A stretch of 46,502 nucleotides of DNA from Eubacteriales bacterium (lineage in GTDB: Bacteria; Bacillota; Clostridia; Oscillospirales; Oscillospiraceae), in NCBI GenBank assembly GCA_030539285.1, contig JAUNSH010000021.1:1-46502 (forward strand), in the 5' to 3' direction. This document shows, piece after piece, positions 1 through 46,502 of this stretch. Under the pieces are notes generated by a model. That model had not been told where the DNA came from and did not search any database. It saw only the letters and a program-made list of their open reading frames with translations. Position 1 is the stretch's first letter; each line of letters starts with the position of its first letter. The translations under genes and the position numbers were made by a program.

Positions 1-135
1 GCAGTCATATGTATTAGGTGGGAGAAACCACCCTTTACATAGTAACTCTTGGTTTCTGATACTGTTGCTGTCATCATTCCGTGCCGGCTTGTTCCGGTCT
101 TCCTCAGACAGCCGGCAATAAATTGCTGCTTTCAC
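1..135 (-). pseudogene. Truncated N-terminus of a second serine recombinase
   Basis: Starting from a GTG at 133-135 (minus strand), the first 29 codons are nearly the same as the start of the complete recombinase at 322-1878: VKAAIYCRLSEEDRNK, then a short variable stretch and DDSNSIRNQ. This covers the catalytic-serine motif (YCRLS). After codon 29 the similarity stops abruptly (ELLCKGWFLPPNTYDC), although the frame stays open to the window edge. It may be a decayed duplicate, a recombination junction, or the start of a chimeric gene continuing left of the window. The GTG is preceded by GGGGAGGGAAAAT, a plausible ribosome binding site. Confidence 0.7.
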
Positions 136-206
136 ATTTTCCCTCCCCTGTTGGACATTTTTCCCTTATGTCACCGATTGGTCCAAAACCTGTTTTAAAG
201 TAATTG

Positions 207-255
207 AGACCTCGTGCCTTCCACAAATGTGGGGAGAAGCATGAGGTCTGTTTTT
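207..255 (+). terminator. Hairpin with T-run downstream of the recombinase
   Basis: The arms 207-218 (agacctcgtgcc) and 239-249 (gcatgaggtct) pair around a roughly 20-nt loop and are followed on the plus strand by ttttt at 251-255. It lies between the recombinase fragment and the 3' end of the complete recombinase. No plus-strand gene reads into it, so a role in the element's end structure is also possible. Confidence 0.4.
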
Positions 256-321
256 ATGGAGTGGAAGCGAGATCTGTAGAGAATTTCAACCAAACAGCGC
301 AGCCGTATGATCAGGGTATCA

Positions 322-1878
322 TTAAAATTTCCAGAAAATGCAGACCGGCACCAAGCCGGTTTTCTTGTCCCTGTGTCCAATTTCAATGTGATCGATCAGA
401 CTGTCAGACATATCTTTCGTGAAGCTTGCGCAATCCATGTACTGCTTTACCAGCTCCACTCGTTTATCCTCTGCACGATTTTTCCCATCTATGCCGCACA
501 GCTCGTCGTGGCATTGTGACGCCAAGCCTTCCAGTTTTGCTTTCTCTCTATAAAAGCACTCATAAAGTTCTGAGTAATCTGTTTCCGTGACGATTCCCCT
601 GACCTTATCCATGTAAAGCTGCCGCAATGTTTTCTCTTGTTCTTCAATTTTACGTTCATAGCCTATTTTATCATTCAGGATCCTTCCTTTCTGCATCTCT
701 GATCCCGCAGCAAGCGCAAGGCCTTTTTCTAATTCATTCTGATCAATCAGTGCATTGTTGAGCTTCTTCAATTCCGTCAGCAGGATGCTTTCCAGCTCCA
801 GCATTGGGATGAAAGCGCCGGGGCACATTCCCTTTGAAGCCTGCCTTGTATTGCATTGCAGATAATAGCGTCCATGGGCCTTGTGTATGCGAACAGCATA
901 GCCGCAATACGCGCATACGACTTTCCCGGAAAAGGGATGAATCCTGCCGGTAGTCCCAAAGGGTTTGGCGTGACTTGCGACCTTATGCTGCACCTGTTCC
1001 CACAGTTCTTGATCAATGATTGGCTCATGGGTGTTTTCAACACGTATCCACTGCTCCCGCGGGCGTGGCCTGCATTCCTTTGTTTTATATGAAATACTTC
1101 CATATTTCCCTTGAATCAGGTTTCCAATATAGACTTCGTTGGTCAAGATGTGTGAAATTGCCGGATATTTCCAAATCGTTTCCGCACTTTTGTGGGGTCC
1201 TTCATACCGAATTCCGTGCCGGCGCTTATACTCTGTCGGATTTGGAATTCCGCGGTCATTGAGACTTCTCGCGATGGCAGATTTCCCGTAACCCATGGCA
1301 AACATCTTGAATATCTCCCGGACAACACCGGCAGCTTCCGCATCGATCACCAGATGTCCCCGCAGCTGCGGATCCTTTTGATAACCATATGGCGCAAAAG
1401 CGCCAATGTGATAGCCGTTCTCCCGTCTGCTGGTGAGCACACTGCGGATATTGTCGGACATATCCTCCAAATACCATTCATTGACAAGACCATTGATTTG
1501 CCGTGCTTTTTTATTGCCTTTATTATCGGTGTCCGCATGATCAACGATGCTGATGAAGCGAATACCCCAGACCGGGAACAGGCCGTGGATGTACTTTTCC
1601 ACAAGCTCAAGCTCCCTGGTAAATCGGGACTGGGTCTTGCACAGAACGATGTCGAACTTCCGTGCTTCCGCGTCGGAAAGCAGCCGCTTGAATTGCGGCC
1701 TGTTTCTGTCCGCGCCCGCGTAGTCATCATCGCTGTAGATATCGTATATCTCCCACTTCTGTGCAGCCGCGTACTGAAGCAGCATTGCCTTCTGGTTTTT
1801 TATGCTGTTGCTGTCATCCGCCTTGTTTTCCTTGTTTCGGTCCTCCTCAGAAAGCCGGCAGTAAATCGCCGCTTTCAT
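322..1878 (-). CDS. Large serine recombinase (site-specific integrase/transposase)
   Basis: 518 aa. The N-terminal resolvase domain (about 1-150) begins MKAAIYCRLSEEDRNK with the nucleophilic serine at position 10 and carries the typical DIVLCKTQSRFTRE segment. A recombinase domain follows (about 165-290, GYGKSAIARSLNDRGIPNP), then a zinc ribbon (about 318-355: CAYCG with later paired cysteines) and a charged coiled-coil region (about 390-460). This architecture and length match large serine recombinases that integrate, excise or transpose Firmicutes mobile elements through a covalent serine-DNA intermediate. The start is supported by GAAGGAG 7 nt upstream. A small ORF lies just upstream at 2017-2166. 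The rest of the element presumably lies to the left of the window. Confidence 0.93.
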   Translation of the reverse strand: MKAAIYCRLSEEDRNKENKADDSNSIKNQKAMLLQYAAAQKWEIYDIYSDDDYAGADRNRPQFKRLLSDAEARKFDIVLCKTQSRFTRELELVEKYIHGLFPVWGIRFISIVDHADTDNKGNKKARQINGLVNEWYLEDMSDNIRSVLTSRRENGYHIGAFAPYGYQKDPQLRGHLVIDAEAAGVVREIFKMFAMGYGKSAIARSLNDRGIPNPTEYKRRHGIRYEGPHKSAETIWKYPAISHILTNEVYIGNLIQGKYGSISYKTKECRPRPREQWIRVENTHEPIIDQELWEQVQHKVASHAKPFGTTGRIHPFSGKVVCAYCGYAVRIHKAHGRYYLQCNTRQASKGMCPGAFIPMLELESILLTELKKLNNALIDQNELEKGLALAAGSEMQKGRILNDKIGYERKIEEQEKTLRQLYMDKVRGIVTETDYSELYECFYREKAKLEGLASQCHDELCGIDGKNRAEDKRVELVKQYMDCASFTKDMSDSLIDHIEIGHRDKKTGLVPVCIFWKF

Positions 1879-1993
1879 AGCGCCGGCTCCTTCGTACTGA
1901 ACAGAGTGCGTTTCCCTACGATTATGAAAAACGCGGTAAAATACCTCACGTTCTCACACCTTTCATAACACCGCTGCCGTTTACCGGGAACAC

Positions 1994-2022
1994 AAAAATA
2001 GCCGTACAGCAGTCTTCTACGG
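1994..2022 (-). terminator. Terminator-like hairpin after the small recombinase-associated ORF
   Basis: On the minus strand, CCGTAG (including the stop codon of the 49-aa ORF) can pair with CTGTACGG, followed by CTATTTTTG. The 11-nt arm agccgtacagc (2000-2010) also recurs inverted as gctgtacggct at 2297-2307, so the small ORF is flanked by an inverted repeat. Confidence 0.45.
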
Positions 2023-2166
2023 AATATCCGTAAGAGTATCGGCCTTTTGAGCCTCGATACGGTTGATCATGTCGATCCAGATTCTGGTATACTCCTCTTT
2101 TGTTGGCTTTTCTCCATTCTTAAACACATTTTTCACGGAATCATTGAAAGCATCTTTATTTTCCAT
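2017..2166 (-). CDS. 49-aa recombinase-associated small protein
   Basis: The product begins MENKDAFNDSVKNVFKNGEK and ends at a TAG at 2017-2019. An AAAAGGAG ribosome binding site 8 nt before the ATG fixes this start; an upstream in-frame extension to 2295 lacks comparable support. The protein is short, charged and probably helical (TKEEYTRIWIDMINRIEAQK), with no membrane segment. Its place directly upstream of the serine recombinase, in the same orientation, suggests a regulator or accessory factor of the element. I recall similar short proteins next to Clostridia recombinases but cannot name a characterised family, so the function is unknown. Confidence 0.7.
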   Translation of the reverse strand: MENKDAFNDSVKNVFKNGEKPTKEEYTRIWIDMINRIEAQKADTLTDIP

Positions 2167-2274
2167 CAAATACACTCCTTTTCGTGGCATAGTAAAAACA
2201 TATGCGGAAACATCATCTGTCTTTCCATATCCGCTGACGGTTTCTCTAATCTGAGCTGCGTCCCGGAAAATGAA

Positions 2275-2308
2275 AATGGTAAAGCCGCACAGCAAAGCTG
2301 TACGGCTT
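2275..2308 (-). terminator. Hairpin ending the polysaccharide operon
   Basis: Arms 2282-2293 and 2297-2308 form a 12-bp stem with one mismatch and a 3-nt loop (aagccgcacagc aaa gctgtacggctt). On the minus strand it follows the stop of the last glycosyltransferase gene and is trailed by TTTACCATTTTC, a weak U-tract. It probably terminates the 7976-2352 transcript and separates it from the recombinase module. Confidence 0.55.
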
Positions 2309-2351
2309 ATATATACAGGACAATGAACGCGTGAAAGATTTTACAGATGTT

Positions 2352-3245
2352 TCATTCTCTGGTCCTGATTTTATTGTTCAACTTTCCCATCACCTTCATG
2401 GGCAGCATAAAGAAATTGTATCGGCTCAGGGGCCGGAAACGGAACGCCGCCTTTTTAAAAGTGCAGTACATAGAGATATCCCGCTTTACCAGCAGACCCG
2501 TCAACGCACCGCTGTTGAGGCGGTACAGATAGTCCTCCGGATGGCTTTCGTAAAGCTGCCTGTATTTTTCCATCAGGAAAAAGCTGCCCTCGATATATTT
2601 CTGATTGCCCTGCTTGAAGGTGGAATCCTCACTGTAGTAGTATTTCGCCAGCGCTTCCCCTACAAACGCCATAGCGTAATGCGAGATCAGGCGGATCCAC
2701 AGGTCGTAATCCTGGCAGCTCTTTACATTCACATCAAAACCACCTACTGCCCTTACACACTCGGTACGCAGCAGTGGAAAGGAAGTGGAGCCGATAAAAT
2801 TGGTGCGCAGGATGGCGCTGACCGGGTCGGCGCAGGGCATGGTGGGGTGATGATAATGGATACCGTCCTGTGTCACACGGTAGCTGTCGCAGCCGACCAG
2901 AGCCACATTCTCCTCCATCAAGGCGATCTGCTTCTCCGTTTTCTCCGGCAGCCATTCGTCATCGTCGTCCAGAAAGCCGATAAAAGTCCCCTTCGCCGCC
3001 GCCAGTCCCATGTTTCGGGCGGCACAGGCCCCCTTGTTTTTTTCATGGACCAGATACACGATGCCGGGGTCCAGCTCTTGCAGCATCTGCCGGATGCTTT
3101 CAGACAATTCCCGGTTCTCCGGACAGTCGTTGACCACGATCAGCTCCATGGGGGAATAGGTTTGATTGAGGACACTCACGACCGCCCGCCTCAGAATCTC
3201 CAAAGGCCTATTATAGGTGATGATGACCGCGCTTACCAGTTCCAT
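2352..3245 (-). CDS. Family 2 glycosyltransferase
   Basis: 297 aa, GT-A fold. The N-terminal nucleotide-sugar binding region starts MELVSAVIITYNRPLEILRR and the metal-binding DXD motif is the acidic run FLDDDDEWLP (about D93-D96). These are hallmarks of inverting GT2 enzymes that add a sugar to a surface polysaccharide precursor on the cytoplasmic side. The ATG is preceded by GAAAGGAA. It is the last gene of the five-gene minus-strand operon, 11 nt after the upstream GT4 gene. Donor and acceptor sugars cannot be told from sequence. Confidence 0.9.
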   Translation of the reverse strand: MELVSAVIITYNRPLEILRRAVVSVLNQTYSPMELIVVNDCPENRELSESIRQMLQELDPGIVYLVHEKNKGACAARNMGLAAAKGTFIGFLDDDDEWLPEKTEKQIALMEENVALVGCDSYRVTQDGIHYHHPTMPCADPVSAILRTNFIGSTSFPLLRTECVRAVGGFDVNVKSCQDYDLWIRLISHYAMAFVGEALAKYYYSEDSTFKQGNQKYIEGSFFLMEKYRQLYESHPEDYLYRLNSGALTGLLVKRDISMYCTFKKAAFRFRPLSRYNFFMLPMKVMGKLNNKIRTRE

Positions 3246-3256
3246 ACTCGTTCCTT

Positions 3257-4390
3257 TCAGATGCTTTTCAGTATCTCCGCCGTTTTTCGCATCACATTCT
3301 CATTGCTGTAGTCCCGGATCAGTTCTCTGGCCTTTCGGCCCATTTCCCGATAATCAGAGCCGGACATTCTCTCTAGCATATCCCTGATTGACTGGGGATC
3401 CTGTACGTCAAAAAGATAGCCTGTCTCCCCTTCCCTAATCAGCTCTCTGGCTCCGGCATAGGGGGTCGTGAGAACCGGCAGGCCGCAGGCCATGGCCTCC
3501 ATGACCACCAAGCCCCATACGTCCTCCAGCGTCGGCAGTACGAGAATGTCAGAGCACTGCATAAATTCCGACACGCTCTGATAGGTCATACCGCCCCTCA
3601 GAAAAAGCCGGGCCTGGGGGTGCGCTTTGATCTTTTCCGCGATCTGGTCTTCCAGCGGCCCGGTGCCGATCAGGTGTAGCTCGTTGTTCTGAAGAAAATC
3701 CGCCGGCATGGATACCCAGGCATCCAGCAGCTGCAAAATGCCCTTTCTCGGAATCAGCGCCGCCACACATACATAGCTGGTTCGGCGGGAAATACCCAGT
3801 TGGGCTCTTTTCTCTGTTCTTTCTTCCCCGCTCAGTGTGGAGAAAAGCGGCAGCTCAACGCTCCAGGAGGAACGGTACTGCTTCTTTGTCAGCTTGTTCT
3901 TCCGCAGGAATTCCACCGCATCGCTGTTGAAGGGGAGGTAAAAATCCGCCGTCCCCATGAGCATCCGCTTGACCCAGCGGTTCAAGGGCTTTCTTCCCTC
4001 CTCCGCTCTGGGGGTATCCTCTACCACGACGCCCAGCTTGTACGTTCGCGGCCCCGTGAGGAAGAGAATCTGGGTGGAATTGCACACGATGACAATATCC
4101 GGGTCGATTTTCCGCACCAGCGCCCGCAGACCGAAGGAATATTTTCTGCACTCCCGGATGGCGTAGCCGCTTTTCTGATTTTCAACCTGATAATGCCGCT
4201 CCTTCGACCCCAGCAGGTAGGTGTGGCAGCCCTCAATCTGCTGAAAATCCCAACCGCTTCCGCTCCGCGCGTCGGTCCTTGCCTTCTCGGCAATGATATG
4301 CAGTTCAATCTGCTTTTCCTTCGCCAGCACCCGGAACCGCTCAACGGCATACGGCGCCAGAATCGGCACAACATAGACGACCCTTTTCAC
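3257..4390 (-). CDS. Family 4 glycosyltransferase (GT-B)
   Basis: 377 aa with a C-terminal glycosyltransferase group 1 domain. Visible features are the ALIPRKGILQLLDAW segment opening the nucleotide-binding half, HLIGTGPLEDQI, and the signature DVWGLVVMEAMACGLPV, which corresponds to the EX7E region of retaining GT4 enzymes. The start is a GTG at 4388-4390 preceded by AAAGGGGG; no better ATG lies nearby. It probably transfers a sugar from a nucleotide donor during exopolysaccharide or capsule assembly, given its neighbours (FrhB-like protein and pyruvyl transferase upstream, GT2 downstream). Confidence 0.9.
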   Translation of the reverse strand: MKRVVYVVPILAPYAVERFRVLAKEKQIELHIIAEKARTDARSGSGWDFQQIEGCHTYLLGSKERHYQVENQKSGYAIRECRKYSFGLRALVRKIDPDIVIVCNSTQILFLTGPRTYKLGVVVEDTPRAEEGRKPLNRWVKRMLMGTADFYLPFNSDAVEFLRKNKLTKKQYRSSWSVELPLFSTLSGEERTEKRAQLGISRRTSYVCVAALIPRKGILQLLDAWVSMPADFLQNNELHLIGTGPLEDQIAEKIKAHPQARLFLRGGMTYQSVSEFMQCSDILVLPTLEDVWGLVVMEAMACGLPVLTTPYAGARELIREGETGYLFDVQDPQSIRDMLERMSGSDYREMGRKARELIRDYSNENVMRKTAEILKSI

Positions 4391-4403
4391 TGGGTTTCCC
4401 CCT

Positions 4404-5621
4404 TTATTTCTGGCTGTTCACATACCGCTTGGTATGGAATCGATACTTGGCCCGCTGAATAAGATGCAGGATTCCGACCGCGCCGAGAATCCGCTTCGCC
4501 AGATTCTTGACGGGATTCTGCTTTTGCCGCAGGTAGGTCCGGCTCAGCTCCGGAATGGTCATGGTTCCAAGATCCCGGAAAAACTCCTCCCGTTTGGGAT
4601 TGGGGGTCATGGAGCAGATCATATTCACGCCGTCGTCCTTCAGATAGGCTTCCACATCCACCGGAACCCGGCGTACACAGTCAAAAGCGGATTCCAGCAG
4701 CTGCCGGCCCTTGTCCGTATGCACCGCCACAAAGGTCGTGCCCTTGTCGTCGTCCATGTTGGGCGCGTACCGCCCGATATGCCACAAATCGCCCAGAGTG
4801 ATGTCCGTTGCCCGGGCTTTCCCCTTGAAGGCGCAGGCATAGCAGGCGGGTCTGGAGGAAATTTCCCCGAAAAACGCCCGGTGCATAAACCGCACATCCT
4901 CGTCTTCCGAGGTTTCGGCGTGCTCCAGCCTTCCGTCGGCGGTTACAAAGGCCACGGCGGATTTTCGATAGCCGACAGCCTTTGAGCGGAACCGGAACGC
5001 GTTGGCGCCGTATTTTTCCTTCATCGCGTCCACATACTTTTTCCAGACCTTGGGGGATGGAACGCCGTGGCACAGGAAATCCATGGTGACGAGGTTCTCA
5101 TCACCCCCGCCCAGATACCGCAGCAGGCCCTCGCACTGGCAGGGCGTGCCGACAAACAGCACCTTCCTGCCGTCCTTCAGATAGGCCTGGACCTGAGGAA
5201 AGGTATCCCCAAGCTCGCTCTGCACATATTTGCTCATGCACAGCGGCAGAAGCTCCTCCCGGGTCTGGGCCGCGCAGTGGCGCACAACGAACTGCTCGTC
5301 CATGGCAGCGCCGAACACAACGCCCTGCTCCTCCAGTATTTTGCACGCGAGAGTGTAAAACGCACCGCCGGCGGAACTGTTCTGCCGAATCTGCTCGTCC
5401 CGTGTCTGTATCCCAAAGGCCTGAGCCACAGCGGCGCGGTCGCAGGGATTCTGAATGGGGCATACCCTCTCGCACAGGCCGCAGTTAACGCAGCTCTGTT
5501 CATCCACCACAGGATACAGGAAGCCTTCCGCATCCGGCGCCATGGTGATGCAGTGCTTCGGGCATTTCTGGGCGCAGGCGGTACACCCGCAGCATTGGAG
5601 CTTATTCTCAATCGTAATCAT
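4404..5621 (-). CDS. FrhB-like ferredoxin/F420-hydrogenase beta-subunit family protein of polysaccharide cluster
   Basis: 405 aa starting MITIENKLQCCGCTAC. Two 4Fe-4S ferredoxin motifs sit at the N-terminus: C10-C13-C16-C20P and C44-C47-C50-C54P. They are followed by a domain of the coenzyme F420 hydrogenase/dehydrogenase beta-subunit type (GTPCQCEGLLRYL, CHGVPSPKVWKKY, ACAFKGKARATDITLGD). In polysaccharide loci this family repeatedly pairs with polysaccharide pyruvyl transferases, as here (9-bp gap to the gene at 5630), suggesting a redox step on a sugar or pyruvyl substituent; the reaction is not established. The chosen ATG lies just after the upstream stop, with GGAAGAG in front; a 19-residue longer form would overlap the upstream gene. 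Confidence 0.85.
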   Translation of the reverse strand: MITIENKLQCCGCTACAQKCPKHCITMAPDAEGFLYPVVDEQSCVNCGLCERVCPIQNPCDRAAVAQAFGIQTRDEQIRQNSSAGGAFYTLACKILEEQGVVFGAAMDEQFVVRHCAAQTREELLPLCMSKYVQSELGDTFPQVQAYLKDGRKVLFVGTPCQCEGLLRYLGGGDENLVTMDFLCHGVPSPKVWKKYVDAMKEKYGANAFRFRSKAVGYRKSAVAFVTADGRLEHAETSEDEDVRFMHRAFFGEISSRPACYACAFKGKARATDITLGDLWHIGRYAPNMDDDKGTTFVAVHTDKGRQLLESAFDCVRRVPVDVEAYLKDDGVNMICSMTPNPKREEFFRDLGTMTIPELSRTYLRQKQNPVKNLAKRILGAVGILHLIQRAKYRFHTKRYVNSQK

Positions 5622-5629
5622 AGGCTGTC

Positions 5630-6775
5630 TCACTCTTCCAAAGCTTTTTGCAAATAGTCCAGCGACGCGGCCCGCCACTGATTCAGCGCTTCCTTCACAC
5701 GGCGGTAGTCAACAGGCTGGTCTATCTTCCGGTCGAGGTCATCCCCTTCTCCGGCACGCCTGTCCTCCATTCCCAGCCGGCTGCACAGGGAATCGATCCG
5801 CGAATTCCGGGAACCATAGGCGTTGTCCCCATAGCGGTTGAATATCAGGAACCGCTTTTCAAACTGCACGGAAAAAATAGCCGCATGGAAGGAATCGCAG
5901 AAAACGTAGGACGCGTCCCGGATCAGCGCCAGAAATTCCCGGGGCGACGCGGCGTTGAACGTCAGGTCCGCTATGCCTTCATCCGAGGCGATATACCGGT
6001 CCAGATGCTGGATGGCCACAATCTTCAGATGCCTGCGCCGGGCGAAGTCCCTCACCGCCTTCCGCTGGCCCGGGTTGTCCCCGATGAAGAACAGAAAGAT
6101 GTACGGTTCCTCCACCAGCCGGGGCGCAGCCAAATCAGCCCACGCTTCCCCGGGCAGCAAAAGGGTCGGATCGCACACCTGAGGCACCTCTTTCCCGGTC
6201 AGCGCATCCACGATCTCCACACCGGACACCTCCCGAACGGATATCCGGTCCATATCCGATAAAAACCGCTTTGCCCGCTCCTGCACGAATTTAGGCAGCT
6301 GCTTTACGCCAAAGCTCGTGGCGTAGGCCACCTTTCTGTGTCCCGTCGGGACCCAGTTCAGGGTGTGGTAATCCCGGATAATATCCTCCGGCCCCCACAG
6401 CTGGTCGCTTCCGATCACCACCGTCTCCCCCGGCTCCAGACAGGCCGCCGCATCACTGGGGGAATCGCAGGGCTCCGAAAACCGGAGCACATCCCGGTTA
6501 AACACGTCAAAGGCTTCGCCCCGGCTCTGGAGGATGCGCGCAAACGCGCCGTCCCCATGCAGGAGCTTGCGCACCTTCTGCTTCACCATGGACCGGTCCG
6601 CCAGATATTTCAGCCGAATCCTCAGGGCAATTTCCGCCTTTGCTTTCCGGCTGGGCCTGTCCCGGTAGCAGATCACCTGCGTATCGTGCCCCAGCTCGTT
6701 CAATACCCGAAAGGTCGCGTAGGACTGAAGGACACTGCCGTAATTCCGAATGTAATAATTGCAAATCAGCTTCAT
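5630..6775 (-). CDS. Polysaccharide pyruvyl transferase family protein
   Basis: 381 aa beginning MKLICNYYIRNYGSVLQSYA, the typical opening of this family (NYGSVLQ, with a Rossmann-like N-terminal half). Later motifs are VVIGSDQLWGPE, FFIGDNPGQRKAVRDFA and VFCDSFHAAIFSVQF, all characteristic of the PS_pyruv_trans domain. It probably moves a pyruvyl group from phosphoenolpyruvate onto a sugar, giving a negatively charged ketal on a surface glycan. AAAGGAG 7 nt before the ATG supports this start over an extension into the upstream gene. It forms a two-gene unit with the FrhB-like gene downstream. Confidence 0.9.
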   Translation of the reverse strand: MKLICNYYIRNYGSVLQSYATFRVLNELGHDTQVICYRDRPSRKAKAEIALRIRLKYLADRSMVKQKVRKLLHGDGAFARILQSRGEAFDVFNRDVLRFSEPCDSPSDAAACLEPGETVVIGSDQLWGPEDIIRDYHTLNWVPTGHRKVAYATSFGVKQLPKFVQERAKRFLSDMDRISVREVSGVEIVDALTGKEVPQVCDPTLLLPGEAWADLAAPRLVEEPYIFLFFIGDNPGQRKAVRDFARRRHLKIVAIQHLDRYIASDEGIADLTFNAASPREFLALIRDASYVFCDSFHAAIFSVQFEKRFLIFNRYGDNAYGSRNSRIDSLCSRLGMEDRRAGEGDDLDRKIDQPVDYRRVKEALNQWRAASLDYLQKALEE

Positions 6776-6797
6776 CTTCGTTCTCCTTTGTCCCCGG

Positions 6798-7976
6798 TCA
6801 GAAATACCGCTTGATATATTCATCGTCCTGACGGGCGTCTTCCCGGGACAGGTTTGCCGTATACCGGTCCCTGAGGGCCTGGGAGTCCATTGTCTCCCGA
6901 ACCGCTTCAAAAATCTCCCTCGCGTCCACCGCCACCACCCTGCCGGTGACACCGTCGGTGATCTGCTCCCGGGCGCCGGCGAAATCCGTAACGATGATGG
7001 GCCTGCAAAACAGCTTTGCCTCCGTCACCGTCAGCCCCCAGCCCTCATGCCGGGACGGCTGGACATACAGGTCACAGTGCCGGAAATAAGGATACGGATT
7101 TTGCCGGATCCCAAGCAGCTTGAAGTGATCTTCCAAAGCGTAACGCCTTATTTTCTTTTCCAGCGCATCCCTCTGGGTGCCCTCCCCAACCGCGAACCAA
7201 CAAAACCGGCCGCCATACCCCGCGTCCACCAGCATTTTGCAGACCTCAATGGCGAGATCATAGCCTTTCTGTTCCTCCAGCCGGCCCACTGTCAGCAGCG
7301 ATCGTTTGGTGCCGTCATATTCCTCCGGCACAAAGAGTCTTCCTTTTTTCAGGATCTCCTCCATGGGGATTATGTTCATTGCCACAGAGGTCTTCCCGGA
7401 GAATTCTCCCAACCGCGCGGTAAACTCCTCCGTTACTTTTTGGGATACCCCGAAAAAATGATTTACACAGGAAAGATAGTCCTTAAGGCCCTCGATCTGA
7501 TATCCTGACGCCTCAAAATCATTGTGGATCCACGTGTATTTCTTGCCTGCGTTCACCCGCTCCGACAGGTACCAGACCAGAAACGGAGAGTGGAGATGAA
7601 AGTTGACAGCAATATCATAGAACTCTGTCAAAGGCGGGACCCGCTGAAGGTCAGCATTCAACTCGGTGTATGGCGTCTTGCGAAGAATGTGCTTCACGAG
7701 AAAAGCCGCAGCCTGAGCATACTGCTTCCGCGCAAGGCACTCTCTGACGGACACACGGGTCCCCCCCACCGGAATGGAGCGGCGCAATTCTTCGTCCATC
7801 GGAATCGTCCTAACCTCGATTCCGTTTGGGACCCTATCAAGAAACGCCCCCGTCTTCCGAATGACATAGATTGTGACCTGGTGTCCCTCGGCTATCAGCT
7901 TGCCTGACAGGGCGATCAGTGCGTTCTCGACGCCGCCGCACAGCATCGTCTGGACAAAAAACGCGATTCTCTTCAT
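6798..7976 (-). CDS. Family 4 glycosyltransferase (first gene of polysaccharide operon)
   Basis: 392 aa starting MKRIAFFVQTMLCGGVENAL, where GGVE marks the N-terminal acceptor half of a GT-B enzyme. The C-terminal half contains LLTVGRLEEQKGYDLAIEV and the full EX7E signature EGWGLTVTEAKLFCRPIIV. GAGGAAG is placed well for the ATG at 7976. It is the promoter-proximal gene of the operon; the transcript should start near 8040. Donor sugar and linkage are unknown. Confidence 0.9.
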   Translation of the reverse strand: MKRIAFFVQTMLCGGVENALIALSGKLIAEGHQVTIYVIRKTGAFLDRVPNGIEVRTIPMDEELRRSIPVGGTRVSVRECLARKQYAQAAAFLVKHILRKTPYTELNADLQRVPPLTEFYDIAVNFHLHSPFLVWYLSERVNAGKKYTWIHNDFEASGYQIEGLKDYLSCVNHFFGVSQKVTEEFTARLGEFSGKTSVAMNIIPMEEILKKGRLFVPEEYDGTKRSLLTVGRLEEQKGYDLAIEVCKMLVDAGYGGRFCWFAVGEGTQRDALEKKIRRYALEDHFKLLGIRQNPYPYFRHCDLYVQPSRHEGWGLTVTEAKLFCRPIIVTDFAGAREQITDGVTGRVVAVDAREIFEAVRETMDSQALRDRYTANLSREDARQDDEYIKRYF

Positions 7977-8046
7977 CTCTTCTTCCTCTTTCGCATAAAA
8001 CCCGGACGCTCCGTTTTTGCGTCCCATTCAACGAGATTTTGAGTTG

Positions 8047-8075
8047 ATTATAGCGCCAAAACAACAATTAGTCAA
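8047..8075 (-). promoter_or_regulatory. Strong SigA-type promoter of the polysaccharide operon
   Basis: On the minus strand, TTGACT (8070-8075) and TATAAT (8047-8052) are separated by exactly 17 bp. They lie about 70 bp upstream of the start of the first glycosyltransferase gene at 7976. The -35 box lies only 10 bp from the CotJC remnant. Confidence 0.85.
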
Positions 8076-8084
8076 TCACTTGCG

Positions 8085-8306
8085 TTGCTCTGTGTCCCAT
8101 ACAGCATTGCAGCAGAGCAGAAAGCGCGGGTCACCTATGACAACATTCTTCGGCTCAGCGACGACCCGGATGTGAATGATGTGATCAAGTTCCTGCGGGA
8201 ACGGGAGATCGTGCATTTCCAAAGGTTCGGCGAAGCCGTACAGCTGCTGCGCGAAAAGCTGAATCAGAAGAATGTGTACTATATGAATCCCGCAATGGAT
8301 ATGTAA
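8085..8306 (+). pseudogene. 3' remnant of a CotJC / manganese catalase family gene
   Basis: 73 codons are open. From about 8103 the product reads SIAAEQKARVTYDNILRL followed by DDPDVNDVIKFLREREIVHF and QRFGEAVQLL, which is the C-terminal helix pair of CotJC/manganese-catalase proteins, with the metal-ligand-like E and H of the EREIVHFQR segment. Intact family members are around 190-280 aa, so at least the first half of the gene is missing. The operon promoter on the other strand abuts its left end, consistent with a deletion or insertion joining the polysaccharide locus to an old spore-coat gene. It has no convincing start or ribosome binding site. Confidence 0.8.
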
Positions 8307-8402
8307 GGCCACTGGGGGCAAAAATGGCCTTCTGTCTGATGCCGTAATACCTGGCACCATCTTCTATTACAGGAAAAATTGTGATTTAATCCAAATAATT
8401 CA

Positions 8403-8431
8403 TTGACATTTTGGTGAACTTGCGCTAAAGT
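8403..8431 (+). promoter_or_regulatory. SigA-type promoter of the D-glutamate cyclase/pxp operon
   Basis: TTGACA (8403-8408), a 17-bp spacer, and TAAAGT (8426-8431). Transcription would start near 8438, right at the base of the hairpin described next. Confidence 0.75.
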
Positions 8432-8437
8432 AGTCTC

Positions 8438-8487
8438 AACGGCAAGGGTGTCGTCCGAAGGGAAACGCCCTTGCCGTTATTTGTTTT
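8438..8487 (+). terminator. 5'-terminal terminator-like hairpin (attenuator candidate)
   Basis: A 13-bp stem with one G-T pair: 8438-8450 (aacggcaagggtg) with 8466-8478 (cgcccttgccgtt), a 15-nt loop, then atttgttttg. It would lie at the very 5' end of the mRNA, ahead of the ribosome binding site (GAAGGA) of the first gene. It may attenuate the operon, protect the 5' end, or be a leaky terminator. Confidence 0.6.
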
Positions 8488-8504
8488 GTAAAGAAGGAAT
8501 CCAT

Positions 8505-9575
8505 ATGACGCAGCAGGAATTGACGCTTCGCAATTTAGGACAAAGTCTGGATGATCTGGCGAATCTGGACCCCCGGGGTTACGGTGTCTGCAAGATCCTC
8601 TACGATGCCTCCCGGAGTTACACAGGAGGCCCTACCTCCATGAACGCCGCCATAAAGCTGGCCCAGACCGTTAAGACGGGCGACATTGTGTACATCATGA
8701 CCGGATTTGTGCTCCGGCCCTATAAGAAAGCAGAGATGGACGGTATCGTCAGCGCCGCGCTGTTATGCCGTGCACTGGTCATCGCCTTTGGGGCAAAGCC
8801 TGTCATCGTATGTCCCAAGGCCAATTATGAAGCTGTTCGCCAGCTGGCTCCCTGCGTGGGCCTCCATCTGCGGGAGGACATGGAGGAGCTGCGGGAGATC
8901 CCGGTCTCCATGGGTGTGATCTGCTTCACCGGTGACGCTGCCCTCGCCTCAAAGCAGGCGGAGGAGATCATCGAACGAGATCATCCAGCCGCGGTGGTCA
9001 GTGTAGAATGTCCCGGCGCCAACGATAGAGGTGTCTACCACAACGCCACAGGTCTGGACGTGACGGAACTGGAAGCCAAGCAGGACGTTCTGTTTGAAAA
9101 ACTGCAGGCCATGGGTGTGCTGAACATCGCCATCGGTGACCTGGGCAACGAGATCGGCATGGGAACCATTCGTGAGACCCTGGAAGCGTACATTCCCTAT
9201 GCGGGAAAAAACGCCTGCCGGTGCGGCTGCTGCGGCGGCATTGCCGTGCGCACCAAGGCGGACAATATCATCACTGCCACCGTCTCAGACTGGGGCTGCT
9301 ACGCCATGATCGCTGCTCTGGCCTATCTGAAGGGAGACCCGGACATCATGCACACACCGGAGTTGGAACAGGCAGCCATGGAGACCGCCTGCCGCAGCGG
9401 CATGATCGATATGTATGGTTGGCTGATCCCCGCCATTGATGGCTTCGGACCAGAGATCAACCTGCCCATAGTGGCACTGATGCGGAACCTGGTCATCAGC
9501 GCCCTGAAGCTGAAAACTACCTGTGAAACGTGGTTTGAGAAGGTGGACGCGCTTCACTATTTTGACAGGCACTGA
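8505..9575 (+). CDS. DUF4392 protein: C-terminal half of split D-glutamate cyclase
   Basis: 356 aa. Characteristic segments are YIMTGFVLRPYKKAEMDGIV (about 65-84), VVSVECPGANDRGVYHNATG (about 164-183), AIGDLGNEIGMGTIRETLEA (about 207-226), a cysteine cluster CRCGCCGG and SDWGCYAM. These match DUF4392, the domain forming the C-terminal part of mammalian D-glutamate cyclase (DGLUCY), which converts D-glutamate to 5-oxo-D-proline. Here it is a separate protein; the DUF1445 partner is encoded three genes downstream. The ATG at 8505 has AAGGA 8 nt upstream; an in-frame extension to 8448 would run through the hairpin. It is the first gene of a five-gene operon with pxpBCA. Cyclase activity is inferred by homology. 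Confidence 0.85.
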   Translation: MTQQELTLRNLGQSLDDLANLDPRGYGVCKILYDASRSYTGGPTSMNAAIKLAQTVKTGDIVYIMTGFVLRPYKKAEMDGIVSAALLCRALVIAFGAKPVIVCPKANYEAVRQLAPCVGLHLREDMEELREIPVSMGVICFTGDAALASKQAEEIIERDHPAAVVSVECPGANDRGVYHNATGLDVTELEAKQDVLFEKLQAMGVLNIAIGDLGNEIGMGTIRETLEAYIPYAGKNACRCGCCGGIAVRTKADNIITATVSDWGCYAMIAALAYLKGDPDIMHTPELEQAAMETACRSGMIDMYGWLIPAIDGFGPEINLPIVALMRNLVISALKLKTTCETWFEKVDALHYFDRH

Positions 9576-9580
9576 CACCT

Positions 9581-10294
9581 ATGGAAGAGGTAAGATTTCT
9601 GACCTGCGGCGACTGCGCCGTGACCGTGGCCTTTGCCCAGGAGATTCGGGAGGATACCAACCGAAAAATACGGTATCTCGCGGAAAAGCTGCAAAAAACC
9701 GGGATCCACGGCCTTTTGGAAACGGTCCCCACCTATTGCAGCCTGACAGTGTACTATGAACCGCTGATCCTGAGCAGAAAGAAGCTGGAACACCAGATCC
9801 TCCATTTTCTCGCTTCCTACAGGGAAAATGCCGCCGGAAAAAAGCGGATCTTTCAGATCCCTGTCTGTTACGAGGGGGAATTCGCGCCGGATATGGAGGA
9901 TGTGTGCCGTCTGACGGGGCTGAGCCGGGAGCAGGTGGTAAAGCTTCACAGCTCTGTGGATTATCTCATCTATATGCTGGGCTTCCTGCCGGGGTTTCCG
10001 TATCTGGGCGGCATGGACCCCCGGCTGGAAGCGCCACGGCTGGACAACCCCAGGACCCGGATCCCGCCAGGAGCCGTGGGCATTGGCGGGAAGCAGACCG
10101 GCATCTATCCCCTGGCCTCCCCCGGCGGCTGGCGGCTCATCGGCAGGACGCCTGCCATGATCTATGATCCGAACCGTGCCAAACCCATTGTTTATGAAGC
10201 CGGGGACTATATTCGTTTCTGCCCCATTACCGTAGATGAATTCTACCGTCTTCAGGAAGGCGGCCAGACCGATATCCGGGAGGTGAGCCTATGA
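9581..10294 (+). CDS. pxpB: 5-oxoprolinase subunit PxpB (KipI family)
   Basis: 237 aa. The allophanate-hydrolase-subunit-1 fold is shown by FLTCGDCAVTVAFAQEI at the N-terminus and FLPGFPYLGGMDPRLEAPR, RIPPGAVGIGGKQTGIYPLA and SPGGWRLIGRTP in the C-terminal half. PxpB, PxpC and PxpA together hydrolyse 5-oxoproline to glutamate with ATP in bacteria; the older name KipI reflects a Bacillus sporulation kinase inhibitor role. The gene starts 6 bp after the DUF4392 stop and overlaps pxpC by 4 bp, so translation is probably coupled. Cytoplasmic. Confidence 0.92.
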   Translation: MEEVRFLTCGDCAVTVAFAQEIREDTNRKIRYLAEKLQKTGIHGLLETVPTYCSLTVYYEPLILSRKKLEHQILHFLASYRENAAGKKRIFQIPVCYEGEFAPDMEDVCRLTGLSREQVVKLHSSVDYLIYMLGFLPGFPYLGGMDPRLEAPRLDNPRTRIPPGAVGIGGKQTGIYPLASPGGWRLIGRTPAMIYDPNRAKPIVYEAGDYIRFCPITVDEFYRLQEGGQTDIREVSL

Positions 10295-11229
10295 AACTGA
10301 CGATTCTCTCCCCCGGACCGCTGACCACCATTCAGGACGGCGGACGCTTTGGGGCCATGGGCAAGGGCTTCTCTCCCGGCGGCGCTATGGACCAGGAGGC
10401 CATGGTCCTTGCCAATCTGCTGGTGGGCAACGCCCCGGGGGTCGGCGTTCTGGAAATGACCATGCTGGGCATCACCGCCCGGTTTGACTGCGACTGCGCC
10501 ATTGCCCTGACGGGGGCGAATATGTCCGCTCAGCTGAACGGCAGTCCCATCGCACGGTATTGCTCTGTACGCGTCCACGCGGGCGACGTTCTTTCCATGA
10601 AAACGGCAAAACATGGGATGCGGGCCTATCTGGCGGTGGCCGGTGGCTTTGATCTGCCGGTGGTCATGGGCAGCGTATCCACCAATGTAAAATGTGTTCT
10701 GGGCGGATTCCAGGGCCGGAAACTGCAAGCGGGCGACGAGCTGCCTTTGAACCAGAGCGGCGCGGCGTTTCAGTCCCGGCAGATACCGCCCCCGGAGGAC
10801 TATCCTGGCAGCATTTCCCTGCGGGTACTGCTGGGGCCCCAGGATGACGCGTTTACGCGGAAGGGCATCGACACATTTTTGGGGAGCGAATACACCGTGA
10901 CGGACAAAGCCGACCGGATGGGCATTCGGCTTTCCGGCGAAAAAATTGAAAGCAAAGACGGTGTGGACATCCTGTCCGACGGCATTGCCGCGGGGTCTGT
11001 ACAGATCCCTGCCTCCGGCACACCCATTATCATGATGGCCGACCGACAGACCACCGGTGGCTATGCGAAGATCGCCACAGTGATTTCCGCCGATCTTGGC
11101 CGGGCGGCACAGGCCCGGCCCGGTACCCGCATTCACTTTGTGCAGGTAACGGAAACGGAGGCCATTCGGCTTCGGCGGGAAGCAGAGAAAAAACGAAAGC
11201 AGCTGGAATACGAGCTGCTGTATGGATAA
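10291..11229 (+). CDS. pxpC: 5-oxoprolinase subunit PxpC (KipA, biotin-dependent carboxyltransferase-like)
   Basis: 312 aa beginning MKLTILSPGPLTTIQDGGR, followed by SPGGAMDQEAMVLANLLVGN, the standard opening of the PxpC/urea amidolyase-like domain. Later segments MMADRQTTGGYAKIATVISA and DLGRAAQARPGTRIHFVQV are also typical. Length is normal for the family (around 310-330 aa). With PxpB it forms the ATP-using part of 5-oxoprolinase. It overlaps pxpB by 4 bp (ATGA). No break or missing segment is visible. Confidence 0.93.
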   Translation: MKLTILSPGPLTTIQDGGRFGAMGKGFSPGGAMDQEAMVLANLLVGNAPGVGVLEMTMLGITARFDCDCAIALTGANMSAQLNGSPIARYCSVRVHAGDVLSMKTAKHGMRAYLAVAGGFDLPVVMGSVSTNVKCVLGGFQGRKLQAGDELPLNQSGAAFQSRQIPPPEDYPGSISLRVLLGPQDDAFTRKGIDTFLGSEYTVTDKADRMGIRLSGEKIESKDGVDILSDGIAAGSVQIPASGTPIIMMADRQTTGGYAKIATVISADLGRAAQARPGTRIHFVQVTETEAIRLRREAEKKRKQLEYELLYG

Positions 11230-11246
11230 CAGAAAGGTTGAAAACG

Positions 11247-12032
11247 ATGGACTATTCCACTATGAAGCCCAGCGAGGTAAGAGCGCTGATCCGTCAGGGC
11301 AAACTCACCGGGCAGACCTCCGGCATGTGCGACGGCTACGCTCAGGGGAATCTGCTGGTTCTGCCCCGGGCCCAAGCCTATGACTTTCTCCTGTTCACCC
11401 AGCGAAACCCCAAGTCCTGCCCCATTCTGGAAGTTGGCGACGTGGGAAGCCGGCTGGTCAAGCGCATGGCAGCGGATGCGGATATTGCGACAGATATCCC
11501 CAAATACAGGGTCTGGGAAAACGGTGTCATGACGGGAGAATATACAGACATTTCCCAGCTGTGGCGGGAGGATTTTGTCTATTTTCTCATTGGCTGCTCC
11601 TTCTCCTTTGAAGGGGAGTTGCTGTCCGCCGGTGTGCCTGTGCGGCACATCGAGGAGGGAAAAAACGTGCCCATGTACCTGACCAACATCGACTGTGAAC
11701 CTGCCGGCATCTTCCACGGCAAGCTGGTTGTCAGTATGCGGCCCATGCCGGCGGATCAGGTGATCCGGGCGGTGAGCATCACCGCATCCATGCCCCGTGT
11801 CCACGGCGCGCCTATCCACATCGGCGACCCCGCCAAAATCGGCATTGCGGATATTCACAAGCCGGATTTCGGCGACGCGGTGACCATTCATGAAGGGGAA
11901 ATTCCCGTGTTCTGGTGCTGCGGTGTCACCCCCCAGTCCGTGGTCATGAACGCGAAGCCGCCCATCGCCATCTCCCACGCTCCGGGACATATGTTCATCA
12001 CGGATGTAAAAAATTCTCTGCTGAAGGACTGA
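11247..12032 (+). CDS. DUF1445 (YcsI-type) protein: N-terminal half of split D-glutamate cyclase
   Basis: 261 aa beginning MDYSTMKPSEVRALIRQGKL. The family is often labelled 'putative hydro-lyase'. Typical segments are GQTSGMCDGYAQGNLLVLP, FVYFLIGCSFSFEGELLSAG, NVPMYLTNIDCEPAGIFHG, VVSMRPM and the C-terminal PVFWCCGVTPQSVVM plus HAPGHMFITD. DUF1445 is the N-terminal part of mammalian D-glutamate cyclase, fused there to DUF4392, which is encoded here at 8505-9575. The ATG at 11247 is preceded by AAAGG; a TTG nine bases earlier is less likely. It sits between pxpC and pxpA, so the cyclase halves and the 5-oxoprolinase subunits are interleaved in one transcript. The activity is inferred. Confidence 0.88.
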   Translation: MDYSTMKPSEVRALIRQGKLTGQTSGMCDGYAQGNLLVLPRAQAYDFLLFTQRNPKSCPILEVGDVGSRLVKRMAADADIATDIPKYRVWENGVMTGEYTDISQLWREDFVYFLIGCSFSFEGELLSAGVPVRHIEEGKNVPMYLTNIDCEPAGIFHGKLVVSMRPMPADQVIRAVSITASMPRVHGAPIHIGDPAKIGIADIHKPDFGDAVTIHEGEIPVFWCCGVTPQSVVMNAKPPIAISHAPGHMFITDVKNSLLKD

Positions 12033-12037
12033 TTGGT

Positions 12038-12805
12038 ATGTACAAAATCGATTTGAACTGTGACCTGGGCGAAAGCTTCGGCGCTTACCATCTTGGAATG
12101 GACAACGAGATCATCCCCTTGATCTCGTCGGCGAACGTAGCCTGCGGCTTTCACGCGGGGGATTGCAACACCATGGCAAAAACAGCCCGGCTGTGCGCAG
12201 CCAGTGGTGTATCGGTGGGTGCCCACCCCGGATTTCCGGATCTGCAAGGCTTTGGGCGCAGAAATATGAACCTGTCCCCGGCGGAGGTACAGAATCTGGT
12301 CACCTGCCAGGTTGGCGCGCTGTATGCCTTCTGCCGGAGCGCCGGAGTTCAGCTGCGGCACGTCAAGCCCCACGGCGCACTGTACAACATGGCGGCGAAG
12401 GACACGGCCCTTGCCAGAGCCATCTGTCAGGGCATCCACGCCTTTGACCCCTCCCTGATCCTGCTGGGTCTGTCCGGCAGCGAAATGCTGCGGCAGGCAA
12501 GAGCAGTAGGCCTCCCCTGCGCTGCAGAGGTCTTCGCTGACCGGGCCTACGAGGATGACGGCACCTTGGTCCCCAGAACCAGGCCCGGCTCTATGATCAC
12601 CGACGAGGACGAGGCTGTGGAACGGGTCATCCGAATGATTCTGGAGCACCGGATTACCTCCATCAACGGAAAGGAAATCGAAATCAGCCCGGATTCCGTC
12701 TGTGTCCATGGCGACAGCGAAAAGGCCCTGCTGTTTGTGAAAAAAATCCGAACCGCCTTGGAGCAGAACGGTATCACCATCCAGCCTCTCCACAAAATTG
12801 TATAG
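12038..12805 (+). CDS. pxpA: 5-oxoprolinase subunit PxpA (LamB/YcsF family)
   Basis: 255 aa beginning MYKIDLNCDLGESFGAYHLG, the diagnostic start of the LamB/YcsF family, followed by SSANVACGFHAGD, GAHPGFPDLQGFGRRNM and HVKPHGALYN. PxpA is the subunit that, with PxpBC, opens 5-oxoproline to glutamate. Full length for the family (about 250 aa). The ATG at 12038 follows the DUF1445 stop by 5 bp; GAAGGA overlapping the preceding gene's end serves as ribosome binding site. Last gene before a strong terminator. Confidence 0.93.
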   Translation: MYKIDLNCDLGESFGAYHLGMDNEIIPLISSANVACGFHAGDCNTMAKTARLCAASGVSVGAHPGFPDLQGFGRRNMNLSPAEVQNLVTCQVGALYAFCRSAGVQLRHVKPHGALYNMAAKDTALARAICQGIHAFDPSLILLGLSGSEMLRQARAVGLPCAAEVFADRAYEDDGTLVPRTRPGSMITDEDEAVERVIRMILEHRITSINGKEIEISPDSVCVHGDSEKALLFVKKIRTALEQNGITIQPLHKIV

Positions 12806-12812
12806 ATAAGAG

Positions 12813-12857
12813 AACAACCATTGCTCTCCATTTTGGAAAGCAATGGTTGCTTTTTTA
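12813..12857 (+). terminator. Intrinsic terminator of the pxp operon
   Basis: Stem caaccattgct (12815-12825) with agcaatggttg (12839-12849), then ctttttt. The T-run overlaps the 3' end of the convergent lplA gene. Confidence 0.9.
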
Positions 12858-13829
12858 TACCGTTTCCAGCATCTGATACAGGTCTTCTTCTACGCCGATT
12901 TCCGAAGATGTGATTCGCTCCCGAAGAGCTTCTTTGGAAAAGCGGCTGCCAATCAGAGCCGTTTCCAGCTTGGGCGCAAGGCACCAGTCCATGGCGTCGG
13001 AGTAGACCTTCGCCTGCTGAACGATTCCGTTTTCCACCTGAAGGGCGATTTGGATGCCGCCCCAAGGGAACCGTTCCTCCCATTCAAAGGTGAAGGGGAT
13101 CTTCTGCCCGTACAGCCATTCCCAGCTGCTGTTTTGCTGGTACAGGGATTCCACATAGTCCCTGTCCAGAGCATCCTCGCTTAAGTATTCCAGCGGAAGG
13201 CCGTATACCTTGGAAAAGGCATCCGCCATAGCAGATTTCAGGCTTTCAATGGTCACATCGGGGTTCAGCTCCCGCAGGTTCACCACCCGGGAGCGGACGG
13301 AGTCCACGCCTTTCGATTGCAGCTTCGCCTTGGAGGGGTTCAGATAGCGGCCCATTTTCTGCATATCCACATCCACCAGCAAGGTTCCGTGGTGGTAGGC
13401 CTGCGTGCCGTTGCGGTAAAAGGCGTTGCCGGAGAACTTTCGGCCTGCCGACAGCACGTCGTTCCGGCCTGACTTTTCCGCCGGAATGTCAAAGCTGCGC
13501 ACCGCCTCCTGGATCACGGAAAACTGACGGTCCAAATCATAGTCCGTTTGGGGCACCAGAAAGGTAAAGTTCAGATTCCCCAGATCGTGAAACACCGCTC
13601 CCCCGCCGGAAAGGCGGCGGGCAAGATGCCCGCCCTCCTCTTCCAGCAGAGACGTTCTGCATTCCTTCCATGCGTTCTGGTTTCTCCCGATGACCACCGT
13701 ATTCTGGTTCTGCCACAGGTAGAGGATGCACTCTCCCGGCTTCACCTGCTCCAGCAGGTGCTGCTCGATGGCAAGGTTACGGTACGGGTCATACCCGGCA
13801 CTCTCATAGAGGGCGATTTTTTCGATCAT
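12855..13829 (-). CDS. lplA: Lipoate-protein ligase A
   Basis: 324 aa. The lipoyl-binding N-terminal domain has the motifs WQNQNTVVIGRNQNAWKEC, RRLSGGGAVFHDLGNLNF and AGRKFSGNAFYRNG (with the active-site lysine), plus HHGTLLVDVDMQKMGRYL. A C-terminal accessory domain follows (about 250-324). The enzyme activates lipoate with ATP and attaches it to a lysine of acceptor proteins; the obvious partner is GcvH at 16539-16916. It is the last gene of the glycine-riboswitch operon and overlaps gcvPB by 4 bp, suggesting that lipoylation capacity is co-regulated with the glycine cleavage system. Confidence 0.93.
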   Translation of the reverse strand: MIEKIALYESAGYDPYRNLAIEQHLLEQVKPGECILYLWQNQNTVVIGRNQNAWKECRTSLLEEEGGHLARRLSGGGAVFHDLGNLNFTFLVPQTDYDLDRQFSVIQEAVRSFDIPAEKSGRNDVLSAGRKFSGNAFYRNGTQAYHHGTLLVDVDMQKMGRYLNPSKAKLQSKGVDSVRSRVVNLRELNPDVTIESLKSAMADAFSKVYGLPLEYLSEDALDRDYVESLYQQNSSWEWLYGQKIPFTFEWEERFPWGGIQIALQVENGIVQQAKVYSDAMDWCLAPKLETALIGSRFSKEALRERITSSEIGVEEDLYQMLETV

Positions 13830-15226
13830 GCCTGATACCTCAGGATGGGAGCTCTGGACGCCCGCACCTCATCCGGCCGCCCGATCTGGGCGTGGTGGGG
13901 AGATTCGTGCATATAGCCTGGATTCTCCTGAGCCAGGGCGTACAGCTCCCGGAACACCTCCGCCGCCCAGTCCAGGGTCTCCCGGCTCTCCGTCTCGGTA
14001 GGCTCCAGCATCAGGGCCTCGTGGACGATCATGGGGAAGTACATCGTTGGCGGGTGCATGCCGTAGTCGATCAGGGTTTTCGCCACATCCAGTGCAGAAA
14101 CGCCGGTTTCCTTCTTGAATTTGCTCAGATCAAGCACGAATTCGTGCATGCAGATCCGGTCAAAGGCGGGGGTAAAGGTGCCCTTGATCTTCGCCATCAG
14201 GTAGTTGGCATTCAGTACCGCGTTCTGGGCAGCTTCAGGGATGCCCTCCCGGCCCAGGGAGAGGATGTAGGTCAGCGCCTTGACAACCACAAGGAAGTTT
14301 CCAGCAAAGCCCCGCACCTGAACGTGCTCTTCCCCATCCATCAGTGCGGACTTGGGCAGGAATTGGGCCAACTTTGCCTTGCAACCCACGGCGCCCGCGC
14401 CGGGACCACCGCCGCCGTGGGGCGTGGCAAAGGTTTTGTGCAGATTCAGGTGGACGCAGTCAAAGCCCATGTCGCCGGGACGAACTACGCCCATGACGGC
14501 GTTCAGGTTGGCACCATCGTAGTAGCACAGGCCGCCAGCCTCGTGGACAAGCCGGGTGATCTCCAGAATATGCTCGTCAAAAATACCCACAGTATTGGGG
14601 TTGGTCAGCATCAGACCAGCAGTGTCCTCCCCCAGCACAGCCTTCAGGGCATCCAGATCCACACAGCCATCGGGCGCGGAGGGGATGTTCACCACCTGGA
14701 AACCGCACATGGCAGCGGTGGCGGGGTTGGTGCCGTGGGCAGAGTCTGGAACGATGATCTTCTTCCGTTTGGTATCTCCCCGGGCATCGTGGTACTGCTT
14801 GATGAGCAGCACGCCGGTAAATTCGCCGTGGGCACCGGCGGCGGGCTGGAAGGTCATGTCGTCCATGCCGGTGATCTCGCACAGCGCGGTGCGGATGGTG
14901 TCCAGAACCTCCTGACAGCCTTCCGTGGTGTGCTTCGGTGCCAGCGGATGGATGTCCGTAAAGCCGGACAGCGCCGCCATTTCCTCGTCGATGCGGGGAT
15001 TGTACTTCATGGTGCAGGAGCCGAGGGGGTAGAAGCCGCAGTTAACGCCGTGCACCTGCTTGTTCAGCTCCGTATAATGGCGGCTCAGATCCGTCTCACT
15101 GATCTGGGGCAGCTTGGGCTTTTCCCGGCGTTCCAGCCCGGCGGGCATGGAAACCGTGGGCACATCACAGGCGGGAAGATAGGCCATTCCCCGTCCGGGG
15201 ACGCTCTTTTCAAAAATCAGCTTCAT
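13826..15226 (-). CDS. gcvPB: Glycine dehydrogenase (decarboxylating) subunit 2
   Basis: 466 aa. This is the PLP-binding half of the two-subunit P-protein: the pyridoxal lysine lies in HLNLHKTFATPHGGGGPG, and YPLGSCTMKYNPRIDEEM is also diagnostic. P-protein decarboxylates glycine and passes the aminomethyl group to lipoyl-GcvH. The ATG at 15226 is preceded by GGAGGTG and overlaps the gcvPA stop by 4 bp; a longer frame reading into gcvPA is not the real start. It is followed directly by lplA. Confidence 0.95.
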   Translation of the reverse strand: MKLIFEKSVPGRGMAYLPACDVPTVSMPAGLERREKPKLPQISETDLSRHYTELNKQVHGVNCGFYPLGSCTMKYNPRIDEEMAALSGFTDIHPLAPKHTTEGCQEVLDTIRTALCEITGMDDMTFQPAAGAHGEFTGVLLIKQYHDARGDTKRKKIIVPDSAHGTNPATAAMCGFQVVNIPSAPDGCVDLDALKAVLGEDTAGLMLTNPNTVGIFDEHILEITRLVHEAGGLCYYDGANLNAVMGVVRPGDMGFDCVHLNLHKTFATPHGGGGPGAGAVGCKAKLAQFLPKSALMDGEEHVQVRGFAGNFLVVVKALTYILSLGREGIPEAAQNAVLNANYLMAKIKGTFTPAFDRICMHEFVLDLSKFKKETGVSALDVAKTLIDYGMHPPTMYFPMIVHEALMLEPTETESRETLDWAAEVFRELYALAQENPGYMHESPHHAQIGRPDEVRASRAPILRYQA

Positions 15227-16536
15227 GCGTTCAGCACCTCCTTGACAATGGCGGCTGTACGGTCCAGCTCCGCCTTGGACACCTTTTCCGTGGCGCACCA
15301 CAGGATGCCCTCAGAAATGGGCAGACCGCCCAAAATACCCGCCTTTTCCAGTGCTTCCAGAACAGCCTCCGCCTTGGGCATGGTGGTGACGAACTCATGG
15401 AAGAAGGGGCCGGTGTAGACAAGGGAAACACCGTCGATGGCGCACAGGGCCTCCGCCAGATAGTGGGCCTTGGCCATGGACTGCTTTGCCGCCTGGGCCA
15501 TGCCCTCCGGCCCCATAGCCGCCATGTACACGCCGGCGGTCAGGGCACACAGGGCCTCATTGGAGCAGATATTGGAGCTGGCTTTCTCCCGGCGGATGTG
15601 CTGCTCCCGGGCCTGTAAGGACAGGACAAAGGCCCGGTTCCCTTCGGAATCCACGGTCTGTCCCACGATTCTGCCGGGCAGCTTGCGCATATACTTTTCC
15701 GTCGCCGCCATAAAGCCTAAGTACGGGCCGCCATAGCTCAGGGGCATTCCCAAAGGCTGGCCCTCGCCCACCGCAATGTCCGCGCCGCAGTCCTTGGGGG
15801 TCTTCATAATGGCAAGGGCGATGGGATTGCAGCCCATGATGTACACGGAGCCATTCTCGTGCACCAGCTGGCCGATTACTTCCGCGTCCTCAAACTGGCC
15901 GTAGAAATTGGGCTGCTGGATGTAGACGGAGGCTACGTCGGGGGTCAAGAGCGTCTTCATTGCAGCAAGGTCGGTTTTGCCGTCCTTTACGGGAATGGTC
16001 CGCAGTTCATCCCCGGTGCCGTAGCAATAGGTCTTCACCGTCTGGATCACGTCGGGGTGGGCCGCACCGGAGATCAGGGTCACCCGGCGCTTCCGGTCCC
16101 GGCACATGGCGGCGGTTTCCGCCGCGGCGGTGGCGCCATCGTAGACAGAGGCGTTGGACACATCCATGCCCGTCAGCTCACAGATATCCGTCTGATACTC
16201 GAAGATGGACTGTAAGATGCCTTGGCTCATCTCCGCCTGATAGGGAGTGTAGGCGGTGAGGAATTCCTCCTTCGCCGGAATATACTTGACAATGCTGGGG
16301 ATGTAATGGTCGTAAGCGCCCGCGCCACGCAGAACAGTGGGGAATACACGGTTTTTCGCCGCCATTGCGGTCATTTTCTGACGGACCTCCAGCTCGCTCA
16401 TGCCGCTGGGCAGGTTCAGTCCATCCAGATACATTTCGGCAGGGACATCCCGGTACAGATCCCGATAGTCGCTGACACCCACGGTGTACAGCATTTCCTG
16501 CCGTTCCTCCTTTGTGGAGGGAACGTAACTTGCCAT
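15223..16536 (-). CDS. gcvPA: Glycine dehydrogenase (decarboxylating) subunit 1
   Basis: 437 aa, the N-terminal-type half of the split P-protein found in Firmicutes and archaea. Typical segments are MASYVPSTKEERQEMLYTVG, FLTAYTPYQAEMSQGILQSI, ASVYDGATAAAETAAMC and LSYGGPYLGFMA. It forms a heterotetramer with GcvPB in the cytoplasm. It starts 2 bp after gcvH and overlaps gcvPB by 4 bp, so the two subunits are probably translationally coupled. Length is normal (about 440-450 aa). Confidence 0.95.
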   Translation of the reverse strand: MASYVPSTKEERQEMLYTVGVSDYRDLYRDVPAEMYLDGLNLPSGMSELEVRQKMTAMAAKNRVFPTVLRGAGAYDHYIPSIVKYIPAKEEFLTAYTPYQAEMSQGILQSIFEYQTDICELTGMDVSNASVYDGATAAAETAAMCRDRKRRVTLISGAAHPDVIQTVKTYCYGTGDELRTIPVKDGKTDLAAMKTLLTPDVASVYIQQPNFYGQFEDAEVIGQLVHENGSVYIMGCNPIALAIMKTPKDCGADIAVGEGQPLGMPLSYGGPYLGFMAATEKYMRKLPGRIVGQTVDSEGNRAFVLSLQAREQHIRREKASSNICSNEALCALTAGVYMAAMGPEGMAQAAKQSMAKAHYLAEALCAIDGVSLVYTGPFFHEFVTTMPKAEAVLEALEKAGILGGLPISEGILWCATEKVSKAELDRTAAIVKEVLNA

Positions 16537-16538
16537 GC

Positions 16539-16916
16539 TCAGCCCTCCTCGGCGCAGAAGGCCTCGTAGGCAGCAGCATCCAGCAGTTCTTCTTCGTCGG
16601 TGATGTCCTTGACCTTAATGATCCAGGCACCGTAGGGATCCTTATTGAGATTCTCGGGAGCGTCGTCCAGCTCCTCGTTGACGGCGCAGACCACGCCGGT
16701 GACCGGGCAGATCAGGTCGGAAACGGCCTTGACGGACTCTACGTCTCCGAAGCTTTCTCCGGCAACGACCTCGTCGCCGACGGCAGGCAGGTTCACGAAC
16801 ACCACGTCGCCCAGTGCGTCCTGGGCAAAGTCAGAGATGCCGACGGTAGCGACACCGCTCACCACATCCACCCACTCATGGGTCTTGGAATACTTCAGAT
16901 CAGCAGGATACAACAT
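16539..16916 (-). CDS. gcvH: Glycine cleavage system H protein
   Basis: 125 aa beginning MLYPADLKYSKTHEWVDV. The lipoyl acceptor is K63 in the motif VESVKAVSDLICPVTG. The protein carries the aminomethyl intermediate between P- and T-proteins. The start is set by TTTTGGAGGTAATTATT before the ATG at 16916, an excellent ribosome binding site. It lies between gcvT and gcvPA in the riboswitch operon; LplA at the operon's end would lipoylate it. Confidence 0.96.
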   Translation of the reverse strand: MLYPADLKYSKTHEWVDVVSGVATVGISDFAQDALGDVVFVNLPAVGDEVVAGESFGDVESVKAVSDLICPVTGVVCAVNEELDDAPENLNKDPYGAWIIKVKDITDEEELLDAAAYEAFCAEEG

Positions 16917-16949
16917 AATAATTACCTCCAAAAATTTTGTATGATTTGT

Positions 16950-18125
16950 TTACAGGATCGCTTTTCCAAAGGGCGGCAGATCCTGGCGCATATGACGGGA
17001 AACAACGCATGCCTTCAGTTTCTTGCCCCGGACGTCCACTTCCAGAACGTCTTCCTTTGTTACGTCGCCGGAAAGGTAGGCAAAGCCGATGGCGCGCTTG
17101 CCGGTGGTGTCCAGGATATTGCCGTCGGCGTCAAAATTGTAGTAAGGAACCATGGTGCCGGAGGTGATCCAACCCACGTGCTCGCCGTTCCTGTAGACGT
17201 CCATTCCGGCCCGCATGACGCCCCGGTCTTTCAGGGCAATGGGGAAGACCTTCCTGGGGGTGCCCCCTTCCTTCTGGGCCAGCAGCAGCTCCTTACCGAC
17301 AAAATCCCCCTTTTCCTCCGCAAAGCTCACGGCGAATTTAGCGAGGGACACGGCAAAAATGGGGATCTCCGCGCCTGCATGGTCTGTACCCAGCTCATGG
17401 CCGTACAGGGGCAGGCCCGCTTCCAGCCGCAGAGTATCACGGGCGCCCAGAGCGGTAGGCTTGGCTCCCAGCTCGATCAGGCGGTTCCACAGCCAGACCA
17501 CTTCCTTCGCGTCGATGAACAGCTCCCAGCCGATGGGGTCGCCGGTGTAGCCGGTCTTGGAGATGCGGACGGTGCGGCCCTCCATGGTCAGCTCGTTCAG
17601 GTCGTTCTTCTTGGGGCCGGTGAGAAAATCGCTGCCGGACAGTTCTTTCAGAATCCGCTCGCTGTCTGGGCCTTGCACAGCGATGGAGGAATAGGTGTCG
17701 GTGATATTGGTGATGGTGCAGTCATAATCCGGCAGGTATTTGGCAAAGTGCTGTAGATCCTTATCGGTGTTGGAGGCGTTGACCACAACCATATAGTTGT
17801 CCTCCGTGAACATATACAGATACGCGTCGTCTACAGCGCCGCCGGTCTCATCGGGGATCATGCAGTACTGTGCCCGTCCGGGCACCAGGGCCGCGGCATT
17901 GCTGGACAGCACCTTCTGCAAAAATGCCAGCCGGTCCGGGCCTTCCACGATCAGCCGTCCCATGTGGGACACGTCGAAGATACCGCAGTGCTTCCGGTCA
18001 TACAGGTGTTCTGCCACGATGCCCTCCGGATACTGGATGGGCATTTCCCATCCGCCGAAATCCACCATGGTGGCTCCCGCCGCCACGTGGGCATCGTAAA
18101 GCGGGGTGCGTTTCAATTCGCTCAT
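16950..18125 (-). CDS. gcvT: Aminomethyltransferase (glycine cleavage T protein)
   Basis: 391 aa. Family markers are FGGWEMPIQYPEGIVAEH, CGIFDVSHMGRLIVEGPD, SSIAVQGPDSE, ISKTGYTGDPIGWELF and RDTLRLEAGLPLYGHEL. It transfers the methylene group from aminomethyl-GcvH to tetrahydrofolate and releases ammonia. Slightly longer than the common 360-370 aa, otherwise complete. AAAGGAG stands 9 nt before the ATG. It follows metF by 20 bp, so the gene order places the enzyme making methylene-THF next to the enzymes expected to consume it. Confidence 0.95.
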   Translation of the reverse strand: MSELKRTPLYDAHVAAGATMVDFGGWEMPIQYPEGIVAEHLYDRKHCGIFDVSHMGRLIVEGPDRLAFLQKVLSSNAAALVPGRAQYCMIPDETGGAVDDAYLYMFTEDNYMVVVNASNTDKDLQHFAKYLPDYDCTITNITDTYSSIAVQGPDSERILKELSGSDFLTGPKKNDLNELTMEGRTVRISKTGYTGDPIGWELFIDAKEVVWLWNRLIELGAKPTALGARDTLRLEAGLPLYGHELGTDHAGAEIPIFAVSLAKFAVSFAEEKGDFVGKELLLAQKEGGTPRKVFPIALKDRGVMRAGMDVYRNGEHVGWITSGTMVPYYNFDADGNILDTTGKRAIGFAYLSGDVTKEDVLEVDVRGKKLKACVVSRHMRQDLPPFGKAIL

Positions 18126-18145
18126 GTTTCAAAACTCCTTTCCAT

Positions 18146-19066
18146 TTATCCGATTCCCGCGGCTTGCAGAATTGCGGGAATTTTAGCTTCCGCGCCGATG
18201 GCCATAATATGAACACCAGCGCACAGGCTTTCCTCTTTGATTTTGCCGATCAGCTCCGCCGCCAGCTCACAGCCCAGCTTCCCCGGCAGACCCTTGACCC
18301 CGGTACGTTTGCCTTCCTCAGCGGCAGCTTCCAGCGCATCGATCTGAGATTGGGGGACGGCGATCCCGGGGACGTTTTCATTCATGTACTTTGCCATTCC
18401 CGCGGATTTCAGCGGGATGATGCCCGCCATGATGGGAACGTGAATGTCCGCCTTGTCTGCCGCGTCCAGAAAGCGTTTCAGGCTTTCCGTGTCGAAGATG
18501 CCCTGGGTCTGGATGTATTGGGCACCGGCGTCCACCTTCTGGCGGAGCTTGCTGATTTGCAGCACCATCGGCTCGTAGACCGGGGTCACCGCCGCGCCCT
18601 TGAAGAACTTCGGCGCGGGGCCGGTCAGGGGATTTCCGCCGCAGTCGCATCCGGTCTGTTCCATTTTGGAAAGCATTCGCAGAATCCCTACGGAATCCAG
18701 ATCGTACACGGGCTTTGATTCCCGGCAGTCCCCCACCACAGGATGGTCGCCAGTCAGCGACAGCATAGTGTCAATGCCGAAGGAAGCCGCACTGAGCAGA
18801 TCCGCCAGGATCGCCATGCGGTTCCGGTCCCGGCCTGTGACCTGCAAGATCGGCTCCAATCCCGCCTGCTTCAGATGAATGCACAGTCCCAGAGACGATG
18901 CCTTCAGACAGGCGGACTGCATATCGGTGACGTTGATACCGTGCACTGTCCCGGCAAGCAGCTTGGCCGTTTCCAGGACACCACCAAAATCCGCGCCCTT
19001 GGGCGGAGCCATTTCCGCCGTGACCGTGAAACCGCCGGATTCCAATACCCTTTGCAGCTGGCTCAT
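18146..19066 (-). CDS. metF: Methylenetetrahydrofolate reductase (MetF family)
   Basis: 306 aa, TIM-barrel MTHFR family. The N-terminal GGFTVTAEMAPPKGADFGG carries the conserved glutamate and PPKG, followed by LGLCIHLKQAGLEPILQVTG, ADLLSAASFGIDTMLSLTGD and DAGAQYIQTQGIFD. It reduces 5,10-methylene-THF to 5-methyl-THF with a bound flavin. It overlaps the MetV-like gene by 4 bp (ATGA), as expected for the MetF/MetV pairs of acetogen-type Clostridia in which MetV links MetF to a non-NAD(P)H electron donor. The physiological donor here is not visible. Confidence 0.93.
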   Translation of the reverse strand: MSQLQRVLESGGFTVTAEMAPPKGADFGGVLETAKLLAGTVHGINVTDMQSACLKASSLGLCIHLKQAGLEPILQVTGRDRNRMAILADLLSAASFGIDTMLSLTGDHPVVGDCRESKPVYDLDSVGILRMLSKMEQTGCDCGGNPLTGPAPKFFKGAAVTPVYEPMVLQISKLRQKVDAGAQYIQTQGIFDTESLKRFLDAADKADIHVPIMAGIIPLKSAGMAKYMNENVPGIAVPQSQIDALEAAAEEGKRTGVKGLPGKLGCELAAELIGKIKEESLCAGVHIMAIGAEAKIPAILQAAGIG

Positions 19067-19713
19067 TTCGTTCCCTCCCTCAGATTCAGATGCCCCGGAT
19101 GGGCGGCATGGGCGTAGCCTTTGTCCGCATGGGATTCAAACAGCCGCTGCTCCTGACCGATTTCTGTCAAGCGCTTGGCGATCAGCACCCAGGCGCAGTC
19201 GTTATTGGGATCTACCTCACATTTTCCGTTTTTCTGTCCGCCGCAGGGGCCGTTCACCAGTCCCTTGGCACAGCGGGTCACGGGACAGATGCCGCCGGTC
19301 TGGCCCAGCACACAGTCACCGCACATCCGGCAGTATTCGTGGAAGATCCCCACCCGCTCTACCTGTCCTAAAAACAGGGTGTTGTTCGCTGGGTAGACTG
19401 GCAGAGAAATGTTGTCCGCCACAGTCTGTACGCCGTCGCCGCAGGCCATGCCCACCACGGCTTCTGCCCCGCAGGTCCGCAAAACCTTCGTATCCTTCTT
19501 CACCAGCAGTTTGTGGCAGCATTCGGCAGGCAGCACCGTGGCCACCACCTCCATCCCCTTCTCCTCCAGGATCTGCTTCATTTCGGCGATCTCCTTCTCG
19601 CCGCCGGTCTGGCAGGAAGCGGCGCAGCTGGCACAGCCCACGATCGCCACTTTTTTCACGCCCTCCAGCATAGCAAACAGTTCCTCCGGCGGCTTTTTCT
19701 TGGTAATAATCAT
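19063..19713 (-). CDS. metV: Methylene-THF reductase C-terminal-domain protein (MetV-like, cysteine-rich)
   Basis: 216 aa. It begins MIITKKKPPEELFAMLEGVK and is rich in cysteines: CASCAASC near residue 30, then CRMCGDCVLGQTGGICPVTR, CAKGLVNGPCGGQKNGKCEV and NNDCAW in the C-terminal half. This matches the MTHFR_C/MetV family, a zinc- and/or Fe-S-binding partner of MetF in bacteria using the Wood-Ljungdahl or related one-carbon routes. GAAAGGAGC stands just before the ATG at 19713, which is the first start codon after the glycine riboswitch terminator. Confidence 0.85.
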   Translation of the reverse strand: MIITKKKPPEELFAMLEGVKKVAIVGCASCAASCQTGGEKEIAEMKQILEEKGMEVVATVLPAECCHKLLVKKDTKVLRTCGAEAVVGMACGDGVQTVADNISLPVYPANNTLFLGQVERVGIFHEYCRMCGDCVLGQTGGICPVTRCAKGLVNGPCGGQKNGKCEVDPNNDCAWVLIAKRLTEIGQEQRLFESHADKGYAHAAHPGHLNLREGTK

Positions 19714-19738
19714 GACTTTTTGCTCCTTTCCTGCATCA

Positions 19739-19775
19739 GAAAAAGCGCAAAATGCCTTCTTCCGACATTTTGCGC
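19739..19775 (-). terminator. Expression-platform terminator of the gcv glycine riboswitch
   Basis: A perfect 10-bp stem GCGCAAAATG / CATTTTGCGC (19745-19754 and 19766-19775) followed on the minus strand by CTTTTT-type bases (19744-19740). It lies between the second aptamer and the metV ribosome binding site, so glycine binding should decide readthrough. Confidence 0.9.
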
Positions 19776-19950
19776 TTCTGCTGAAAACCTGAGAGATTCC
19801 CGGGGATAACCCCAGTTGCACCTTCGGTGTGCCTTCCTAATTTTAGCACTCTACAGAATACCGTCATGGCACAGTCCTTTTGCCTGAGAGTTTCTGCTTT
19901 CCCCTTCGGCGTCCGTTTTTCGGAACTCTCCTGAGCCAGTCATCCGATGA
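19776..19950 (-). ncRNA. Tandem glycine riboswitch (gcv operon)
   Basis: Read on the minus strand, aptamer 1 shows GGCTCAGGAGAG, then CGCCGAAGGGG and AACTCTCAGGCAAAAGGAC. Aptamer 2 follows after a short linker with CACACCGAAGGTGCAA and AATCTCTCAGG. The repeated CCGAAGG and CTCTCAGG elements are the conserved core of the glycine riboswitch. It controls the seven-gene metV-metF-gcvTHPAPB-lplA operon. No clear promoter was found between it and the dat gene, whose stop lies only about 25 nt upstream, so readthrough from the liv-dat transcript is possible. Confidence 0.93.
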
Positions 19951-19973
19951 TATGAAATTGGTGTTGCCTTTAT

Positions 19974-20831
19974 TCAGCCTTCCAGTGTGGTACAGCCTGT
20001 GTAGGCGTAGAACTCCTTCAAAACCTCGTCCTGAATGGCTTTCAGCGTTACAGGATCCTTGCCGCCCACCGGCTGGCCGTTCAGGGAGCCTGCGTGGAGG
20101 CAGAAGTTGGAGGAAGAGGACACGATGATCTCGTCCGCGTTTTTCAGGAACTCAAGGGTAAAGGGCTTTTCCAGCACAGGAATGCCCAACCGGTAGCAGG
20201 CCTGGATCATGTGGGTCTTGGCGATGCCCCGCAGAATCAATTCATCGTTGGGGTGAGAGTAGAACACACCGTCCTTCAGCACGGACACATTGGAGTGGGC
20301 GCATTCTGTCACGATGTCACCCCGGTGGAACACGGTCTCGGCGAAGCCAGCACACTTGGCCCGTTGGGCGGTCATGACGCTGGGCAGCAGGTTCAGGGTC
20401 TTGATGTTGCAGTGGTAGAACCGGGTGTCCTCCTCATCGTTGATGGCAATGGGCACATCAGGGTCATTCAAAGTCTGGGGCCGGATCAGCATCCACAGCT
20501 TGCCGGGAATGTCCGGCGCGTAGACGTGGTTACGTTCCTCCACGCCCCGGGTCACCTGCCAGTAGACGAAGTTGATCTTGCTGTCCACCTTTTGCAGCAG
20601 CTCCGTCAGGAGCGTTCCCAGCGCTTCCTTCTCCATGGGAATGCGGATGTCCAGCAGCTTCGCGCTGGTGTAGAACCGGTCCAGGTGGTCCTGAAGAAGG
20701 TACACCTTCCCGTTGGCGCCTACGGTGGCGTCATAGCAGCCGTCGCCGAAGAAATGGACCCGGTCATTGAAGGGGACCATCAGTTCCGAAGGGGTTCCGA
20801 TTTTTCCATCATAATATGCCAGTGCTTCCAT
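19974..20831 (-). CDS. dat: D-amino-acid aminotransferase (class IV, PLP)
   Basis: 285 aa. It aligns by eye along its length with Bacillus D-alanine aminotransferase: FNDRVHFFGDGCYDA, LQDHLDRFYTSAKLLDIRIP, FVYWQVTRGVEERNH, the PLP-lysine segment CNIKTLNLLPSV (K144), ETVFHRGDIVTECAHSNVSV and DEIIVSSSSNF. The enzyme interconverts D-amino acids and 2-oxo acids and can form D-glutamate from D-alanine. Because it sits at the end of a Liv-type transporter operon, a branched-chain aminotransferase role was considered, but the N-terminal and VTRG segments favour D-amino acids. GAAGGAG precedes the ATG. Confidence 0.85.
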   Translation of the reverse strand: MEALAYYDGKIGTPSELMVPFNDRVHFFGDGCYDATVGANGKVYLLQDHLDRFYTSAKLLDIRIPMEKEALGTLLTELLQKVDSKINFVYWQVTRGVEERNHVYAPDIPGKLWMLIRPQTLNDPDVPIAINDEEDTRFYHCNIKTLNLLPSVMTAQRAKCAGFAETVFHRGDIVTECAHSNVSVLKDGVFYSHPNDELILRGIAKTHMIQACYRLGIPVLEKPFTLEFLKNADEIIVSSSSNFCLHAGSLNGQPVGGKDPVTLKAIQDEVLKEFYAYTGCTTLEG

Positions 20832-20888
20832 GTTTCTATACTCCTTCTCAGACGTGCGCGGGTCGCTGCGGCCCCTGCGTACGCCGCT

Positions 20889-21533
20889 TTATTTTGGCGC
20901 TTTCACGCCGAATTTCAGTTCTACGACTTTCTTGATGATCTCCACGCAGTTGTCAAGCCCCAGAGCCGCTGTGTCCAGGCACAGGTCGTAGTTGGAAATG
21001 ACCTTCCACTGGCGGCCGGTGTGGTACTTGTAATAGCTCTCCCGGTAGCGGTCCAGGCGGTCAATGTAGTGGGAGGCCTCCCAGCGGCTGATACCCTGGC
21101 GTTCCACTTCCCGGGCCACACGGGCTTCATAGGGGGCATCGATGTAAACCGTCAGCACATTGGGCTTATCCCGCAGGACGAAGTCCGCCGCCCGGCCCAC
21201 ACAGACGTAGCTCTCGCAGTCCAGCAGCTCCCGGAGCACCTTGGACTGGTAATTGAACAGGTTTTCATCGCTGGTGAAGTTGCCGCTTTCCGGGGGGATC
21301 AGCTTGCCGTCATAGACCTTCTGAGATACCTTATATAAAAGTGTCTTACGGGTATTCTCGTCCGCCCTGGCAAAGACTGCCTCGCTGATGCCGCTGTCAT
21401 CGGAAGCAAGGCGCAAGAGCTTGCGGTCATAGAGGTCAATGCCGTAATCCGCGGCCAGCTTTTTGCCGATATAGCTGCCGCCGCCGGAACCGCAGGTGCG
21501 GGTAATGGCGATGGCAAAATTTGTCTGAGACAT
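20889..21533 (-). CDS. Cytidylate kinase-like family protein
   Basis: 214 aa. The N-terminal ITRTCGSGGGSYIGKKLA is a modified P-loop typical of the cytidylate-kinase-like family (PF13189), followed by YDRKLLRLASDDSGIS and a central VCVGRAADFVLRDKP. True CMP kinases usually carry GPSGSGKST, which is absent, so the substrate is uncertain. It starts 12 bp after livF and precedes dat by 57 bp. A regulatory or nucleotide-salvage role has been proposed for relatives, but I cannot assign a reaction. Confidence 0.8.
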   Translation of the reverse strand: MSQTNFAIAITRTCGSGGGSYIGKKLAADYGIDLYDRKLLRLASDDSGISEAVFARADENTRKTLLYKVSQKVYDGKLIPPESGNFTSDENLFNYQSKVLRELLDCESYVCVGRAADFVLRDKPNVLTVYIDAPYEARVAREVERQGISRWEASHYIDRLDRYRESYYKYHTGRQWKVISNYDLCLDTAALGLDNCVEIIKKVVELKFGVKAPK

Positions 21534-21545
21534 ACGTACCTCTCC

Positions 21546-22244
21546 TTACTGCCCAAGATAGGCCTTTTTCACTCTGGGATCGTCCAGAAGCGATGCCGCG
21601 TCGCCTTCAATGCTGATGGTTCCCGTTTCCAGCACGTAGGCCCGGTTAGAAATGGACAGGGCCATTTTGGCGTTCTGCTCCACCAGCAGCACCGTGATGC
21701 CGGCCTTATTGACCTCCTGAATGATGTCGAAAATCTCCTGCACCAGCAGCGGGGACAGGCCCATGGATGGTTCGTCCATGAGGATCATTTTGGGCTTTGC
21801 CATCAGCGCCCGGCCTACCGCCAGCATCTGCTGCTCGCCGCCGGAGAGGGTGCCTGCCAGCTGACGGCGGCGTTCACTCAGGCGGGGAAACCTGGCATAC
21901 ACATCCTCCATGGTCTTCGCCATGCCGGTTTTGTCAGCGTAGGCACCCATCTCCAGATTTTCCGCCACGGTCATCTGGGGGAAGATGTGGCGTCCCTCGG
22001 GCACATGGGCCAGCTTCAGAGTGATGATCTTGCTGGGGGTGGTCTTGGTCAAGTCGTGACCGTCAAAGACGATGCTGCCGGAGGCCGCCTTTTCAAGACC
22101 CGTAATGGTCCGCAGAGTTGTGGTCTTGCCCGCGCCGTTGGCACCGATCAGGGAGACGATCTCGCCGTCGTTTACCGTCAGGGAAATGCCGTTCAGCGCC
22201 TGAACCGCGCCGTAATTGACGCACAGATCCTTCACTTCAAGCAT
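21546..22244 (-). CDS. livF: Branched-chain amino acid ABC transporter ATPase LivF
   Basis: 232 aa ABC ATPase of the Liv/HAAT type. Walker A GANGAGKTTTLRT (about 35-47), signature LSGGEQQMLAVGRAL, Walker B MILMDEPSMGLSP, and the LivF-typical ending KAYLGQ. It energises import with LivG through the LivHM channel. It overlaps livG by 8 bp. Length is the family norm (230-237 aa). Confidence 0.95.
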   Translation of the reverse strand: MLEVKDLCVNYGAVQALNGISLTVNDGEIVSLIGANGAGKTTTLRTITGLEKAASGSIVFDGHDLTKTTPSKIITLKLAHVPEGRHIFPQMTVAENLEMGAYADKTGMAKTMEDVYARFPRLSERRRQLAGTLSGGEQQMLAVGRALMAKPKMILMDEPSMGLSPLLVQEIFDIIQEVNKAGITVLLVEQNAKMALSISNRAYVLETGTISIEGDAASLLDDPRVKKAYLGQ

Positions 22245-23043
22245 TTTTCGTCACCTCCTGCGCCGTCTTGTCCTTACCGAGATAGGCCTCAATGACCTTT
22301 TTATTGTTCGCGATCTCCTCCGGAGTACCGGAAGCAATGGTCGTGCCGAAGTCCAGCACCTGTATCCTCTCGCAGATCTTCATGACCAGACTCATATCGT
22401 GCTCAATAAGCAGGACAGAGACCTTGAACTCCTTGCGGATGTAGTTGATGATCTCCAGAAGTTCCTCTGTTTCCGTGGGATTCATACCGGCGGCAGGCTC
22501 ATCCAGAAGCAGCAGCTTCATGTTGGTGGCCAGCGCCCGGGCGATCTCCAGACGGCGCTGCTGTCCATAGGGTAGATTGTCCGCTTCAAGATCCTCCTTG
22601 CCGGACAGGTGTACCACCTTGAGAAGCTCCTTGGCCCGCTCTGTGGCGGCCTGCTCCAGCTCCCAGTAGGCTTTGGTTCGAAAAATGGCCTGGAGCATTC
22701 CGTAGGGCAGTTCTTCCAGCATGGCAGCCTTTACATTTTCCAGTACCGTCATTTTTTTGAACAACCGGATATTCTGGAAGGTCCGGGCAATGCCCGCGTG
22801 GACGATCTGATGGGTCTTCTTCCCGTTCATCCGTTCTCCATTTAGGTAGAAGGAACCCTCAGTTGGCTTATAAACGCCGGTGATCAGGTTGAAAACAGTA
22901 GTCTTGCCCGCGCCATTGGGGCCGATGAGTCCCACCAGCTCAGACTGCCCGATTTCCATATTGAAGTCATCCACTGCTTTCAGTCCACCGAACTGGATGC
23001 CCAGATGCTGGCACCGAAGGACGGGGGTAGAATTCGCTGCCAT
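22237..23043 (-). CDS. livG: Branched-chain amino acid ABC transporter ATPase LivG
   Basis: 268 aa. Walker A GPNGAGKTTVFNLITGVYKP, signature LPYGQQRRLEIARAL (the Gly-Gln version usual in LivG), Walker B LLLLDEPAAGMNPTET and the H-loop LLIEHDMSLVM. It pairs with LivF. The C-terminal tail (DKTAQEVTKNA) overlaps the start of livF. The gap to livM is 4 bp. Confidence 0.95.
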   Translation of the reverse strand: MAANSTPVLRCQHLGIQFGGLKAVDDFNMEIGQSELVGLIGPNGAGKTTVFNLITGVYKPTEGSFYLNGERMNGKKTHQIVHAGIARTFQNIRLFKKMTVLENVKAAMLEELPYGMLQAIFRTKAYWELEQAATERAKELLKVVHLSGKEDLEADNLPYGQQRRLEIARALATNMKLLLLDEPAAGMNPTETEELLEIINYIRKEFKVSVLLIEHDMSLVMKICERIQVLDFGTTIASGTPEEIANNKKVIEAYLGKDKTAQEVTKNA

Positions 23044-23047
23044 ACGC

Positions 23048-24040
23048 TCACGCTCCTTCCTTTACTGTGTCACGCTTGAACAGCTTCCCCAGCAGCCGGG
23101 TCAGACTGAACTCCCAGTGGCCAAAAATCCCGCCGGGACGGAACAGCATGACCAGTACCAGCACCACAGAGTAGGCTAGCATCCGATAGGTGGCAAAATC
23201 CCGCATAGCCTCCGGCAGAACACTGAGGAAAGCTGCGCCGATGACGGAGCCGGTGAGAGAACCGGTGCCGCCGATGATCACCTCGGACAGAAGCTCTGCC
23301 GAGTAGGCGAAGTTAAAGTTGGTGGGGATCATAGCCGTCATGTAGTGGGCATAGATGCTGCCGCCGATGCCCGCGAAAAAGGCGGAAACGGCAAAGGTCA
23401 TGACCTTATAGAAGGTAACGTTGATGCCCGAGGCGGAAGCGGCGATGTAGTCCTCCCGGATGGCTCGGATGGTACGCCCGAACTTACTTCTGACGAACAG
23501 GAACATGATGGACACGCAGACCACCATGACCCAGAAGGCCCGGGGGAAGGTGGACAGCTTCAGGATGCCGCTCATGGTCTTGCCGCCGCCGGTAATGGAG
23601 AAGTTGCAGAAGCAGACGCGAATGATCTCCGCAAAGGCCATGGTAACGATGGCCAGATAATCGCCCCGCAGCCGCAGAGCCGGAATGCCTACCAGCACCC
23701 CCATCAGTCCGGCGGCCAGTCCGCCGGCCAGCAGGGCCACCAAAAACAGGCCCAGATCCGGAAGTCCCTTACCGGTGAGCAGGCCGGAGACGATGGCGGA
23801 GGCATAAGCACCCACGGACACAAAGCCCGCGTGGCCTAGAGAGAATTCACCCATGAAGCCCACCACCAGGTTCAGTGATGCCACCATAATAATGGTATAG
23901 CAGGCGGTGGTGCAGATGCCCTGAATATAAGTCGTTGAAGTTCCGAATACACCCGCGGAGAACAGGATGCTCAGCACCACGAATACCAGTGCCACACCCA
24001 CGGCGTTCAGCAGGTAGGAAACCCGAATTTTCTTACTCAT
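23048..24040 (-). CDS. livM: Branched-chain amino acid ABC transporter permease LivM
   Basis: 330 aa integral membrane protein with about 8-10 hydrophobic segments. The permease signature appears as LNLVVGFMGEFSLGHAGF near residues 55-75, followed by PALRLRGDYLAIVTMAFAEI and SIRAIREDYIA-like cytoplasmic loop (TIRAIREDYIAASASGI). It forms the transmembrane channel with LivH. It starts 13 bp after livH. Confidence 0.93.
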   Translation of the reverse strand: MSKKIRVSYLLNAVGVALVFVVLSILFSAGVFGTSTTYIQGICTTACYTIIMVASLNLVVGFMGEFSLGHAGFVSVGAYASAIVSGLLTGKGLPDLGLFLVALLAGGLAAGLMGVLVGIPALRLRGDYLAIVTMAFAEIIRVCFCNFSITGGGKTMSGILKLSTFPRAFWVMVVCVSIMFLFVRSKFGRTIRAIREDYIAASASGINVTFYKVMTFAVSAFFAGIGGSIYAHYMTAMIPTNFNFAYSAELLSEVIIGGTGSLTGSVIGAAFLSVLPEAMRDFATYRMLAYSVVLVLVMLFRPGGIFGHWEFSLTRLLGKLFKRDTVKEGA

Positions 24041-24053
24041 AGTTCCTTCCTCC

Positions 24054-24944
24054 TTACACCTTTTCTCCCACGTTCTTACCCAAAATGCCGGAGGGCTTCA
24101 CCAGCAGGATCACGATCAGGGTGCCGTAGGTGACTGCCTCATACCAGCCCGGGGCAAAGAGCTTTACGAATATTTCAATCAGACCCACCAGAATGCCGCC
24201 CAACATGGCACCGGGGATAACGCCGATGCCGCCAAGGACCGCAGCAATGAAGGCCTTCATGCCCATCATGGAGCCCATGTCGTTGGTGACGCGGGGGTAG
24301 GTGGAGCAGTACATGAGCGCCGCTACCGCCGCGAGGCCGGAGCCGATGGCAAAGGTGAGGGTGATGATCTTGTCAACGTTAATGCCTACCAGAGTGGAGG
24401 CGTCCTTGTCCTGGGGAACGGCCCGCATGGCCTTGCCCAGATTGGTCTTCTTCACAAAGAACTGCATCGCCAGCATGATGAGCAGGCCGATTGCAATGGT
24501 CAGCAGCACATTCAGCGGCAGGGATACGGTGCCGATACGCACCGTAGGCAGGGAGAAAATTGCCTGAACATTGTGGGGCTTGGCACCAAAGAGCACCATG
24601 GCCAGGTTTTCCAGAAAAATACTCATGGCCAGCGCCGTGATCAGCGCGGACATGGAACCGGCCTTGCGCACCGGCTTGTAGGCCAGGATCTCCACCAGCA
24701 CACCCACCAGAGCGCAGACGACAATGGCGATGATCACGGCCATCCAGGCGGGCATTCCGGCATTTACCATCAACGGAATGGTATAAAACAGGGTGTAGGC
24801 GCCGATCATGATGAAGTCGCCGTGGGCAAAGTTGATCATGCGGATGATGCCGTACACCATGGTGTAGCCCAAAGCGATCAGCGCGTAGATAGCCCCCTGG
24901 TTCAGACCGTTAATGAGGCCCTGGACAAATAGGGATGCTGTCAT
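24054..24944 (-). CDS. livH: Branched-chain amino acid ABC transporter permease LivH
   Basis: 296 aa, 8 or so membrane segments. Typical LivH features are GLNQGAIYALIALGYTMVYG near the N-terminus, MINFAHGDFIMIGAY and the cytoplasmic coupling segment KAMRAVPQDKDASTLVGINV. It is separated from livK by 75 bp containing a strong stem-loop. Confidence 0.94.
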   Translation of the reverse strand: MTASLFVQGLINGLNQGAIYALIALGYTMVYGIIRMINFAHGDFIMIGAYTLFYTIPLMVNAGMPAWMAVIIAIVVCALVGVLVEILAYKPVRKAGSMSALITALAMSIFLENLAMVLFGAKPHNVQAIFSLPTVRIGTVSLPLNVLLTIAIGLLIMLAMQFFVKKTNLGKAMRAVPQDKDASTLVGINVDKIITLTFAIGSGLAAVAALMYCSTYPRVTNDMGSMMGMKAFIAAVLGGIGVIPGAMLGGILVGLIEIFVKLFAPGWYEAVTYGTLIVILLVKPSGILGKNVGEKV

Positions 24945-24972
24945 AATCCATTCACCTTCCTTGTAACCTTAG

Positions 24973-25001
24973 GCGCGCGGCAGCAGGTCACTGCCGCGCG
25001 C
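24973..25001 (-). other. GC-rich intergenic stem-loop between livK and livH
   Basis: Perfect 11-bp arms gcgcgcggcag (24973-24983) and ctgccgcgcgc (24991-25001). The T-run lies on the plus-strand side, so for the liv mRNA it is a stem-loop without a downstream U-tract. This placement is typical of structures that stabilise the upstream message and raise binding-protein levels over permease levels. Confidence 0.7.
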
Positions 25002-25019
25002 ATTTTTTGTTTTTACAGA

Positions 25020-26252
25020 TCAGCTGGCGCTGGAAACCAGATTACCGTCGGCATCCAGAGTCTCGCTCCACTTTACCTCGCCGTCAACGTAGGTATTGAA
25101 GACGATGCTCTTGATAGCGTCGCCGTTTTCATCCAGGGTGATGTCGCCGCCCACACCGGTGAAGCTCATACCCTTCATGCCGGCAACCAGGCTGGCGGTA
25201 TCCGTGCCGCCGCCGTTCTTGGCAGCTTCCACCAGCATATACATGGCGTCGTAGTACAGAGCAGCGCAGGCGTTCAGGCTCTCAGTGCCGTACTTGGCGG
25301 TAAACTTCTCCACGAAGTTCACCACCGCGGGAGCGGTATCCTCGCTGGAGTAGTGGTTGGTGAAGTAGCAGCCCTCAAACTTGTCCGCAAGGCCGGTGGT
25401 ATCGGAGCCATCCCAGCCGTCGCCGCCCATGATGATGCCGGTAAAGCCTGCGTTACGGGCAGCGCCCACGAACAGAGGCACGGTGTCCAGGAAACAGGGG
25501 TAATACAGGAACTCCGCGCCGGAGGCCACAGCCTGCGCAGTCTGGGAGCTGAAGTCGGTATCGGTGGTCATGCACTCACCCACGTAAGCGACCTCAATGC
25601 CATTGGATTCGCAGTTCTCAATAAAGGCATCCTTCAGGCCGTTGGAATAGTCGTCATCCTTGGCATAGATCACGGCAACCTTGGTCAGGCCCTTGCCCTT
25701 GACGAACAGAGCAGCCATCTTGCCCTGATAGGGGTCGATGAAGCAGTTACGGAAAATCGTGTCGCCCTTCAGAGTAACGGCGGAGTTGGTAGCGCCGGTG
25801 GCCAGCAGCAGCATACCATCCTTGGCGGCCTGCTCAGCCATAGGCAGGGTGACGGAGGAGAAGAAGCTGCCGACCAGAGCCTCGGGGCCGTCTGCCATGA
25901 CCTTATTGTAGGCGTTCATGGCCTGCTTGGCGTCCTTGGCATCGTCGGCGATCTTGCCGCCGTTGACGATCTCGATCTTATATTCAGAATCACTGGAATT
26001 GATTTCCTCAACAGCCATATCCACGGCATTCTGAGCGCCCTCGCCGTAAATGGCGGAGCCGCCGGTCATGGCGCAGATAACGCCTACGCGGATCACCTTG
26101 TCTTCCGCACCGGAGGCGGCGGCAGGGGCAGCGCTGTCAGTGGCGGGAGTACCTGCCGCGGCGGTCTGCGCGCTGGAGGAACAACCGGCCATCATGCTGG
26201 TCAACAGGACGGCGGTCAGAAACAGAGAAACAACCTTTCTTACCTTTTTCAT
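25020..26252 (-). CDS. livK: Amino acid ABC transporter substrate-binding lipoprotein (LivK type)
   Basis: 410 aa. A lipoprotein signal peptide ends at MMAGC (lipidation at about Cys24) and is followed by a low-complexity Ala/Ser linker. The periplasmic-binding type I domain starts IRVGVICAMTGGSAIYGEGA, with ALVGSFFSSVTLPMAEQAAK, NCFIDPYQGKMAALFV and MGGDGWDGSDT further on. It is anchored outside the membrane and feeds LivHMGF. First gene of the operon; specificity within the HAAT family (branched-chain or other hydrophobic amino acids) is not certain. Confidence 0.92.
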   Translation of the reverse strand: MKKVRKVVSLFLTAVLLTSMMAGCSSSAQTAAAGTPATDSAAPAAASGAEDKVIRVGVICAMTGGSAIYGEGAQNAVDMAVEEINSSDSEYKIEIVNGGKIADDAKDAKQAMNAYNKVMADGPEALVGSFFSSVTLPMAEQAAKDGMLLLATGATNSAVTLKGDTIFRNCFIDPYQGKMAALFVKGKGLTKVAVIYAKDDDYSNGLKDAFIENCESNGIEVAYVGECMTTDTDFSSQTAQAVASGAEFLYYPCFLDTVPLFVGAARNAGFTGIIMGGDGWDGSDTTGLADKFEGCYFTNHYSSEDTAPAVVNFVEKFTAKYGTESLNACAALYYDAMYMLVEAAKNGGGTDTASLVAGMKGMSFTGVGGDITLDENGDAIKSIVFNTYVDGEVKWSETLDADGNLVSSAS

Positions 26253-26340
26253 AGGAAACCCTCACTTTAACAGGATTCATCAAAACACGCCGCGCTTCGC
26301 CTTGTCATGATGTTGGGCCCCATAACGAAAACGCAGGAAC

Positions 26341-26384
26341 AAAAAAGAGTCACACCGCGCATATCCTGCGCGGGTGACTCCATT
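26341..26384 (-). terminator. Leader terminator upstream of livK (attenuator candidate)
   Basis: On the minus strand GAGTCACCCGCGCA pairs with TGCGCGGTGTGACTC around a 5-nt loop and is followed by TTTTTTG. It begins about 20 nt after the predicted transcription start and about 90 nt before livK, so most transcripts could stop here unless an antiterminator acts. No leader peptide rich in branched-chain residues was recognised. Confidence 0.75.
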
Positions 26385-26411
26385 GCCCCGTTCGTAGTTT
26401 TGATTGGCTTC

Positions 26412-26439
26412 ATTATAGCACGCTGTTTTCGTTTTGCAA
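26412..26439 (-). promoter_or_regulatory. Promoter of the liv operon
   Basis: TTGCAA (26434-26439), a 16-bp spacer and a perfect TATAAT (26412-26417) on the minus strand. Predicted start near 26405. Confidence 0.75.
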
Positions 26440-26634
26440 GCACTTTCTTTTTTAGATTCACGATTTTGTCGCTATGGCAGTTGCTCTGTCTGACTTCGAT
26501 TCTAAATTTGTGCATTTTTACAAAAAAATTACTTTTTAATGCACACTTTACCTAAATTCAAACGTCACGGCAGCGTATTTGCTCCCCTGTCATCACATTC
26601 TTCCGGATCGTACATGAACTTTTGAAATTGAAAC

Positions 26635-26663
26635 TTGCATTTTTCGATTCTTCATGATATAAG
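26635..26663 (+). promoter_or_regulatory. Promoter of the EmrE-type transporter gene
   Basis: TTGCAT (26635-26640), 17-bp spacer, TATAAG (26658-26663). A short hairpin (cgcacccgg with ccggtgcg, about 26677-26704) lies in the leader just before the ribosome binding site. The rest of 26440-26634 shows no gene. Confidence 0.65.
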
Positions 26664-26722
26664 AAAGAGTAAAAAACGCACCCGGACAAATTGTTGCCGG
26701 TGCGCCGGAAAGAGGTATGTAC

Positions 26723-27616
26723 ATGAAAAAAGCGCTGCTGTACGGACTGCTGGCTTCTATGTTTTTCGCGCTGACCTTTATTCTGAACCGAAGTATGAAT
26801 CTGGGCGGGGGATACTGGCTGTGGGGCGCTTCCCTGCGGTATCTGTTCATGCTTCCCATGCTCTGGCTGATTCTGAAAAAACAAAAGGCCGTTCAGGCCA
26901 TTTTTCAGGAGATCCTCACCCATCCTGTGTCCTGGCTGGTTTGGAGTACCGTGGGCTTCGGCCTGTTCTATGCGCCGCTCTCCATGGCCTCCTGCTATGG
27001 AGAATCCTGGTTCGTCGCCGCTACCTGGCAGATCACCATCGTAGCAGGTGTGCTTTTGACACCCCTGTTCGGCGGAAAGATCCCGGTGAAGAATCTCTTG
27101 TTTTCCGGGGTCATTCTGGTAGGAATCTTTCTGCTTCAGCTTCCTCATCTGGAAAATATGAACGCCGGCGGTTCCCTGAAGGCGCTGGCACTGATCCTCA
27201 TTGCCGGTATTTCCTATCCGCTGGGAAATCGGAAGATGATGGCCCTCTGCCCTGCTGGTTTTTCAACCACCCAGCGTGTTTTTGGCATGACCCTGTGCAG
27301 TATGCCCTTCTGGATTCTGTGCGCAGTCTATGCCGCAGTCACCCACGGACTCCCTTCTTCCGGACAAATCGTTCAGTCCCTGAGTGTCGCTGTGTTTTCT
27401 GGCGTCGTTGCTACACTGCTGTTCTTTGAAGCCACAAATCTGGTCAGACACAATCCGAAACAGCTGGCAGTCATCGAAGCAACTCAGGCCGGTGAGGTTT
27501 TGTTTACTCTGCTGGGAGGCATCTTGTTCCTTCACGATTCCCTCCCCACCCCCACCGGGCTGCTGGGCATTGCTGTCGTGGTGGCCGGAATGATTCTGAA
27601 CAGCCTTTCCTCTTGA
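26723..27616 (+). CDS. Multidrug resistance efflux transporter, EmrE/EamA superfamily
   Basis: 297 aa with about ten hydrophobic segments arranged as two repeats. The N-terminus KKALLYGLLASMFFALTFIL and NRSMNLGGGYWLWGASLRY, then PLSMASCYGESWFVAATWQI, resemble the EmrE-like efflux family (PF13536), a branch of the drug/metabolite transporter superfamily. AAAGAGG is spaced better for the ATG at 26723 than for the ATG at 26717, which would add two residues. Monocistronic; substrate unknown. Confidence 0.85.
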   Translation: MKKALLYGLLASMFFALTFILNRSMNLGGGYWLWGASLRYLFMLPMLWLILKKQKAVQAIFQEILTHPVSWLVWSTVGFGLFYAPLSMASCYGESWFVAATWQITIVAGVLLTPLFGGKIPVKNLLFSGVILVGIFLLQLPHLENMNAGGSLKALALILIAGISYPLGNRKMMALCPAGFSTTQRVFGMTLCSMPFWILCAVYAAVTHGLPSSGQIVQSLSVAVFSGVVATLLFFEATNLVRHNPKQLAVIEATQAGEVLFTLLGGILFLHDSLPTPTGLLGIAVVVAGMILNSLSS

Positions 27617-27641
27617 TTTTGCCCGGAAATCATGGTATCAT
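27613..27641 (+). promoter_or_regulatory. Promoter of the PEP/pyruvate-binding protein gene
   Basis: TTGATT (27613-27618), overlapping the stop codon of the preceding gene, a 17-bp spacer and TATCAT (27636-27641). Predicted start near 27648. Confidence 0.65.
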
Positions 27642-27655
27642 AAATTTATCCTGTA

Positions 27656-27694
27656 GGGCAGCGAAGTTCCAGGCTTCGCTGCCCTGCTTTTTTG
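27656..27694 (+). terminator. Perfect terminator between the EmrE gene and the PEP-binding gene
   Basis: Stem gggcagcgaag (27656-27666) with cttcgctgccc (27674-27684), 7-nt loop, then tgcttttttg. It can end the upstream transcript, but it also lies about 8 nt inside a transcript from the 27613 promoter, making it a promoter-proximal attenuator for the next gene. Confidence 0.88.
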
Positions 27695-27710
27695 TCGGGA
27701 GGCAGATGGT

Positions 27711-30281
27711 ATGGCGGCATTTGATAAGATTCTCAGTGGGTTTCCCCAGATGGATGAGGTTCTGGACAACATCCGTCTTGGGGACAATGTGGTCTGGCAA
27801 ATATCGGAATTGGAGGAATTCCGAACCTTTGCCGAGCCTTTTGCCCGGCAGGCCGTTGCTGATGGCAGAAACGTCATTTATATCCGCTTTGCCCAGCACG
27901 GTCCGGTACTGCAGGATCTGAGCGGCGTTCAAGTGCGGCGCTTTGACCCGGATGAGGGCTTTGAGGCCTTTACCGTGGCGATCCACGAGGAGATTACCCG
28001 GCAGGGCCGGGATGCCTTCTATGTGTTCGACTGCCTGTCAGAGCTTCAGTCCGTATGGTACACAGATCTGATGATGGGCAATTTCTTCCGGGTGACCTGC
28101 CCCTACCTGTTTGAACTGGACACCGTAGCCTATTTCCCCCTGATCCGTGGGCGGCATTCCTTCGATGCCGTGGCGCGGATCCGGGATACTACCCAGCTTT
28201 TGCTGAACGTCTATTCCAATGAAAAGTACATCTATCTGCACCCCATGAAGGTGTGGAACCGGTATTCCGAGCAGATGTTCCTGCCACACTGTCTGAAAAA
28301 AGGCATGAAGGATTTTTCCGTAGTGTCCGATGGCGTCGGCATGAGCCATTATTATCAGATCCAGCAAAGATTAGCAAAAAACAGCCAGGACCAGAACTTC
28401 GACAGCCATGACCGATTCTTCTCCATGGCGAAAATGCAGTATGCCCAGGGCTGCTTTACCAAGGAAACTCAGGATCTGATCATCCGCAGCACCATGACCA
28501 AGGACAGCCGACTGAAAGCGCTGGTGGAAAAATACTTCCGCCCGGAGGACTACTTCGCCCTGCGGGAGCGGATGATCGGCAGCGGTGCCATTGGCGGCAA
28601 AGCCTGCGGTATGCTCCTCGCCCGAAAGATCGCAGAAACAGAGCTTCCGGAATACGCGGAACACGATGAGCCCCACGACTCCTTCTTCATCGGCTCCGAC
28701 GTGTTCTACACCTACATCGTGTCCAATGGCGACTGGAAGCTTCGGATCCGCCAGCGTTCCCCGGAGGGGTATTTCAGCGCGGCCGCGGAACTGCGGGAGC
28801 ATCTGCTGCATGGTTCGTTCCCGGCCAAGATCCGGGAACGGTTTGTGGACGTGCTGGAATACTTCGGGCAGAATCCCTTTATTGTACGTTCCTCCAGCTT
28901 TTTGGAGGACGGCTTCGGCAACGCCTTTGCCGGAAAATATGAGTCGGTTTTCTGCGTCAATCAGGGAAGCCCGGAGCAGCGTCTGGAAGCCTTTGAGCAG
29001 GCCGTTCGGCAGGTCTATGCCAGCACCATGGATGTATCCGCCCTGGAATACCGCCGGATGCGTGGCCTGGACAAAAAAGACGAGCAAATGGCCATTCTGG
29101 TGCAGCGGGTGTCCGGTTCTTATTACGGAAAATTCTTCATGCCCTGTGCCGCCGGCGTGGGCTACAGCCACAGCGCCTACAAGTGGATGCCCGATATGGA
29201 TCCCGGCGCAGGGATGCTGCGGATCGTCATGGGTCTTGGCACCAAAGCCGTGGACCGCACCAAAGAGGATTATCCCAGGCTTGCCAATCTGGACAGGCCC
29301 GGCGTGACCATGCTGACTACCGTGGAGCAGAAGCACAAATATTCCCAGCGAAATATCGACCTTTTGGACTGCGGCAGCAACTGTCTTGCGGAAGTACCGC
29401 TGGATGCATTGGTGCCGACCCTTCCCCAGTGGTACAAAAAAATGGTTCTGGAACGGGACGGCGAAGCGGAATCGCGGCTGCGGGAGATCGGCAGACGCCG
29501 GGAGGTCTGGTTCGTCAGCTGCCAGAAGCTGTTGGAAACAAAGCCCTTTACCAGTCTGATGCAGAAGCTGCTGAAAACATTGGAACGGGTATACGGGAAT
29601 CCAGTGGACATCGAATTCGCCGTGAATCTGGACCCGGAGGGAGATTTCGTGGTGAATCTGCTGCAATGCAGGCCACTATACCAGAGTAAACCCGGAGAAG
29701 CCGTCGATTTGAAGATGTTAAAGCCCAGGCAGATATTTTTCGATATCGTGGATTCCGCCATGGGCAGCTCCTGCAAGCGGAAACTGGATGTGGTGGTACA
29801 GATCGACCCGGTACTGTATTATCAGTACCCCTATCCGAAGAAATATCAGGTAGTTCAGGCGGTGGAAGCCGTCAACGATTTCTACAAGGGCAGTGGAAAG
29901 AACCTGCTGCTGATGACCCCGGGACGGGTGGGCACCTCCTCTCCGGAGCTGGGTGTCCCCGTCACCTTCCGCAGTATTTCCAATTTTTCCGCGGTCTGTG
30001 AAGTCTCTGACAGCCGGGCGGGGTATATGCCGGAACTGAGCTATGGCAGTCACATGTTTCAAGACCTTGTGGAAGCTCAGATCCTCTACGGCGCGGTTTA
30101 CAATGACCGCCGAACACTGTCGTATGCTCCTGATATATTTCAGAATCTGCCCGACCTGTTTATGAAGATTTACCCAGACTGCCCGGAGCTGGCGGGGATG
30201 ATCCAGGTTCGGGAAGCGGAAAAACTGTTTTTCTGGCTGGACGCCATATCCAACCACGCTATCTGCGGCTTGGAGGGATAA
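27711..30281 (+). CDS. PEP/pyruvate-binding (PPDK_N) protein with N-terminal RecA-like domain
   Basis: 856 aa. About residues 1-220 resemble a degenerate KaiC/RecA-like domain (MDEVLDNIRLGDNVVWQISE, DGRNVIYIRFA, DAFYVFDCLSELQ) without a visible P-loop. The PEP-synthase-type ATP-grasp domain covers roughly 285-680: GAIGGKACGMLLARKIA, FIVRSSSFLEDGFGNAFAGK and VDIEFAVNLDPEGDFVVNLL with QCRPLY. The phosphohistidine swivelling domain and PEP-binding TIM barrel of true PEP synthase or PPDK are not present; the last 170 residues are of unknown type. It may therefore phosphorylate or sense something else with ATP. GGGAGG stands 8 nt before the ATG. Monocistronic. Confidence 0.82.
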   Translation: MAAFDKILSGFPQMDEVLDNIRLGDNVVWQISELEEFRTFAEPFARQAVADGRNVIYIRFAQHGPVLQDLSGVQVRRFDPDEGFEAFTVAIHEEITRQGRDAFYVFDCLSELQSVWYTDLMMGNFFRVTCPYLFELDTVAYFPLIRGRHSFDAVARIRDTTQLLLNVYSNEKYIYLHPMKVWNRYSEQMFLPHCLKKGMKDFSVVSDGVGMSHYYQIQQRLAKNSQDQNFDSHDRFFSMAKMQYAQGCFTKETQDLIIRSTMTKDSRLKALVEKYFRPEDYFALRERMIGSGAIGGKACGMLLARKIAETELPEYAEHDEPHDSFFIGSDVFYTYIVSNGDWKLRIRQRSPEGYFSAAAELREHLLHGSFPAKIRERFVDVLEYFGQNPFIVRSSSFLEDGFGNAFAGKYESVFCVNQGSPEQRLEAFEQAVRQVYASTMDVSALEYRRMRGLDKKDEQMAILVQRVSGSYYGKFFMPCAAGVGYSHSAYKWMPDMDPGAGMLRIVMGLGTKAVDRTKEDYPRLANLDRPGVTMLTTVEQKHKYSQRNIDLLDCGSNCLAEVPLDALVPTLPQWYKKMVLERDGEAESRLREIGRRREVWFVSCQKLLETKPFTSLMQKLLKTLERVYGNPVDIEFAVNLDPEGDFVVNLLQCRPLYQSKPGEAVDLKMLKPRQIFFDIVDSAMGSSCKRKLDVVVQIDPVLYYQYPYPKKYQVVQAVEAVNDFYKGSGKNLLLMTPGRVGTSSPELGVPVTFRSISNFSAVCEVSDSRAGYMPELSYGSHMFQDLVEAQILYGAVYNDRRTLSYAPDIFQNLPDLFMKIYPDCPELAGMIQVREAEKLFFWLDAISNHAICGLEG

Positions 30282-30294
30282 CGCCATCAAACTG

Positions 30295-30336
30295 CAAAAA
30301 AACTGCCTCCCGTTCCAGCTCAGGACAGGAGGCAGT
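30295..30336 (-). terminator. Intrinsic terminator of the prs gene
   Basis: Stem ACTGCCTCC / GGAGGCAGT (30302-30310 and 30328-30336) with a run of seven Ts on the minus strand (30296-30302). It sits just after the prs stop codon. Confidence 0.9.
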
Positions 30337-30353
30337 CATTCATAGCGGGGATA

Positions 30354-31499
30354 TCAGCGGTTCTTCAGCAGGGCCTCGATCTTTTTGATGGGGTCGCAGA
30401 TGGAGGAAACGCTCATTTCGTGGTTAATGGCAGCCACGAAGTAGGCGCAGTACTTGGAGCAGTCCACGTCAAAGTACCACGGACGGCTCAGCAGCTCCTG
30501 CTTCCGATAGGTCAGGTTGGTGCCCAGCACAGCGGTAAGGATACCGGCACTCACTGCTTCGTCAAACTTGTCTACGCCGCTGGTGAAAAGCGGGAAGGTG
30601 GCGTTGGCGATAATGTGCTTTGCGCCGCGCTTTTTCAGCTCTCCGGCAACCTCCAGCATGCTCTCTCCGGAGGCAATGATGTCGTCAGCAATGAAGACGG
30701 TCTTTCCTTCCACACTCTCACCCAAGTATTCATGGGCAACGATGGGATTGCGGCCGTTTACCACCCGGGTATAATCCCGGCGCTTATAAAACATGCCCAG
30801 ATTGCAGCCCAGAACACTGGAGAAATACATATTCCGGTTGATGGCGCCCTCATCCGGGCTGATAACAATAAAACTATCCTTATCGAAGCTCAGTTCCGGC
30901 ATATGCCGCAGAAGCGTCTTGAGCACCTGATAGGTGGGCATCACATTATCAAAGCTCATCAACGGCACTGCGTTCATCAGCCGCGGATCATGGGCATCAA
31001 AGGTAATGATATTCTGCACACCCATGCTCTGCAGCTCCTGCAAAGCGACAGCGCAGTCCAGACTCTCCCTGGCAACACGCCGGTGCTGCCGTCCGCCGTA
31101 CAGGCTGGGCATAATGACTGTCATACGGTGGGCCCTGCCGGCCACTGCCTGAATCAGACGCTTCAGATTGGCAAAGTGGTCATCGGGCGACATGTGATTT
31201 TCCTGACCGAACAGATTATAGGTCAGGCTGTAATTACCGGGGTCCACGACAAAGAAAATATCGTCGCCGCGAACGGACTCCTTAACCAGGCCCTTTGCGT
31301 CGCCGCTCTGAAACCGGGGGCAGGCGCACTCAATAATAAACGTATCCTTCTCAATGCCAACTTCCCTTGCCCATGTACGTAGGTGACCATCGATCAGGTT
31401 GGCCAGCTCCTCTGCGCCAGGACAAGCAATCAATCCGAGATGCGCGACCTGCGTATCCGGATTGAAGAATTCGGACGGCGTGACATTGTTGTTCGACAT
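30354..31499 (-). CDS. prs: Ribose-phosphate pyrophosphokinase (PRPP synthetase)
   Basis: 381 aa, starting MSNNNVTPSEFFNPDTQVAH. Segments of the PRPP synthetase fold are visible: SLYGGRQHRRVARESLDC, NIITFDAHDPRLMNAVPLMS, FIVISPDEGAINRN and the PRPP-binding loop VFIADDIIASGESMLEVAGE. It makes 5-phosphoribosyl diphosphate from ribose 5-phosphate and ATP. It is about 60 aa longer than the classical enzyme (315 aa), with extra N-terminal sequence, a form I associate with Clostridia. GGAGGAGAG before the ATG at 31499 decides the start. Confidence 0.88.
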   Translation of the reverse strand: MSNNNVTPSEFFNPDTQVAHLGLIACPGAEELANLIDGHLRTWAREVGIEKDTFIIECACPRFQSGDAKGLVKESVRGDDIFFVVDPGNYSLTYNLFGQENHMSPDDHFANLKRLIQAVAGRAHRMTVIMPSLYGGRQHRRVARESLDCAVALQELQSMGVQNIITFDAHDPRLMNAVPLMSFDNVMPTYQVLKTLLRHMPELSFDKDSFIVISPDEGAINRNMYFSSVLGCNLGMFYKRRDYTRVVNGRNPIVAHEYLGESVEGKTVFIADDIIASGESMLEVAGELKKRGAKHIIANATFPLFTSGVDKFDEAVSAGILTAVLGTNLTYRKQELLSRPWYFDVDCSKYCAYFVAAINHEMSVSSICDPIKKIEALLKNR

Positions 31500-31582
31500 G
31501 GTATTATCTCTCCTCCATCTCAACGCTACAGCAAAACTACAGTATTAGAATGAAATGCAATGCGATAGAAACCAACGGGCCC

Positions 31583-31591
31583 ATTATAGCA
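31583..31591 (-). promoter_or_regulatory. Extended -10 promoter of prs
   Basis: Minus-strand TGCTATAAT (extended -10, TATAAT at 31583-31588) about 80 bp upstream of the prs start. No good -35 box is present, which is usual for extended -10 promoters. Confidence 0.6.
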
Positions 31592-31740
31592 TATCCTGCC
31601 CAGAACCGCTACAGGAATTTTGCAAATTTCGACAATTCTTGCGCTTTGCTGATTGCCGGTGGTTTTTACAGCCCGCTACTGGTAATTTTGACAAAACTTT
31701 TGAAAATAATCCGCCCGTCCAGCGAATCATACTATTTCTC

Positions 31741-31885
31741 GATAAAATGGTTGACACCATTTTATCCTACGAATTCTTCGCAGGCCGACGACGGCGGCGA
31801 GAAATGTCTGGACTGCGTTTTTTAGCGGCTACGCCGCTGGCCGCTTAGACAGCAGCCTAATAAAACGGTTTTCAACCGTTTTATT
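31741..31885. repeat. Composite palindromic element (MITE/REP-like candidate)
   Basis: This lies in the 466-bp gene-free interval between prs and the flavin reductase. Two AT-rich palindromes bracket it: gataaaatgg / ccattttatc (31741-31750, 31757-31766) and taataaaacggtt / aaccgttttatta (31858-31870, 31873-31886). The two share a TAAAAyGGTT core. Between them is a GC-rich hairpin, agcggc / gccgct with an intervening repeat (about 31824-31845), after a ttttttag run. No convincing reading frame covers it. It could be a mobile palindromic repeat or a structured RNA. Confidence 0.5.
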
Positions 31886-31925
31886 AAAAACTGGTATCAG
31901 ATGTATTTTACCGGGAAACCTATCG

Positions 31926-31958
31926 CAAAACAAAACCGCTGCAAAGGGCAGCGGCTTG
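31926..31958 (-). terminator. Intrinsic terminator of the flavin reductase gene
   Basis: On the minus strand CCGCTGC pairs with GCAGCGG (31936-31942, 31949-31955), followed by TTTTGTTTTG. It begins within 10 bp of the stop codon. Confidence 0.85.
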
Positions 31959-31965
31959 TTCCGTA

Positions 31966-32496
31966 TCAATCCTGTTCGATCAGATAGGCGTTCACGATCT
32001 CTCCATAGAACGCGGTGTGCATATCCGGGGCCTTCTTCTCTCCAAATGGCGGATAGAATCTGTCAATTACGTCCTGGGGCATTTGGCAGATATCCTGCTC
32101 CTGCCGGTAGATCACCCTGCACTCCAGGGTCAGCGGGAACTGGACAATTCCGGGAGCGGACACCACATCAGAATCCACAATCGTCAGACCCTTGTCCCGA
32201 ATTTTGTCGGTGTCCCGGCCGGATCTCGTTCCGCAGTAGCCCAGAATTTCCCGGTGGTCATCGGTAAGGGGCACATTCACCGTAAACTCGCCGGATCCCT
32301 CCAGAAGCTGCTTCGTATAACGGCTTTCCCGCACGTAGGCGATAAAAACAGGCTTCCCCCATTCAATGCCGATCTTACCCCAGCCGATGGTCATGGTATT
32401 CACCCGGTCACCGGAGCGGGTCGTCAGCAGCACGCCCTTACTCAGAGCCTTGCAGATAAGGCCTGCATAGTCAAATGCTTCCACTTTTCTTTTCAT
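31966..32496 (-). CDS. Flavin reductase family protein (FMN-binding split barrel)
   Basis: 176 aa starting MKRKVEAFDYAGLICKALSK. The split-barrel flavin-binding signature is LLTTRSGDRVNTMTIGWGKI, then WGKPVFIAYVRESRYTKQLL and FTVNVPL. It probably binds FMN and reduces flavin or acts as a small flavoprotein oxidoreductase; electron donor and partner are unknown. AAAAGGAGGATTCTT precedes the ATG at 32496. A much longer open frame upstream is an antisense shadow of the SAM hydrolase gene. Confidence 0.87.
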   Translation of the reverse strand: MKRKVEAFDYAGLICKALSKGVLLTTRSGDRVNTMTIGWGKIGIEWGKPVFIAYVRESRYTKQLLEGSGEFTVNVPLTDDHREILGYCGTRSGRDTDKIRDKGLTIVDSDVVSAPGIVQFPLTLECRVIYRQEQDICQMPQDVIDRFYPPFGEKKAPDMHTAFYGEIVNAYLIEQD

Positions 32497-32516
32497 AAGA
32501 ATCCTCCTTTTTTCAT

Positions 32517-32545
32517 ATTGTACCATGGACCGTCTTATAATGCAA
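32517..32545 (-). promoter_or_regulatory. Promoter of the flavin reductase gene
   Basis: Minus-strand TTGCAT (32540-32545), 17-bp spacer, TACAAT (32517-32522), about 20 bp upstream of the start codon. It is back to back with the SAM hydrolase promoter. Confidence 0.7.
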
Positions 32546-32573
32546 TCATGGAATAGGAAAATAATGTTTCCCA

Positions 32574-32601
32574 TTGACAATCCCGGCGCAAAAGATATAA
32601 T
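32574..32601 (+). promoter_or_regulatory. Consensus promoter of the SAM hydrolase-ECF operon
   Basis: Perfect TTGACA (32574-32579) and TATAAT (32596-32601) with a 16-bp spacer. The 5' leader to the ATG at 32632 is only about 25 nt, which leaves no room for a riboswitch. Confidence 0.85.
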
Positions 32602-32631
32602 GAAGCTATAGATTCTCAGGAGGCATACAGC

Positions 32632-33477
32632 ATGAATCATCTGGTATTTCAGACGGACTTCGGTCTGGTCGACGGTGCGGTCAGTGCCATGTACGGCGTT
32701 GCCTACTCTGTCCATCCGCAGCTGAACATTCACGATCTGACCCACGACATCACACCCTACAATATATGGGAAGCCAGCTACCGCCTGATCCAAACCATCC
32801 GCTACTGGCCCCAGGGGACGGTGTTTGTGTCTGTGGTCGATCCCGGCGTTGGCTCTGACCGAAAGAGCGTTGTGGTCAAAACCGCCAGCGGACATTATAT
32901 TGTCACCCCGGACAACGGAACCCTGACTCACGTCATTCGGTTTGATGGGATCGAGGAGGTTCGTGAGATCGATGAAAATGTGAACCGCCTTCCCCGTTCC
33001 GGAGAAAGCTATACCTTCCACGGCCGGGACGTTTACGCCTACACCGGCGCGCGGCTGGCCAGCGGCATCATTGATTTTTCTCAGGTCGGTCCTGTCCGGG
33101 ATATCGATTCTCTGGTCCGGCTTCCCATCATCGAGCCACGGCTGGAGGGGAACGCCGTGTGCGGTACCATCGACGTGCTGGATGTGCGGTTCGGCAGTCT
33201 TTGGACCAACATTCCCCGGACGCTGTTCCTGCAAACCGGTACTGCCTATGGCGACCGGGTGAGCATCACGATTGAGAACGACACCCGCTGCGTCTACCGC
33301 AATATTATTCAGTTTGCAAAAAGCTTTGCCGATGTCTATGTCGGTGAAGCCCTGGCCTATGTGAACAGTCTGGACTGTGTTGCCGTTGCCATCAATCAGG
33401 GCAGCTTTGCCCGGGCTTACAACATCGGCACCGGCAATTCCTGGCGTATCCGTATTGAGCCTTTCAAGGGCTTCTGA
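32632..33477 (+). CDS. S-adenosylmethionine hydrolase (SAM hydroxide adenosyltransferase, DUF62)
   Basis: 281 aa. Family motifs are FQTDFGLVDGAVSAMYGV at the N-terminus, HDLTHDITPYNIWEASY, VFVSVVDPGVGSDRKSVVV, YIVTPDNGTLTHV and YTFHGRDVYAY. The Asp-Arg-His triad reported for DUF62 enzymes corresponds here to D70, R77 and H130. The family uses water or hydroxide to split SAM into adenosine and L-methionine; halogenases are relatives. It is the first gene of an operon with an ECF transporter (57 bp to the S component). AGGAGG lies about 9 nt before the ATG. Confidence 0.9.
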   Translation: MNHLVFQTDFGLVDGAVSAMYGVAYSVHPQLNIHDLTHDITPYNIWEASYRLIQTIRYWPQGTVFVSVVDPGVGSDRKSVVVKTASGHYIVTPDNGTLTHVIRFDGIEEVREIDENVNRLPRSGESYTFHGRDVYAYTGARLASGIIDFSQVGPVRDIDSLVRLPIIEPRLEGNAVCGTIDVLDVRFGSLWTNIPRTLFLQTGTAYGDRVSITIENDTRCVYRNIIQFAKSFADVYVGEALAYVNSLDCVAVAINQGSFARAYNIGTGNSWRIRIEPFKGF

Positions 33478-33533
33478 TAAAAAGCTGTTTTGGCATTTAT
33501 GCCTGAATAGAAAAATCTATGGAGGTAGAAATC

Positions 33534-34082
33534 ATGAAGAAATTTTCTGTGAAAACCATCGTTGCCATCGGCATCGGCGCTGCCCTGTTCTTTGTGCTGG
33601 GCCGCTTTGTCGCCATCCCCAGTCCTGTGCCCAACACCAGTATCTCTGTGCAGTACGGCCTGCTGGCATTCCTTGCGGTTGTCTACGGTCCCGTCGCCGG
33701 TGCTCTGGTCGGCCTGATCGGACATACCCTCATCGACTTCAGCTACGGCTGGGGTGTGTGGTGGAGCTGGGTCATCGCGTCCGGCGTGTTCGGCCTGCTG
33801 ATGGGTCTTGCCGCCAAGACCCTGAAGATGGAAGAAGGCGAGCTGGGCAAGAAGGGCCTGATCAAGTTCAACATCTCTCAGCTGGTGTGCCATCTGATCT
33901 GCTGGCTGGCCGTCGCTCCTGTGCTGGATGTGTACATGATGGGTGAGCCTTGGGACAAGCTGATCGCCCAGGGCCTGATGGCCGCTATTGCCAACGCCGT
34001 TACCACCGCCATTGTTGGCAGCCTGCTGTGCGTCGCCTATGCCGCCACCAAGACCAAGGCCGGCAGCCTGACCAGGGAATAA
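33534..34082 (+). CDS. ECF transporter S component (UPF0397 family)
   Basis: 182 aa, five or six membrane segments. The N-terminal ALFFVLGRFVAIPSPVPNTS and QYGLLAFLAVVYGPVAGALV with the charged WWSWVIASGVFGLLMGL segment match the UPF0397 group, often labelled riboflavin-type S component, although the substrate of this branch is not settled. GGAGG 8 nt before the ATG at 33534 sets the start; five residues of upstream frame are unlikely to be translated. It provides specificity for the ATPase and T component encoded downstream. Confidence 0.87.
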   Translation: MKKFSVKTIVAIGIGAALFFVLGRFVAIPSPVPNTSISVQYGLLAFLAVVYGPVAGALVGLIGHTLIDFSYGWGVWWSWVIASGVFGLLMGLAAKTLKMEEGELGKKGLIKFNISQLVCHLICWLAVAPVLDVYMMGEPWDKLIAQGLMAAIANAVTTAIVGSLLCVAYAATKTKAGSLTRE

Positions 34083-34096
34083 TTTACAGCATTTAA

Positions 34097-34124
34097 AAGG
34101 CAGGCGCAACCGCCTGCCTTTGTT
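34097..34124 (+). other. Stem-loop between S component and ATPase genes
   Basis: Perfect 10-bp stem aaggcaggcg / cgcctgcctt (34097-34106, 34111-34120) with a 4-nt loop, followed by tgttcg. It resembles a weak terminator that could lower expression of the energising module relative to the S component. Confidence 0.6.
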
Positions 34125-34142
34125 CGTCAGGAGGAATCCCCA

Positions 34143-35852
34143 TTGGAGAAGGAACCCATTATCCGTTTTCAGGACTTCGGCTTCCAGTATACCGCCCAGG
34201 CGGAGCCGACCCTGTACCATATCGATCTGGACATCTACAAGGGTGAGAAGGTGCTGATCGCCGGGCCTTCTGGCTGCGGCAAGTCCACCCTCGCCCACTG
34301 CATCAACGGCCTTGTGCCCAATTCCTACCCAGGAAAATCCACCGGCAGCCTGACCATTGGCGGCAAAAACGCGAAGGATCAGGGCTTGTTTGAACTTTCT
34401 CAGACAGTCGGAACCGTCTTACAGGATTCCGACGGACAGTTTATCGGCCTGACCGTGGCGGAGGATATCGCCTTTGCGCTGGAAAATGACTGCGTGCCCA
34501 TTGGTCCTATGCATGACACCGTGGAGCGTATCGCGGAACTGGTGGACGTTAAACAGGTACTGAACCACGCGCCCCATGAGATTTCCGGCGGGCAGAAGCA
34601 GCGGGTTGGCTTAGGCGGTGTCATGGTGGGAAACGTGGACGTTTTGCTGTTCGACGAACCCCTTGCCAATTTGGATCCCGCCACAGGCAAACAAGCCATC
34701 GTTCTCATCGACGAGATCCAAAAGCGGACCGGATGCGCCGTCATTATCATCGAACACCGGGTTGAAGATGTACTATATTGCCCGGTTGACCGCATTATTC
34801 TGATGGAAGACGGACACATTCGCTATAACGGTGACCCGGACTCCCTTCTTTGCACCGGTCTGCTGCCCGAGTGCGGTATTCGGGAACCCCTGTATGTCAC
34901 GGCCCTGAAATACGCGGGCGTTGAATTGTCAAAAGACATGCGCCCGTCCTATCTCCCGGAGCTGACTCTGACTGAGGTGCAGAAGGAGCAGGTGCGCAGC
35001 TGGTATGAGCAACATCCCAATACCGAAGTCAGTGAAGCTGCACCAGTGCTGCTTCGAGCGGAAAACATTGATTTTACCTATGACGGAGGACACCATGCCC
35101 TGCGGGGCGTCAGTGTGACTGTCCACAAGGGAGAAATGCTCAGCATTGTGGGCACCAACGGCGCGGGAAAGTCCACCTTCTCCAAGGTAGTCTGCGGCTT
35201 TGAGAAAGCCCAAAGTGGCATTCTGGAACTGAATGGTATCGATCTGAACACCCTTTCCATCAAGGAACGAGCCGATCACATCGGCTATGTCATGCAGAAT
35301 CCCAACCAGATGATCTCCAAAACCCAGATTTTTGACGAGGTGGCGCTGGGGCTGCGAAATCGCGGAGTAGCAGAAGAAGAGATCCGCCCAAGGGTTGAGG
35401 AAACCCTGAAAGTCTGTGGGCTGTACCCCTTCCGCAACTGGCCCGTTTCCGCCCTGAGCTATGGGCAGAAAAAGCGGGTGACCATCGCTTCTATTCTGGT
35501 GCTGAAGCCGGAGATGATCCTGCTGGACGAACCTACCGCCGGTCAGGATTTGAAGCATTACACAGAGATCATGGATTTTCTGAAGGAACTGAACCAACAG
35601 GGCATCACGGTTGTACTGATCACCCACGATATGCACCTGATGCTGGAATACACTCCCCGGGCGGTGGTTTTCAACGCCGGCAGGGTCATCGCCGACAAAT
35701 CCGCGGCAGAGGTACTGAATTCCCCGGAAATTGTGGCGGAAGCCCATTTGAAGGAGACTTCCCTTTACCACCTGTCCGCCCTGTGCGGCATTGACGATCC
35801 CGAGGAGTTCACCCGCCGCTTTATCGCCAGAGACCGGGAGGTGCGCAAATGA
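34143..35852 (+). CDS. ECF transporter fused double ATPase (EcfA-EcfA')
   Basis: 569 aa with two ABC ATPase domains. Domain 1 has Walker A GPSGCGKSTLAH (about 40-51), signature EISGGQKQRVGLGGVMV and Walker B LLFDEPLANLDP. Domain 2 has Walker A GTNGAGKSTFSK (about 340), signature ALSYGQKKRVTIASILV and Walker B ILLDEPTAGQD. A linker of about 60 residues between them resembles the DUF3744 insert of this subgroup. The start is a TTG at 34143, strongly supported by AGGAGG 8 nt upstream. It overlaps the T component by 4 bp. Together they form a dedicated (group II) ECF transporter rather than a shared module. Confidence 0.92.
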   Translation: MEKEPIIRFQDFGFQYTAQAEPTLYHIDLDIYKGEKVLIAGPSGCGKSTLAHCINGLVPNSYPGKSTGSLTIGGKNAKDQGLFELSQTVGTVLQDSDGQFIGLTVAEDIAFALENDCVPIGPMHDTVERIAELVDVKQVLNHAPHEISGGQKQRVGLGGVMVGNVDVLLFDEPLANLDPATGKQAIVLIDEIQKRTGCAVIIIEHRVEDVLYCPVDRIILMEDGHIRYNGDPDSLLCTGLLPECGIREPLYVTALKYAGVELSKDMRPSYLPELTLTEVQKEQVRSWYEQHPNTEVSEAAPVLLRAENIDFTYDGGHHALRGVSVTVHKGEMLSIVGTNGAGKSTFSKVVCGFEKAQSGILELNGIDLNTLSIKERADHIGYVMQNPNQMISKTQIFDEVALGLRNRGVAEEEIRPRVEETLKVCGLYPFRNWPVSALSYGQKKRVTIASILVLKPEMILLDEPTAGQDLKHYTEIMDFLKELNQQGITVVLITHDMHLMLEYTPRAVVFNAGRVIADKSAAEVLNSPEIVAEAHLKETSLYHLSALCGIDDPEEFTRRFIARDREVRK

Positions 35853-36676
35853 CCAACCTCTTTAACTACATTGACCGCCCCTCCCCTATTCACCGGCTCA
35901 CCGGCGCCTGCAAGCTGGTGTGCCTGATCCTATGGACACTGGCTGCCATGACCAGCTTCTATACGCCGCTGCTGGTGGTGATGACCGTCGCCGCCGTGGT
36001 TCTGTTCCGAATTGCAAGGCTGAAACTGAAGGATATCTCCGTCACGCTGGGGATCATGTGTGTTTACATTGTGATGAACAACATTCTGATCTTCCTGTTC
36101 AGCCCCATGCACGGAACCAGCATCTATGGTACAACGACAGTTCTGTTCCACATTGCAGGCCCCTACAGCGTGACAGCGGAGCAGCTGTTCTATCACCTGA
36201 ATGTGATTCTGAAAAACGCCTGCACCATTCCCATTGTTCTGCTGTTCGTGTGCACTACCAATCCTTCCGAATTTGCCGCATCCCTGAACCGTATTGGCAT
36301 CAGCTACCGCATCAGCTATGCTGTGGCACTGGCTCTGCGTTATATCCCGGATATTCAGCGGGAATACCGGGACATCTCCCTGGCCCAGCAGGCCCGGGGT
36401 ACGGAAATGAGCAAGAAGGCCAGCCTGATCGACCGATTGAAAGCCGCCAGCTCCATTCTGATCCCTTTGATCTTGTCCTCCATGGAGCGCATCGAGACCA
36501 TTTCCAACGCCATGGAACTGCGGGGCTTCGGCAAGGCGAAAAAGCGCACCTGGTATTCAGGCCGCCCCTTCTCCAAGATGGACGTTGCCTGTATGCTGAT
36601 CTGCGCGGCGCTGATGCTGCTGTCGCTGACGCTGACCTACCTGAACGGCGGACGCTATTTCAACCCATTCCGATAA
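35849..36676 (+). CDS. ECF transporter T component
   Basis: 275 aa membrane protein (about five or six segments), EcfT/CbiQ family. The coupling-helix Ala-Arg-Gly signatures are visible as LAQQARGTEMS (about 178) and MELRGFGKAKKRTW (about 225). It links the S component to the two ATPase domains. The ATGA overlap with the ATPase gene implies coupled translation. Last gene of the operon. Confidence 0.92.
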   Translation: MTNLFNYIDRPSPIHRLTGACKLVCLILWTLAAMTSFYTPLLVVMTVAAVVLFRIARLKLKDISVTLGIMCVYIVMNNILIFLFSPMHGTSIYGTTTVLFHIAGPYSVTAEQLFYHLNVILKNACTIPIVLLFVCTTNPSEFAASLNRIGISYRISYAVALALRYIPDIQREYRDISLAQQARGTEMSKKASLIDRLKAASSILIPLILSSMERIETISNAMELRGFGKAKKRTWYSGRPFSKMDVACMLICAALMLLSLTLTYLNGGRYFNPFR

Positions 36677-36713
36677 AAATTGCGCCGGGAAAATTCATTC
36701 CCGGCGCAATTAC
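36676..36713. terminator. Bidirectional terminator between ecfT and the AGCS gene
   Basis: Perfect 13-bp stem attgcgccgggaa / ttcccggcgcaat (36679-36691, 36698-36710) with a 6-nt loop. The minus-strand exit has a TTTTTAT tract, serving the AGCS gene. The plus-strand exit (tactgttta) is weaker and serves the ECF operon. Confidence 0.88.
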
Positions 36714-36716
36714 TGT

Positions 36717-38108
36717 TTATTCGCCCGTCAGATTGTCTTCATCCTTGGCAAACTTTGCCACTACGCCGCTGAGAGCCAGAACCGCCAGAAGGTTGGGAAT
36801 GACCATCAGACCGTTGAACATATCAGACATGTCCCACACCAGAGAAACCTTCTGGAAGGAGCCGACAGCGATGAAGACCAGCGCAATAACACCATAGACC
36901 ACCCGGGCGGCTTTCTTTCCCTTGAACAGGGCCTTTACGTTGGATTCACCGAAGAAATACCAGCCGATGATGGTGGAGAAAGCGAAGAACAGCAGGCAGA
37001 TGGCTACAAACGCGTTGCCAAAGCCGCCGAAGGAATGGTTGAAGGCCGCCTGAGCCAATGCGGTGCCGCTGAGCAGCTCACCGTCCGCGCCCACAGTGCC
37101 CAGAACGCCGGAGGTCAGAATGACCAGAGCGGTCATGGTCAGCACCACAAAGGTATCGATGAACACGCCGATCATTGCCACAACGCCCTGATCCTGGGGC
37201 TTGGCCACCTTGGCCAGCGCGTGGGCGTGAGGGGTGGAACCCATACCGGCTTCGTTGGAGAACAGGCCCCGGGCCACGCCAAACCGCATGGCCTCCTTGA
37301 CGGTAACGCCCAGTGCGCCGCCCAGAACTGCCTGGGGATTGAACGCGCCCACAAAAATCGCCTTGAACGCGGGCAGGATATTCCCGGCATTCATAATGAT
37401 GGCCACCAGTGAGCCAAGGATGTAGAAGACGGCCATAATGGGCACCAGCTTTTCCGTGACCGCAGCGATCCGCTTGACACCGCCCAGGAAAATAAAGGCG
37501 CACACAGCGGCAATGATCACGCCAATCACTTCCTTGGGAACGCCAAAAGCGGTGTGGAATGCATCACCGATGGAATTGGACTGCACCATGTTGCCCATGA
37601 AGCCCAAGGCAAGGGTAATGGCGACAGCAAAGAACCCAGCCATGAAACTGCCCAGTTTGCCCTTAAAAGCTGCCTTGATGTAATAGATTGGGCCGCCGGT
37701 CACCTCACCGTTTTCGTTGGTCTGCTTATACTTCTGTGCCAGTACCGCCTCACCGTAAATGGTGGACATACCAAAGAATGCGGACACCCACATCCAGAAG
37801 ATCGCGCCGGGGCCGCCGGAGGCCAGAGCCGTGGCGCAGCCGGCAATGTTGCCGGTGCCGACCTGGGCCGCGATGGCTGTTGCCAGTGCCTGGAAAGAGC
37901 TCATGCCCTCCTTGCCGGCACCCTCGCCTACCAGCTTGATGTTGCCGAAGACTCTGCGCATACCCTCGCGGAACTTTCGGATCTGCACAAACCGGGTGCG
38001 GATGGAGAAATATACACCGCTGCCCAGAAGCAGGAACAGGAGCACAAGGCACTTGTTCCAAAGGACGTCATTGACTGCTGCCACGATCTGCGTTACGATT
38101 GCTTCCAT
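36717..38108 (-). CDS. Alanine/glycine:cation symporter (AGCS family)
   Basis: 463 aa, about 11 membrane segments. The family signature AAQVGTGNIAGCATALASGG and PGAIFWMWVSAFFGMSTIYG are clear, as are TGGPIYYI and FSNEAGMGSTPHAHALAK. It imports alanine or glycine with Na+ or H+. The ATG at 38108 with GAGGT upstream is chosen; in-frame sequence extending to 38186 runs through the riboswitch. Control by a glycine riboswitch suggests glycine is the main substrate, and repression or activation would depend on the platform just upstream. Confidence 0.94.
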   Translation of the reverse strand: MEAIVTQIVAAVNDVLWNKCLVLLFLLLGSGVYFSIRTRFVQIRKFREGMRRVFGNIKLVGEGAGKEGMSSFQALATAIAAQVGTGNIAGCATALASGGPGAIFWMWVSAFFGMSTIYGEAVLAQKYKQTNENGEVTGGPIYYIKAAFKGKLGSFMAGFFAVAITLALGFMGNMVQSNSIGDAFHTAFGVPKEVIGVIIAAVCAFIFLGGVKRIAAVTEKLVPIMAVFYILGSLVAIIMNAGNILPAFKAIFVGAFNPQAVLGGALGVTVKEAMRFGVARGLFSNEAGMGSTPHAHALAKVAKPQDQGVVAMIGVFIDTFVVLTMTALVILTSGVLGTVGADGELLSGTALAQAAFNHSFGGFGNAFVAICLLFFAFSTIIGWYFFGESNVKALFKGKKAARVVYGVIALVFIAVGSFQKVSLVWDMSDMFNGLMVIPNLLAVLALSGVVAKFAKDEDNLTGE

Positions 38109-38131
38109 TTTTTGACCTCTTTCTGACAAAC

Positions 38132-38160
38132 AAAAATCGCTGGACGCAACTGCTCCAGCG
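38132..38160 (-). terminator. Expression-platform terminator of the AGCS glycine riboswitch
   Basis: On the minus strand CGCTGGA pairs with TCCAGCG (38154-38160, 38138-38144) and is followed by ATTTTTG. It lies 25 nt before the AGCS start codon. Confidence 0.85.
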
Positions 38161-38189
38161 AAAAGAAAGCGCGCTTCCCCTGCCAATTA

Positions 38190-38365
38190 GGAAACGGGCT
38201 TACTCTGTCCTTTTACCTGAGAGATTCGGCATTTGCAGCCTTGCACCTTCGGTACCCATTATCCGGGATTCTCCAGAGCCACATCCATTCTTAGTCCCCA
38301 CCTGATATCAGGCACCTGAGAGTGTTACTCCTTCGGCAGGCTTGCGCCATTCCCCTAAGAACTTC
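38190..38365 (-). ncRNA. Tandem glycine riboswitch (AGCS symporter)
   Basis: Minus strand: aptamer 1 has CTTAGGGGAATGGCGC, GCCTGCCGAAGGAG and AACACTCTCAGGTGCC, closing with GGGGACTAAG. Aptamer 2 has CTCTGGAGAATCC, GGTACCGAAGGTGC and AATCTCTCAGGTAAAAGGAC, closing with AGAG. Both carry the CCGAAGG and CTCTCAGG core. This is the second glycine sensor in the window; it sits in front of a probable glycine carrier. Confidence 0.93.
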
Positions 38366-38391
38366 GTTTGTCGGTATTAAATTACTCTGAC

Positions 38392-38420
38392 ATGATACAC
38401 TAAGAGCACCACCGTGTCAA
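38392..38420 (-). promoter_or_regulatory. Promoter of the riboswitch-AGCS transcript
   Basis: Minus-strand TTGACA (38415-38420), 17-bp spacer, TATCAT (38392-38397). The predicted start near 38385 places it directly ahead of the first glycine aptamer. Confidence 0.85.
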
Positions 38421-38514
38421 CAGGTATTGTGGATTTTTCAGCATTTGATGAACATATTGTGCAAATTGCGCCTGATTTTACACTATTTATACAAATCTTT
38501 ATCCTTTTTCCATA

Positions 38515-38542
38515 TTGACTTGCGGTCGAATTGTGTTATAAT
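38515..38542 (+). promoter_or_regulatory. Strong promoter ahead of the pot leader RNA
   Basis: TTGACT (38515-38520), 16-bp spacer and a perfect TATAAT (38537-38542). Predicted start near 38549, about 440 nt upstream of potA. Confidence 0.85.
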
Positions 38543-38548
38543 GGACCC

Positions 38549-38955
38549 GTCTCAATTGGAAAGAGTCTTTCCAAAGCAAGATACTGCGACCGCCGGTCCA
38601 AAGCCGGCTAAGGCCATACGGACAGCCGGGTCGAATGCCGAAGACCGCCCTTAAGCGGTTTGGCAACTTCTGTTGCCTTATTGATTGAGTTAAAAGCTCA
38701 GTTTTATAAGTTGGTTACTATAAACCGATCATGCCCCATGGCATAAACTTGTGAAATGATCAATAAGAGTAGTAAAAGTAATCTTTGCTATATAGACTCT
38801 GATCTGATTCGGACGCGATTCCCTTTCTGCGCTGCCGGATGCGAAATTTGTCGAACCTTTTCGGATTTCGTATTGTCTTTGTCCGGTTTTCCTGAGAGGG
38901 CGTTGCAGAAATGACACAAGCGGTATGCCGATGCTCGGCGTACCGCTTTTTCTTT
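38549..38955 (+). ncRNA. Structured leader RNA of potABCD, class not recognised
   Basis: The roughly 400 nt between a strong promoter and an intrinsic terminator contain no credible gene but many local stems: ggaaag/ctttcc (about 38560-38574), gccggt/gccggc (about 38595-38611), accgc/gcggt (about 38644-38660), ggcaac/gttgcc (about 38662-38677), atgcc/ggcat (about 38729-38743), gatca/tgatc enclosing it, and atgcgaaat/atttcgtat (about 38839-38873). A terminator at 38918-38955 ends it just before the potA ribosome binding site. I do not see the conserved cores of SAM, TPP, cobalamin, glycine, T-box or guanidine-I elements, nor of RNase P RNA, SRP RNA or tmRNA. It may be a polyamine-related riboswitch or a separate small RNA. 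Confidence 0.6.
38918..38955 (+). terminator. Terminator between leader RNA and potA
   Basis: Stem aagcggtatgccg (38918-38930) with cggcgtaccgctt (38936-38948), one G-T pair, 5-nt loop, then tttttcttt. It lies 32 nt before the potA start, so potABCD transcription from the 38515 promoter requires readthrough. Confidence 0.88.
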
Positions 38956-38986
38956 ATGCCAAAATACGGGAAAGAAGGAACGATAA

Positions 38987-40105
38987 ATGAATAAAATTAT
39001 CGAACTGAAAAACATCTCCAAGGCCTTTGACGGTGAAATGGTGCTGGACAACATTAGTCTTGACATCCATGACAATGAATTTATTACCCTTCTCGGCCCC
39101 TCCGGCTGCGGGAAAACCACCACGCTGCGGATCATCGGCGGCTTCGTATACCCTGACCAGGGCGACGTGATCTTTATGGGTGACCGCATCAACGACGTGC
39201 CCCCTCATAAGCGCAACGTCAACACCGTATTCCAGAAATACGCTCTGTTCCCCCACCTGAATGTGTTCGAGAACGTAGCCTTCCCCCTGCGGGAGCGGAA
39301 GCTGCCGAAGCAGGATATCAAGGAAAAGGTAGAAAAAATGCTGGACATGGTCATGCTGTCTGGCTTTGCCCACCGCCGTGTCACCAGCCTGTCCGGTGGT
39401 CAGCAGCAGCGTGTGGCCATCGCCCGGGCGTTGGTCAACGAACCCAAGGTCCTGCTGCTGGACGAGCCGCTGGGCGCACTGGATCTGAAGCTGCGCAAGG
39501 ATATGCAGCAGGAATTGAAAAAAATCCAGAAATCCACTGGAATCACCTTCATTTTTGTCACCCACGACCAGGAGGAAGCCCTGAGCATGTCCGACACCAT
39601 CGTGGTCATGAGCGAGGGCAAGATCCAGCAGATCGGCACCCCCCAGGACATTTACAACGAGCCTGTCAACGCCTTTGTCGCCGACTTCATCGGTGAGAGC
39701 AATATCGTGGACGGCGTGATGCTGGCGGATTACAAGGTGCGCTTCGGCGGTCAGATTTTCGATTGTCTGGACACCGGATTTGCTCCCAACGAGCCTGTGG
39801 ATGTGGTCATCCGTCCGGAAGACGTAGACATCGTGAAGCCCGAACCAGGCGTTCTGCAGGGCATCGTGACCTCCGTTACCTTTATGGGCGTTCACAATGA
39901 GGCCATTGTAGATATCGACGGCTTTAAGTGGATGATCCAGACCACTGACCCAGTGGAAGAGGGCGCCCATATCGGCATCTATCTGGAACCGGATGCCATC
40001 CATATCATGAAGAAGTCCAAGTATTCCGGTATGTTCGGCGACTACTCCTCCTTCTCCAATGAACTGGACGAGCTGTCCAATCCCGGAGGTGAGGAGGAAG
40101 AATGA
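38987..40105 (+). CDS. potA: Spermidine/putrescine ABC transporter ATPase PotA
   Basis: 372 aa. ABC domain with Walker [18 protein letters not shown] (about 37-53), Q-loop [17 protein letters not shown], signature [15 protein letters not shown] and Walker [19 protein letters not shown]-terminal TOBE region (about 285-350) is present. It drives polyamine uptake with PotBC. GAAGGA precedes the ATG. It overlaps potB by 4 bp. Confidence 0.95.
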
Positions 40106-40992
40106 GTACCGCGAAACGCAGGCATCCCCAGAATGCCTACCGGGCCGCGCTGGCCCCCTACTCTGTGTGGTCCTTTCTGTTTGTGGTGGTCCCGCTGGCT
40201 TTCATTGCCTACTACGCCTTTACGGATAACCAGTTTGCCTTTACCACCGAGAATGTGACCCGCTTCTTCACTGCCACCAGCAATATTGTGCAGGAGGATG
40301 GCACCTCCGTGGAGGTCAGGACTTACCTTCTGATCTTCATGCGCTCGGTCAAGCTGGCGGTGATTTCCACGATTATCTGCCTGCTGATGGGCTACCCCAT
40401 TGCCTATATCATGGCACGGGCCAAGGAACGGACCCAGAAGACCATGGTTACGCTCATTATGATCCCCATGTGGATGAACTTCCTGATCCGCACCTACGCC
40501 TGGATGACCATTTTGCAGGACACCGGCATTCTGAACGGCTTCCTCTCCGCGCTGGGTATCGGCATGGTGCACATCATCGGCACAGAAGCCGCCGTTATCA
40601 TCGGCATGGTCTACGACTATTTCCCCTATATGGTGCTGCCCATCTACTCGATCCTTGCCAAGCTGGATAACCGGCTGCTGGAAGCGGCCCGGGATCTGGG
40701 CTGCGGCAGTCTTTCTGTTCTGCGCCGGGTGATCATCCCGCTCAGTATGCCCGGTGTGATCTCCGGCATCACCATGGTTCTGATCCCATCCATCAGCACC
40801 TTCTACATTTCCCAGAAGCTGGGCAATGGCAAGTTCTTCCTGATCGGCGACGCCATCGAAGGACAGTATGTTGCCAATAATTTGCACTTTGCCGCCGCCA
40901 TCGCCTTTATCCTGATGCTGATCCTGCTGGTGTGCATGGCCTTGGTCAAATATGTTACCGCTCGGTATGTGTACGGAGGTGACGAGGAATGA
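40102..40992 (+). CDS. potB: Spermidine/putrescine ABC transporter permease PotB
   Basis: 296 aa with six predicted membrane segments. The inner-membrane-component signature is [20 protein letters not shown] followed by LSMPGVISG in the C-terminal half, and the first segment begins [20 protein letters not shown]. It pairs with PotC to form the channel. Overlaps potA and potC by 4 bp each. Confidence 0.94.
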
Positions 40993-41780
40993 AAACATCC
41001 GCCAAAATTTACAGCGGCATCGTGTTCGCAATTCTGTTCGCTCCCATTCTGGTGCTGCTGGTGTTCTCCTTTAACGAATCAAAGAGCCTTTCTGTGTTTT
41101 CCGGTTTCTCTCTGAAATGGTACCGGGAGCTGCTAAATGACCGCAATACCCTGGAGGCTGTGCGCAATACCCTGATTTTGGCCGCTTCTGCCACGGCGAT
41201 TTCTACCGTCATGGGGACCGCCGCAGCTGTTGGCATCAATAAGATCCGCACCAAATGGTACAAAGCAGTCATGAACACGGTAACGGATATCCCCATGACC
41301 AACCCGGATATCATCACCGGCATTTCTCTGATGCTGATGTTCGTTTTCGTAGGCAGGCTGTTCGGCGCGTCCACCAGTCTGAATTTCGTCACGATGCTGA
41401 TTGCCCACGTCACCTTCTGCCTGCCCTATGTGATCTTGCAGATCCTTCCCAAGCTGCGGCAGATGGACAAGTCTCTGCCCGAGGCTGCTATGGACTTGGG
41501 CTGCACCCCCATGGGCGCTTTTTTCAAGGTGGAGCTGCCGGAAATTCTTCCCGGTATCATCACTGGGGCCATCATGGCCTTTACCCTGTCTCTGGACGAC
41601 TTCGTGATCAGCTACTTTACCTCCGGCAACGGCTTTGAAACCCTGCCTATTCGGATCTACGGCATGACCAAGAAGACCGTGACTCCGAAAATGTACGCTC
41701 TGGCGACTATCATCTTCTTTGTCACCCTGGGACTGCTGCTGATCAGCAATTTCGTAGACGAAAAGGATGAAGCAAAATAA
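40989..41780 (+). CDS. potC: Spermidine/putrescine ABC transporter permease PotC
   Basis: 263 aa, six membrane segments. It starts [20 protein letters not shown]; the EAA-type coupling motif is EAAMDLGCTPMGAFFKVELP followed by EILPGIITGAIMAF. Ends with a short charged tail. 33 bp separate it from potD. Confidence 0.94.
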   Translation: MKTSAKIYSGIVFAILFAPILVLLVFSFNESKSLSVFSGFSLKWYRELLNDRNTLEAVRNTLILAASATAISTVMGTAAAVGINKIRTKWYKAVMNTVTDIPMTNPDIITGISLMLMFVFVGRLFGASTSLNFVTMLIAHVTFCLPYVILQILPKLRQMDKSLPEAAMDLGCTPMGAFFKVELPEILPGIITGAIMAFTLSLDDFVISYFTSGNGFETLPIRIYGMTKKTVTPKMYALATIIFFVTLGLLLISNFVDEKDEAK

Positions 41781-41813
41781 ATTACCCTGGAAGAGAAAAA
41801 TGGAGGAAACGAT

Positions 41814-42923
41814 ATGAAAAAATGGATTTCCCTGTGCCTGATTGCTGTTTTACTGGTTGGCCTGTGCCTGACCGGCTGCGGCGGCAAAAAAGGCCTGACC
41901 CTGAACGTTTACAACTGGGGCGAATACATTTCCGACGGCAGCGAAGGCTCCTTCGACACCGTCCGGGAATTTGAAAAGTGGTATCAGGAGACTTATGGTG
42001 AAAAGGTCACCGTCAACTATTCCACCTTTGCCTCCAACGAGGATATGTACAGCAAGATCTCCAGCGGTGCTGTCAGCTATGACGTAATCATTCCTTCCGA
42101 CTACATGATCGCCAGAATGGCCCAGGAGGGCCTGCTGCTGCCCCTGAACTTTGACAACATCCCCAACTATCAGTATATCGAGGATACCTTCAAGGGCCTT
42201 TATTATGACCCGGATGACCAGTATTCCATCCCCTACACCTACGGCATCGTGGGTGTGATCTACGATGCCAATGTGGTTGACGAAGCTGATATCGGAGGAT
42301 GGGATCTGCTGTGGAATGAGAAGTACGCCGGCAAGGTGCTTCAGTTCAACAACTCCCGGGATGCCTTTGGTAGCGCCATGTATAAGCTGGGCATCGACGT
42401 GAACACTACGGATAAGGCTGGCTGGGACAAGGCCTACGATGAGCTGCTGGCCCAGCGTCCCCTTGTCAAGAGCTACGTCATGGACGAGATCTTCAACATG
42501 ATGGAGTCCGGTGAGGCCGCCGTGGGCGCTTACTACGCCGGTGACTACTTCACCATGGTGGATGCACAGGCAGACAATGTGGATCTGCAGTTCTACTATC
42601 CCGAGAACACCAACTTCTATGTGGATGCCATGTGCATTCCCTCCTGCGCCCAGAACAAGGAGCTGGCGGAAATCTTCATCAACTATATGCTCTCCGAGGA
42701 GCCTGCCGTGGCCAACGCCGAGTATACCTACTACGCCTCTCCCAACAGCATCGTCTACACCAACGACGGCTATATTGAGGAAATGGGCGAAGAAGCGATG
42801 GAGGTCCTGTATCCCGAGCTGGGCAGCTTCGCCGGGGAATACAACAAACTGGCCTACAAAAATCTGGACAGCGACACCCTCAGCTATCTGAACACCCTGT
42901 GGGAGAATGTAAAAATCAACTGA
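41814..42923 (+). CDS. potD: Spermidine/putrescine-binding lipoprotein PotD
   Basis: 369 aa. The signal peptide ends in the lipobox LTGC (lipidation at about Cys22). The mature protein begins LTLNVYNWGEYISDGSEGSF, the typical PotD/PotF opening, and later shows YDVIIPSDYMIARMAQEGLL, SIPYTYGIVGVIYD and GAYYAGDYFTMV. It captures polyamines outside the membrane for PotABC. GGAGG stands before the ATG. Whether it prefers spermidine or putrescine cannot be read from the motifs. Confidence 0.94.
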   Translation: MKKWISLCLIAVLLVGLCLTGCGGKKGLTLNVYNWGEYISDGSEGSFDTVREFEKWYQETYGEKVTVNYSTFASNEDMYSKISSGAVSYDVIIPSDYMIARMAQEGLLLPLNFDNIPNYQYIEDTFKGLYYDPDDQYSIPYTYGIVGVIYDANVVDEADIGGWDLLWNEKYAGKVLQFNNSRDAFGSAMYKLGIDVNTTDKAGWDKAYDELLAQRPLVKSYVMDEIFNMMESGEAAVGAYYAGDYFTMVDAQADNVDLQFYYPENTNFYVDAMCIPSCAQNKELAEIFINYMLSEEPAVANAEYTYYASPNSIVYTNDGYIEEMGEEAMEVLYPELGSFAGEYNKLAYKNLDSDTLSYLNTLWENVKIN

Positions 42924-42936
42924 TAAATGCGCAGAC

Positions 42937-42967
42937 AGCCCGGAAGCGTTGCTTCCGGGCTGAAATT
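42937..42967 (+). terminator. Terminator of the pot operon
   Basis: Perfect 11-bp stem agcccggaagc / gcttccgggct (42937-42947, 42951-42961) with a 3-nt loop, then gaaatttta. It lies between the convergent potD and nucleoside kinase genes. Confidence 0.85.
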
Positions 42968-44671
42968 TTATGTTCGGTAAAAGGTGTTTCCGCCGATAAA
43001 CTCCCGCACCAGACTGGTGGGCGGGATCTCATCGTCCACGTCCGCTTCCTGGATGTAATTGAGGATCTTGACAATGTTACGGACCTCATCGTAGCATTCA
43101 TCCTCTGGGCGCACAGCCGTCAGCAGGGGGAAAATGTGCTTTTTCAGCACCGCCAGCTCATACAAGGTAGAACTGTTGAAGATCACGTCCGCATTCTCCT
43201 GATAGGGATAGATCCACCGCTGCTCTCCCCTGCGCACGCTGTCCCACATAGCCAGGGTGTGCTGCACCGACGCGCCGCGAGTTTCATAATCCCGTACGAT
43301 CCGCCGCAGCAGCCGAAGATAGCTGGTGGGGATGCGGTTGTGATCATCCAGATTCAGGGGCAGCAGAGGGCTTACATACAGTCGGAAAATCAGGGATTTG
43401 TCTACATTTTCCGGGAGCATAACGGGATTCAATCCGTGCAGGCCCTCAACGATGATCACGGAATCCTCTGTCAGCGTCAGTACCTTCCCCTTCCACTCCC
43501 GGTGTCCGGTAATGAAATTGAAGCTGGGCAGCTCCACGCTCTCCCCTGACAGCAGATGTGCCATATTCTGCCGGAACAGGGCCACGTCAATGGTATTGAT
43601 GTGCTCCAAATCCAGCTTGCCATCCGGGCCCGGAGTGATTTTATCCCGGTCAATGTAATAGTCGTCCAAACTCATGAGGATTGGCTTTTTTCCGTGCACC
43701 CGCAGTTGGGTCGCAAGGCGGTGAGCGGATGTGGTCTTTCCAGAGGAACTGGGACCTGCCAGCATGACTGCCTTCGCCCCGCGCTGGCACACCATATCTG
43801 CCACCTGAGAGAACCGCTTCTCGTGCAGGGCTTCATTCACCCGAATCAATTCCCGAATTCTGCCGGAGGTGGTCAGTTCATTCAGGTCCGCCGCTGTCTC
43901 GCACTCCATCAGCGCACACCAGCGCTCTCCTTCATTGAACACGGAGAAGAAATTCGGCATAGTGGGAACCTTCGCGCAGATTTCCGGGTTCTGATCGTCC
44001 GGGTAGAGGAACAGGAAGCCGCCATCCGCCGGCAGAATGTCCCACACCGTCAGATAAGCAGTTGAGGGCAGCATTTCCCCATAGAAGTAGTCCGCATAGT
44101 CCCCATAAACGTATTCATCAAAGTAGTCTGTGGTGCGCCAGCGCAGCAGGCGGGCCTTATCCTCCTGCCCTTCCTTTTGGAATCTGGAAACCGCATCCTT
44201 CAGAGGCACCCTCCGTCGAGTCAACGGAATTCCCTCCTGAACAATTCCCCGCATACGCTGCTTCAGTCGGGACGCCGAGAAATCCGCCGCGCCGCTGACC
44301 TGAATGAAGACACTGGAACCAAGGGTGCAGTTGATCTTTCCTGCCGCCTCCGGCCACAGCTGCCGCAGCGCCAGAAAAATGGCAAACTGAGCCGTGCGGA
44401 TGTAGCATTCCTTACCCGCCGCGTCCCCGTAACGCAGCAGCCGCACCACACCGCCGGATGCCGCCATGGCCTGACGCATGGAGGGGCGGTCACCCTGTGC
44501 GTCTTTTGTGCGGACAGGAATATAGTTCAGTGTAAAGACCTCACCGGCAATTTTCGCGGCCAGTGGACGGTTTGCAAGACTATCTCCTTCCAGGCCCAGC
44601 TGCTTGATCAAGTCCAGAAGACTCTGCTCAGGCTGCGCCTCAGCGGTGTGTCCATCAATTGTCAGAATCAT
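42968..44671 (-). CDS. Nucleoside kinase (uridine kinase-like) with N-terminal ThrRS-type domains
   Basis: 567 aa. Residues 1-60 look like a TGS domain, and about 60-270 resemble the second additional domain of threonyl-tRNA synthetase. The C-terminal half is a phosphoribulokinase/uridine kinase domain with P-loop AGPSSSGKTTSAHRLATQL (about 305), DDYYIDRDKITPGPDG and VIIVEGLHGLNP. Relatives in Clostridia and Thermotoga phosphorylate nucleosides; the synthetase-like part does not aminoacylate as far as is known. GGAGGGA precedes the ATG. The gene ends immediately after the pot terminator. Confidence 0.88.
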   Translation of the reverse strand: MILTIDGHTAEAQPEQSLLDLIKQLGLEGDSLANRPLAAKIAGEVFTLNYIPVRTKDAQGDRPSMRQAMAASGGVVRLLRYGDAAGKECYIRTAQFAIFLALRQLWPEAAGKINCTLGSSVFIQVSGAADFSASRLKQRMRGIVQEGIPLTRRRVPLKDAVSRFQKEGQEDKARLLRWRTTDYFDEYVYGDYADYFYGEMLPSTAYLTVWDILPADGGFLFLYPDDQNPEICAKVPTMPNFFSVFNEGERWCALMECETAADLNELTTSGRIRELIRVNEALHEKRFSQVADMVCQRGAKAVMLAGPSSSGKTTSAHRLATQLRVHGKKPILMSLDDYYIDRDKITPGPDGKLDLEHINTIDVALFRQNMAHLLSGESVELPSFNFITGHREWKGKVLTLTEDSVIIVEGLHGLNPVMLPENVDKSLIFRLYVSPLLPLNLDDHNRIPTSYLRLLRRIVRDYETRGASVQHTLAMWDSVRRGEQRWIYPYQENADVIFNSSTLYELAVLKKHIFPLLTAVRPEDECYDEVRNIVKILNYIQEADVDDEIPPTSLVREFIGGNTFYRT

Positions 44672-44695
44672 CAGAATCCCTCCTTTATTGTATAT

Positions 44696-44724
44696 ACTAT
44701 AGCAGAATTTCAGGAACCGGGCAA
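44696..44724 (-). promoter_or_regulatory. Possible promoter of the nucleoside kinase gene
   Basis: Minus-strand TTGCCC (44719-44724), 17-bp spacer, TATAGT (44696-44701), 25 bp upstream of the start codon. The -35 box is weak. Confidence 0.45.
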
Positions 44725-44747
44725 TGGTTTTTGTGTGAACTTCCAGT

Positions 44748-44778
44748 AAATAAAACGCCTGCAGCTGATGCCGCAGGC
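44748..44778 (-). terminator. Terminator of the GGADGPTAI small protein gene
   Basis: Minus-strand stem GCCTGCGGC / GCTGCAGGC (44757-44778) followed by GTTTTATTT. It separates the small membrane protein from the nucleoside kinase gene. Confidence 0.75.
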
Positions 44779-44785
44779 TGTTCTC

Positions 44786-45082
44786 TTATTCTTCTTTTCG
44801 TTTTTTCGAGTTCCACACAAGGCCAGCAACTCCAATAAGCGCCAGGATCAGGAAGCCGTACCAGGGCATACGGAAATGGGATGCCGTCACGAAAATGGCG
44901 GTAGGCCCGTCCGCCCCGCCGATGATGCCCACGCTGGCCGCCCCGTCAGGCACATTTGAAAACACCTTGGAAAGCAGCCAAAACCAGCAAATTCCCCGGT
45001 ACAGCAGGCCAATGGCGGCAACTACTGTCAGAGCAGGGAAAAGGATCAGCCATATTTTTCGATTTTCAATCCATTTCTTCGT
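44786..45082 (-). CDS. Small membrane protein with OadB/GcdB-type GGADGPTAI motif, non-AUG start
   Basis: 98 codons reading KKWIENRKIWLILFPALTVV after the start, then SVGIIGGADGPTAIFVT (about 50-66) and a second hydrophobic segment (WYGFLILALIGVAGLVW) with a basic tail KKRKEE. The GGADGPTAI motif is the conserved membrane motif of beta subunits of Na+-translocating decarboxylases, but the remaining 300 or so residues of that family are absent; short standalone proteins of this kind occur in Clostridia. No ATG, GTG or TTG exists in frame after the upstream stop. The codon where relatives have their initial Met is ACG (45080-45082), 8 nt after AGAGGT. Good promoter and terminator flank it. Function unknown. 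Confidence 0.75.
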   Translation of the reverse strand, partial: TKKWIENRKIWLILFPALTVVAAIGLLYRGICWFWLLSKVFSNVPDGAASVGIIGGADGPTAIFVTASHFRMPWYGFLILALIGVAGLVWNSKKRKEE

Positions 45083-45101
45083 CGTATATCACCTCTTTGG
45101 T

Positions 45102-45130
45102 ATTGTATCCTGATATGGTGGCCTTGTCAA
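45102..45130 (-). promoter_or_regulatory. Promoter of the GGADGPTAI small protein gene
   Basis: Minus-strand TTGACA (45125-45130, overlapping the end of spoIID), 17-bp spacer, TACAAT (45102-45107). The predicted start near 45095 falls at the ribosome binding site AGAGGT, so the leader is almost absent. Confidence 0.75.
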
Positions 45131-46098
45131 GAGAGCTGGACTAACTCTGTCCCTGGGTAATAGTGCGCCAAAATCTCAATAAAATTGCTGCCTGTTGCTG
45201 CCATAGCATCCGCCCCGTATTGGCTCATACCCACCCGGTGCCCATATCCTCTGGTCGTGATCGTGATGGTGTCCCCCGCGACGGACAACGTCATAACCGT
45301 TGAAGGCAGACCCAAGAGCTGCCGCAGCTGTGTCCCCGTGTATTGCTCCCCGCAGATTGACATGGATTCGATTCCGCCGCCTTGTGTGTAGGATTCTGTT
45401 ACAAACCATTCGGTGGAAGCCCCCGTCAGAGTACAGCCGGTCTTCTCCTGAAACTGGTCTGTCGTAAAGCTTATCGTGTCACAATAGTGAGCGGCGTTCT
45501 CCTCACCGGGACTTGCTACCGCCCGCAGATAGGGATAATCTGTCCCCCAAACCGCGACGGCATCCTCCGTGCTGCCCCCGGAACAGGAAAAATAGGTCGC
45601 TTCGATCAGCTCCCCCTCGTAGGTCAGCACCTGACCTGACGTATCCAGAACCGCTCTGCGCACCTTTTCTAAGTTTTCCTCTGTTCCGCCTTTGCCGAGA
45701 TAGGTTTCCTCAGAAACATAGGCCTGGCAGCAGGTGGAATCCGTACACAAGCTTCCATCTCCATGTTTTCCGCCTGTGTTTGCTGCCTTGGCAGTGTATG
45801 TTCTGGCGGCAACCGCCTGCGCCTTCAGCGCCTCCGATTCAAAATCCGCCGGCATCTCCCCAAGGACAACACCTGTCAGGTATGCGTCCATATCCATTTG
45901 ACTCACACTTCCGTCCAGAAAACGTATCGATATGGACCTATCCACCTTTTCCGCCGCATATGTCTCCGGCACGCTTTCTACGATTGGCAGCTCTTGGGCG
46001 CTTCCCTCCAGTAAAATGGCAGAAAGATTCAGGATCAATCCCGGCAAAACCGCCCCCATCAGAATCGAGGCGCATATTTCCTTCCAAACGGTTTTCAT
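45127..46098 (-). CDS. spoIID: Stage II sporulation protein D
   Basis: 323 aa. An N-terminal membrane anchor (about 8-30, ICASILMGAVLPGLILNLSA) precedes the SpoIID domain: YLTGVVLGEMPADFESEALK with the catalytic glutamate, AQAVAARTYTAKAA, STCCQAYVSEETYLGKGG, FSCSGGSTEDAVAVWGTDYP and the C-terminal RGYGHRVGMSQYGADAMA. SpoIID is a lytic transglycosylase that works with SpoIIP and SpoIIM in peptidoglycan remodelling during engulfment, in the mother cell. GGAGGGAT precedes the ATG. It identifies the organism as a spore former or a close relative of one. No clear SigE promoter was recognised. Confidence 0.93.
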   Translation of the reverse strand: MKTVWKEICASILMGAVLPGLILNLSAILLEGSAQELPIVESVPETYAAEKVDRSISIRFLDGSVSQMDMDAYLTGVVLGEMPADFESEALKAQAVAARTYTAKAANTGGKHGDGSLCTDSTCCQAYVSEETYLGKGGTEENLEKVRRAVLDTSGQVLTYEGELIEATYFSCSGGSTEDAVAVWGTDYPYLRAVASPGEENAAHYCDTISFTTDQFQEKTGCTLTGASTEWFVTESYTQGGGIESMSICGEQYTGTQLRQLLGLPSTVMTLSVAGDTITITTRGYGHRVGMSQYGADAMAATGSNFIEILAHYYPGTELVQLS

Positions 46099-46170
46099 TC
46101 AACATCCCTCCACGCTGAATCCTACCACAGTCACGGTGGTCGATTCTGTCAAATTTTCAGAGAATCCAAC

Positions 46171-46199
46171 TTGACTTTTTCAAACAGCAATGCTAGAAT
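46171..46199 (+). promoter_or_regulatory. Promoter of the riboswitch-antiporter transcript
   Basis: TTGACT (46171-46176), 17-bp spacer, TAGAAT (46194-46199), immediately ahead of the riboswitch. Confidence 0.75.
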
Positions 46200-46208
46200 A
46201 TGCCAAAA

Positions 46209-46325
46209 GAATATTCCCGGCGATGAGGGAGTAGCAAGCGCGTTATGCGCAGCAAGTCAACAGACGCGGCTTTTGCCTGGCTTGCTTTAATTTGCGAGAC
46301 TCACGGTATTCTCCCCCGTCGTGTG
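46209..46325 (+). ncRNA. yybP-ykoY-type (manganese) riboswitch
   Basis: Basal stem gaata / tattc (46209-46213, 46307-46311). The conserved loop element appears as gagggagtagc (about 46225-46236) and the second conserved segment as agtcaacagac (about 46255-46265). It is followed by an expression platform and a cation antiporter gene, a common arrangement for this class, which senses Mn2+. The ccccc at 46313-46317 can pair with ggggg at 46347-46351 and so compete with the terminator. Confidence 0.75.
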
Positions 46326-46331
46326 TTTGAG

Positions 46332-46366
46332 CTCGGCATCCGTTTTGGGGGTGCCGGGTATTTTTT
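46332..46366 (+). terminator. Expression-platform terminator of the yybP-ykoY riboswitch
   Basis: Stem ctcggca (46332-46338) with tgccggg (46352-46358), then tatttttt. A perfect 9-bp palindrome cttaacgca g tgcgttaag (46370-46388) follows directly and ends about 10 nt before the ribosome binding site of the antiporter gene. Confidence 0.8.
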
Positions 46367-46411
46367 AACCTTAACGCAGTGCGTTAAGAATCTGATATGG
46401 GAGTGTAAAAT

Positions 46412-46502
46412 ATGGTTCATTCTATCCTTCTGTTCGCGGTTGGTCTGCTGCTGCTCATCAAGGGCGGCGACTGGTTCGTTGACGGTGCCACCGGTCTGGC
46501 CC
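46412..46502 (+). CDS. Calcium/sodium antiporter (CaCA family), 5' part only
   Basis: 30 codons before the window ends: MVHSILLFAVGLLLLIKGGD followed by WFVDGATGLA. This is the typical first membrane segment of YrbG/CaxA-type K+-independent Na+/Ca2+ exchangers, where KGGDWFVDGA is conserved. GGGAG 8 nt upstream supports the ATG. Its expression is expected to depend on the yybP-ykoY riboswitch, which suggests Mn2+ or Ca2+ export. Confidence 0.8.
   Translation, partial: MVHSILLFAVGLLLLIKGGDWFVDGATGLA

Follow-up and report, generated by a model that had tools for sequence, protein, structure and literature searches.

Related systems

The closest described systems are the PxpABC 5-oxoprolinase operons that also carry a gene for an NRAMP-family protein, PxpT/YcsG, as in B. 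subtilis, C. glutamicum (pxpTABC) and C. difficile (pxpAGBC). Growth of C. glutamicum on 5-oxoproline is reported to require PxpT, and B. subtilis to need the PxpT homologue YcsG to use this compound (PMC13274462). A second report describes import of Mn by YcsG, leaves room for a polar effect as the source of the 5-oxoproline phenotype, and places YcsI within the B. subtilis operon (PMC10448178). In the vertebrate mitochondrial protein DGLUCY/GLUCM, DUF1445 and DUF4392 are fused (PMC5339696, PMC5132392); the mouse protein is described as converting D-glutamate to 5-oxo-D-proline, which mammals excrete (PMC5339696). Bacterial homologues that are separate counterparts of the human protein have been tabulated before, as 0 full and 6 split (PMC11580864). 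TON_0340, an archaeal (Thermococcus) stand-alone DUF4392 protein, is described as a homodimer with a complete dinuclear metal site and a measured activity as a weak Mn-dependent phosphatase, in an account that reports no DUF1445 homologue for archaea (PMC5132392).

The locus described here shares PxpA, PxpB and PxpC with the PxpT/YcsG operons but, in the module that recurs among its relatives, has DUF4392 and a D-amino-acid transaminase (DAT), often with the alanine racemase Alr, in place of the NRAMP-type gene. The families DUF1445 and DUF4392 are those of DGLUCY/GLUCM and cyclisation is likely the same, whereas the module has two separate genes, a divergent long-form DUF4392 and, additionally, PxpABC to use the product. 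We take B. subtilis YcsI to be a DUF1445 protein, and to our knowledge cyclisation is the only known activity of the DUF1445 and DUF4392 pair. The DgcN/DgcA pathway reportedly takes D- to L-glutamate via an N-acetyl intermediate; its purpose is alike, with a modified intermediate on the way, but it reportedly proceeds without cyclisation and with other protein families.

Organization of the operon

In the window, the whole 46,502-nucleotide stretch that was analysed, open reading frames and Pfam matches for all five genes confirm the order DUF4392, pxpB, pxpC, DUF1445, pxpA on the plus strand between 8505 and 12805, as read in the first-pass annotation (Table 1). The tiny gaps or overlaps noted there amount to 5, -4, 17 and 5 bases between consecutive genes, the start of pxpC overlapping the end of pxpB by 4 bases. 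PxpA, PxpB and PxpC are encoded together, as in a PxpABC 5-oxoprolinase. PxpC scores 282 bits against a cut-off of 500 in the NCBIfam PxpC equivalog NF045499 and thus falls below it, and passes that of TIGR00724, a 5-oxoprolinase/urea amidolyase family model. DUF1445 exceeds the NCBIfam cut-off under the name "putative hydro-lyase"; its start at ATG 11247 is preferred over TTG 11238, being better positioned after AGAAAGG. No model matched DUF4392 in the NCBIfam search of the operon proteins.

Table 1. Features of the operon and of its presumed partner genes in the window
Feature	Position	Strand	Basis
Promoter-like TTGACA-17-TAAAGT	8403..8431	+	10/12 consensus positions
Stem-loop in presumed 5' leader	8438..8478	+	Fold; presence in L042
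DUF4392 / GLUCM-like_C (PF14336), long form	8505..9575	+	356 aa, ATG 8505; Pfam E 5e-86
pxpB, 5-oxoprolinase subunit	9581..10294	+	Pfam E 1.7e-75; NCBIfam TIGR00370 217 bits, over cut-off
pxpC, 5-oxoprolinase subunit	10291..11229	+	Pfam E 1.6e-97; NCBIfam TIGR00724 over cut-off
DUF1445 / PF07286 D-Glu_cyclase (UPF0317 family)	11247..12032	+	Pfam E 7.5e-72
pxpA, 5-oxoprolinase subunit	12038..12805	+	PF03746 E 1.6e-105; NCBIfam subfamily model NF003814 over cut-off
Terminator-like hairpin	about 12813..12851		Folding and scan
D-amino-acid transaminase (DAT), putative	19974..20831	-	PF01063 E 1.9e-36; partner of operon in relatives
Cytidylate_kin2-like gene, between ABC genes and DAT	20889..21533	-	PF13189 E 1.3e-47
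LIV-type ABC transporter: livF, livG, livM, livH, substrate-binding protein	21546..26252	-	NCBIfam Liv, PF13458

A promoter and a terminator of the operon's own had also been proposed, and candidates for both are present. The promoter-like site is one of 6 found in 6 kb on both strands, where 2.6 are expected; in the closest relative, L042, the same place holds the -35 element unchanged and a -10 element that is almost the same, and nothing in L043 or L046 could be aligned with the site. Downstream of it, 8436-8504 folds with -31.8 kcal/mol (z -6.1 against shuffles), and the stem-loop recurs with substitutions in L042; Rfam gave no match to it at the gathering threshold. The terminator-like hairpin folds with -26.3 kcal/mol on the plus strand (z -8.5) and -27.3 on the minus strand (z about -8). 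The terminator scan reports it on the minus strand, and a T run is visible 3' of the hairpin on the plus strand.

Conservation of the gene set and its partners

The neighbourhood survey that the first-pass annotation had proposed reveals conserved linkage. Among the best 80 of at least 574 DUF4392 loci, PxpB is nearby in 56 and not in 24, and all five genes occur in 46, which indicates that the operon is a genuine, conserved gene set and no chance neighbourhood. The window's order is kept with separate genes in 41 of the 46, and in 2 more (L090 and L094) with PxpB and PxpC as one frame. The 80 loci were chosen in order of similarity to the DUF4392 protein of the window, near-copies included, so the long form is over-represented and the counts are non-independent.

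A DAT gene lies at most 400 bases upstream in 47 of the 56 Pxp-linked loci among these best 80, or in 48 counting L060 at 443 bases; with the three loci that have fewer than 130 bases of upstream DNA set aside, the proportion is 48 of 53. Alr is near 20 of the 56. The remaining five loci with upstream DNA (L042, L043, L057, L071 and L072) have no adjacent DAT, and the window's two nearest relatives in the sample are among the DAT-less loci. Whole-genome searches for DAT found no match in the L043 genome and a partial match in that of L042 (about 165 of 285 residues), and copies elsewhere in the genomes of L057 (1), L071 (3) and L072 (2). In the class survey, all three linked long-form genomes (G157, G162 and G226, the last approximately a copy of L065) have DAT. 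The same class has 20 genomes that carry PxpA and no DUF4392, and none of them has DAT (0/20) or Alr (0/20) in the neighbourhood of PxpA.

In the window, the DAT and ABC transporter genes occupy 19974-26252 on the minus strand, 7 kb from the operon, which weakens the case for co-regulation. The same order of ABC genes, Cytidylate_kin2-like gene and DAT is found upstream in L054, L062, L063, L065, L067, L068 and L070. Liv models are the top NCBIfam matches of the ABC genes, all under cut-off, and the binding protein is a PF13458 member. The best NCBIfam match of DAT is TIGR01121, at 204 bits against an equivalog cut-off of 277, and its top PDB matches are the D-alanine aminotransferases 9pxs, 3daa and 1daa. 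It belongs to the class IV aminotransferases, and K144, E176, R100 and H102, invariant in 49 of 49 sequences, match the PLP lysine, the glutamate and the Arg/His pair of the Bacillus enzyme. Bacillus Dat, the canonical D-amino-acid transaminase, thus shares the PLP lysine and the Arg/His pair with the module protein but has TEGSSSN where the latter has TECAHSN, and only the latter is linked to a DUF4392 cluster. The DAT partner does not appear in the first-pass account of the operon.

A profile search for NRAMP/PxpT genes found none in the window and none in the best 80 of at least 574 DUF4392 loci, hence 0 of the 56 Pxp-linked ones. In the 20 class genomes without DUF4392, 16 PxpA neighbourhoods have such a gene; the profile was built from 14 genes, 12 of them out of these 20 control loci, and two were confirmed as PF01566. 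Together with the DAT linkage, the missing importer gene makes it probable that the cell produces its own 5-oxoproline from D-glutamate, an argument that would weaken if the role of YcsG is Mn import.

The DUF4392 and DUF1445 proteins

PF07286 and PF14336, the domains of D-glutamate cyclase (DGLUCY, EC 4.2.1.48), are matched far over cut-off in the window, in two genes with pxpB and pxpC between them and not in a single polypeptide of the vertebrate type. The window's DUF4392 protein has the fold of the DUF4392/TON_0340 metalloenzymes, and the six acidic metal ligands are intact in all of the best 80 of at least 574 loci except the truncated L101. The long form is 28% identical to TON_0340, a likeness to a weak phosphatase that counts against a cyclase role, and its CxCxC segment lies opposite an alignment gap. 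This segment was considered as a catalytic site and rejected: it occurs in 63 of these 80 loci and is missing from 13 of the 56 Pxp-linked ones, and is therefore not essential.

The first-pass annotation regarded the two proteins as halves of a heteromeric cyclase. That they are obligate halves of one enzyme, with PxpABC acting on the D-lactam, is unlikely, and an obligate heteromer finds no support in the survey of 398 genomes of the phylum, in which 10 of 38 genomes with DUF4392 (over cut-off) lack DUF1445 and 34 of 62 with DUF1445 lack DUF4392. Additionally, the B. subtilis control genome has DUF1445 and not DUF4392, among 31 genomes that contain other loci, not all of them complete, 16 have DUF4392 without DUF1445, and TON_0340 is described as homodimeric and as having a complete metal site (PMC5132392). 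The vertebrate fusion speaks for the heteromer, as do the 28 phylum genomes that have both, well in excess of chance (Fisher p 8e-18, not corrected for relatedness), DUF1445 in 10 of 11 DUF4392 genomes of the class sample, and G197, in which the two genes adjoin outside the DAT module. On the side of PxpABC, opening of the D-lactam would merely give back D-glutamate, and few conserved changes distinguish the PxpABC type, as described below.

PxpABC and stereochemistry

The stereochemical puzzle raised in the first-pass annotation is genuine, since a D-specific PxpABC would remake D-glutamate in an ATP-wasting circle. Positions at least 85% conserved within each group and differing between groups were compared for the module (43-52 rows) and NRAMP-linked clusters (19-20 rows); short rows, control loci without NRAMP and, for PxpB and PxpC, the fused L090 and L094 were dropped, and L048, L049, L156 and the Clostridium tyrobutyricum locus L050 were set apart. 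Most conserved positions are common to both types (67 in PxpA, 53 in PxpB and 71 in PxpC) and only 0, 3 and 1 are type-specific, which speaks weakly against a D-specific PxpABC. At PxpB 169 every module row has G (52 of 52), and all 20 controls and the 4 set-apart rows have A. One position, PxpB 52, does track the module: F occurs there in 45 of 52 module rows and in each of the 4 set-apart rows, and Y in 19 of 20 controls. Specificity could be set by less conserved positions. The near-identity of the conserved positions weakly favours inversion before PxpABC. Three Asp/Glu racemase-family genes are also present in the window's genome. The D-to-L step could therefore fall to a glutamate racemase, which counts against the route proposed below.

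Proposed route and alternatives

The cluster is probably a module for salvage of D-amino-acid nitrogen, leading from a D-amino acid and 2-oxoglutarate through D-glutamate and 5-oxoproline to glutamate. The first-pass route from D-glutamate to glutamate thereby gains support from the adjoining DAT and the missing importer gene; we infer each reaction, its direction and its stereochemistry. D-amino acids may be brought in by the LIV-type ABC transporter, and DAT would shift their amino group to 2-oxoglutarate. The DUF4392 and DUF1445 proteins would cyclise the D-glutamate, with DUF4392 most likely the Mn-dependent catalyst, and PxpABC would open 5-oxoproline at the expense of ATP. If L-glutamate is the product, the alpha carbon would have to be inverted en route, for which DUF1445 is the best candidate. 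With a transaminase, an alanine racemase and an ABC transporter as its partners, the operon suits D-amino acids generally, and peptidoglycan is one candidate source.

A more specific form of this salvage route, possible but doubtful, is one-way, ATP-driven deracemisation of glutamate: DAT would form D-glutamate, DUF4392 would cyclise it, DUF1445 would act as a cofactor-free 5-oxoproline racemase through its two invariant cysteines, C117 and C225 of the 261-aa protein, and L-specific PxpABC would pull the material to L-glutamate. DUF1445 would then represent a new enzyme activity, which would account for its presence with PxpABC where DUF4392 is missing.

It is quite unlikely that PxpABC merely removes spontaneously formed 5-oxoproline and that the DUF proteins are unrelated enzymes of the same operon, such as a Mn-dependent phosphatase. 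5-Oxoproline is reported to build up in B. subtilis pxp mutants (PMC13274462) and TON_0340 to have the weak phosphatase activity (PMC5132392), but the DAT and Alr linkage of long-form loci, the absent NRAMP gene and the cyclase activity described for the mouse fusion (PMC5339696) are left unexplained. Least likely is a reverse route, in which PxpABC would open 5-oxo-D-proline to D-glutamate, DAT with pyruvate would give D-alanine, Alr would give L-alanine and DUF1445/DUF4392 would interconvert 5-oxoproline enantiomers or have another role; it requires no inversion before PxpABC and fits the nearby Alr genes and a report of another D-amino-acid transaminase that runs in both directions (PMC10003956), but cyclisation by the DUF pair would reverse the work of PxpABC, PxpABC resembles the transporter-linked type, and the NRAMP gene is absent from the loci, though an ABC transporter could import 5-oxoproline.

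If the salvage route is right, two widespread protein families, for which the literature searched gave no bacterial function, would gain a physiological role, and many Clostridia and some spirochaetes a D-amino-acid salvage route. The stereochemistry of 5-oxoproline metabolism would be directly testable using a handful of purified proteins, with relevance to mammals as carriers of the fused cyclase.

In quick trees, the module as one clade has AU p values of 0.78 for PxpA and 0.31 for DUF1445. For PxpC, it needs 2 changes (AU p 0.117), and L048, L049, L050 and L156 stand beside the control L133. As the one-clade trees survive the AU tests, a second recruitment of PxpBC in these four loci is only suggested.

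Conservation of the five-gene linkage

The five-gene plus-strand operon with a promoter and a terminator described in the first-pass annotation is borne out. The genes DUF4392 (PF14336, currently named GLUCM-like_C), pxpB, pxpC, DUF1445 (PF07286, currently named D-Glu_cyclase) and pxpA are spaced by 5, -4, 17 and 5 bases, a promoter-like site and a leader hairpin lie 5' of them, and a strong hairpin followed by a T run lies 3'. The promoter-like site and leader hairpin are also present in the nearest relative, locus L042, and have no alignable counterpart in the loci L043 and L046.

Named genomes were scanned with a DUF4392 alignment, and the best 80 loci out of at least 574, ordered by likeness to the window DUF4392 protein, were compared. 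The linkage of the five genes, for which that annotation had proposed a neighbourhood survey, recurs in relatives: 56 of these best 80 loci have PxpB close to DUF4392, and 46 have the complete set. The window's order, with separate genes, is found in 41 of the 46; in the spirochaete loci L090 (Pfam-checked) and L094, PxpB and PxpC form one frame, and in L048, L049 and L050 the order is DUF4392-DUF1445-pxpA, then pxpB-pxpC. Nine of the 10 Pxp-linked loci that are short of a gene end at a contig edge, and for the tenth, L052, DUF1445 and PxpA are found on other contigs. PxpB is not near DUF4392 in 24 of the best 80 loci, in 21 of which DUF4392 is 30-38% identical to the window protein.

Of 291 class genomes, 10 have both DUF4392 (over the cut-off) and DUF1445 (carriers 11 and 19; Fisher p 1e-12, relatedness ignored), as do 28 of 398 phylum genomes (carriers 38 and 62; p 8e-18, relatedness ignored); G543, one of the DUF1445 carriers in the phylum sample, shows a DUF4392 fragment under the cut-off. 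In the class sample, PxpA is present in 10/11 DUF4392 genomes and 18/19 DUF1445 genomes. The three genes are clustered in five of the ten class genomes having them all (G000, G157, G162, G197 and G226), and in the other five DUF4392 sits on a separate contig.

A D-amino-acid transaminase accompanies the cluster

Clustering of neighbour genes reveals a class IV aminotransferase immediately 5' of DUF4392, for which D-amino-acid transaminase (DAT) models are the best match, with scores under their cut-offs. In a profile search, DAT lies at most 400 bases upstream of DUF4392 in 47 of the 56 Pxp-linked loci among the best 80 of at least 574 (48 with L060, at 443 bases); practically no upstream DNA is available in three. 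An adjacent DAT is truly missing in five loci with upstream DNA, namely L042, L043, L057, L071 and L072. Whole-genome searches give one DAT match for L057, three for L071, two for L072, one partial match (about 165 of 285 residues) for L042 and none for L043. An alanine racemase gene (Alr) is near 20 of the 56 loci. An Lrp/AsnC-type regulator gene lies 5' of DAT in clusters L048-L051, L055, L096 and L156.

The PxpA surroundings of all 20 class genomes with PxpA and without DUF4392 served as controls, five of these stretches being short (5 to 11 kb). DAT and Alr are each found in 0/20 controls and an NRAMP gene in 16/20, whereas the NRAMP profile, built from 14 genes of which 12 come from the controls themselves (two were scanned, both Pfam-confirmed), matches 0/80 of the best of at least 574 DUF4392 loci. 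These distributions indicate that PxpABC has two settings, accompanied either by an NRAMP gene or by a putatively D-glutamate-producing transaminase and the long-form DUF4392, the divergent type found in the window. The short-form DUF4392 of genome G197 has linked DUF1445 and PxpABC genes, and both DAT and NRAMP are absent there; therefore, DAT is part of the long-form cluster. The NRAMP-family protein PxpT/YcsG is required for 5-oxoproline use in C. glutamicum and B. subtilis (PMC13274462, excerpt), and another group describes B. subtilis YcsG as a Mn importer and doubts the older phenotype (PMC10448178, excerpt).

A DUF1445-family gene next to PxpABC has a precedent in B. subtilis. An earlier tabulation lists split bacterial homologues of the human cyclase (PMC11580864, excerpt). 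A partial literature search found no earlier description of the DAT-DUF4392-PxpABC-DUF1445(-Alr) cluster.

Origin of the window DAT

The window genome has a single DAT match, part of a block that also contains a cytidylate-kinase-like gene and the five genes of a LIV-type ABC transporter; seven loci show this gene order immediately 5' of DUF4392. A lipoate ligase gene and genes read from translations as glycine-cleavage/folate lie between operon and block. The block is 68-83% identical to those of L063, L065, L067 and L068, and the operon merely 43-64% identical to theirs; compared with G162, operon identity is 65-87% and DAT identity only 53%. In a quick tree, the window DAT falls within an 11-row set (SH-aLRT 100; 8/11 labelled ABC-linked), apart from L046 and L157, which neighbour the window in the PxpC quick tree. 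Because the gene trees conflict, the simplest reading is that the window lineage lost its adjacent DAT and now holds that of another lineage, which would have arrived with the ABC genes.

In the L042 genome, partial DAT and livG matches abut, which reflects either a deletion or an assembly fault; the window block's livF, kinase-like gene and binding protein were sought there and not found.

Coordinates of the operon and other features
Feature	Positions	Strand	Remark
Five-gene operon	8505-12805	+
Glycine riboswitch aptamer pair	19776-19943	-	heads genes read as folate/glycine-cleavage
DAT	19974-20831	-	block extends to 26252
Single glycine riboswitch aptamer	38195-38286	-	before sodium:alanine symporter
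SpF59 match (RF02440, Streptococcus sRNA family)	38587-38641	+	precedes genes resembling a polyamine-type ABC operon, judged by translations
CxCxC segment	8505-9575, residues 238-242		window DUF4392
Abutting DAT/livG matches	L178 (G291:C155) about 9555-12500		L042 genome
Tandem DUF4392 gene	L116:7959-10127		Rhodobacteraceae MAG

Proposed pathway and stereochemistry

The mouse protein with DUF1445 and DUF4392 converts D-glutamate to 5-oxo-D-proline (PMC5339696, excerpt), 5-oxoproline is assumed to be phosphorylated by PxpB and PxpC and opened by PxpA (PMC13274462, excerpt), and a different D-amino-acid transaminase works in both directions between D-alanine + 2-oxoglutarate and pyruvate + D-glutamate (PMC10003956, excerpt). 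Combining these activities suggests a route in which DAT would form D-glutamate from D-amino acids, the DUF1445/DUF4392 proteins would convert it to 5-oxoproline, and PxpABC would release glutamate. Several observations count against this route: three genes of the Asp/Glu racemase family are present in the window genome, the operon's two nearest relatives (L042 and L043) are among the loci without an adjacent DAT, and long-form DUF4392 also occurs outside the cluster (see below).

Cyclisation and PxpABC opening without inversion would form an ATP-wasting circle. Conserved positions shared by the module (the Pxp-linked long-form cluster) and the NRAMP-linked type number 67, 53 and 71 in PxpA, PxpB and PxpC, and just 0, 3 and 1 conserved positions differ between the types, so that a new stereospecificity of the module PxpABC is hardly indicated, although less conserved positions could still matter. 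DUF1445 also accompanies NRAMP-linked PxpABC where DUF4392 is missing, and 0 type-specific against 83 shared conserved positions are found in it with only six control rows. Judging from this distribution and conservation, DUF1445 plausibly acts on 5-oxoproline itself, and we infer that it is a putative racemase.

DUF4392 outside the cluster

DUF4392 may have other substrates, because the long form is remote from characterised members and also occurs in Pxp-free settings. Archaea and proteobacteria have long forms without nearby PxpB, some adjoining Amdase and UbiD genes: an Amdase/Asp-Glu-racemase-like gene adjoins Pxp-free DUF4392 in L099, L100, L108, L117 and L121 (Pfam-checked in L099, L108 and L121), and a UbiD-like gene is also present in L100, L117 and L121 (Pfam-checked in L121). 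Among the 31 genomes with incompletely linked loci, DUF1445 is found in 15 and PxpA in 18.

The CxCxC segment of long-form DUF4392 is present in 63 of the 80 best-ranked among at least 574 loci, occurs in archaeal members as well and is missing from the short forms aligned; it is a possible metal or redox site. Additionally, the L116 gene encodes a 723-aa protein with a tandem pair of DUF4392 stretches and adjoins a gene that clusters with the DUF4387 gene of L110.
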